Shown here: positions 1 through 39,872 of the stretch, in pieces
How the letters are laid out: the number at the start of each line of letters is the position of its first letter
Numbering within the stretch: position 1 is the first letter of the stretch
Assembly (NCBI GenBank): GCA_024408505.1
Contig: JAKSUZ010000010.1
Span: forward strand, 1 to 39,872
Origin: Bacilli bacterium
GTDB lineage: Bacteria; Bacillota_I; Bacilli_A; RFN20; CAG-826
Direction of reading: 5' to 3'
Length of the DNA stretch: 39,872 bases
The notes under the pieces: generated by a model
The model's database searches: none
What the model saw: the letters and a program-made list of their open reading frames with translations, nothing else
Told to the model about the DNA's origin: nothing
Translations under genes and position numbers: made by a program

Positions 1-35
1 TAACAGTACTTTTACATTAAACAATAAAACGTTAA

Positions 36-359
36 TGCATACAAAACTATACACGAGATCAAGGCTGGCAATACCAAATGAAACCATATCAAAGAATGTT
101 AAGACAATATGGAATCACTCAAAGTATGTCGAGAAAAGGCAATTGTCTAGATAATGCGAAAATCGAAGGATTCTTTGGAATATTAAAAAGAGAAATGTTC
201 TATGGTAGTGAATTTCATTATCATAACTTTAATCAATTTAAGAGAGCCCTAATTAATTACATTAATTGGTATAACAAAGAAAGAATAAAATTAGCGCTTA
301 AAATGAGTCCTATAGAGTATCGGTTAAAGTGTTATAACAAGTCTAGTGTTGTTAATTAG
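36..359 (+). pseudogene. IS3-family (IS150-like) transposase, C-terminal remnant
   Basis: This is the last third of the integrase-core (DDE) transposase of an IS3-type element. The frame is open from a stop at 33-35. It shows RDQGWQYQ, which corresponds to the conserved HSDQGWQYQ second-aspartate block with HS replaced. It then shows SMSRKGNCLDNAKIEGFFG, which carries the catalytic Glu, and an IEYR-type end. The first ATG is at 78, but it lies inside the catalytic core and so is not a true start. The N-terminal part and the OrfA partner would lie left of the window, and the in-frame stop at 33 implies a frameshift or decay. I see no right inverted repeat. The stop codon overlaps the stop of the convergent gene at 356. 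The family call is firm; inactivity is inferred. Confidence 0.85.
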
Positions 360-1603
360 ATACAGAAGGCAGGGGCTATACTCTTGTTTTCGGTGTCATA
401 AATTTTAGCACTATAAGAAACCATCGGCGCATTAGTGACAAAAAACGCACTCTTTAAAAGATGATATTTACTGTTGTCAGTGGAGGGGGAACGGAGCCAA
501 TATGAATATGCTTTATCGGACCCAACAGCTGTTTTTTCAGCGTATTCCAAGAAATCGGAAAAATTATTAAAAAGTTTATAAAGTCCGTTTCCACTGTCTT
601 CTCCAGAAACAACGCACTCCTGGTATTTATGAAGATAATCAATCTCATCATGCGCTAAAGGAAAGAGTTTTGGATAAGGCATGTTATTACTTGGATCAAA
701 AGCAGTTGCGGTATAAGTTGTTCCGCTATCGATAGAAACACCAACTAATTTATTAGCGGGTTTAATTTTATTTCTTAAACCTTCTGGTAACATTTCTAAA
801 ACCGTGCCTTGAATATCGCCATCAGGTGTTCCGTTTAAAAAAGCATTTAAAGTTGATTTACGGTAATCAAAATTTTTAGTTTGATCTCCATCGCTATTAT
901 CCCAAGCGGTTTGAATCGCATTCCCATCACTACCAGTAATAAGATTTGCAAAATCAAAAGTTGAATGAATAGTGTTACCACTAGCGTCTTTATCAATGTC
1001 AACACCAATTAATCTAACTCCGTGCATCAATCCGTTTACTTTAACATACACTTCGTTACCATTAATATCGGATTCAACTGCTTGTTGACCGTCTACGCCA
1101 TTAGAACAATAATCCCACCAATTAGCGAAATCGCACCACCTAGGATCACTCTTTAAGGATAAACTTACCTTTATGTTAGAGGTAATCAATTCTTTTGGTA
1201 TTTTAAAATAAGCATCTTGATTATCATCGTGCACCTCATAAGTGCATTCATCGGTAATATCAGCGCCTTCATTTTCATCTAATAAAGTAACTGAATCAAG
1301 TTTAAGAGGCAATACAGGGTCTGCGTTTTCGCTATTAAGCGAAATCTCTCCTTCGTAGTCATTACCTTGTATCGCGGTAGATGGAGTAATAACTACACCA
1401 TCCACTTCTGTCATTATGGTAAATTTCTTATTCGCATTAATAACGACAGTGTAATTATCATTCATAACTAAATTAGAGAAAGTATAAGATCCATCTATTG
1501 ATGCTTTCCAATATTCTTTATATCCGTCTTCAACGCTATTATCGGTTAAGACGGAATCGCTGCTATCATTCGTAACAATATGTTTCGCCAGGAACTGGAT
1601 CAT
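356..1603 (-). CDS. YWLRSP-domain (DUF6273-like) surface protein, probably 5'-truncated
   Basis: The C-terminal half closely parallels the lipoprotein at 2771-4093. Both have an acidic FDYR/FEYR block, MLPEGLRNKIKPANK-VGV, PKLFPLA, SYWLRSP and a final APAFCI. I assign it to the DUF6273-type family from memory. The frame is open back to an ATG at 1696, but the upstream part lies inside the neighbouring repeat-protein gene and reads as out-of-frame sequence. I chose the ATG at 1603, which has AGGAGG about 14 bases upstream. Neither start gives a signal peptide, unlike both neighbours, so the gene has probably lost its 5' end or been frameshifted away from it. It shares a KIPKE-ITS-I motif with the protein at 1566-2750, suggesting shuffled modules. 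If expressed, it would stay in the cytoplasm unless fused to an exported partner. Confidence 0.6.
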   Translation of the reverse strand: MIQFLAKHIVTNDSSDSVLTDNSVEDGYKEYWKASIDGSYTFSNLVMNDNYTVVINANKKFTIMTEVDGVVITPSTAIQGNDYEGEISLNSENADPVLPLKLDSVTLLDENEGADITDECTYEVHDDNQDAYFKIPKELITSNIKVSLSLKSDPRWCDFANWWDYCSNGVDGQQAVESDINGNEVYVKVNGLMHGVRLIGVDIDKDASGNTIHSTFDFANLITGSDGNAIQTAWDNSDGDQTKNFDYRKSTLNAFLNGTPDGDIQGTVLEMLPEGLRNKIKPANKLVGVSIDSGTTYTATAFDPSNNMPYPKLFPLAHDEIDYLHKYQECVVSGEDSGNGLYKLFNNFSDFLEYAEKTAVGSDKAYSYWLRSPSTDNSKYHLLKSAFFVTNAPMVSYSAKIYDTENKSIAPAFCI

Positions 1604-2750
1604 TCCCTTGATAAGAACCTCCTGTTTCAAAAAACATTCCCACAACGCACGCCTCTGGAAGATCTCCTGTTGGACATTTAAAAAATCGCACACCATGGTA
1701 TTCGTTATTAATTTTCAAATTGATACAGAGATTAAACATTCCACAATAGCAAAAATCCATTAGAGTTGTTGCAGGTAATTGAGGGGCAGAAATTAGGGAT
1801 ATACATCTATCAAACATATCGCCATAACAAGAATAGGCTAGAGTTGTTGCAGGTAATTGAGGGGCGTTAACTAATGCCGAGCAGAGTTGAAACATTTGCA
1901 AATAACAATTCTTTGCTAATGTAGTAGCAGGTAATATTGGAGCAGACTTTAATAAAACACATTTGCTAAACATTAATCTATAGCACTCATTAGTAAGAGT
2001 AGTTGCAGGTAATATTGGAGCAGATATCAATGAACCACAATTGTAAAATAATGATGTGAAGCAACAATCAGAAAGAGCGCTAAAATTAACTAATGACATT
2101 ACATTGCCACTAGCAGCAACTTGTGGTTGATATCTATCATTGGTCTCAAAATGATAGTAATTAGATTCACTAGAAAACGTATTAATATCGTTTTTAATGT
2201 ATATTGATTCGTTTTGTTTCAAAGAAATAGTAGTACTAAGTTCCCAAACTTTCCATTTTGGATTATCTAGCGATTTTGTATATTTAATGATTGGCGTAGG
2301 TGCGGATATAGGATTTGAATCTGGCCAGTTTTTGAATGAATACTTTATGATGGCTTCATCATCTTCTACTCCAGTAAATGTTAAATAATGACAATAGCCC
2401 TCAGTTTTAATTGCGATATCGCTAGTTATTTCTTCTTTAGGTATTTTTAGATAAATTGAATTGAAACTGTCATCTTCAATAATTTCAAAATTCTTAAGCG
2501 TTTCACTATTTCTAGTTACTTCATAATAAGCCTTATTTTGTGGAACTTCATAATTACCAAGATATTCATTTTTAACAGAAATCTTCGCTAATAAATCAGT
2601 TTGTTCTCTACATTCAGTTGTGTCTATGGTTAAATATTCGCCTCCATCAAAATAAATCTTATGGGTAGGCGCATCATCTGATACATTGTTACATCCCACT
2701 AATAAAGAAATTGCCATTATGAGGGTAAAAACGAATCTAATATTTTTCAT
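1566..2750 (-). CDS. Lipoprotein with LPATTL-type leucine-rich (BspA-like) repeats
   Basis: This is a 394-residue predicted surface lipoprotein. Residues 1-20 form a signal peptide ending in the lipobox LLVGC, so it should be lipidated at Cys20. Residues ~20-220 are a divergent beta-rich region with a KIPKEEITSDI motif. From about 226 to 330 there are four 26-residue repeats built on C-SL-SAP-LPATTL-CY-MF, the kind found in BspA-like repeat proteins of gut bacteria and spirochaetes. The end (TGGSYQG-DPVPGETY) matches the usual cap of such repeat arrays, so the C-terminus looks natural. An AAGGAG site lies 12 bases before the ATG. It is 20 bases downstream of the lipoprotein gene at 2771 and is probably cotranscribed. 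It may act in adhesion or binding; the ligand is unknown. Confidence 0.8.
   Translation of the reverse strand: MKNIRFVFTLIMAISLLVGCNNVSDDAPTHKIYFDGGEYLTIDTTECREQTDLLAKISVKNEYLGNYEVPQNKAYYEVTRNSETLKNFEIIEDDSFNSIYLKIPKEEITSDIAIKTEGYCHYLTFTGVEDDEAIIKYSFKNWPDSNPISAPTPIIKYTKSLDNPKWKVWELSTTISLKQNESIYIKNDINTFSSESNYYHFETNDRYQPQVAASGNVMSLVNFSALSDCCFTSLFYNCGSLISAPILPATTLTNECYRLMFSKCVLLKSAPILPATTLAKNCYLQMFQLCSALVNAPQLPATTLAYSCYGDMFDRCISLISAPQLPATTLMDFCYCGMFNLCINLKINNEYHGVRFFKCPTGDLPEACVVGMFFETGGSYQGNDPVPGETYCYE
1762..2073 (-). repeat. Four 78-bp tandem coding repeats
   Basis: Units begin at 1762, 1840, 1918 and 1996, with an exact period of 78 bases (26 codons). The conserved plus-strand core is close to GTTGCAGGTAAT followed by a GG(G/A)GC block. 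The first two units share the longest identical stretch, and the last two resemble each other more. This suggests expansion by slippage or recombination within the lipoprotein gene. Confidence 0.85.
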
Positions 2751-2770
2751 AATTACTTTTTCTCCTTTAT

Positions 2771-4093
2771 TTATATACAGAAGGCTGGAGCAACACCAGC
2801 ACGATTAAGAATGGTTTGCGATGTTTTGATTTCTTTGCTACCAGAAAAAAATGCCACCATTGTGGATTTTGAATAAGGTGAACGAAGCCAATAATGACGT
2901 TCTGTAGGGTAAGGTTCTCCAACAAAGTTTTTCCTTCTTCGCGCGTCTTCCTTCAGTGGGTTTTCATAGAATTTATATATGGTTCCTTCGTTTGGAACAA
3001 CACCCTCTTGACCTGTAGCACCCATTTCTTCGTACGCTAATGGGAAAAGTTTAGGGCACGGGTAATTGGGAGAAAATGCCCTCGCTTCAAAATTGCTTTG
3101 GCCTTCTGTTTTAGATTCATTCACGCCAACTTTCTTATCTGCCGGTTTGATAACTTCCCGTAAATCATGAGGAAGCATACTAATAACGCTTTTTGGATCA
3201 TCTTTGTCATTCAAAATATTATTGAGAAACGAATTACGATATTCAAAATTATTTTGTCTACTTGGCCGCTTGCCATCCCAAATAACTCCGTCTTTATCAG
3301 GACTCCCGCCATCAGATGGCGTGACAATGTTAATAAATTCAAATGTGATTCCAATTAAATCTCCATTAGATGTTGTGTCATGATTAAAATCGATAATTCT
3401 AACAGAGTGTGAAAATATTTGAGGATTAAAGTTGCCAACGTCAAATAATGTTACATCTTTAGTTGCGCCAATCGTAAATAGTTCGCTCGGACTGCCTGTA
3501 ACAGATATGTTTTTAATCGTTTTCCAATCCAGATTATTTAAATCACTTAATGGCAGATTAGAAGAAAGAACATAATAGGCTTCAACAGTGATATCTTCGT
3601 TTAAAACATCATCATAATCGATTGGATTTTCTTTATCTTTATATTCATAATAAGCAAAAGTATAATCCTTTAAAGAAGGCTGTATTGCTTTTAAGTATGG
3701 CAAAAGTTTAGTACCGCCTTTTAGTTCAAAAGAAACTTCAGTGGCACCATGGGCAAAAGTTCCTTGACCAGCATCTAATGTTAAAGTGTAAGATTTAGTG
3801 GGTTCACCACTCCATTTAGCTTGAATAGTAACATCCTCAGTAATAGGTGTTTCATCAAAAACAAATTCTTGATTATCTTTAAACCACCCATCGAAATGAT
3901 AAGAGAAATCTCCTTCTTTTTTTGTTGGATTTTGACTAGGCTTAATCGCAGTCTTACCATTTTCAACTTGCTGAGGCGCAATAAATGAGCCACCAGCTGT
4001 GTCAAAACTAACTGTGTAATATTTAGTGGATCCACAACTCGCTAATAGGGAAATTGCCATGAATGGCATTACTAATAATCCTAGTTTTTTCAT
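2771..4093 (-). CDS. Lipoprotein with InlB-type repeat and C-terminal YWLRSP (DUF6273-like) domain
   Basis: This 440-residue lipoprotein has a signal peptide with lipobox LLASC. Next comes an InlB/Flg_new-type beta-grasp repeat of about 70 residues (FDTAGGSF, then FDGWFKDN, ending TIQAKW). A second, divergent repeat-like stretch starts at LTLDAGQGTF. The C-terminal ~220 residues form the domain shared with the gene at 356, including FEYRNSFLN, MLPHDLREVIKPADKKVGV, PKLFPLA, HYWLRSPYS and APAFCI. GAGG lies 8 bases before the ATG. It appears to be the first gene of a minus-strand run with the next two genes. The InlB repeat is common in exported proteins of gut Bacillota and usually acts as a spacer or binding module. 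The function is unknown; a surface location is well supported. Confidence 0.8.
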   Translation of the reverse strand: MKKLGLLVMPFMAISLLASCGSTKYYTVSFDTAGGSFIAPQQVENGKTAIKPSQNPTKKEGDFSYHFDGWFKDNQEFVFDETPITEDVTIQAKWSGEPTKSYTLTLDAGQGTFAHGATEVSFELKGGTKLLPYLKAIQPSLKDYTFAYYEYKDKENPIDYDDVLNEDITVEAYYVLSSNLPLSDLNNLDWKTIKNISVTGSPSELFTIGATKDVTLFDVGNFNPQIFSHSVRIIDFNHDTTSNGDLIGITFEFINIVTPSDGGSPDKDGVIWDGKRPSRQNNFEYRNSFLNNILNDKDDPKSVISMLPHDLREVIKPADKKVGVNESKTEGQSNFEARAFSPNYPCPKLFPLAYEEMGATGQEGVVPNEGTIYKFYENPLKEDARRRKNFVGEPYPTERHYWLRSPYSKSTMVAFFSGSKEIKTSQTILNRAGVAPAFCI

Positions 4094-4272
4094 ATATGAA
4101 AACCTCTGTCTAAGATTAATTATATATTATCTAAATTATAAGTGCTAAAACTCGTGATATAATGATATAACAATTGTGTCCAACAAATAGGGTTCACCTC
4201 AAAAAATAACAAATTAATATAATGATATATACAAAAAAATAATTTATAATAAATTATTAATTACTACTAAAT
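4094..4272. other. Divergent intergenic region with two copies of a 13-bp AT repeat
   Basis: This 179-base region lies between divergent genes. ATATAATGATATA occurs at 4157-4169 and again at 4217-4229, exactly 60 bases apart. TATAAT at 4245-4250 would give a leader of about 16 bases for the plus-strand glycosyltransferase. No good -35 box is visible. I see no small gene here. Confidence 0.4.
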
Positions 4273-4953
4273 ATGAAAAAGGTATCAATTATAATTCCGT
4301 GTTATAACGAAAAGAACACAATAATCCAATTACTAAAAAAAGTTAAAGATTTAAGTATTAATAAAGAAATTATTGTTGTGGATGATTGTAGTACCGATGG
4401 TTCACGTGAAATATTAAAGGAAAAAGGCGAAAAGATAGCAGATAAGGTTATTTTTCACGAGCATAATCAAAGGAAAGGTGGGGCTTTGCATACAGGGTTT
4501 GCAGCTGCTACAGGAGATATTCTTATTCCGCAAGATGCCGATTTGGAATTAGATCCAAATGATATTGTCAAAGTTGTTGAACCCATTTTAGAAAACAAAG
4601 CTGAAGTTTCGATGGGATCGAGATTTTTAAACACAAAGATGAAAGGATATAAAAGGAATCAATTAGCAAACATTGTATTAACAAAATTTTCTAATATGTG
4701 TACCAAGCAAAAAATAACGGATGTTAATTGTTGCTATATTGCATTTAAACGTAAATATTTACAACAACTTGCATTGAAAGAAAGAGATTTCGCTATTAAT
4801 CCAGAACTAATAGGGCGCATTTCAACTATCGGTCTTAAAATTGTCGAAGTTCCGATTCAATATTTTCCACGCACTTCAGAAGAAGGAAAGAAAGTTAAAT
4901 TTAGAGACGGATTCAAAGCGATACGAGCTATTTGGAAATATAGAGTCAAATAA
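4273..4953 (+). CDS. GT2 glycosyltransferase, polyprenyl-phosphate sugar synthase-like
   Basis: This is a 226-residue GT-A fold glycosyltransferase. The opening KKVSIIIPCYNE, the nucleotide-binding VVDDCSTDGS and the metal-binding QDADLELDP region are typical of the DPM1/GtrB-like branch. That branch moves a sugar from a nucleotide donor to a polyprenyl phosphate on the cytoplasmic face. There is no C-terminal membrane segment, so it resembles the short soluble forms. The convergent neighbour is a GT-C type membrane enzyme, which is just the sort that uses polyprenyl-phosphate sugars, so the two may work as a pair. No Shine-Dalgarno site precedes the ATG. The stop overlaps the convergent gene by 8 bases. 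Confidence 0.82.
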   Translation: MKKVSIIIPCYNEKNTIIQLLKKVKDLSINKEIIVVDDCSTDGSREILKEKGEKIADKVIFHEHNQRKGGALHTGFAAATGDILIPQDADLELDPNDIVKVVEPILENKAEVSMGSRFLNTKMKGYKRNQLANIVLTKFSNMCTKQKITDVNCCYIAFKRKYLQQLALKERDFAINPELIGRISTIGLKIVEVPIQYFPRTSEEGKKVKFRDGFKAIRAIWKYRVK

Positions 4954-6835
4954 TATCGAAGTAGACTTTTGCTGGTTCTATATTTTTATATATATACCAA
5001 TTGCTTGTTCCTTGATTATCTATATTAACTTTTTCTATGTTTTTAATTTTTAAATTTGAAAAAGGCTGATTATCTTCAAAAATAAAATAGTCGATTTTTG
5101 TTTGGGTGGGGTATGGATAAAAATCAAGCGGAGTAACGAACGAAAAATCTGATACAGTGAAATTTTCAGAATACGTGGTCACTACAGCCTCTTCAAAAGC
5201 TTGATTATCCTCAAACACGAAATTAAATACATAGTTGGAATAAGTATCATATGTAAGTAATTTGTGAATATCAGCTCTATTGTTGATGTATAAAATGGTG
5301 CAATTTTTCTTGTCCTTAAAGAATGAATCAATACGTATCGCTTCGTTAACTTCAGATGAATTAGTAAAATATGTAAAATTACTATACCCAACATTAGTTC
5401 GTGCCGCTATCGTTCCAATAATCAATGATATTGATGATAGAGTAATAACAAAAAACAGAAAGGAATGTTTAAAACCTTTTTTATGGAAAGATAAATAATC
5501 CCCTAATAACACAAATCCACATATAAACAAATTAAATATTGACAGCATAACAAAGTATATAGCTTCTGGTAACATCGCATTTTGCATAATAACATCTATA
5601 AATCCATACCATCCTAATGCAAAATAATCCATATAAAGTCTCACACCAGCGCCATGATAAAACGCGGTGAAAAATAAAAAAAGCAACATAACAATTATTG
5701 AAGATTTTTTTGATTGAAAAAGTGATGCATCTTTTGTTCTTTTTGAATAAACAATCAAATATAGCAAAAAGAAGAGAACAAACACTGGGCCATAATACCT
5801 AGTCATGCCTCTATTGTTAATCTTCCATGTTTCCTCTCGCACAGTGATTGTAAAAGAAATGACAGCGGCTAACAAAATTACAAACAATGATATAAGTAAT
5901 AATAATGAACGAGCGTTTTTATCGAGCGTTTTTATTTTATAAAATGGATAAATGATGGGTAAGAATAAAACTGCAAAGCAAACCGCCACGATTGAATAAA
6001 CAAAACCATAAATTAGATAACAAAATTTTGGGAAAGAATTGATTGCATCCCATGTTGATTGATGATGAACATCGGTATAGAAATTAATGCCATTGAACAC
6101 ACCATATTTAATAGAGAAAAACAAAATTAAAAAAGATATCAACGTAATGGAAGTTGATATTATTCTCTCTTTTTTATAAACAATATGACTATTGCATTTT
6201 AAAACTTTATCAATAATTGGGGAAAGAACTTCTAAAAGTACCACAGCAATAATAGCAACTACTCCAACTTCTTTACATAAATAGCATGCATAAATCAAAA
6301 CACCTAATAAGCAAGATAGACAATAATTATGTTTTTTATTGATCAAAATCCATACATAAAATACCCATAATAAGAGTGGATAATACAAAATTTCTGACAT
6401 AAAGGTCAACGAGAAGAGCATGTATGGAAATAATGAATTAATGAGTAAAAGAATGTAACAATATTTGCGACTTAAAAAATTTTTGGCAATAAACCAAAGG
6501 GGGAAAATTGAAGAGGCTAAAATCAAACAGTTAAATGCTGAGATTACATAAACACGCGCCACTTCATTAGTAATAGCAAAAAACGGCGATAAGAGCACAG
6601 AATATAAAATTTTTTGAAATTCAATATCATTTGAAAAGAATTTAATTCCTTGCCCATAAAAAATACTTCTTGCAATATCATAATATAGAATTTCATCTGA
6701 AGTGATGCTTAGACGTTTAATAAAACCAGATAGGGTAAAAAATAATACAAATGTTAGCAAAAAGAAAAAACTGAGTAAAAGCCAATCATCTTTTGATGCA
6801 AACCACTTTTTAATTTTATAGAATAATTTGTCCAT
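4946..6835 (-). CDS. Polytopic membrane protein, probable GT-C type glycosyltransferase
   Basis: This is a 629-residue protein with about a dozen hydrophobic segments, starting with one at residues 18-38. The first outer loop carries an acidic pair in TSDEILYYDIARSI (residues 47-48), in the place where GT-C enzymes of the ArnT/PMT kind keep a catalytic acid. The last ~150 residues are soluble and would face outside. Family members use lipid-phosphate sugars to decorate glycans or lipids. Pairing with the polyprenyl-phosphate sugar synthase-like gene at 4273 fits this. The start codon is ATG; the gene ends in TGA. Its promoter may share the palindrome at 6917 with the exporter genes. The GT-C call comes from topology and one loop motif, so the substrate is unknown. 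Confidence 0.65.
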   Translation of the reverse strand: MDKLFYKIKKWFASKDDWLLLSFFFLLTFVLFFTLSGFIKRLSITSDEILYYDIARSIFYGQGIKFFSNDIEFQKILYSVLLSPFFAITNEVARVYVISAFNCLILASSIFPLWFIAKNFLSRKYCYILLLINSLFPYMLFSLTFMSEILYYPLLLWVFYVWILINKKHNYCLSCLLGVLIYACYLCKEVGVVAIIAVVLLEVLSPIIDKVLKCNSHIVYKKERIISTSITLISFLILFFSIKYGVFNGINFYTDVHHQSTWDAINSFPKFCYLIYGFVYSIVAVCFAVLFLPIIYPFYKIKTLDKNARSLLLLISLFVILLAAVISFTITVREETWKINNRGMTRYYGPVFVLFFLLYLIVYSKRTKDASLFQSKKSSIIVMLLFLFFTAFYHGAGVRLYMDYFALGWYGFIDVIMQNAMLPEAIYFVMLSIFNLFICGFVLLGDYLSFHKKGFKHSFLFFVITLSSISLIIGTIAARTNVGYSNFTYFTNSSEVNEAIRIDSFFKDKKNCTILYINNRADIHKLLTYDTYSNYVFNFVFEDNQAFEEAVVTTYSENFTVSDFSFVTPLDFYPYPTQTKIDYFIFEDNQPFSNLKIKNIEKVNIDNQGTSNWYIYKNIEPAKVYFDII

Positions 6836-6898
6836 TTTTATTTCATAAACATTATATAAAATGAAGTCTTGTCATTCAATATAGAAAAACTTCGCTGG

Positions 6899-6927
6899 TT
6901 GATATGTTTAAATAAATACTCTAAAAT
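6899..6927 (+). promoter_or_regulatory. Promoter for the wzm-wzt operon
   Basis: TTGATA (6899-6904) is separated by 17 bases from TAAAAT (6922-6927), five of six matches for each box. Transcription would start near 6934, leaving a leader of about 10 bases before the ATG at 6944. The -10 box lies inside the 22-bp palindrome. Confidence 0.6.
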
Positions 6928-6938
6928 ATTTTAGAGTA
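6917..6938. promoter_or_regulatory. 22-bp perfect palindrome, candidate operator between divergent genes
   Basis: The half-site TACTCTAAAAT is followed directly by its exact reverse complement. The palindrome covers the -10 and start region of the plus-strand exporter promoter. It also supplies a second TAAAAT on the minus strand (6928-6933). That one sits 17 bases from TTGAAT (minus strand, 6951-6956), so a mirror-image promoter could drive the gene ending at 4946. A repressor bound here could control both directions. Confidence 0.55.
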
Positions 6939-6943
6939 AGTAT

Positions 6944-7768
6944 ATGAATCATTCAATTCGAGAGATATTGGATTATCGTCAAATGATTGTCGGTTTAGTC
7001 CATCGCGATTTAAGAGGGCGATATAGAGGTAGCATACTTGGATTTTTATGGACATTCGTTAATCCTCTTTTACAATTACTCGTTTATACTCTGATATTTG
7101 GTCTATTATTTAATCAAGGTATACCTAAATTCTATTTATATGTATTTGTAGGGTTAATCCCATGGCTATTTTTTTCGGCATGCCTTACCGGCGGATGCTC
7201 TTCGGTTCTTGATCAGCAAGGATTAGTAACTAAAATGTATTTTCCACGTGAAGTGCTGCCGATTTCTTATGTAACGAGTCAATTTTTTAATATGCTTTAT
7301 TGCTTTGTAATCGTTATTGCTGTTTATATATTTGCTTCTTTTACAGCGTTCACAGACAACTTCCAGTGGGTAATTCCTTCTCCTAATTTCTACTTACCTC
7401 TAACATCATTGCCGTTACTATTCATTATTCAATTTTTTATGTGTTTAGGAATGACTTTGTTTACAAGTGCTATCACAGTATATGTTCGCGATGTAAAACA
7501 TATACTTAGTATTATTAGTATGCTATGGATGTTTGCTACTCCACTCATGTGGAAGCTTGAGGGAGACCGCTTTGCTAAGTGGGAGTGGTTATTTATGTAT
7601 GTTAATCCAATGGGCGGATTAATTGATGGATATCATTGTATACTATACGGAGGGACTTGGCCTAATTTTACATACCTGCTCGCATCTACTGGATGGGCAA
7701 TTCTTGCAATGGTTGTTGGCTCACTAGTGTTTAGTAAGGCAAAAAAACGTTTTGCCGAGGAAATGTAA
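6944..7768 (+). CDS. wzm: Polysaccharide ABC exporter, membrane subunit (Wzm/TagG type)
   Basis: This is a 274-residue ABC-2 type permease with six hydrophobic segments. The N-terminal amphipathic start (residues 1-30, RQMIVGLVHRDLRGRYRGS) is the hallmark of O-antigen and teichoic-acid exporters, followed by LGFLWTFVNPLLQLLVYTLIFG. The C-terminal KKRFAEEM is also family-typical. It would move an undecaprenyl-linked glycan across the membrane together with the ATPase that starts 4 bases after it. There is only a weak ribosome site before the ATG, and a palindrome just upstream. The locus contains no Wzx flippase, so export should follow the ABC pathway. Confidence 0.92.
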   Translation: MNHSIREILDYRQMIVGLVHRDLRGRYRGSILGFLWTFVNPLLQLLVYTLIFGLLFNQGIPKFYLYVFVGLIPWLFFSACLTGGCSSVLDQQGLVTKMYFPREVLPISYVTSQFFNMLYCFVIVIAVYIFASFTAFTDNFQWVIPSPNFYLPLTSLPLLFIIQFFMCLGMTLFTSAITVYVRDVKHILSIISMLWMFATPLMWKLEGDRFAKWEWLFMYVNPMGGLIDGYHCILYGGTWPNFTYLLASTGWAILAMVVGSLVFSKAKKRFAEEM

Positions 7769-7772
7769 GTGT

Positions 7773-8588
7773 ATGAAAAGCAAGAATAATGCCATTATAT
7801 CAGCAGAGAACGTTAGCAAGAGTTTTAAAATATATTTTGACAAAGGCTATACTTTAAAAGATAAGTTATTGTTTTGGAGAAGAAATAGACACGAAAAAAG
7901 AGAAGTACTAAATGACATATCGCTAAAAATTAGAAAAGGGGAGTCGATAGGGTTAATTGGGCGCAATGGTTGTGGCAAATCCACAATGCTTAAAATGCTT
8001 ACGCGCATTTACTATCCTAACTCTGGAAAAATTACAGTAAATGGACGGGTTTCATCTTTAATTGAACTAGGTGCAGGTTTTCATCCTGATATGACAGGAA
8101 GAGAGAATATTTATATAAACGCTTCCATTTACGGATTATCAAAAAAAGAAATTGACAAACGGCTCCAAAAAATTATTGATTTTAGTGAGTTAAAAGATTT
8201 TATTGATAATCCTATTAGAACATATTCTTCAGGTATGTATATGAGATTAGCATTTGCTGTGGCGATTAATGTTAATGCTGATATTTTACTAATCGATGAA
8301 ATCCTCGCAGTAGGAGACGCGAACTTTCAAACAAAATGTTTTAATAAACTAAGAGAGCTTAAAAAACAAGGGATAACAATTGTAATAGTCAGTCATAGCA
8401 TGGAATTAATATCAGAATTTTGTGATAGATGCATCTGGATAGAAAAAGGAAAAATTATGGGCGATGGTCCGACCAAAAAGATAAGCAATAAATATTTAGA
8501 ATATATGTCAAAAGAAAGGAATTTCGCATCATTAAACGAACAAGATCGTATTTCTATTATTTCAGAAAAAAACAGAAGGAAAATGTAA
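7773..8588 (+). CDS. wzt: Polysaccharide ABC exporter, ATP-binding subunit (Wzt/TagH type)
   Basis: This 271-residue ATPase has Walker A GRNGCGKST (residues 63-71), signature YSSGM (151-155), Walker B ILLIDE (171-176) and H-loop His208. The extra IELGAGFHPDMTGREN block marks the glycan-export subfamily. I chose the ATG at 7773, which has GAGGAAA about 10 bases upstream. A TTG 21 bases earlier would overlap the permease. The usual glycan-recognition domain of long Wzt proteins is absent, and only ~40 residues follow the H-loop region. It is therefore the short TagH-like type, which should not select chains by a terminal cap. It is coupled to the next gene, which starts one base after its stop. 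Confidence 0.92.
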   Translation: MKSKNNAIISAENVSKSFKIYFDKGYTLKDKLLFWRRNRHEKREVLNDISLKIRKGESIGLIGRNGCGKSTMLKMLTRIYYPNSGKITVNGRVSSLIELGAGFHPDMTGRENIYINASIYGLSKKEIDKRLQKIIDFSELKDFIDNPIRTYSSGMYMRLAFAVAINVNADILLIDEILAVGDANFQTKCFNKLRELKKQGITIVIVSHSMELISEFCDRCIWIEKGKIMGDGPTKKISNKYLEYMSKERNFASLNEQDRISIISEKNRRKM

Positions 8589-8589
8589 T

Positions 8590-10875
8590 ATGCCAAACAC
8601 TGAAGAAAAAAGACGTTTAATAATGCGGACAAAAGAAGAGTTATATAATAACGGCATCTTTAAAACTATTAAAAAGATTTTTAATTATTTGCTAGCGCAC
8701 TACAAAATTTCAAAATCTAACCGTGAGTATACAAATATTTTTGCCGATGTTTTATTCATCAATGGATGCTCTCTACCGCATCCATCTAGATACCGTGTAT
8801 CACATCAACGCGAACAATTAGAGTTTTGTGGCATTTCTACTCAAGAAGTTTTTTATACAAATTTAACAATTGACCAAGCGGAAAAGTTCAGATGTTTTAT
8901 ATTTTTCCGTTGCCCTTGCACTGAAGTGGTGGAAAAGTTCATAAAAAAAGCTAAATCATTAAATAAAGTAGTTTATTTTGATATTGACGATTTATTGTTC
9001 GACATTAAATACACAAAAACAATTAGTTATATTGATACAATGGATGAGAATCATAAAAAAATGTATTACAGCGGAATACAATTAACACAAAAAACTTTGA
9101 GTTTATGCGATGGAGCTATAACTTCCACTAATAAACTAAAAACCGAACTACAAAAATATGTAAAAAACGTATTTGTAAATAAAAATGTCGCATCGGAAAA
9201 AATGCTTCAAATTTCTAAAAACGCTATTTACTGCAATGATTTAGGTGTGAGTTTAGATAGTAAAAATAATGCTTACGTATATAAAAAATATATTAAGATT
9301 GCCAAAAAAATTAGGAAAAAGAAAGGACAATATTTTTATATTGGATACTTTTCAGGAAGCATAACTCACAATGATGATTTAGAGATGATATCTGAAGATT
9401 TGGCAAAAGTAATGCAAGTTCATGCACAAGTTAGATTATGCATAGTCGGAATGGTTGATTTACCAAAAAATCTATTGAAATATGACGATAGAATAATTAG
9501 ATTCCCATTTTCCGATTGGCGAGAATTACCTTTTTATATTTCTAATGTTGATTTAAATATCATACCTCTCGTAGATACAACATTTAATCAAGCAAAATCC
9601 GAAAATAAATGGATGGAAGCATCACTAGTAAAGGTTCCTAGTATTGCCTCTAATGTCGGCGCTTTGAAAGAAACAATAATTAACAATCAAACAGGTATTT
9701 TATGCAGAAACGAAAAAAATGCTTGGTTTAACGCCATAGACACCTTGATTGGAAACCCTGATAGTTGCCAAAAATTGGCCACAAATGCATATAACTATGT
9801 CATGAAAAATTACACTACACTGAAATCTAGTCACAAATTTGGTAGTTATATCAAAAGTATAATGAAACAAAATTTTGTAATGGTGTTGCCAAGTGCTCTT
9901 ATGTCAGGAGGCGCTCTTGTTGCCTTGAAACACTGTCACTGTTTAAAAGAAAATGGTATCGATGTTTCAATTGTTGTTGATCAATCTAAACCATTAAAAA
10001 ATATAACTTATATGGGGCATGCCTTCCCAACTTTTGTAACTCGCACAACTAAATTTATTGCTAATATAGATGATGCTTGCGCAACTTTATGGACAACCAT
10101 TAATTGGCTAAATAATTGTAAAAAAATTAAACGAAAACATTATCTAGTACAAAATTTTGAGCCTGATTTTTATAATTTCTGTAACCCTAACCGTGCAGCA
10201 GCAAACGCAACTTATTTCTTGGATAATTTCGATTACATTACAATTTCAAAATGGTGCGCATCATGGTTGCAAGAAACTTATGGAATAAAGCCTAAATACA
10301 TACCAAATGGAATTGAAGAAAAATTATTTTTAGCGCCAAAAATTAGAAATTTTAATAAAAACGAAAAAATTAAAATATTGATTGAAGGATCATGTGACGA
10401 CTACTATAAAAATGTAGACGAGGCTTTTAGAATTGCTAATAAATTAGATCGGAATAAATACGAAATTTGGTATATGAATTATAGAGGTACCACTAAAAAG
10501 TGGTATCATATTGACAATTTTTTGCCCAGAATTTCGTTCGACTCTGTAAATCAAATATACAAAAAGTGCCACATATTATTAAAAACTAGTATCCTAGAAA
10601 GTTTTAGTTATCCACCTTTGGAAATGATGGCGACTGGTGGTTTTTGTGTTATAAGAAAAAACGAAGGCAATATTGAATATTTAAAAAACAAATACAATTG
10701 TCTAACATATGATGAAAATGATTTATCAACTGCTATAATTGCAATTGAAAAAATTGTTAATGATGCTTCACTAAGAAAAAGGTTATACAAAAATGGCATT
10801 CAAACCGCGCGCGAACGAAGTTGGAAGAACTATAGCAGAAATATTATAAAAGCCTATTCGACTATCACAAAATAG
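8590..10875 (+). CDS. Two-module GT4-type glycosyltransferase (C-terminal WsaF-like)
   Basis: This 761-residue protein contains two GT-B modules. The first spans about residues 45-420. It begins VLFINGCSLPHPSRYRV, contains FDIDDLLFD, and ends with the donor-site-like stretch NKWMEASLVKVPSIASN. The second spans about 430-755. It starts MVLPSALMSGGALVALKHC, carries HYLVQNFEPDFY as in WsaF-type rhamnosyltransferases, and ends with ILESFSYPPLEMMATGG, the E-x7-E type donor motif of GT4 enzymes. AAGGAAAA precedes the ATG. Such tandem enzymes often add two successive sugars to one lipid-linked chain. It follows the exporter genes in the same operon and overlaps the convergent gene by 11 bases at the stops. 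Rhamnose as donor is only a guess. Confidence 0.82.
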   Translation: MPNTEEKRRLIMRTKEELYNNGIFKTIKKIFNYLLAHYKISKSNREYTNIFADVLFINGCSLPHPSRYRVSHQREQLEFCGISTQEVFYTNLTIDQAEKFRCFIFFRCPCTEVVEKFIKKAKSLNKVVYFDIDDLLFDIKYTKTISYIDTMDENHKKMYYSGIQLTQKTLSLCDGAITSTNKLKTELQKYVKNVFVNKNVASEKMLQISKNAIYCNDLGVSLDSKNNAYVYKKYIKIAKKIRKKKGQYFYIGYFSGSITHNDDLEMISEDLAKVMQVHAQVRLCIVGMVDLPKNLLKYDDRIIRFPFSDWRELPFYISNVDLNIIPLVDTTFNQAKSENKWMEASLVKVPSIASNVGALKETIINNQTGILCRNEKNAWFNAIDTLIGNPDSCQKLATNAYNYVMKNYTTLKSSHKFGSYIKSIMKQNFVMVLPSALMSGGALVALKHCHCLKENGIDVSIVVDQSKPLKNITYMGHAFPTFVTRTTKFIANIDDACATLWTTINWLNNCKKIKRKHYLVQNFEPDFYNFCNPNRAAANATYFLDNFDYITISKWCASWLQETYGIKPKYIPNGIEEKLFLAPKIRNFNKNEKIKILIEGSCDDYYKNVDEAFRIANKLDRNKYEIWYMNYRGTTKKWYHIDNFLPRISFDSVNQIYKKCHILLKTSILESFSYPPLEMMATGGFCVIRKNEGNIEYLKNKYNCLTYDENDLSTAIIAIEKIVNDASLRKRLYKNGIQTARERSWKNYSRNIIKAYSTITK

Positions 10876-11686
10876 TGTTTTTGCGTGCTTCAACAAACAT
10901 TAACGGAATACACCAGAACCAACAATTATATAAAGAATATAATGTAATGAATTTAAAGATATCTTTATGGTATAACCATACTTTTCTTAATCTACCATTA
11001 ACAATATCTTTTTTATAAAACACTCTAGCATCATGCTTTTGGATACTTAAACGATTTTTAACTGCTTTATAGCTATGCTTCTCCTTAGAGAAGAAATGCT
11101 GCACTAATTCAGCATCAATTGTTTCAGTTTTAATTCCTGCGTTAGTAGCCCTAAAGCAAATATCAATATCAACATAGTCCATAAATAAATTCTCATCGAA
11201 TAAACCAATCTGTTTAAACAACTTAGCAGAATATAGTGAACATGAATTAATTCCTAACAAATATCCTTCTGCGTGTTCCCCATTCTTTGTAGGTTTAACT
11301 TTATATTTTGAAACATCGATGATATGTTTAGGACCATATCTACGGTAACGATATTTAAAGATTGATAAATAATAAAGATAATCGCCGCTTTTTGTTAAGC
11401 GATTTACCTCAGAGAAATACCTTTCTGATATTTCGGTATCATCATCCATAATTGATAACCAATCACCATCTTTCAAATATTTCTTAATAACATAGTTATA
11501 CGCTTTAGGAAGCCCAATATTCTTTTTTACTGTTTCATAATAAAAACCATTATCTTTACAATATTTTTCATTTTTATTTCTAATAGCCTCATCAGTAGAG
11601 TTATCAAATACAACTTGTTTAAAATCACTACCAAGTTTAGTTAGATTAATCTCGTGATTATATGCTACTACTAGAACGTAAATCAT
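10865..11686 (-). CDS. GT2 glycosyltransferase (rhamnosyltransferase-like)
   Basis: This is a 273-residue GT-A enzyme. It has the opening VLVVAYNHE, donor-binding FDNSTDE, the metal-binding IMDDDTE and the acceptor-side FDENLFMDYVDIDICFRA, which matches the WbbL/RfbN branch (F-D-E-x-F-x-D-x-D). A hydrophobic C-terminal stretch (LYNCWFWCIPLMFVEA) probably docks it to the membrane. Its ATG overlaps the stop of the upstream GT2 gene by four bases (ATGA), so the two are translationally coupled. It ends in TGA inside the end of the convergent 761-aa gene. Confidence 0.83.
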   Translation of the reverse strand: MIYVLVVAYNHEINLTKLGSDFKQVVFDNSTDEAIRNKNEKYCKDNGFYYETVKKNIGLPKAYNYVIKKYLKDGDWLSIMDDDTEISERYFSEVNRLTKSGDYLYYLSIFKYRYRRYGPKHIIDVSKYKVKPTKNGEHAEGYLLGINSCSLYSAKLFKQIGLFDENLFMDYVDIDICFRATNAGIKTETIDAELVQHFFSKEKHSYKAVKNRLSIQKHDARVFYKKDIVNGRLRKVWLYHKDIFKFITLYSLYNCWFWCIPLMFVEARKNTIL

Positions 11687-12552
11687 CTACTGCCCCTTTT
11701 CATTGCTATATATCTAATCATCATATTGAATGGCCATCTAATAACGGTAATAAGATCAAAATGCTTTAATGCTTCTTTAAGAATATAGAACGCAAGCTTC
11801 TTACCACTACTATTTTTATTATATTTATCAAAAATCCCTACCATTTTAAAGAATCTACCAGCATCATAATATCTTTTATATAGTTTCTTTGCTGGTAATG
11901 AATGGTAATGCTCAATTACTGCATCTGCGCAGTATTTAGCCTTATAACCATTTGTTAACAATGAATGCATATAAAGCATATCTTCATTAGTAGGAAGTTT
12001 TAATCCTTGATAACCACCAAGTTTAATAAAAGTTTTTCGATCTACTCCCGCAAAGACATCGCTAGCGAAAAATGCTTTGATTTGGCATTTTTCTATTTTG
12101 TCTTTACTAGCAATATAACTAGCTTTTGGATAGTTAAATTCACGGACATAATGTTCGATATTTCTTTTTGAACAAGTCTGATGACCGAAAGTATAAACAA
12201 CTTCACCACTAGCGATATCTTTAACAAGGTTATACATTGAATTGGAATAGGTTAATTTAATATCTTGTGTTAATAAAATAACAATATCGCTTTTACAATA
12301 TTCAGTAATTGCTTTTTCTCTTATTAAACTATGACAAAAATCTTTCTTCAAAACTTCAAAATAGATCGCACTTTGCTCTTTGCATAGTTCCTTAGTTTTA
12401 TTCGCATTGTTAGCATCATCACCAATTGTAATTGGCACGACAATATTAACAATTTGAATATTTTCTTGTTTTTTAAAAGATTCAAATAAGGATTTTAATT
12501 CACTATATCCGTCTAGTACTGGTATTACTAAATCTACTTTTATTAAAGACAT
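11683..12552 (-). CDS. GT2 glycosyltransferase
   Basis: This is a 289-residue GT-A enzyme. It has the opening VDLVIPVLDG, the aspartate motif LLTQDIKLTYS and an acceptor-side block LPTNEDMLYMHSLLTNGY followed by a conserved EHYHSLPAKKLYKRYYDAGRF. Such enzymes are usually annotated as rhamnosyltransferases of O-antigen or wall-glycan loci. I chose the ATG at 12552; a TTG three codons earlier is possible. The ribosome site is weak. It is the first gene of a two-gene minus-strand unit with the next GT2. It faces away from the epimerase gene across a region with a 12-bp inverted repeat. Confidence 0.82.
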   Translation of the reverse strand: MSLIKVDLVIPVLDGYSELKSLFESFKKQENIQIVNIVVPITIGDDANNANKTKELCKEQSAIYFEVLKKDFCHSLIREKAITEYCKSDIVILLTQDIKLTYSNSMYNLVKDIASGEVVYTFGHQTCSKRNIEHYVREFNYPKASYIASKDKIEKCQIKAFFASDVFAGVDRKTFIKLGGYQGLKLPTNEDMLYMHSLLTNGYKAKYCADAVIEHYHSLPAKKLYKRYYDAGRFFKMVGIFDKYNKNSSGKKLAFYILKEALKHFDLITVIRWPFNMMIRYIAMKRGSR

Positions 12553-12581
12553 ATTGCCCAATATTTATTATATATGTTTTA

Positions 12582-12628
12582 TTATCTAATAAAACAAATT
12601 ACTTAATAGAAATGGATTTATTAGATAA
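12582..12628. promoter_or_regulatory. Perfect 12-bp inverted repeat in the GT2/SDR divergent region
   Basis: TTATCTAATAAA (12582-12593) is matched by its exact reverse complement TTTATTAGATAA (12617-12628), 23 bases apart. Each arm also contains a small dyad (TTAT-N3-ATAA), so this could be two facing operator sites about 36 bases centre to centre. There is no T-run, and converging genes are not involved, so it is not a terminator. The binding protein is unknown. Confidence 0.45.
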
Positions 12629-12688
12629 AGTATAAATTATATTTATGAAATGAAATTATAATGTTTTTTAGGATAAAATATTTAATAT

Positions 12689-13609
12689 ATGGTTTTTTTA
12701 GTTCTTGGTGGTTCAGGGTTTATTGGCTCTAATTTTATATATGAACTTTTAAAACACAGACATAAGATTATTGTTTTCGATAAAAACATCGCAACTATAA
12801 AACACGAGCATTTACACTATGTAAAAGGAAATATACATCCGTCTATTTGCCTAAAGAATCTAATTAAAAAATCAGATATTATAGTTCATGCTTTTTCATC
12901 AATTAATCCTACCACCAGCATTAAACAGTATAAAAAAGGGTACTTATTTGATATAAAAACTAGTGTAGAAATTTTTAACCTTGCAGCAAAATTAAAGAGA
13001 AGGGTCATATATCTATCTAGTGGAGGAACTGTGTATGGTGAACAAAAAACATACCCAGTATCAGAAACAACTTCTTTTGGACATCTAACTAATCATTATG
13101 CAATTGTTAAGGCCACAATTGATAGAACTGCAATTATGTTTAAGGAAAAGCAAGGCGCAGATATATTGATTGCAAGAATTTCTAATCCATTTGGAGGATA
13201 TCTGAACTGCACTAGTGGAGCCGGTTTCATTGACGTTGCTATCAAAAGAGCTGTTTCCAAGTTACCTATCATAGTGTATGGCGATGGTAACACTATAAGA
13301 GATTACATTGATGTCAAAGATGTTTGTGCGCTTTTGTATAAAATGTCTATGTATAAAGGCAAAAAATATATTTTCAATATATCGTCAGGATACGGAACAA
13401 CGCAAAACGAAATAATAAAAATTATCCGTGACAACATCAAAAATGTAAGTGTAAATCATCTTCCGTTTCGATCTATTGATTTAAAATGTTCAATTCTTGA
13501 TAACACCCTCATTAAAAAAGTTTTTAGTTATCATCCATCAAAAATTGATTCCTTAGTTATATCGCGCATAAAACAATTAAAAGCGAATGAAGTAAAATAC
13601 AGTGATTAA
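12689..13609 (+). CDS. NAD-dependent epimerase/dehydratase (extended SDR family)
   Basis: This is a 306-residue Rossmann enzyme. GGSGFIG (residues 7-13) binds the dinucleotide. SSGGTVYGE and the catalytic pair Tyr137/Lys141 (HYAIVK) are the active site, and RISNPFGG and YIDVKDV complete a GalE-like pattern. It probably interconverts or dehydrates a nucleotide-sugar used by the surrounding glycosyltransferases. The substrate cannot be told from sequence alone. The ATG has no Shine-Dalgarno site. TAAAAT ends 9 bases upstream, so the leader may be only a few bases. Another gene with the same orientation follows after 48 bases. Confidence 0.88.
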   Translation: MVFLVLGGSGFIGSNFIYELLKHRHKIIVFDKNIATIKHEHLHYVKGNIHPSICLKNLIKKSDIIVHAFSSINPTTSIKQYKKGYLFDIKTSVEIFNLAAKLKRRVIYLSSGGTVYGEQKTYPVSETTSFGHLTNHYAIVKATIDRTAIMFKEKQGADILIARISNPFGGYLNCTSGAGFIDVAIKRAVSKLPIIVYGDGNTIRDYIDVKDVCALLYKMSMYKGKKYIFNISSGYGTTQNEIIKIIRDNIKNVSVNHLPFRSIDLKCSILDNTLIKKVFSYHPSKIDSLVISRIKQLKANEVKYSD

Positions 13610-13622
13610 CACCACAAGTAAG

Positions 13623-13659
13623 TTGCAGGCAAAATCAAAAATACTTAATATTTAAGTAT
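13623..13659 (+). promoter_or_regulatory. Possible promoter and dyad at the start of the 975-aa gene
   Basis: TTGCAG (13623-13628), a 17-base spacer and TAATAT (13646-13651) end only 6 bases before the ATG. The arms ATACTTAA and TTAAGTAT (13641-13659, 3-base centre) form a dyad across the -10 and the first bases of the start codon. Both boxes are weak matches, so this call is tentative. Confidence 0.35.
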
Positions 13660-16585
13660 GTACGAAAACATAGGCATAAAAAATGCCTTAAGAACATCGA
13701 TTTATGCATTTCGGATATGGAAAAACAAAAAACTATTCCATAATAAAGATAGATTTTTTAGAAACAACCATAGTTTTTGGTTAGCCTATGAACGTGGATT
13801 TAGACATTCCTTGGAGGTATTATTTTTTCAATTTCGTTTTAAAAAAAGAATTTATAAAAGAAATGGCGGATTCCCTACTTACAAAAATTTTGACATATTA
13901 CTACACGAAACTATTAAAAATGGCGGTAGTATTTTAAATCACGCGAACGCGATAAGTGATAAATTCGCTTTATTAATTAGTCATGAATTATCCTTTACTG
14001 GCGCTCCATTCGTGCTTCTACATACAGCAGCTGCTTTAAAAGAATTAGGAGTTACTCCTGTGATTGTATCTCCCTCCAACGGGCCCTTAGTAAATGAAGC
14101 AAAAAAACTGAATATAACAGTTATTCTTTATAGAGACATATATAGCAATGATTATATTGTTTCGATGGCGTCATTTTTCGATTTTGTTATCGTAAATACG
14201 ATTGTGTGTTCACGCTTAATTCAAAAATTCAATTATACAAATATACCGATAATGTGGTGGATACACGAAGCAAAGGAGTCATACATTTATGACAAGGCTA
14301 ATATGCCAACTCGTATTTCATCAAACATTAAGGTTTATGCAGGCGGACAATACGCACTAAAATTAATTAAAAAATATAGACCCAATTATCCTGTTAAGGA
14401 ACTTCTTTACTACAGCCCTGAATGTAACAAGTTTTCAAACATCGATTTTATTGAAGAAAAAATGCATGGTAAAAAAATCTTTGCTTGTATCGGCACTCTT
14501 TCTAAACGAAAAGGGCAGCTACTTTTATTAGATGCTATCCTACATCTAAGAAAGCAGACTTTTAACAAAAGTCTGTTCATTTTTGTTGGCGAAAATTGTG
14601 ATTTACCTACGTTCACTAAATTATCAGAACTAACTAAGAAATATCCTAATAATTTTGTTTATTTACAAAGGCTGCCGCCAAGCAAATTAGCATCAATATA
14701 TAAAAAGATGGATGCACTAATATGCCCATCTTTAGACGATCCTATGCCAATGGTTGTAGCGGCTGCTCTCTCATTAAATAAACATGTCATTTCTTCTAGC
14801 AACACTGGATTCGCTTCTTTATTACTTCAACATAAGTGTGGTGCTGTTTTTAAGAGTGGAAACAGGAAAGAATTAATTTCTTGCATCGAAGACGCATTTA
14901 GCAAAACAAACAATTCTTCTAAAGCAGGATTATTAATTTATAGGCGACATTTTGCTAAATCAATTTTCTTACGCAATATCGCAAATATTTACTTTTTTCT
15001 TGCAAAATCTTCGCAGAATTCAATGAAAAGATTTATCAATTCTTTGCCTTCGGAATATTTAAATCAAATTAATTTACGTCAAATGTTCAAATTTAATAGA
15101 CGAGATTCCATTTTATTAATTAATCCTAATAGTCAAAAAATATTAAATAAATCCTTGAAGTTAACTAAAAAATATAATGTATTAATTGGTTTAACAGACA
15201 ATTTTAAACTAGATGGCGATATCGATTTACCAATTATTCATTTTAATAAACAAACTGATATAAAGCCCTTTTCCTTTAATATGTTTAAAAAGGTAATCAT
15301 AGACAAGATTCCCAGTGAAACATACTTTGGCATCTTAAAGAACAGTTACAACCTATCATTTATTGAATCAAATCGTACTTTAGATTGTATTGAAAGAAAA
15401 AGCGTTTCTGTGGTAATTCCAACTTATAATCCCGGGCCAGAATTATTTAAAAGTATTGCATTAATAAATTCTCAAAAAAAGATTAAACATATTGAAATAA
15501 TTCTTGTCGATTCTGGAAGCAATCCACAATTAATTAAAAAAATGAAATCTTACCCAAACGTATATCTTTATAGTATTTTGCATGATAAATTTTCTCATTC
15601 TTATTCACGAAATTTTGGTATAAGCAAGGCTCGATACTGTAATGTTGTTTTTATGACTCAAGATGCTATTCCGACTAGCAAAACATGCTTTTATAACTTA
15701 ATTAAACCCTTAATTCTAAATAAAGCAGTAGCGTCATCCTGTCGTGAAAAAAATCCACCTAAAATAGATCCATATTACGGATTAATGTCAAAGAGTTTTA
15801 CTAAATTCATCAATTATGGTCATAAGCCAATTCGAAGTTATCAATACGACCATCTTAAAGAAGTTTCAAATCTCTCTAACGTTTGTTGCGCAGTTAGACA
15901 TGATATCTTGGAAAATTATCCTTATCGTTTCAATTACGGAGAAGATTTTGACTTAGGTATACGCTTGATTTTAAACAATTATAAGTTAGCGTTTATTAAT
16001 TCCTGCGCGGTATTACATGGTCATAATAGGGATGCCTTATACTATTTTAAAAGAGAAATTGTTGAATCAGCATTTAGCAGTAATTTATTTTCAACTGTCT
16101 ATCAAAAAAAGAATTTTTTACTGTTAAAAAATAAGATAAAGTCTATTGCTATAGATTATGCGTTTATTAATTATTGGTTATCGTTAATTTTAAAGAATAA
16201 TTATATTGTCAGTTACCGAACTTTTTTAAAATGTTCAAAAACATCTTTTGACAAAATTGTTATGTCAAAATCGAGAAAATTCACCAATAAGATTTATAAT
16301 TTTGAAAATGATAAGGTTCACAAAATTGTTTCTAGACTCAATAATTCTCTAACCTCTAATTTGCCATACGATTATTCATACTCAAATGTCTATAATTTTA
16401 GGAGCTATATATATGAAAATGTTATTGAATATATGCAAAAACATCATATCGCTTTTTCAAAGCAGTTGATTATCAAAGTATTGTATAAGAAAATCGTTGC
16501 GGTAACTGGATCTACATTAGGCGCTTTATTCGATTATCATTTGGTGAAGAAAATTATTACTGAGGAAATCGATTTAAATGTATAG
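13658..16585 (+). CDS. Fused glycosyltransferase: GT4 module plus GT2 module
   Basis: This is a 975-residue protein. Residues ~100-450 form a GT-B (GT4) enzyme: SHELSFTGAPFVLLHTAAAL acceptor-side start, CIGTLSKRKGQLLLLDA, and DALICPSLDDPMPMVVAAAL as the donor-site motif. Residues ~585-830 form a GT-A (GT2) enzyme: SVSVVIPTYNPGPELF, ILVDSGSN, FMTQDAIPTS and YGEDFDLGIRL. About 90 residues precede the GT4 part and ~140 follow the GT2 part. The two folds probably add consecutive sugars during assembly of the repeat. No ribosome site precedes the ATG. There is no sign of a frameshift in the long frame. Sugar specificity is unknown. Confidence 0.85.
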   Translation: MYENIGIKNALRTSIYAFRIWKNKKLFHNKDRFFRNNHSFWLAYERGFRHSLEVLFFQFRFKKRIYKRNGGFPTYKNFDILLHETIKNGGSILNHANAISDKFALLISHELSFTGAPFVLLHTAAALKELGVTPVIVSPSNGPLVNEAKKLNITVILYRDIYSNDYIVSMASFFDFVIVNTIVCSRLIQKFNYTNIPIMWWIHEAKESYIYDKANMPTRISSNIKVYAGGQYALKLIKKYRPNYPVKELLYYSPECNKFSNIDFIEEKMHGKKIFACIGTLSKRKGQLLLLDAILHLRKQTFNKSLFIFVGENCDLPTFTKLSELTKKYPNNFVYLQRLPPSKLASIYKKMDALICPSLDDPMPMVVAAALSLNKHVISSSNTGFASLLLQHKCGAVFKSGNRKELISCIEDAFSKTNNSSKAGLLIYRRHFAKSIFLRNIANIYFFLAKSSQNSMKRFINSLPSEYLNQINLRQMFKFNRRDSILLINPNSQKILNKSLKLTKKYNVLIGLTDNFKLDGDIDLPIIHFNKQTDIKPFSFNMFKKVIIDKIPSETYFGILKNSYNLSFIESNRTLDCIERKSVSVVIPTYNPGPELFKSIALINSQKKIKHIEIILVDSGSNPQLIKKMKSYPNVYLYSILHDKFSHSYSRNFGISKARYCNVVFMTQDAIPTSKTCFYNLIKPLILNKAVASSCREKNPPKIDPYYGLMSKSFTKFINYGHKPIRSYQYDHLKEVSNLSNVCCAVRHDILENYPYRFNYGEDFDLGIRLILNNYKLAFINSCAVLHGHNRDALYYFKREIVESAFSSNLFSTVYQKKNFLLLKNKIKSIAIDYAFINYWLSLILKNNYIVSYRTFLKCSKTSFDKIVMSKSRKFTNKIYNFENDKVHKIVSRLNNSLTSNLPYDYSYSNVYNFRSYIYENVIEYMQKHHIAFSKQLIIKVLYKKIVAVTGSTLGALFDYHLVKKIITEEIDLNV

Positions 16586-16636
16586 TATCACCATTCTTAT
16601 TTATTTAACGCAGTAGTTTAATCGATTTAAAAAGTT

Positions 16637-16664
16637 TTGATTATTGGATGGTTTAAACTAAAAT
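16637..16664 (+). promoter_or_regulatory. Possible leaderless promoter of the phosphoglycosyl transferase
   Basis: TTGATT (16637-16642), 16 bases, then TAAAAT (16659-16664). Only 7 bases separate the -10 box from the ATG at 16672, so transcription would begin at or next to the start codon. The -35 match is four of six. Confidence 0.4.
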
Positions 16665-16671
16665 AGAAAAG

Positions 16672-17301
16672 ATGGATAAAGAATATAAGGTTAAGCATTT
16701 ATATTGTTTTATTAAAAGATGCTTCGATATCTTATGTTCTTTTATTGCGATTATTGTTTTATCACCTTTATTACTTATTCTTATGATTATTGTGCCTTTA
16801 ACTAGTAAAGGTTCGCCATTCTATTTAGATAAAAGATTAGGAAAGAATAAGAAAGTAATAAATGTAATAAAGTTTAGATCAATGAAAAGTGATGCGCGCC
16901 CAGTCATTGAAATATTAACTAAAGAACAATACAAAGAATATATTAAAACCTTTAAATTAGAGAATGATCCTAGAACCACTAAGTTTGGTAGATTCTTAAG
17001 AAAAACTTCTTTAGATGAATTACCCCAGTTATTTAATATTCTTAAAGGTGACCTTTCTTTTGTGGGACCTCGTCCGATTGTAGAAAAAGAATATGAATAT
17101 CTTTGGAATAATGATGAACTTATATTTAAAGTAAGACCCGGTTTAACTGGGTTTTGGGCTTCCCATGGACGTAGTAGCACCACTTATGAGCATAGAATCA
17201 AACTAGAAGACTATTATGTCTTAAATCGTTCATTATGGCTTGATTTTAAGATATTAATTAAAACTGTCTTTGTAGCGATTAGCGGTAAAGGCGCTTTATA
17301 A
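16672..17301 (+). CDS. Monotopic phosphoglycosyl transferase (initiating sugar transferase)
   Basis: This is a 209-residue bacterial sugar transferase of the WbaP/PglC superfamily. It transfers a sugar-1-phosphate from a nucleotide-sugar to undecaprenyl phosphate, the first step of glycan assembly. An N-terminal re-entrant helix (about residues 14-40) includes the conserved SPLL proline. The core has KFRSM, DPRTTKFGRFLRKTSLDELP with the catalytic Asp-Glu pair, DLSFVGPRP and RPGLTGFWA. It is the short catalytic form without the extra membrane helices of full WbaP. It ends convergently, overlapping the ligase gene by 6 bases. The family call is very secure; the sugar is not known. Confidence 0.95.
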   Translation: MDKEYKVKHLYCFIKRCFDILCSFIAIIVLSPLLLILMIIVPLTSKGSPFYLDKRLGKNKKVINVIKFRSMKSDARPVIEILTKEQYKEYIKTFKLENDPRTTKFGRFLRKTSLDELPQLFNILKGDLSFVGPRPIVEKEYEYLWNNDELIFKVRPGLTGFWASHGRSSTTYEHRIKLEDYYVLNRSLWLDFKILIKTVFVAISGKGAL

Positions 17302-18813
17302 CTTAATCTTCGTGTTTAAATCATACGCAATATACTTCGCTTCGTTGATTAGGCGTTTTTTATTCCATGCCATTAGTTTTGAAGTAGGTTTGCTATTTTT
17401 AATCTTTCTAGCGGTATTAACAATATCTTTTCTAATCATTATTTCGTCCTTATCTTTTTTAGCGTAATATTCACTCATTATTAAGATGATGATGATGATA
17501 CTAGGAATACAATCGATAAATAATCCACATAGATAACTACTTTCAAACATACCAATTAGACTAAACAATACTAAGAATATAAGAGTAGAATCAATAACCC
17601 AATGATTTTTCTTATCTCTTACCTTAATAGCCGCGTAAATAAAATATCCATATATATAAGCATAAATCCCTAATAAGATAATTCCCCCATTACCTAGTAA
17701 ATCAATTACAAAATTATGAGATGAATATATTGCCCAATCCCATTCAGGCGCTACTTTTACATATACTTGATGAAGAATCATTCCATATGAATCAATACCA
17801 TAGCCAAAAATCACTCGCCATGAGGATAATAATTTAAAAGCTGAATCCCAGATTAATTGTCGAGTAGAGATTGTCACTTTAGCGTGTTCAATTAATCTAG
17901 TAAAAAAATCACGTATTTTAAATAATATACCCGACTCGCTTTTAATTATTCCGGTGATAAATAAGGGCATAAGGATAATAAAGAACCCAACAATAAGTAA
18001 TGTAATAATTAAATTATCTTTACTCTTTTTAGACACTAATACTAACTGAACAATGATGTAGATAAGTAACATTAATGTTCCAGATACGATGGCAGTTTTA
18101 GCCATCGAAAACAATAAAAAGATATAAAAAGGAATAAGGAGGAGACTCCATTTCCAATTTTGATGACGAATTCTTAAAATAATGCTAATAAACATTCCAG
18201 TAACAAGCACTAAGCCAAAAGAGTTCTTTTGGAAGAAGATTGATCCAATCCCATCTGGATTATTAAAGAAATTAATATATCGATTCCAGTCAGTAATAAA
18301 ACTAAGCACAATAGTTAATAATGCAAAACCAAGAACTACATAAAGGATAATATCCAAATAATGATGGCTAGTAACCTTTCTAGGAATCAAATAGAAGCAA
18401 AGATAAGGTAATATTGCAAAGAAGAACCCGGAGAAGATGTAATACACACGCATAATGGGTGTGATAACAAGCGATGCATCATTAGGAAGTGTCATCTCAT
18501 TCGGCAATGTCATAACTGCAATTAAATTAAAAACCGCAATTACTATGCCTAAGTATAGAAAAACATTCTTTAACTTAAGTTTGTTATATTTATATTCAAC
18601 AAAAATATAGAAAACAAAAGCCGCTAAAGTAAATATAAAAGCGGTTAAGCCTAAACCTAACATTGCATTATCAGAAATATTTTGAACAGCAATGCGTTTT
18701 AATACGCATAAATCAATTAAACCAATACTTAAACCTAGTAAAGGAAACATTAATAAATCAATGATTAAGATTGGATAAGATATCAAAGATTGAGTCTTAC
18801 TATCTCTCTTCAT
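17296..18813 (-). CDS. O-antigen ligase/polymerase-like membrane protein (WaaL/Wzy fold)
   Basis: This is a 505-residue protein with about twelve hydrophobic segments. A large outer loop near residues 330-370 contains FGYGIDSYG and SSHNFVIDLLGNGG. The conserved HN-x5-L-x4-G motif is characteristic of the O-antigen ligase family, which transfers lipid-linked glycan to an acceptor outside the membrane or polymerises repeats. The basic C-terminal tail (~60 residues) lies inside. Its ATG is 8 bases after the ptsI stop, so it is probably cotranscribed with fruK-ptsH-ptsI although its function belongs with the glycan locus. In an ABC-export locus a ligase is more expected than a Wzy polymerase, but sequence does not decide. 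Confidence 0.8.
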   Translation of the reverse strand: MKRDSKTQSLISYPILIIDLLMFPLLGLSIGLIDLCVLKRIAVQNISDNAMLGLGLTAFIFTLAAFVFYIFVEYKYNKLKLKNVFLYLGIVIAVFNLIAVMTLPNEMTLPNDASLVITPIMRVYYIFSGFFFAILPYLCFYLIPRKVTSHHYLDIILYVVLGFALLTIVLSFITDWNRYINFFNNPDGIGSIFFQKNSFGLVLVTGMFISIILRIRHQNWKWSLLLIPFYIFLLFSMAKTAIVSGTLMLLIYIIVQLVLVSKKSKDNLIITLLIVGFFIILMPLFITGIIKSESGILFKIRDFFTRLIEHAKVTISTRQLIWDSAFKLLSSWRVIFGYGIDSYGMILHQVYVKVAPEWDWAIYSSHNFVIDLLGNGGIILLGIYAYIYGYFIYAAIKVRDKKNHWVIDSTLIFLVLFSLIGMFESSYLCGLFIDCIPSIIIIILIMSEYYAKKDKDEIMIRKDIVNTARKIKNSKPTSKLMAWNKKRLINEAKYIAYDLNTKIKL

Positions 18814-18821
18814 AGCAAAAC

Positions 18822-20474
18822 CTACTTCGGATCAAGATATTTACTAATATCAACTTTTTTAGAATCAATTTCTGCTAAAGCTTTACGGGTTTTTAAAACA
18901 TATGCACAAGAACAAGATAACTCATCAATATGAATTGCAGCCAAGAAAGGTAACATTTCTGGGTCTCTAGCTAATTCTCCACACATACTACAAGTGATAC
19001 CAGCTTTATGTGCATTTTCTACGGTCATCTTAATTAAACGCATAATCGCATAATGTTTTTTATTAAATGTGTCATTTAACGCTGGATTAAGACGGTCACA
19101 GGCTAAAGTATATTGGCTTAAATCATTCGTTCCAATAGAGAAGAAATCAACGTGCTTAGCAAGATCATCACTCATAATCGCTGCAGCCGGTGTTTCAATC
19201 ATAATACCAACCTTAACTTTATCGTTAAATGGAATATTGTCTTTCTTTAAGTCTTCTTTAACTTTCTTAATCATATCTTTAAAGAACTTAACTTCATCAA
19301 TACTTACAATCATTGGAATCATGATTGATAAGTTACCATAGACTGATGCTCGATATAGCGCTCTTAATTGAGTGTAAAACACATCTGGTTGTTTACGACA
19401 TATTCTAATTGAACGTAAGCCTAAAGCTGGGTTCTCTTCTTTAGCGAGATTAAAGTATGCTACTTCTTTATCCGCGCCAATATCAATCGTTCTAATAACT
19501 ACTTCTTTCTTACCCATTTCTTCAAGAACTTCACGATAGTAGTTAAACTGGAAGCCTTCGGTTGGATACGTCTTACTCGCTAAGTAAATGAACTCACTTC
19601 TAAATAATCCTATACCTTCGCCATCATTATTCTTTACGTTTTCAATTTCTAAAGCTGAGGCGATGTTAGTGTAAATCTTTAATTTAACCCCATCTTTAGT
19701 AACTGTTGGCTTACCAATATACTTCTTTAATAGGCTACCTTCGTCTAAATATTCTTTTTCTAATTCTTTATATTCTTTTAATTCATCTTCGGTTGGTTCA
19801 ATGACTAATCGACCACGAATTGCATCCACAATTGCAGTCTTACCATTATGAGTAGAAGATAAATTAAAGTAATTTAAACCACAGATCGTAGGAAGCTCAA
19901 GCGTTCTAGCGAAAATCGCTACATGGCTATTTTCGTTACCATTAATTAACACTAAGCCTTTTAAGAATCTCCGATCCATTCTCATTAAGACTGAAGCGGC
20001 TAAGTCATTACAAATTAAAATCGTCGGTTTAGTTAAATGTACTAATTCATTATTGCCCGATAAGACATTGATTAAGTTTTTACCAACTTCAATAACATCC
20101 GCCGCTCTTTGCTTCATGTATTCATCGTCTAAGATTGCAAAGCTATCAGCTATTTGTTTACTAGCATTATTAATAGCGTCTTCAGCAGTTTGACCATCAT
20201 TAATGTTAGAACGTACTAAATCTTCAAAGTCGGTATCTTCAGCCATTAAGCGATAGGTTTGGAAAAGCGCTGCTTTTTCTTCGCCGACGGTCTTTAAAGC
20301 CGTTTCATATAATTCATCAAATGTTTTTAAAGCGGATTGACGAGCGTACACAAATCGTTCATACTCATCACCACCGTGATCAAGATTTTTTTGGCGGGAT
20401 TTATTTGCTTCTTCGTAGGCTAAAACATCTGCGATTGCATATCCTTCGAAGATAATCCGGCCTTTATACTGCAT
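18822..20474 (-). CDS. ptsI: PTS enzyme I (phosphoenolpyruvate-protein phosphotransferase)
   Basis: This is a 550-residue cytoplasmic kinase that takes phosphate from phosphoenolpyruvate and hands it to HPr. The phosphorylated His is His184 in NENSHVAIFAR. The PEP-binding barrel shows GLFRSEFIYL, VVIRTIDIGADK and SIGTNDLSQYTLACDR, and the conserved catalytic Cys is Cys498 in CSMCGELA. It is about 20 residues shorter than common versions but all catalytic blocks are present. It lies 18 bases after ptsH, with only a weak ribosome site, so translation may be coupled. No sugar-specific enzyme II is visible in the window. Confidence 0.96.
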   Translation of the reverse strand: MQYKGRIIFEGYAIADVLAYEEANKSRQKNLDHGGDEYERFVYARQSALKTFDELYETALKTVGEEKAALFQTYRLMAEDTDFEDLVRSNINDGQTAEDAINNASKQIADSFAILDDEYMKQRAADVIEVGKNLINVLSGNNELVHLTKPTILICNDLAASVLMRMDRRFLKGLVLINGNENSHVAIFARTLELPTICGLNYFNLSSTHNGKTAIVDAIRGRLVIEPTEDELKEYKELEKEYLDEGSLLKKYIGKPTVTKDGVKLKIYTNIASALEIENVKNNDGEGIGLFRSEFIYLASKTYPTEGFQFNYYREVLEEMGKKEVVIRTIDIGADKEVAYFNLAKEENPALGLRSIRICRKQPDVFYTQLRALYRASVYGNLSIMIPMIVSIDEVKFFKDMIKKVKEDLKKDNIPFNDKVKVGIMIETPAAAIMSDDLAKHVDFFSIGTNDLSQYTLACDRLNPALNDTFNKKHYAIMRLIKMTVENAHKAGITCSMCGELARDPEMLPFLAAIHIDELSCSCAYVLKTRKALAEIDSKKVDISKYLDPK

Positions 20475-20492
20475 AAACTAAACTAATTTCTT

Positions 20493-20750
20493 TTATAAAT
20501 TTAACGCAAACACCTTTTGGATGGCCTCTGCGGCTATTTCTTCATCTGGTCCAGTAACATTAATCGTAATTTCTTCGCCAAATTTAATACATAAGCCCAT
20601 AACACCAAATATTTTCTTTAAATCGGTTGTTCTACCTTTTGAGGTAATGGTGGCAGTAGAAGCATATTTTCTTGCTTCCGCGACTACAATACCCGCTGGA
20701 CGAGCGTGAACGCCTTCTTTATCTCTAATTGTATAAGTAAATGTTTGCAT
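20493..20750 (-). CDS. ptsH: HPr phosphocarrier protein, lacking Ser46
   Basis: This is an 85-residue PTS carrier. His15 in GVHARPAG is the site phosphorylated by enzyme I. Aligned by eye with Bacillus subtilis HPr, the region is LKKIFGVMG instead of LKSIMGVMS. The regulatory Ser46 is therefore Lys46, and Ser52 is Gly. HPr kinase could not act at that position, so CcpA-type catabolite repression through this HPr is unlikely. Similar Ser-less HPr forms exist in other gut Bacillota as far as I recall. AGGAG precedes the ATG by 6 bases. It is the middle gene of fruK-ptsH-ptsI. Confidence 0.96.
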   Translation of the reverse strand: MQTFTYTIRDKEGVHARPAGIVVAEARKYASTATITSKGRTTDLKKIFGVMGLCIKFGEEITINVTGPDEEIAAEAIQKVFALNL

Positions 20751-20761
20751 AACCTATCTCC

Positions 20762-21685
20762 TTATTTTGCTTGTTTCATTAATTCAGCAATACTCTTCTC
20801 ATTTGCTAAGCCATCTGAGAACACAGTTGCTGATGCAACAATAACACCTTTTTTAATCGCTAAATCAAAACTACTAGTCTTTAAATATTCATCCGTAAGA
20901 CCTGCTAGTAATGAATCACCTGCACCAATCGTGCTTTTTACTTCACCTTTCATGGCTTTTACTTTCATAGTTAATTCATCATTAACTAACATCGCACCAT
21001 TTGCGCCTCTAAGTATTGATACGTTTTGCGCACCCATCTTTAGTAAACGTTTTGCGCCTTTTACACAATCGTCTTCGTTCTTTACCTGGGTATAAAGCGT
21101 ATCCGCTAATTCTTCTTCGTTAAGATTAACTAAAAATGGTTTATATTTAAGAATCTTTAATAATGGTGCACCAAATAGATCTACAACGATATAGGCATTA
21201 CGTGAAGAAATAAACTTTAAGAAACTATCAAATAAATTAAGTGATAATGTTTTAGGCATACCGCCTGAAATAATAACAATATCATCTTTCTTAATCTTGG
21301 CGAGCTTCTTCGCTAAGTTCATAATATCATCACGACCAATCTCCGGTCCTGGTGCGTTTACTTGAGTTTCTTCAAATGTTCCATCTTTGCCTTTATAAAT
21401 AACTTTAGTGTTAACTCTTGTATATCCGTTTTTAACGCGTACAAAATCGGTTTTAATACCATCTTTTCTTAAATCGTTTTCAAGTGCATCACCGGCATAA
21501 CCACCGATTAGACCTAAAGCCACATTATCGCGTTTAAGCGCTTTTAAAACACGAGAGACGTTAATTCCTTTTCCGCCTACACTTACGGTTTGAGTATAAG
21601 CACGATTGATTTTGTTAATCCGACATGGGTCATTTAATTTAAAAGCTACATCAACAGCCGGATTTAAAGTTACTGTATAAATCAT
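20762..21685 (-). CDS. fruK: 1-phosphofructokinase family sugar kinase (PfkB fold)
   Basis: This is a 307-residue ribokinase-fold enzyme. TLNPAVDVAF at the N-terminus, VGGKGINVSRVL (sugar site) and GAGDSLLAG (residues 254-262, catalytic Asp257) identify the FruK/LacC branch. It phosphorylates fructose-1-phosphate or tagatose-6-phosphate with ATP. It heads a unit with ptsH and ptsI, which supports a PTS-linked fructose role, but no fructose permease is adjacent. TATAAT on the minus strand (21696-21701) ends 10 bases before the ATG and there is no ribosome site, so the leader is very short. FruK is the likelier assignment over LacC. Confidence 0.85.
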   Translation of the reverse strand: MIYTVTLNPAVDVAFKLNDPCRINKINRAYTQTVSVGGKGINVSRVLKALKRDNVALGLIGGYAGDALENDLRKDGIKTDFVRVKNGYTRVNTKVIYKGKDGTFEETQVNAPGPEIGRDDIMNLAKKLAKIKKDDIVIISGGMPKTLSLNLFDSFLKFISSRNAYIVVDLFGAPLLKILKYKPFLVNLNEEELADTLYTQVKNEDDCVKGAKRLLKMGAQNVSILRGANGAMLVNDELTMKVKAMKGEVKSTIGAGDSLLAGLTDEYLKTSSFDLAIKKGVIVASATVFSDGLANEKSIAELMKQAK

Positions 21686-21695
21686 ACTATTTGTT

Positions 21696-21701
21696 ATTAT
21701 A
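21696..21701 (-). promoter_or_regulatory. -10 box of the fruK-ptsH-ptsI unit
   Basis: A consensus TATAAT lies on the minus strand, 10 bases before the fruK ATG. No convincing -35 box was found 16-18 bases upstream. The leader would be about three bases. Confidence 0.4.
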
Positions 21702-21776
21702 TCTAATTTCTATTGATTTGCCTATCTTTTAATGAAATTAAAAACTAAATAATTTATAATAGTGACAGGAGCATTT

Positions 21777-22970
21777 ATGTCATTATTTAAAAGAAAACCT
21801 AAAATCATTAGAGGACATGCTTTTAGTGAGTACCAAATTAATCGGAAAAAGGGACGGCAGATAGGATTTATTGCTATTTCAAGCATTGCTATCCTTACGG
21901 CAATTATCCTACCAATTTATTCCTGCGCGACTACGACAAAGGAAGGCTATCAAGACTATAGCTTTAAATATTGGAATGAATGTGAATCATTAAATAAATT
22001 AAAAACATTTGTCAGAGAGACCGTCACTCCCGGTAATAAGAACTATGTTCCTAAAATTGATAGAATCGCAACTTTTGATATGGATGGCACGCTCTTTGGA
22101 GAACGTTCACCAATTTATCTAGAATGGATGCTATATAACGATTATTACACTAAAATGTCTAGCGACGATCATCGAAAAACGGATCAAGTCCCAGTCCCTA
22201 ACGAATTTGAAGGCGCTTCTCCAGAATCACGCGTAGGCGTAACGCCAGAACAAGTCAACGATGCCATTGTGGAGTTTATGAAATCTAGAAAAGACAGCCC
22301 AGTTATTGATGACCCTAGTCATGAACGGAAAGTTTCATTAGAAATGGGCGAAGCCTATGTGGGTGCTCAATTATTCTCTGAAATACCAGTGCTAGACTAT
22401 CAAGCTATGGTTGATGAATATTTAAAACAAGATGCAGCGTGCTTTAATAATCTTAAATACAAAGACATGTTTTATAAACCTATGATTGAGGTAGTTGAAT
22501 ACTTACAGCAAAACAATTTTGATGTGTATGTGGTAAGCGGCACTGATCGTTTTATGGTTAGAACAATTATCCAAAAGCATTTAAATATCCCATCAAATAA
22601 GATCATTGGCATGGATGTTTCTTTATATCGTGAAGGCGGCAATGTTATCCGTGGTAAAGATTTAAAGTATAAAAACGTTAAAGAAGTTAAAGTAGAACTA
22701 ATCGCTCAAGAAATTTGCAATTGGCCAATTCTTTCTTTTGGCAATAGTTCAGGAGATGTACCAATGCACGATTTCACTTTAAGTAATCCTTATTATCACC
22801 ATTTAGCGTTTATGAACGTTGCCGATGACTTAGAAAGAGAATTTGGTTATACCGAAAAAGAATTGGAAGAACGCACCAGAGATTGGGATAGATTCGAGCA
22901 ATTCTCTATGAAAAAAGATTGGAAAACAATCTATGGTGATAATGTAACAATTATTCCTGAACCAAAATAG
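21777..22970 (+). CDS. Membrane-anchored HAD-superfamily phosphatase
   Basis: This is a 397-residue protein. A basic N-terminus (residues 1-29) is followed by one membrane helix (30-49) ending IYSCATTT, so the catalytic part should face outside. The phosphatase motifs are FDMDGTLFGE (nucleophile Asp101, acid Asp103), VVSGTDRF (motif II) and SFGNSSGDVPMHD (metal site), most like the SerB/PF12710 group. I chose the ATG at 21777, which has AGGAG 6 bases upstream; a GTG at 21762 is less likely. The substrate is unknown. An exported phosphatase could release phosphate or sugars near the transporter genes. It ends five bases from the convergent glpF. Confidence 0.82.
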   Translation: MSLFKRKPKIIRGHAFSEYQINRKKGRQIGFIAISSIAILTAIILPIYSCATTTKEGYQDYSFKYWNECESLNKLKTFVRETVTPGNKNYVPKIDRIATFDMDGTLFGERSPIYLEWMLYNDYYTKMSSDDHRKTDQVPVPNEFEGASPESRVGVTPEQVNDAIVEFMKSRKDSPVIDDPSHERKVSLEMGEAYVGAQLFSEIPVLDYQAMVDEYLKQDAACFNNLKYKDMFYKPMIEVVEYLQQNNFDVYVVSGTDRFMVRTIIQKHLNIPSNKIIGMDVSLYREGGNVIRGKDLKYKNVKEVKVELIAQEICNWPILSFGNSSGDVPMHDFTLSNPYYHHLAFMNVADDLEREFGYTEKELEERTRDWDRFEQFSMKKDWKTIYGDNVTIIPEPK

Positions 22971-22975
22971 TTGAA

Positions 22976-23872
22976 TTATTTTTTCTTTTTAGTGTTTTTG
23001 GTAGCAACAACTTTCTTATCTTTAGCCTTATGTTCTTTAATGATACTACCTTTTTTAATGTAGTTTTCATTAATAACACCTTTAACATCAACCGCAACTT
23101 TTGGTTGTGGAAGTAAATGTGCAATCGCACCGTCATAAATAAAGGCACCTAGAACTGCACCTAAGGTTGGAACAAAGATATACATTAAGAATTGATAACC
23201 ATTACCGAACACTGCTGAGGTATCATAACCTTTAATCGAACCCCAAATTAATGCAAATAAACGAGGACCAAAGTCACGCGCCATATTGAAACACGCGCCG
23301 CTATATGGACCCGCAAATGTAACACCAAAGGTAATATAAAGAGCTAAAACTAATGGGAATAAGGCTTTGCCTGGTTTATTGACGATTCTTTGATCGTTGC
23401 ACGCTAAAATTACAATAACCATAAAGGCGGTAAGAATAATCTCTAATGGTAATGCTGCATACCAGCCGCCATTATTGTAATTACAGAATAAAAGGTTAAC
23501 CGCTGCTGCATCTCCTACTTTATCAACGATATCAACGATTTGATTATGGAAAACGCCATATACCATGGCTGCACCAGCAAACCATCCTAAGATTTGGGCA
23601 CAAATATAAGGAACAAGGGTTTTCTTATCTTGTCTTTTAGTTAAGACCATCGCTAAAGTAACACCAGGGTTAAACTGAGCGCCGCTCACTGGATTAAAGA
23701 TTAACACCACGAATGCAATCGCTAAACCAAAGAGCATCGAGAATTCGTATTGATCAATCAAGTTAGTGATTCCACCTTGTTTAAAAAGCGGAACTAAACA
23801 TCCAAGACCAAAAAAGCCTACTAGTAAACCACAAAGGAATTCACTAAGGCATTGTTTTTTAAGAGAAACCAT
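22976..23872 (-). CDS. glpF: Glycerol facilitator / aquaglyceroporin with altered NPA motifs
   Basis: This is a 298-residue MIP channel with six membrane helices and two half-helices. The first signature is NPG (residues 68-70, SGAQFNPGVTLA) and the second is NMA (196-198, CFNMARDFGPR), where most family members have NPA twice. The selectivity Arg199 and the following Asp, typical of glycerol-conducting channels, are kept. The tail (residues ~265-298) is rich in Lys. GAGG lies before the ATG. It follows higA by 41 bases on the same strand. It should carry glycerol or other small solutes; no glpK or glpD is nearby. Confidence 0.9.
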   Translation of the reverse strand: MVSLKKQCLSEFLCGLLVGFFGLGCLVPLFKQGGITNLIDQYEFSMLFGLAIAFVVLIFNPVSGAQFNPGVTLAMVLTKRQDKKTLVPYICAQILGWFAGAAMVYGVFHNQIVDIVDKVGDAAAVNLLFCNYNNGGWYAALPLEIILTAFMVIVILACNDQRIVNKPGKALFPLVLALYITFGVTFAGPYSGACFNMARDFGPRLFALIWGSIKGYDTSAVFGNGYQFLMYIFVPTLGAVLGAFIYDGAIAHLLPQPKVAVDVKGVINENYIKKGSIIKEHKAKDKKVVATKNTKKKK

Positions 23873-23913
23873 ATATTTACCTCACTAATAATAGATTACT
23901 AAAAAGCGCTCTT

Positions 23914-24204
23914 TTAAGCAACGGAAACAGCCTTAATTGTTATAAGTTCTTTAGCTATTTCTTTTTTAATATTACGACGATCTATTTCATTTTGAATGTT
24001 GATAAAAAACATATCAGAAATATGGAAAAAAGCGCCTAATCTAATAGATGTATCCATAGTAATTGCTCTCCGATTATGAAGAATGTCTTGAATGCGTGAA
24101 GTAGGAACATTGATTGCTTTTGCTAGAGCATAAGCAGAAAGATTCATGGGTTTCATAAATTCCTCCATAAGAATCTCACTAACTTTCGGTGTAGGTATGT
24201 TCAT
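23914..24204 (-). CDS. higA: HigA-type antitoxin (XRE helix-turn-helix)
   Basis: This is a 96-residue DNA-binding antitoxin. Residues ~20-75 form an XRE helix-turn-helix (SAYALAKAINVPTSRIQDIL, then ITMDTSIRLGAFF), typical of the HigA/VapI group. It should bind and block the toxin encoded 10 bases upstream and repress the shared promoter. It has a good AGGAG site 7 bases before the ATG, while the toxin gene appears leaderless. That difference could help keep antitoxin in excess. The gene order is toxin first, as usual for HigBA. Confidence 0.93.
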   Translation of the reverse strand: MNIPTPKVSEILMEEFMKPMNLSAYALAKAINVPTSRIQDILHNRRAITMDTSIRLGAFFHISDMFFINIQNEIDRRNIKKEIAKELITIKAVSVA

Positions 24205-24214
24205 AATTTTCTCC

Positions 24215-24502
24215 TTAGTGATAATCCACTATCTCAACATTAGCGTAATCAGAGCCGTTATTTTTAGGAACGAAACAAATTCGCCACTGTTGATTTATTC
24301 TAATGCTATATTGTCCAGAACGATTATTCTTCAATTTCTCCAAATGATTAGCTGGAGGAACTTTAAGATCGTTTAATGAACAAGCTGCATTAAGCATAAT
24401 TAGCTTACGTAAGGCGACTTTTTGAATACCAATAGGAAGTTTCCTTGAAAATTCCTGATTGTATATTTTTTCTGTCTCCTTATCTTTAAAACTAATTATC
24501 AT
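24215..24502 (-). CDS. higB: HigB-type toxin (RelE/ParE superfamily mRNA interferase)
   Basis: This is a 95-residue toxin. The beta-rich C-terminus has YSIRINQQWRICF, the signature of HigB toxins, plus an upstream ALRKLIMLNAA helix and HLEKLKNNR. HigB cleaves translated mRNA on the ribosome. It is the first gene of the pair; higA follows 10 bases later. A near-perfect promoter ends 6 bases before the ATG, so the mRNA is probably leaderless. The frame is intact and length is normal, so the module looks functional. Confidence 0.93.
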   Translation of the reverse strand: MIISFKDKETEKIYNQEFSRKLPIGIQKVALRKLIMLNAACSLNDLKVPPANHLEKLKNNRSGQYSIRINQQWRICFVPKNNGSDYANVEIVDYH

Positions 24503-24508
24503 ATTGCC

Positions 24509-24537
24509 AGTATATCTGTTTTACGTGTATATGTCAA
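24509..24537 (-). promoter_or_regulatory. higBA promoter, consensus type, predicted leaderless
   Basis: On the minus strand TTGACA (24532-24537), 17 bases, then TATACT (24509-24514). Only ggcaat separates the -10 box from the higB ATG, so the start codon is at about +1. Imperfect copies of CGTGTRTAT lie on both sides of the -35 box (plus strand 24524 and 24539), 15 bases apart, and are candidates for a HigA operator. Confidence 0.75.
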
Positions 24538-24565
24538 GCGTGTGTATTGTAAAATCTTACAAATT

Positions 24566-25720
24566 TTACCAAGCCATTTGATAAATCTTAAGCATGTCTT
24601 CATACTTAAGTTTTTTTACACCCGCTAAGAAACTAGTCTTGTTATTAGATAAGCGTAATGCCATTTTATTTAAATCACTTTTCTTAACTTTTAATTCTCT
24701 TAATGAAATTGGCATTCCAATCTTATGATAATAATCTTCTTGTTTCTTGATTGCTTTTAAAACATCGGTTGTATCCCAAACTGTTTTTGCGAATAACTGC
24801 CAACGCTTTAAATCATATTTATAGGTATATCTTGCCCACGATGCCCATAACGCAGCTAAGCCTGCACCATGTGCGACTTCAGGATATAAACCAGATACTT
24901 GATGTTCAAATGGATGGACTACAAATATTACATTACGTCCAAATCCAGTTAAACCATTATGCGCTAAGGAAGATGCCCACATCATATTAGCTCTAGCATC
25001 ATAATCGTTAGGATTTTTTAGACACTTTAGACCTAATTCATTAGTGGTCTTAATTAACGCTAATGCAAAAGCATCAGTAATTTCTGTGTGTTTTCCTGGA
25101 CTAAAATATCTTTCCATTGTATGCATCGCAATATCTACTGCGCCACATGCAGTTTGATATGGAGTTACTGTAAGAGTTAAATCTGGATTCTCAATTGAAA
25201 AATCCATTTGATTAAACGGACTATTAAATCCACGTTTTTCTTTTGTTTTCTCATCAGTAATTACTGCAGAATTGCTCATTTCACTTCCGGCAGCTGAAAT
25301 CGTTAAAATGGCCGCTTTTGGTAAACTTGCCTTTGGCGTAGCTTTACCACATGAGAACTTCCAGACATCAACTTTTGGATTAGCGGCACCTATCGCGATT
25401 GCCTTAGCAGAGTCTAATACTGATCCGCCACCAATCGCTAAAACAAAACCAACTTTTTCTTTTTGGCATAAGGTAATACCTTTTCTTACAAGTGAAAGCA
25501 TTGGATTAGCGGTTACTCCGCCTAATTCAATATATTTAATCTTTTCTTGTTTTAAGGCTTTTTCTACCCGACCTAATAATCCAGTCTTCTTAATTCGATT
25601 AGATCCAAAATGAATTAAAACCTTATGAGCATGATACTCTTTAATTAATTTACCAATTTTTAGTTCTTCATCTCTACCAAAATAAACTTTTGTAGGAATT
25701 GAATACAAGAAATTATCCAT
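24566..25720 (-). CDS. Iron-containing alcohol dehydrogenase (YqhD/butanol dehydrogenase type)
   Basis: This is a 384-residue group III alcohol dehydrogenase. The nucleotide motif is GGGSVLDSAKAIA (residues 98-110). Candidate metal ligands are Asp196, His200, His269 and His284 in VDIAMH, VVHPFEH and EVAHGAGLA. Length and motifs match YqhD/BdhA enzymes, which use NAD(P)H to reduce aldehydes such as butyraldehyde or glycolaldehyde. The ATG follows the rlmCD stop by 2 bases with GGAGA upstream, so both are translated from one message. The physiological substrate cannot be read from sequence. Confidence 0.93.
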   Translation of the reverse strand: MDNFLYSIPTKVYFGRDEELKIGKLIKEYHAHKVLIHFGSNRIKKTGLLGRVEKALKQEKIKYIELGGVTANPMLSLVRKGITLCQKEKVGFVLAIGGGSVLDSAKAIAIGAANPKVDVWKFSCGKATPKASLPKAAILTISAAGSEMSNSAVITDEKTKEKRGFNSPFNQMDFSIENPDLTLTVTPYQTACGAVDIAMHTMERYFSPGKHTEITDAFALALIKTTNELGLKCLKNPNDYDARANMMWASSLAHNGLTGFGRNVIFVVHPFEHQVSGLYPEVAHGAGLAALWASWARYTYKYDLKRWQLFAKTVWDTTDVLKAIKKQEDYYHKIGMPISLRELKVKKSDLNKMALRLSNNKTSFLAGVKKLKYEDMLKIYQMAW

Positions 25721-25722
25721 AA

Positions 25723-27060
25723 CTATCTCCTTACTAAATGCATAACCGTCTCAATATGATATGTCATTGGGAACATATCAAATGGTTGTACTACTTTTAT
25801 TATATATTTATCTTTCAGATAATTAATATCTCTTGCAAGTGTATTAGGATCACACGATACATAAATGATATTTGTAGGCTTTAACCTATTAACCGCTTTT
25901 AAGAATTCAGGTGTACTTCCTTTTCTAGGTGGATCCATCACTAATACATCTAATTTATCTAATTCATTAATATATCTAGATGCATCATCACAAATAAACT
26001 TAATATTATTAATCTTATTTTCTTTTGCGTTTCTAATTGCATCTTTAACTGCACTTTTTTCAATTTCTACACTGATGACTTCTTTTACTTTACTCGCAAG
26101 TGACATACCAATTGTGCCTACTCCACTATAGGCATCTAATAATGTATCGTTCTTTTTTAAATTTAAATTATCTTTTATATAGTTATATAGTTTCTCGGTT
26201 TGAACTGGATTAATCTGAAAGAACGATTTAGATGATATGCGAAATTTAATTCCACATAATGAATCAACAATATAACCCTTACCAAATAGGATTCTTTCTT
26301 GTTCGCCTAATATAACATTCGTATCTCTTTTATTAATGTTTTGTACGATGGTAGTGATTTCCGGATTTTCTTTCTTAATCACATTAATAAAGTTATTACG
26401 CGATGGAAACGAATCACAATTAGTCACTAATACAACCATAATTTCATTAAAGTGTAATGATGTTCTAATTAAGATATGACGAATAATTCCATATCGACGA
26501 TCTTCATCGTATGGTTCAATTTTAAAATCGGACATTATTTTCTTAATAGAATTAATGATCTTATTGCTACGCTTATCTTCAATCACGCATTCATCAATTG
26601 GAACTATATCGTGACTTTTAGCCTTATAAAAACCTGTTACAATCTTCTTTCCTATCTTTTTAACTGGGGTTTGGCTCTTGTTCCGATAATAGTAAGGATT
26701 ATACATTCCAATACAATTATTCACTTTGACATCTAGCTTAGCGATATATTTAAATGCATCTTTAACTTTGCTAGTTTTATATTCAAGTTGTTTATGGTAG
26801 CTTAAGGATTGAAAAGCACAACCACCACAGGCGGTCGCGACTTTACATTTAGGAGTAACTCGATCTTTAGATAAACTATGAATCTTTTTAATTGAACCAT
26901 AATTAATTCCAGCGCGATTATAGTTAATTAAAATATCCACTTCTTCACCAACAATTAAACCCTTTACAAAGATCACTTCTTTATTTAAATGAATAACGCC
27001 TTCGCCTTCATTTGAATAAGATGTGCACTTACCTTTAATCAAGGTTCCCTTTTTTAACAT
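25723..27060 (-). CDS. rlmCD: 23S rRNA (uracil-5-)-methyltransferase, RlmCD/RumA type
   Basis: This is a 445-residue methyltransferase. An N-terminal TRAM domain (residues 1-60) binds RNA. An iron-sulfur cluster site is formed by Cys72, Cys78, Cys81 (ACGGC) and Cys158. The SAM-binding site is DAYSGVGTIGMSLA. The catalytic Cys403 is in YVSCDPNTLARD, with general base Glu437 in HIETV. In Gram-positive bacteria one such enzyme methylates two uridines of 23S rRNA; whether this is the dual enzyme or a single-site one is not decided. An extended -10 box ends 6 bases before the ATG and there is no ribosome site, so it is a candidate leaderless gene. Confidence 0.92.
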   Translation of the reverse strand: MLKKGTLIKGKCTSYSNEGEGVIHLNKEVIFVKGLIVGEEVDILINYNRAGINYGSIKKIHSLSKDRVTPKCKVATACGGCAFQSLSYHKQLEYKTSKVKDAFKYIAKLDVKVNNCIGMYNPYYYRNKSQTPVKKIGKKIVTGFYKAKSHDIVPIDECVIEDKRSNKIINSIKKIMSDFKIEPYDEDRRYGIIRHILIRTSLHFNEIMVVLVTNCDSFPSRNNFINVIKKENPEITTIVQNINKRDTNVILGEQERILFGKGYIVDSLCGIKFRISSKSFFQINPVQTEKLYNYIKDNLNLKKNDTLLDAYSGVGTIGMSLASKVKEVISVEIEKSAVKDAIRNAKENKINNIKFICDDASRYINELDKLDVLVMDPPRKGSTPEFLKAVNRLKPTNIIYVSCDPNTLARDINYLKDKYIIKVVQPFDMFPMTYHIETVMHLVRR

Positions 27061-27066
27061 AGTTTA

Positions 27067-27075
27067 ATTATAACA
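27067..27075 (-). promoter_or_regulatory. Extended -10 promoter of rlmCD, predicted leaderless
   Basis: On the minus strand TGT precedes a consensus TATAAT (27067-27072), which ends 6 bases before the rlmCD ATG. It overlaps the T-run of the nusG terminator. No -35 box is apparent, as is usual for TGn promoters. Confidence 0.6.
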
Positions 27076-27097
27076 AAAAAGGGATGCTATGCATCCC
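27075..27097 (-). terminator. Rho-independent terminator of rpmG-secE-nusG
   Basis: On the minus strand GGGATGC, a 3-base loop and GCATCCC form a perfect 7-bp stem (27081-27097) followed by six T residues. It lies 20 bases after the nusG stop. Confidence 0.9.
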
Positions 27098-27117
27098 CTC
27101 TTAGTTAATATTAATAA

Positions 27118-27696
27118 TTACACTCTTTCGATATCTGCGAAGTCAACATCAGTTGGAGTTGAGCGACCGAAGAATGTAGTCTCAATGCGACATACACCAG
27201 TAGTCTTATCAATGGAGATAATCTTACCTTCTGAACCCGCTAATGGACCATTAATAACTCTAACTAGATCACCAACGTTATAACGTGAGTACATTGTGTT
27301 ATCTACTCGACCCATACGTTTTAACACTGGTTCCATTTCTTCACGAGAAACTGGGTTCGGCTTTTGACCGCCACCGCTAGAACCGGCAATACCAGTAACA
27401 CCTGGGGTGTTACGAACGATATACCAAGAATCTTCTGTCATAATCATCTCGACGAAGATATAACCTGGATATAAATTCTTCTTTTTAAATTTTGGTTTAC
27501 CATCTTTACCGACTTTTTGTAAACCGGTCTTCTTATCTTTTTCTGGTTCATCTTGTTCCGCCACAATAACATCGAAAATTACTGAACCTAAATTAAGTGA
27601 TTCAACGGTACGACGTAAATTCTCTGCGACTTTATTTTCGTGACCAGAATAAGTATTAACAATGTACCATTGTCTTGTTTCGTTAATGTTATCCAT
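27118..27696 (-). CDS. nusG: Transcription elongation/termination factor NusG
   Basis: This is a 192-residue factor that binds RNA polymerase and couples transcription with translation or pausing. The NGN domain has WYIVNTYSGHENKVAENL and LYPGYIFVEM, then SWYIVRNTPGVTGI. The KOW domain has GDLVRVINGPLAGSEGKI and ends FGRSTPTDVDF. Between the first two NGN blocks is a lysine-rich stretch of about 20 residues (DKKTGLQKVGKDGKPKFKKK), a moderate insertion seen in some Bacillota. The gene starts three bases after secE and is followed by a strong terminator. Confidence 0.97.
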   Translation of the reverse strand: MDNINETRQWYIVNTYSGHENKVAENLRRTVESLNLGSVIFDVIVAEQDEPEKDKKTGLQKVGKDGKPKFKKKNLYPGYIFVEMIMTEDSWYIVRNTPGVTGIAGSSGGGQKPNPVSREEMEPVLKRMGRVDNTMYSRYNVGDLVRVINGPLAGSEGKIISIDKTTGVCRIETTFFGRSTPTDVDFADIERV

Positions 27697-27698
27697 GC

Positions 27699-27902
27699 TT
27701 ATTTACCCCATCCTGAGAACATATTCTTTAATTGTTGTAAGAGAGTACCGGCCGCTAAGTCTTCAAGGGAAAGAATTAATGCAAAGAAAATAGAAATTAC
27801 CGCAACGGTAATAATTGTAACCACTAAAACACGTGACTTTGGCCATCTAACGCGTTTAGCTTCTTTAGCAACTTCTCTTGTGTACTGGATTGGACCAACC
27901 AT
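27699..27902 (-). CDS. secE: Preprotein translocase subunit SecE
   Basis: This is a 67-residue small membrane subunit of the SecYEG channel. The conserved EAKRVRWPKSR amphipathic part precedes one transmembrane helix (about residues 26-48). It is the short single-helix form typical of Gram-positive bacteria. It starts 12 bases after rpmG and is followed at once by nusG, the classic rpmG-secE-nusG order. AGGAG precedes the ATG. Confidence 0.96.
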   Translation of the reverse strand: MVGPIQYTREVAKEAKRVRWPKSRVLVVTIITVAVISIFFALILSLEDLAAGTLLQQLKNMFSGWGK

Positions 27903-27913
27903 ACATTTCTCCT

Positions 27914-28060
27914 TTACTTACTTTCCTTATGCAAAGTATGTTTCTTGCACTTCGGGCAGTACTTCTTAATCGTGAACCGTTCACTAGCGCCTTCGGGGCG
28001 GGTAGTTTCGTAGTTACGAGATAGACATTCCTCGCAAATCAAAATAACTCTCTTTCTCAT
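27914..28060 (-). CDS. rpmG: 50S ribosomal protein L33 (zinc-binding form)
   Basis: This is a 48-residue large-subunit protein. Two CxxC pairs ([10 protein letters not shown] and YCPKCKKHT) bind zinc, and [15 protein letters not shown] is the usual L33 start. I chose the ATG at 28060. A longer frame from 28096 adds 12 residues that do not match L33. A promoter lies just upstream, so this is probably the first gene of the secE-nusG unit. Confidence 0.95.
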
Positions 28061-28084
28061 ATTGATTAAATCTATCGTGTCATA

Positions 28085-28112
28085 ATAATAGCACACTATT
28101 ATTTACTCGCAA
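28085..28112 (-). promoter_or_regulatory. Promoter of rpmG-secE-nusG
   Basis: On the minus strand TTGCGA (28107-28112), 16 bases, then TATTAT (28085-28090), giving a leader of about 18 bases before the rpmG ATG. Matches are four and five of six. Confidence 0.5.
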
Positions 28113-28120
28113 CTATTTCT

Positions 28121-29257
28121 TTAGTTAAATTTGAAACGCCTGAGCAAGAAAGGGTAGAGTTTTTTATCATTTAAATAGTTCGAAATAACAGCAAAACCGA
28201 AAACTATAATTAATGCAATTGGTATCAACCAACCGGCGGTATTATAACTAGTAAAACCGCAACCCAAATAAATCATTAATAGCACTGCAAAAGTTGGCCT
28301 ATGCCAAATATAAAAATCTAATGATACCGCGGACAAAAATTTAATTGGTTTTATATTAGAAAATTTATTTAAAAATTTTATATCGTAACAAAGAACAAAC
28401 AATTGAGGCACCATTAAAAATAGCGCCAAGATAATTGATAAACTTCCCTTTGAATGCATATTGCGATTTAAATAATATTCTAGGTAAATACAAACTCCGA
28501 TACAGATAACGGAAAATACTCTTAATAGAGTCTTTGTTATATTACCGCATTTTTTCATAACTTTTAATAATTCAAATAGATAAAAACCTAAGAAGAAAAA
28601 CAATAGACCATGCGCAACCCAATCGTTAAAAAATGGAAGACAAATATTTGTTTGATAAAGCAATATTACAAATGAAACAATAATCGGGATCAAAAATATT
28701 AAATTAGACTTACAATATTTCTTGATTCTAATTAATACGATGGCAATCAAATAACAATAGAATAAGATTTGGATATACCAAACAACATCGTTTAGGATAA
28801 ATTGCGCTTTATCTTCAAATCCAGTAAATATGCCATATCCACCTAAAAATGCTGATATTAATAAATCTTTTATATCAGTAGTACCATAAGGAATGCTCTG
28901 ATTAAAGGCTTTTAAACTTATCAAGTTATATAAAAACATTAATAAGTTAGATAAAAAGACAAGAAGGAAAAATCTCAAATATCGTTTTGCAAAAAATTTG
29001 CCAGTTTTTAATTCACCACTTTCAATCTTCTTTTGATATACCAGCGCGAACAAAAGGCCTGAGATTGCAAAAAAGATGCTGACCGATGGTATCGCGTTTC
29101 TAAAAAAGTATAAGAAACCACTAGAATCAAAGATTGGTCCAGCTTCAAAGAATGCAAGATAGTGTGTGCAAAATACGCTAAATATAGCAATAATTCTTAA
29201 CACATTAAAAAATGCGTAGGGATTATAGTTATTTATAGTTTTATCTCTTGTCAGCAT
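28121..29257 (-). CDS. Membrane acyltransferase (acyltransferase family 3, OafA-like)
   Basis: This is a 378-residue protein with about ten membrane helices. The N-terminal block NVLRIIAIFSVFCTHYLAFF holds the R-x10-H motif (Arg21, His32) of AT3 acyltransferases, which transfer acetyl or other acyl groups to sugars outside the membrane. I chose the ATG at 29257, which has AGGAGA 6 bases upstream; a GTG at 29287 is weaker. The start lies 17 bases inside the end of queH, so it is the last gene of the pgm-que unit. A role in decorating the surface glycan is plausible but not shown by location. Confidence 0.85.
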   Translation of the reverse strand: MLTRDKTINNYNPYAFFNVLRIIAIFSVFCTHYLAFFEAGPIFDSSGFLYFFRNAIPSVSIFFAISGLLFALVYQKKIESGELKTGKFFAKRYLRFFLLVFLSNLLMFLYNLISLKAFNQSIPYGTTDIKDLLISAFLGGYGIFTGFEDKAQFILNDVVWYIQILFYCYLIAIVLIRIKKYCKSNLIFLIPIIVSFVILLYQTNICLPFFNDWVAHGLLFFFLGFYLFELLKVMKKCGNITKTLLRVFSVICIGVCIYLEYYLNRNMHSKGSLSIILALFLMVPQLFVLCYDIKFLNKFSNIKPIKFLSAVSLDFYIWHRPTFAVLLMIYLGCGFTSYNTAGWLIPIALIIVFGFAVISNYLNDKKLYPFLLRRFKFN

Positions 29258-29873
29258 TAATTCTCCTCTGACTATACTCACACCCACAATAATTCTGTTG
29301 GTATAATTTATAAAAGTCCCTTATTTTCTTACCTTTTAAGATACCATCATTTTTTTTGAAATCACTATAAAAATATTTGGTCTTTTTAAATTCTTTAGCA
29401 AGTTTATCACCAATTTCATTTAAAACTTGTGAATCTTTTTGTCGGGATATTGTCATAACTGTTGTAAAGTAATCAAAGTTATTTTTCTCCGCATAAGTCC
29501 ACGTTTCTCTCATTCTCTTTGTGTAACAAAGAATACATCTTTTTCCTCGTTCTGGTTCATCTTTAAGTGGGACTAATTCTTTCATAAATTCTTCGTGATT
29601 ATAATCTTTGATAATAAGTTTAACATTTGACTTATAATCACGATTAAAATCATCAATAAATTTTATTAATTCTTTTCTTCTTAATTCCCATTCTGATGCT
29701 GGATAAATATTAGAGTTATTGTAATGCACAGTAACATCAAAATATTTAATAAGATAAGTTAATGGATAACAAGAACAAGGTGCACAACAAACATGCATTA
29801 AAAGTGTAGGCTTCTTACCACCAAATGTTTTAATAATTTCCTCACCTTTCAAATAGTAATTAATCTTATCCAT
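29241..29873 (-). CDS. queH: Epoxyqueuosine reductase QueH
   Basis: This is a 210-residue enzyme for the last step of queuosine synthesis, reduction of epoxyqueuosine to queuosine in tRNA. It carries the family cysteine sets: CCAPCSCY near the N-terminus, CILCYTKR in the middle and CGCEYSQRR at the end. It also has YNNSNIYP and RQKDSQVLNEIG. QueH is the cobalamin-independent replacement for QueG. I chose the ATG at 29873, which overlaps the queA stop by 8 bases (ATGGATAA). An ATG at 29888 and a TTG at 29894 are alternatives. It lies directly after queA and tgt, a full matching set. Confidence 0.93.
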   Translation of the reverse strand: MDKINYYLKGEEIIKTFGGKKPTLLMHVCCAPCSCYPLTYLIKYFDVTVHYNNSNIYPASEWELRRKELIKFIDDFNRDYKSNVKLIIKDYNHEEFMKELVPLKDEPERGKRCILCYTKRMRETWTYAEKNNFDYFTTVMTISRQKDSQVLNEIGDKLAKEFKKTKYFYSDFKKNDGILKGKKIRDFYKLYQQNYCGCEYSQRRINADKR

Positions 29874-30890
29874 AAATGAAACAAGCATCTCCAAACGAGA
29901 AGAAACGATATTTGTCTTTTACTGCGTGCTCATAACACTTTAATGTAAATTCACGAGTCATGAATGCACTTACTAACATAATAAGAGTAGATTTAGGTAA
30001 ATGGAAGTTAGTGATTAATGCATCAATCGCTTTAAATTTATAACCTGGATATATGAATATATCAGTGTTTTCTTTTGTGGCTTTAAACTTTTTATATTTA
30101 GTATAGTTAGCTTCTAAGGTTCTAGTTGAAGTAGTACCTAGTGCAATGATTCTTCTTTTTTCTTTTTTGGCTTTATTTAGTTTATCTGCGACTTCTTTAC
30201 TAATTTCATAATATTCAGAATGCATATGATGATCTTTAGTGTCTTTTACTTTCACTGGCCTAAATGTATCTAATCCAATTTGTAAAGTAACATCTAATAC
30301 CTCAACGCCTTTCTTTTTAATCTTATTAAATAATTCTTCAGTAAAATGAAATCCCGCAGTAGGCGCAGCAGCACTTCCTACAACTTTAGCGTACACAGTT
30401 TGATAACGATCATTACTCACTAGTTGTTTCTTGATATAAGGTGGAAGAGGCATATGCCCAATTTCTTCTAATAATTCGATAAAGATGCCTTGATAAATAA
30501 AATGAATAATTCTAATCCCTTCATCTTTTATTTCAAGACATTCACCTACTAATTTTTTAGAGAATCTGATTTTACTTCCTACCTTAATTACGCGCGCATT
30601 GCCACATAAACATTCATAGGTATCTTTCTTAATTTCTTTAAGTAAAAGTACTTCGACTTTTGCATTAGTCTCTTCTTTAATTCCAAATAGTCTAACGGGT
30701 AAAACTTTAGTGTTGTTTCTTACTAAAACATCTCCTGGTTGAAGATAATCAATAATGTCAAAAAAGCGCTTATCTTCGTAGGTTTTACTGGTTTTATTAA
30801 TCACTAACAGACGAGAATTATCGCGCTTATCCGCTGGCGATTGCGCAATCAATTCAAGTGGTAAATGATAATTAAATAATTCAATATCCA

Positions 30891-30891
<1 letters not shown>
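29866..30891 (-). CDS. queA: S-adenosylmethionine:tRNA ribosyltransferase-isomerase QueA
   Basis: This is a 341-residue enzyme that moves the ribosyl part of SAM onto preQ1 in tRNA to make epoxyqueuosine. Typical blocks are FNYHLPLELIAQSPADKRD, VLVRNNTKVLPVRLFG, AAPTAGFHFT and FHLPKSTLIMLVSAF. Its ATG shares one base with the tgt stop (TAATG), so it is translated by coupling. Length is normal. Neighbours supply the step before (tgt) and after (queH). Confidence 0.97.
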
Positions 30892-32018
<1,127 letters not shown>

Positions 32019-32026
32019 TTAATATT

Positions 32027-32545
32027 TTACCACTTAAACGAACGATTTCTCTTCGCATCAATTAAATTAAGCATTGCTTCTTTCTTCATAATGAATAAAT
32101 AAAGAATATAACTAATAGCAATAATCGTGGCTTCACCAATCATAATCATCCCTACAAACCACCAATAAGAACCGCTTAATTCACCAGTAACTTTAAATCC
32201 TACTGCAACGAGTAAAGGATTAATAATAATTGGGAATAAAGCAGCAATTCCTAAATGTTTAGAAAAAGATACTAATAAACAAGAAAGTAGACTACCTAAT
32301 GTGCCAAACAATAAATCCCATACCATCATTGGACCAGGTGAACCTAAATTAGATAATAAACAGCCTAAAGTAATTCCAATTACATAATCACGATTAAAGA
32401 AACAAAGTAATACTAACAATTCAGAAACACGGAACTGTAATAGCCCGAATGAAACTGGATAACTAGCAAAAGTTAAAACTACATAAAGCGCTAAAACAAT
32501 GGCATTTTTTACAATTCGTCTAATTAAAACTTGATTATCGTTCAT
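32027..32545 (-). CDS. queT: Queuosine-precursor transporter, ECF S-component QueT
   Basis: This 172-residue membrane protein has about five or six helices. VSFGLLQFRVSELLVLLCFF and GITLGCLLSNLGSPG-MMVWDLLFGTLGS are the QueT hallmarks. It is the substrate-binding subunit of an energy-coupling-factor transporter for preQ1 or a related base; the shared ATPases and EcfT would be elsewhere. It starts one base after the unknown 193-aa gene and precedes tgt. The missing preQ1-synthesis genes (queC, queD, queE, queF) in this unit fit salvage rather than new synthesis. Confidence 0.9.
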   Translation of the reverse strand: MNDNQVLIRRIVKNAIVLALYVVLTFASYPVSFGLLQFRVSELLVLLCFFNRDYVIGITLGCLLSNLGSPGPMMVWDLLFGTLGSLLSCLLVSFSKHLGIAALFPIIINPLLVAVGFKVTGELSGSYWWFVGMIMIGEATIIAISYILYLFIMKKEAMLNLIDAKRNRSFKW

Positions 32546-32546
32546 A

Positions 32547-33128
32547 TTACCAGTTAGCGACGCACACTAAGGCAATTTTCTTTTTGATTTCTGCTTCACT
32601 AGTGAGCATCATCCGATCTAAATATTGATAACCTTTATTAATAACATACTGTTTTTGTTTATTGGTGTTTAACCAAAGTAAAATATCATCGCCACGCTCA
32701 AACGCAATGCCTTGACTAAGCGGCATAATTGTATCCGAAATGTAATAGAAATATTTTTTATGTTTTACAAAGTTTTCGGGTTTATAGCTTAAAAGAACTT
32801 GAGCGAAACGATTATTGCGATATACACGGAATAATTCTTTTAAACACACATCATCTAAACGATTTGAAGCGATGATTGATAATAGATTTTCGCCTTTAAT
32901 AAATTGCTCTAACACAAGTAAAGCAACTTTATCTTTTTTAAGAACTTTACTTCTTTCTACTTTATTCTTTTTTAATAATTTCTTATTTGTTAAATAAGCA
33001 TTAAAGGCTTCTACATTATCAAAAGGAACAATAATAAAATCTTTGTCATTACGTTTAACATGAAGTTTTTTATTATCTAATTTATTTACGATTTCGTAAT
33101 CTTTGTTTTTAAATTTAATTGTTTCCAT
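32547..33128 (-). CDS. Uncharacterised 193-residue protein in the pgm-que unit
   Basis: I do not recognise this protein. It is soluble, with no signal peptide or membrane helix. Residues ~1-45 look like small beta strands (METIKFKNKDYEIVNKLD), residues 48-70 are very basic and lysine-rich (KKLLKKNKVERSKVLKKDK), and the rest is helical with LLVLEQFIKGENLLSII and FYYISDTIMPLSQGIAF. Its ATG overlaps the pgm stop by one base (TAATG), and queT starts one base after it, so it is surely made with both. No enzyme motif is evident. A role linked to either sugar phosphate or tRNA modification would be a guess. Confidence 0.75.
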   Translation of the reverse strand: METIKFKNKDYEIVNKLDNKKLHVKRNDKDFIIVPFDNVEAFNAYLTNKKLLKKNKVERSKVLKKDKVALLVLEQFIKGENLLSIIASNRLDDVCLKELFRVYRNNRFAQVLLSYKPENFVKHKKYFYYISDTIMPLSQGIAFERGDDILLWLNTNKQKQYVINKGYQYLDRMMLTSEAEIKKKIALVCVANW

Positions 33129-34849
33129 TATGACATCCTCTTAACTACACTATCGAACTTCTTTTTATAAGTAGCGAATAAAGGTTTTAAATCTTTTTTA
33201 TTCTTCGCTACGATATAGTAATAAACTTTTAATTTAGGCTCAGTTCCGGATGGACGGATACTAACTTTAATGCCATCTGGAAAATAAAACGCTAGCACAT
33301 TTGATTTTGGTAAATCATATTTTTCTGGATAACCGTCTGCGTGTTTTTTAATACCCGTTAAGCAATCAAGTTTAGCGTGTAAATCGGTAAGAGAAGAGAA
33401 ATCATATTTATTTCTAAAATATTCCATAATCTTTTTCATTCTCTCCATCCCATCCATAGTCTTAAATTCATATGAATCAGTAACGGTTGCGGTATATCCA
33501 TATAACTTATATAGATCTTCCATACGATCTGCCATCGTAAAGCCCATTTTAATGTATTCATCGCACATTTCCGCTAATAATAAGGAAGCATTCACTGCAT
33601 CTTTATCTCTTACTTTAGTACCAGTTAAGAAACCAATACTTTCTTCAAAACCAAAGATAAAACGATTTGCTTGTTTATTTTTTTCTAATAAGTGAATTTG
33701 TTCGCCAATATATTTAAATCCAGTTAACACTTCTTTAACTTGAATACCAAAACGACGAGCGATCGGAAACACCATGTTAGTGGACACAATAGTTTTAACC
33801 ATCATTGGATCACGTGGCAAAGTTTCATTCGCCATTCTTCTACGAACAATATAGTCGAATAAAAGAACACCAATTTCGTTACCAGAGAAAGTTCTTACTT
33901 TTTTGTCCTTATCTAATACTGATACTGCTACACGGTCACAATCTGGATCAGTCGCTAAAGCAATATCATATTTCTTCTCTAATAAATATTTATTCATTAA
34001 CTTTAAAGCATCTGGGTTTTCTGGATTTGGTTGTGGACAAGTTGGGAATGTGCCGTCTGGTTCTTCTTGCTCTTTTACAACGTAAACCTCACTAAATCCC
34101 GCATTTTTAAACACTTTTGTAACTGGTACTAAACCCGTACCATTAAGTGGCGTATAAACAATCTTAGCGAATCTAGTCTTACTATGATTTAAGGAAAGAG
34201 AATCAATATATTTATAGTATTCATTAAGACAATCCGTAGATATATAACTAATTAACCTCTTCTTTAATCCATCTTCAAAAGTATGTTCAGGTTTAATATC
34301 AAAATAATCACGCGTTTTCATTATTTCATAAACACGCGCAGCGGGTTCATCAGTTAATTGACAACCATGCCAGTCATATACTTTATATCCGTTATATTCT
34401 TTTGGGTTATGACTAGCGGTAATCATAATACCCGCTTGGGATTTATGAAAACGTACCGCCCAAGAACATAATGGAGTAGGCATTATTTGTTTATAGATAT
34501 AGACATGAATTCCATGATCAATTAATATTCTCGCTGCTTCTTCTGCGAATAATCTTGATTTAATACGAGAATCATAAGAAATTGATACGCTCTTATGTTG
34601 CACTAACGGATAAGTTTCGTTAATCCACATCGCTAAACCATAAGTCGCACGACGAATTACCCAAATATTAAGTCTTTTTGGACCAACACCTAGTTTTGCT
34701 CTAATTCCCGCTGTGCCAAAAGAAAGCTCATCACGAAAATTATGACGAATGCTTGTATCATCTTTTAAAGAATTTAGCTCATTCACTAAATCTTTGTCTT
34801 CTAGTTTTTGTTTTTTCCAATGTTCGTATTCTCGTTTATAGTCAGTCAT
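33128..34849 (-). CDS. pgcA: Phosphoglucomutase/phosphomannomutase (PgcA type)
   Basis: This is a 573-residue alpha-D-phosphohexomutase that interconverts sugar 6- and 1-phosphates, feeding nucleotide-sugars for the wall and surface glycan. The active phosphoserine is Ser146 in TASHNPKEYNGYK. ATDPDCDRVAV is the metal loop, GFEESIGFL the sugar loop and SIRPSGTEPKLKVYY the phosphate site. I chose the ATG at 34849; a GTG at 34876 adds nine residues not typical of the family. TG-C-TATATT on the minus strand (34867-34875) could be an extended -10. It appears to be the first gene of the seven-gene unit ending at 28121. Confidence 0.94.
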   Translation of the reverse strand: MTDYKREYEHWKKQKLEDKDLVNELNSLKDDTSIRHNFRDELSFGTAGIRAKLGVGPKRLNIWVIRRATYGLAMWINETYPLVQHKSVSISYDSRIKSRLFAEEAARILIDHGIHVYIYKQIMPTPLCSWAVRFHKSQAGIMITASHNPKEYNGYKVYDWHGCQLTDEPAARVYEIMKTRDYFDIKPEHTFEDGLKKRLISYISTDCLNEYYKYIDSLSLNHSKTRFAKIVYTPLNGTGLVPVTKVFKNAGFSEVYVVKEQEEPDGTFPTCPQPNPENPDALKLMNKYLLEKKYDIALATDPDCDRVAVSVLDKDKKVRTFSGNEIGVLLFDYIVRRRMANETLPRDPMMVKTIVSTNMVFPIARRFGIQVKEVLTGFKYIGEQIHLLEKNKQANRFIFGFEESIGFLTGTKVRDKDAVNASLLLAEMCDEYIKMGFTMADRMEDLYKLYGYTATVTDSYEFKTMDGMERMKKIMEYFRNKYDFSSLTDLHAKLDCLTGIKKHADGYPEKYDLPKSNVLAFYFPDGIKVSIRPSGTEPKLKVYYYIVAKNKKDLKPLFATYKKKFDSVVKRMS

Positions 34850-34866
34850 AAGAAAATACCACAAAA

Positions 34867-34875
34867 AATATAGCA
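34867..34875 (-). promoter_or_regulatory. Possible extended -10 promoter of the pgm-que unit
   Basis: On the minus strand TGC directly precedes TATATT, 17 bases before the pgm ATG. There is no clear -35. It lies back to back with the opp promoter. Confidence 0.4.
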
Positions 34876-34916
34876 CAAATTAAGGTTTTTTAATAGTAAA
34901 ATGCCATATTTTTTAT

Positions 34917-34945
34917 TTGACATATCTTATAGATAGGTTTAATAT
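34917..34945 (+). promoter_or_regulatory. Promoter of the oppBCDF operon
   Basis: Consensus TTGACA (34917-34922), a 17-base spacer and TAATAT (34940-34945). The leader before the oppB ATG at 35009 would be about 57 bases. Confidence 0.65.
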
Positions 34946-34965
34946 GCTTAACATTACAACATAAA

Positions 34966-34981
34966 GCGCGTACATACGCGC
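34966..34981 (+). other. GC-rich hairpin in the opp leader
   Basis: GCGCGT, loop ACAT and ACGCGC form a perfect 6-bp GC-rich stem in otherwise AT-rich leader DNA. No T-run follows, so it is not a terminator. It may stabilise the message or be a regulatory site. Confidence 0.55.
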
Positions 34982-35008
34982 GTTAAGGTTGCAATTTCGG
35001 AGAAAAGC

Positions 35009-35935
35009 ATGAACAGTAAGACAATGTTCTACATCGTTAAGCGTTTAATTTTAGCGCTTGTTACTGTTTTGGTTGTCGTCACCGTGACCTTCTGGGCGAT
35101 GCAAGCCATTCCAGGTGGACCATTCAACCAAGAAAAAGCAATTGACCCCTCCGTTATTGAGCAATTAAATAAGCTTTACGGTTTAGATCAACCGCTATTT
35201 ATTCAATATTTAAGATATTTAGGTAATGCTTTAGTGTGGAACTTTGGTGTGTCTTTAAAAGTTAAGAATACTCTTATCATGGATTTAATTGGTCAAAACT
35301 TACCTTATAGTTTAGCAACTGGCTTAAGCGCAGCCGCATTAGCAATTATCATAGGTATTATCCTAGGTAGTACTGCAGCATTAAAGCATAATAAAGCTGC
35401 TGATAGAACCATAATGGTCTTATCAACCGCTAGTGTTGCGATGCCAAGTTTTGTTATTGCTACATTATTCACTTGGCTATTTGCTGATACCTTAGGTCTT
35501 ATTCAAATCGGTGGTGATTCTTGGGTATGTTATATTCTCCCAATTGTTACGATTTCCTTATCACCAATGTGTTATATCACTCGTTTAACCCGTTCTTCGA
35601 CTCTTGATGTCTTAGGCGCTGATTACATTAGAACCGCTCAAGCTAAAGGTGTTAGTAGAAAGAGAATCTTATTTAAACATGCTTTAAGAAATTCAGTTAC
35701 ACCAGTTATTACTTATGCCGGCCCAATGATTGCCTACATCATTACTGGAAGTATTGTGGTTGAACAAATCTTTAACTTAAAAGGCTTAGGTAGAATGTTT
35801 GTTAATAGCATTAGTGCACGTGACTATCCACAAGTAATGGGCACCACTGTGTTCCTTACTTTCTTGATGGTAATTATGGTGCTAGTGAGTGATATTCTTT
35901 ATAAAATCGTTAACCCACGGGTGGACTTTGATTAA
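35009..35935 (+). CDS. oppB: Oligopeptide ABC transporter permease OppB
   Basis: This is a 308-residue inner-membrane permease with six helices. The N-terminal YIVKRLILALVTVLVVVTVTFWAM and the outer loop IPGGPF are typical of OppB/DppB. The ATPase-docking loop is DYIRTAQAKGVSRKRILFKHALRN, and it ends with the usual DPR-like NPRVDFD. GGAGA lies 7 bases before the ATG. It pairs with oppC to form the channel. No substrate-binding OppA gene is seen in the window; it may follow oppF. Confidence 0.96.
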   Translation: MNSKTMFYIVKRLILALVTVLVVVTVTFWAMQAIPGGPFNQEKAIDPSVIEQLNKLYGLDQPLFIQYLRYLGNALVWNFGVSLKVKNTLIMDLIGQNLPYSLATGLSAAALAIIIGIILGSTAALKHNKAADRTIMVLSTASVAMPSFVIATLFTWLFADTLGLIQIGGDSWVCYILPIVTISLSPMCYITRLTRSSTLDVLGADYIRTAQAKGVSRKRILFKHALRNSVTPVITYAGPMIAYIITGSIVVEQIFNLKGLGRMFVNSISARDYPQVMGTTVFLTFLMVIMVLVSDILYKIVNPRVDFD

Positions 35936-35944
35936 GGAGAAGGT

Positions 35945-37012
35945 ATGAAGTTAGGTGATAAGAATCCACTTAGTTTCCAAGTTGATTACAATAGTAATCT
36001 CTTTTCTTTAGCAACTCGTAACGAGAAGAAAGAAACTCAACTAACGCGTCCAGCAAGTTCTTTCTTACGCGATGCTTTACGTCGCTTTAGAAGAAATAGG
36101 ATTGCCGTTATTTGTTCAGTCTTTATGCTAATTCTAATCCTAGCGATTATTATTATCCCGTTTGTTTATCCATATACTTACGATCAAATGTTAGGTGTCA
36201 CTAAATACGGTACTGATACTAGTTTTGAAAATATTGCCCCATTCCAATATGGCGCTACTGAACTTGAAAGAATAAAGGCCGGTGAATTTATTTGGCCGCA
36301 TATCTTTGGTACTGATGCGCATGGTCGTGATTATTTTATTCGTGTTATTGTTGGTACACGTATTTCACTACTTGTTGGTGTCTTTGCCGCATTAGTTGTC
36401 TTAGTAATTGGTACAATCTACGGATCTATATCAGGTCTAAGAGGTGGTAAAACCGACTTAGTCATGATGAGAATTGTTGATGTAATTTATTCTCTTCCTG
36501 ACATGGTCATCATCATTTTACTTAGTGTTATTCTTAACGAAGCCTTCTCAATGGCAGGCGATAATCCAATAGTTGCTTCACTCGGTACAAATGTTATTTC
36601 AATCTTTATCGTGTTCGCATTGCTTTATTGGGTAGGTATGGCAAGACTTGTTCGTGGTCAAATCTTATCGATTAAACAGCAAGAGTTCATTTTAGCTAGT
36701 AGAAGCATGGGTGCTTCAAATGGATTTATTATTCGTAAGCACTTAATTCCTAACTGCGTAAGCGTAATCGTTGTTAGCGCAGCGCTACAAATCCCAAGCG
36801 CAATCTTTACTGAATCTTATCTATCGTTCTTAGGTCTAGGTGTTGCTAAACCAATGCCAAGCTTAGGAAGCTTAGCTAGTGCAGGGCGTGATGCGATTAG
36901 CTTATATCCATGGCTTATGTTAGTGCCATCAATCTTTATTTTCTTAATCGTTTTAGCGCTTAACTTAATCGGAGATGGTCTACGCGATGCGTTTGACCCA
37001 AAACAAAAGTAA
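35945..37012 (+). CDS. oppC: Oligopeptide ABC transporter permease OppC
   Basis: This is a 355-residue permease with a ~55-residue cytoplasmic N-terminus before the first helix (IAVICSVFMLILILAIIIIPF). GTDAHGRDYFIRVIVGTRISLLVG is the conserved OppC stretch, and the docking loop is EFILASRSMGASNGFIIRKHLIPN. The ending FGDGLRD-x4-K type is kept as GDGLRDAFDPK. Shine-Dalgarno AAGGAGAAGG precedes the ATG by a few bases. It starts nine bases after oppB. Confidence 0.96.
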   Translation: MKLGDKNPLSFQVDYNSNLFSLATRNEKKETQLTRPASSFLRDALRRFRRNRIAVICSVFMLILILAIIIIPFVYPYTYDQMLGVTKYGTDTSFENIAPFQYGATELERIKAGEFIWPHIFGTDAHGRDYFIRVIVGTRISLLVGVFAALVVLVIGTIYGSISGLRGGKTDLVMMRIVDVIYSLPDMVIIILLSVILNEAFSMAGDNPIVASLGTNVISIFIVFALLYWVGMARLVRGQILSIKQQEFILASRSMGASNGFIIRKHLIPNCVSVIVVSAALQIPSAIFTESYLSFLGLGVAKPMPSLGSLASAGRDAISLYPWLMLVPSIFIFLIVLALNLIGDGLRDAFDPKQK

Positions 37013-37025
37013 GGAGGATATGTCG

Positions 37026-39203
37026 ATGAAAGAAGAACAATATCAACATCTTCTAGAAGTTCATGACCTTTTTACTTCTTTTAACATTCCGGCTGGTGAA
37101 GTTAGATCAGTTAATGGTATTTCCTTTAACGTCGATAAAGGAAAGGTTTTAGGTATTGTTGGTGAATCTGGTTCTGGTAAGAGCGTCACTGCTTATTCCA
37201 TTATGCAGATTTTACAAAAACCAGGACGAGTAGTGTCCGGTTCGATTAAATTTAAAGGCCAAGAATTATTAGGATTACCGCACCATCAACTCCAAAAGAT
37301 TCGTGGCGAAAAGATTTCAATTATTTTCCAAGATCCGATGAGTTCTCTTAACCCAGTTTATACGATTGGTAATCAAATGATGGAAGCCATTAAGCTTCAC
37401 CCAGTTAAGAGAATCGTAAATGATTTAGAGAAGAAAATCGCTAAGGCTAAAAAAGAATTAAATGAAGCAAAAATAAATAAGAAATCAGTTAAAGAATGTA
37501 AAGAAAATCTTCGTCGCGCAAAAGCTGAGCTTATTAATTATCCTTATAACCGCGCGCTTGAAATGCTTAATCTAGTTGGTATTAATGAACCTGCTAAACG
37601 TTTAAAACAATATCCATTTGAATTCTCAGGTGGTATGTTACAAAGAATCATGATTGCGATGAGTCTAGTTTGTGAACCAGACTTATTAATTGCAGATGAA
37701 CCAACCACTGCACTTGATGTTACTATTCAAGCGCAAATTCTTGAACTATTAAAGAAACTGCAAAAGAAGATGGGTATGGGTATCATTATCATCACTCACG
37801 ACTTAGGCGTCGTCGCTCAAGTATGCGATGAAGTTGATGTTATGTACGCTGGTCGTATTGTGGAAAAAGGTACCGTTGATGAAATCTTCTATAATCCAAG
37901 ACACGAATATACGAAAGGATTGATGAAATCAATTCCACAAGCTAATGATAATCGCGAAAGATTAGTCCCAATTGAAGGTAACCCAGTTGATGTCTTCTGT
38001 TTACCGCGTGGTTGTTCTTTTGCGCCTCGTTGTGCTTCTTGTATGAAAGTTTGCCTAAAGAAATATCCGCGCTTCATGGAAGTTAATAAAGATCATCAAA
38101 CTGCATGCTTTAAATATTATTTAGAAGCTTATAAGAGTAAAAAGATTAGTAAAGAAGAATTAAAAGATATCGTTAATCAATCTTCATTAGGAAACGCTGC
38201 ATTCACTCCAATCTCAATGGTGGATGTATTAGACGCTCAAGCTGACTATGCTCTCGCAAAGAGAATGTATGAGCATGCTGCATTAAAAGCGCCGCTAACT
38301 AAAGAAGAACAAGATAAGATTTACTATAAAGTTAAAGAAAGAAAAGCTGAATTTATTAGAGCGAAGAACGATTATCGTCAAGCGGTTAAGACTCATAAAC
38401 TTTCCCGTCGCGAATTACCATCAATGGAACGTGGTGATATGGCAAAGAAAATAAAGAATGCTAAAACGCGTGTGAAATATGTTGATGATATGCTTGTGAA
38501 CAAAAAAGTTCTATACAACTATCTTGAAAATTTAGTGATTTCTTCTTATCCAGTTAATTATAGTTTTCACCGTGAAAATGTAGCAATCGCGAAAAACGAA
38601 TATGACTTATATAGAACCTTCACAAAAGGTTTAGATCCTAGAGATAAAATTACTAAGACTAAAGTTCTAAGTGAAATTGATCTTAAACGTAGAGACTACG
38701 AAAATGCATGTGATATTTATGCACGTAACCGCCGTGTTACTCGCACTTTATTAAAGATTCGCGTTAAATTAATTAAAGTTAATGCAAACCGCGTTATGGA
38801 TGTTATTAAAACTAACGTAAATAGTGCTGCTAAAGAATTTAGAGAGAAACATTTAATGTTTAAAGATGATAATGAATTAAAGAGTTATTTAAACGGATTC
38901 GTATACGCACATTGGGATTTTGATAAAACCATTAACCGCGCTCTTTGTACTCAACTTTGGAACGAATGGCAGAGAAAACAAGGCGCGATTGATAAAGCCC
39001 GTGAACAAAGCAATTTCGGCGATGTTGATAAACTTATTAAAGATAAGAATGAGGCGATGTATCGTTATTGGTTCACACATTATGACTTCCGTATTTTAAA
39101 GTATTATCGTATCCAAAAAAGAAAATTTGAAACTATTATTACTGCCTTAAATAGACGTAATCATTTACGTGTCCGTGCAGTTCATCGTAATCAGGAGGCC
39201 AAA
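37026..39203 (+). CDS. oppD: Oligopeptide ABC transporter ATPase OppD, oversized with insertion and long C-terminal tail
   Basis: This is a 725-residue ATPase; ordinary OppD has about 330-360. Walker A is GESGSGKS (residues 47-54), signature FSGGM (200-204), Walker B LLIADE (220-225). The peptide-transporter C-terminal Cys region is at 324-361 (Cys330, 336, 339, 343, 361). Between the Q-loop and the signature is a charged helical insertion of ~45 residues (about 128-172). After residue ~366 comes a ~360-residue, Lys/Arg-rich, mostly helical tail of no family I know. I chose the ATG at 37026, 8 bases after AAGGAGG. The frame runs intact to a TAA that shares one base with the oppF ATG. Mycoplasma Opp ATPases are also enlarged, as I recall. 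Confidence 0.93.
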
Positions 39204-39205
39204 TA

Positions 39206-39872
39206 ATGGAAGATTTAACTAAAGCCAAAACTGTTGGCCAAGCGATGTATAAAAATCCTCGTGATAAGAAACACGATATTATTTTAAAAGTCGAACATTT
39301 AAAGATGTACTTTAAAATCAACACTGGTTGGTTTAGAAGTAAACCTTTAAAAGCGGTTGATGATGTTTCTTTTGAACTCCATCGCGGCGAAACTTTAGGC
39401 CTTGTTGGTGAATCTGGGTGTGGCAAGACTACTTTAGGTCGTACTATTCTTAAATTATATAAACCAACAGCAGGAACAATTGTCTTTAATGGTGAGGAAA
39501 TTAATAATCGCACTACTTTGAAGCATTATCGTCAAAAGAGTGCAATTGTCTTCCAAGACCCATATTCAAGTCTTGATCCTAGATTAACGGTTGAAGATAT
39601 TATTGCTGAACCTTTGGATATCCATAAAGTTACTAAAAACGTTGATGAAAGACATAAACGCGTCTTGGCTTTAATGAAATTAGTTGGTCTTAGCAGTGAA
39701 CAAGCGACTCGTTATGCTCACGAATTCTCAGGTGGACAAAGACAAAGAATCGGTATTGCGCGTAGCTTAGCGCTTAACCCTGAATTTATTGTTTGTGATG
39801 AACCAGTTAGCGCGCTTGACGTTTCTATTCAAGCTCAAGTTATTAATACATTCGAAGAATTACAAGAGAAGT
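39206..39872 (+). CDS. oppF: Oligopeptide ABC transporter ATPase OppF (partial at window end)
   Basis: The first 222 residues of OppF are present; the gene runs off the window. Walker A is GESGCGKTT, the Q-loop is [13 protein letters not shown], the signature is [17 protein letters not shown] and Walker B is [12 protein letters not shown]. The ATG overlaps the oppD stop by one base, and AGGAGG lies at 39193-39198. Unlike OppD here, no insertion is seen between Q-loop and signature. It provides the second ATPase of the importer. Confidence 0.96.

Follow-up and report, generated by a model that had tools for sequence, protein, structure and literature searches.

A perfect 22-bp palindrome, TACTCTAAAATATTTTAGAGTA, was found at positions 6917-6938 of the window (the whole stretch of 39,872 nucleotides that was analysed), just before the start of a glycan exporter operon. 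It probably serves that one operon as an ordinary regulatory site and is not a shared two-way promoter. Our best explanation, which we hold tentatively and with somewhat less than even confidence, is that the palindrome is a site of dyad symmetry that controls the wzm-wzt exporter promoter alone and is bound by a dimeric protein. A dimeric DNA-binding protein of the bacterium would most likely sit on the palindrome, covering the -10 box and the predicted transcription start, which would lie near the ATG, and exporter transcription would presumably be blocked while the protein is bound. The divergent membrane-protein gene would fire from its own promoter, about 70 bp away. If the site is an operator, it offers a simple handle on the control of surface-glycan export in an uncultured gut lineage of Bacilli.

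The window corresponds to contig 2 of a source genome that comprises 1.23 Mb in 53 contigs and is 87% complete. The Tgt protein of this genome shares 91-96% identity with those of three 'Bacilli bacterium' MAGs from horse faeces and a Bacillales MAG, and 76% with that of Candidatus Fiminaster equi. In the mechanical gene calls, the palindrome covers the ribosome-binding region of wzm (6944-7768, plus strand), ending 5 nt before its ATG; this gene encodes a wzm/TarG-type ABC-2 glycan exporter permease (PF01061; best PDB sequence match, TarG). The gene is overlapped by wzt (7752-8588, plus strand), a wzt/TagH-type exporter ATPase (PF00005) that starts with TTG and has the TagH-type model as its best NCBIfam match, at a score under that model's cut-off. 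A two-domain glycosyltransferase (8590-10875, plus strand; PF00534/PF13692) follows the exporter. No relatives of wzm were found in the named genome collections, and plasmid records gave no match. The divergent gene (4946-6835, minus strand) encodes a 629-aa protein that had been described as a GT-C glycosyltransferase. Its 13 hydrophobic segments give a multi-span topology that is compatible with a GT-C protein without proving it, and the family search, which returned no match at all, brought no confirmation.

The sequence features from which the original prediction started were confirmed. The stretch 6917-6938 is identical to its own reverse complement, and each strand carries a TAAAAT lying 17 bp from a TTGA-type -35 box, TTGATA on the plus strand and TTGAAT on the minus strand. 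For the plus strand, a promoter scan gave a candidate -35 TTGATA (6899-6904), a 17-bp spacer and, within the left arm and 22 nt upstream of the ATG of wzm, a candidate -10 TAAAAT (6922-6927); together these match 10 of 12 consensus positions. The -10 scored 5.8 bits in a model derived from 119 further intergenic starts in this genome (consensus TA(T/A)AAT). The modelled -10 boxes lie mostly 10-24 nt before the ATG, so that most transcripts of this genome would seem to have very short leaders. Because the match reaches 10/12 and the -10 at -22 falls within the preferred zone, a plus-strand exporter promoter is plausible on sequence grounds. The same model, whose peak lies at -24 to -10, predicts a -10/+1 region that the dyad overlaps; a dyad-symmetric sequence over the candidate -10/start region, as expected of an operator, is present in the form of the palindrome.

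For conservation, the palindrome was searched at up to 3 mismatches. It proved unique in its own genome and was absent from 57 relatives, except for one match in G048, a genome of the same order, which appears to be coding sequence. The family contains seven close wzm genes, the window's own included. Five of the orthologues (53-55% identical) closely follow another gene, and their upstream sequences lack such a repeat. The remaining one belongs to the congener G001; it is 72% identical, is the only congener orthologue that close, and has an intergenic upstream region. There, TTCTAAAA-TTTG-TTTTAGAA ends 10 nt before the wzm ATG. The core of the window palindrome (TCTAAAA-TA-TTTTAGA, 6920-6935) and that of the congener (TCTAAAA-TTTG-TTTTAGA) have identical 7-bp arms separated by 2 bp and 4 bp, respectively, and one outer pair has gone from C.G to T.A with both sides changed. 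With the dyad carried by two genomes only, this covariation comes down to one pair. The rest of the upstream region is barely alignable between the two genomes, and the neighbouring gene is different. Thus, exact or near copies of the palindrome were not conserved in relatives, and a shorter dyad was kept before wzm of the congener.

The pattern TCTAAAA-N(0-8)-TTTTAGA had no non-coding occurrence beyond the wzm sites in G000, G001 and G002, where the other matches lay within ORFs, and no site at all in G003 and G004. Since the wzm sites are the only non-coding ones among the genus genomes searched, the dyad has probably been maintained, as judged from a sample of two genomes. From the density in G001 (3 sites in 1.3 Mb), the probability of one site within 60 nt before wzm is p ~1e-4 by our own estimate, for a pattern picked after it had been seen. 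Side by side, the two loci keep the exporter pair and differ in their glycan genes; the congener (L012:5166-8144) has a WbsX/RgpF-type glycosyltransferase gene after the exporter, where the window has a GT4-type gene.

The dyad symmetry retained in G001 makes a dimeric regulator of the exporter possible, whereas the proposal of promoters shared with the divergent gene found no support. A close known parallel is AcrR at the acrA/acrR promoter, where the operator of a dimeric repressor overlaps the core promoter (PMC12825309). Like AcrR-type operators, the wzm dyad spans the -10/start region of a promoter for an exporter; it differs in being a single copy to which no regulator could be linked, and in the spacer change between species. 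An excess of start-proximal inverted repeats, divergent regions included, is as expected of operators, which in general would enrich dyads near promoters.

Several results count against an operator. Many dimeric regulators would not accept arms spaced by 2 bp in one species and 4 bp in the other. The site is a single copy, with no regulon and no regulator gene linked to it. A chance level of about one such palindrome per genome and five distant orthologues without the dyad weigh in the same direction. A search of the genome for the half-site near other glycan genes had been suggested, and it uncovered no glycan regulon. Outside the palindrome, the genome holds three copies of the half-site: one at the beginning of a uvrA-like coding sequence, a second within a different coding sequence, and a third immediately ahead of a putative membrane protein. 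Searches with the half-site and with the dyad core gave no sign of a regulon in the window's own genome or across 224 family genomes, and a control pattern, the dyad core read backwards, also yielded matches. The inspected dyad-core matches of the genus were coding sequence, except for the wzm sites.

An RNA hairpin is an alternative that we consider unlikely, although parts of the evidence agree with it. Here, a wzm transcript starting from the left arm or before it would form a stem-loop that restricts the access of ribosomes or makes the 5' end more stable. The hairpin would have a 9-bp stem and a 4-nt loop and would end 5 nt before the AUG. The loop would measure 4 nt in both species despite the spacer change, with stems of 9 bp and 8 bp, and the isolated window hairpin folds at -8.4 kcal/mol (z = -3.85). 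In G001, a strong extended -10, TATG-T-TATAAT (9.7 bits), abuts the inverted repeat and would place the RNA start at the first base of the repeat. By inspection, TATG-T-TTAAAT of the window (6903-6913, plus strand) is apparently its homologous counterpart, with the TATG at a similar distance to the core (17 nt in the window, 18 nt in G001). Initiation at this upstream start would make the repeat either a 5' hairpin or an operator at +1, whereas initiation from the TAAAAT box would exclude the left arm from the transcript. However, the homologous -10 of the window is degraded (TTAAAT, 2.05 bits), and its better -10 would begin the RNA past the left arm. The G001 hairpin is also weak (-4.2 kcal/mol, z = -1.15) and is beaten by another fold in a longer fragment, and no Rfam leader or riboswitch matched up to E = 1 in 4000-14000. 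The unchanged 4-nt loop speaks for RNA; due to the weak fold in G001 and the overlap with the core promoter, we lean towards the DNA operator over the hairpin.

Neutral coincidence, in which an AT-rich palindrome arose by chance around a -10 box, is in our judgement also improbable. No copies of the palindrome at up to 3 mismatches appeared across 100 dinucleotide shuffles. Any perfect palindrome with arms of at least 11 occurred in 2.7-3.3% of Markov-simulated windows of the same composition, which scales to about one per genome; for this reason, the palindrome on its own is weak evidence, and the lack of the exact sequence in relatives also agrees with coincidence. Against it, the shared arms of the congener occupy the corresponding position upstream of its own wzm, one pair having changed on both sides, and the remaining matches in those genomes are coding sequence. 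Among 121 sampled intergenic start regions of the genome, the arms of the wzm palindrome were the longest.

The original prediction was of mirror-image promoters, in which a polymerase-sized element fires wzm to the right and the divergent gene to the left, switched by polymerase competition or a shared regulator. This reading is very unlikely. Bidirectional promoters are defined by divergent starts 7-25 bp apart (PMC10268837, which cites Warman et al. 2021 on such promoters), and the commonest start spacing is 18 bp, with 10 and 23 bp also found (PMC12825309). At the wzm site, the minus strand carries TTGAAT (6956-6951), a 17-bp spacer and TAAAAT (6933-6928), a promoter-like sequence spanning 6928-6956 that matches 9 of 12 positions and has its -35 within the wzm coding sequence. 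The predicted starts, near 6934 (plus) and 6921 (minus), diverge and are 13 bp apart. Symmetric -10s on both strands, each with TTGA at 17 bp, and a predicted spacing within the defining range are the points of likeness. At the background TTGA frequency of 0.006 per position, the probability of finding TTGA exactly 17 bp away on both strands would be ~4e-5 if independent, an estimate that applies to a feature chosen post hoc and to a pairing without conservation. Overall, promoter-like pairs were not enriched in the AT-rich window (48 found, against 56.6 +/- 7.0 in shuffles).

Unlike those of such promoters, the -10 hexamers of the wzm site abut and do not overlap, and 13 bp is none of the common spacings. 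The divergent gene also has a separate and better promoter-like sequence of its own, TTGAAT-17-TATAAT (6879-6851, minus strand; 10/12), whose -10 lies 21 nt before its ATG, the usual distance in this genome; at -21 it scored 8.5 bits, whereas the minus hexamer of the palindrome, at -98, reached 5.8 bits. The mirror half was not conserved either. A usable -10 on both strands, as a bidirectional promoter would be expected to keep in relatives, was not found in G001, where the minus hexamer is TAAAAC. Neither -35 box is present there, as no sequence at 15-19 bp from the dyad hexamer matched above 2/6 on either strand. The gene upstream of wzm in G001 is a co-directional CotH-domain gene, and no homologue of the divergent gene was found in G001 or the other congeners examined; the dyad is therefore retained where there is nothing to share. 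No relatives with the gene order of the window were found. Taken together, a mirror-promoter switch is unlikely. As a separate observation, the minus strand carries two copies of ATTGAATGA, 77 bp apart: the copy at 6872-6880 is the -35 region of the separate promoter-like sequence of the divergent gene, and the copy at 6949-6957 is that of the palindrome's mirror sequence.

Two further candidates were rejected: an intrinsic terminator, since the terminator scan lists none at the palindrome, and control by LoaP or another NusG paralogue, since the single NusG-domain hit of the 87% complete genome is of the housekeeping type (87 bits in the LoaP model, cut-off 125). LoaP is a specialised NusG paralogue with RNA-hairpin targets upstream of biosynthetic operons. 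The wzm site resembles these targets in that its sequence could form a hairpin ahead of a polysaccharide-type operon, likewise in a genome of the Bacilli; it differs in that only the housekeeping NusG was found. This protein, encoded at 27118-27696 on the minus strand, scored best on a Mycoplasma-type NusG model and carries a lysine-rich insert within its N-terminal domain. Also on the minus strand, at 23914-24502, a gene for a HigB-like toxin precedes a small HTH_3 gene; the two, likely a type II toxin-antitoxin pair, lie inside a metabolic region.

Beyond wzm, start-proximal inverted repeats were in excess in the genome. For the background statistics, stretches totalling 360 kb of the window's own genome and 41 stretches from G001 were used. 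Repeats with arms of at least 9 within the 40 nt that precede intergenic starts numbered 8, against 0.9 in dinucleotide shuffles (about nine times), and the excess was replicated in the congener G001. It also held in divergent regions (4 against 0.4 in G000, 9 against 0.4 in G001), which are informative because the terminator of an upstream gene is not expected there. In a comparison of 23 upstream regions between G000 and G001, with orthologues taken by best tblastn hit and not reciprocally, two regions besides wzm kept arms of at least 9 in both genomes with changed spacers, and in one a 14-bp palindrome with TATAAT inside it was retained. Of the start-proximal repeats in the sample, that of wzm is the strongest. 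A Shine-Dalgarno-like motif was present at only 43 of the 121 intergenic starts (window, L014, L110-L125); together with the -10 peak 10-24 nt before the ATG, this suggests that near-leaderless transcripts are common in the lineage.

A genus-wide extension is quite doubtful in our estimation: very short leaders would be the norm, and AT-rich start-proximal dyads with arms of at least 9, at about one in ten intergenic starts and with some arms kept while spacers drift, would form a general control layer acting by DNA symmetry or 5' RNA hairpins. The repeat excess and the -10 boxes near start codons yield testable guidelines for recognising promoters in this lineage, which has no cultured model. 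Other AT-rich inverted repeats with arms of 10 were noted in the window (4238-4258 and 12575-12596), L117 (4338-4358) and L123 (861-881); they lie 15-32 nt from start codons, and several are centred on a TATAAT-like box.
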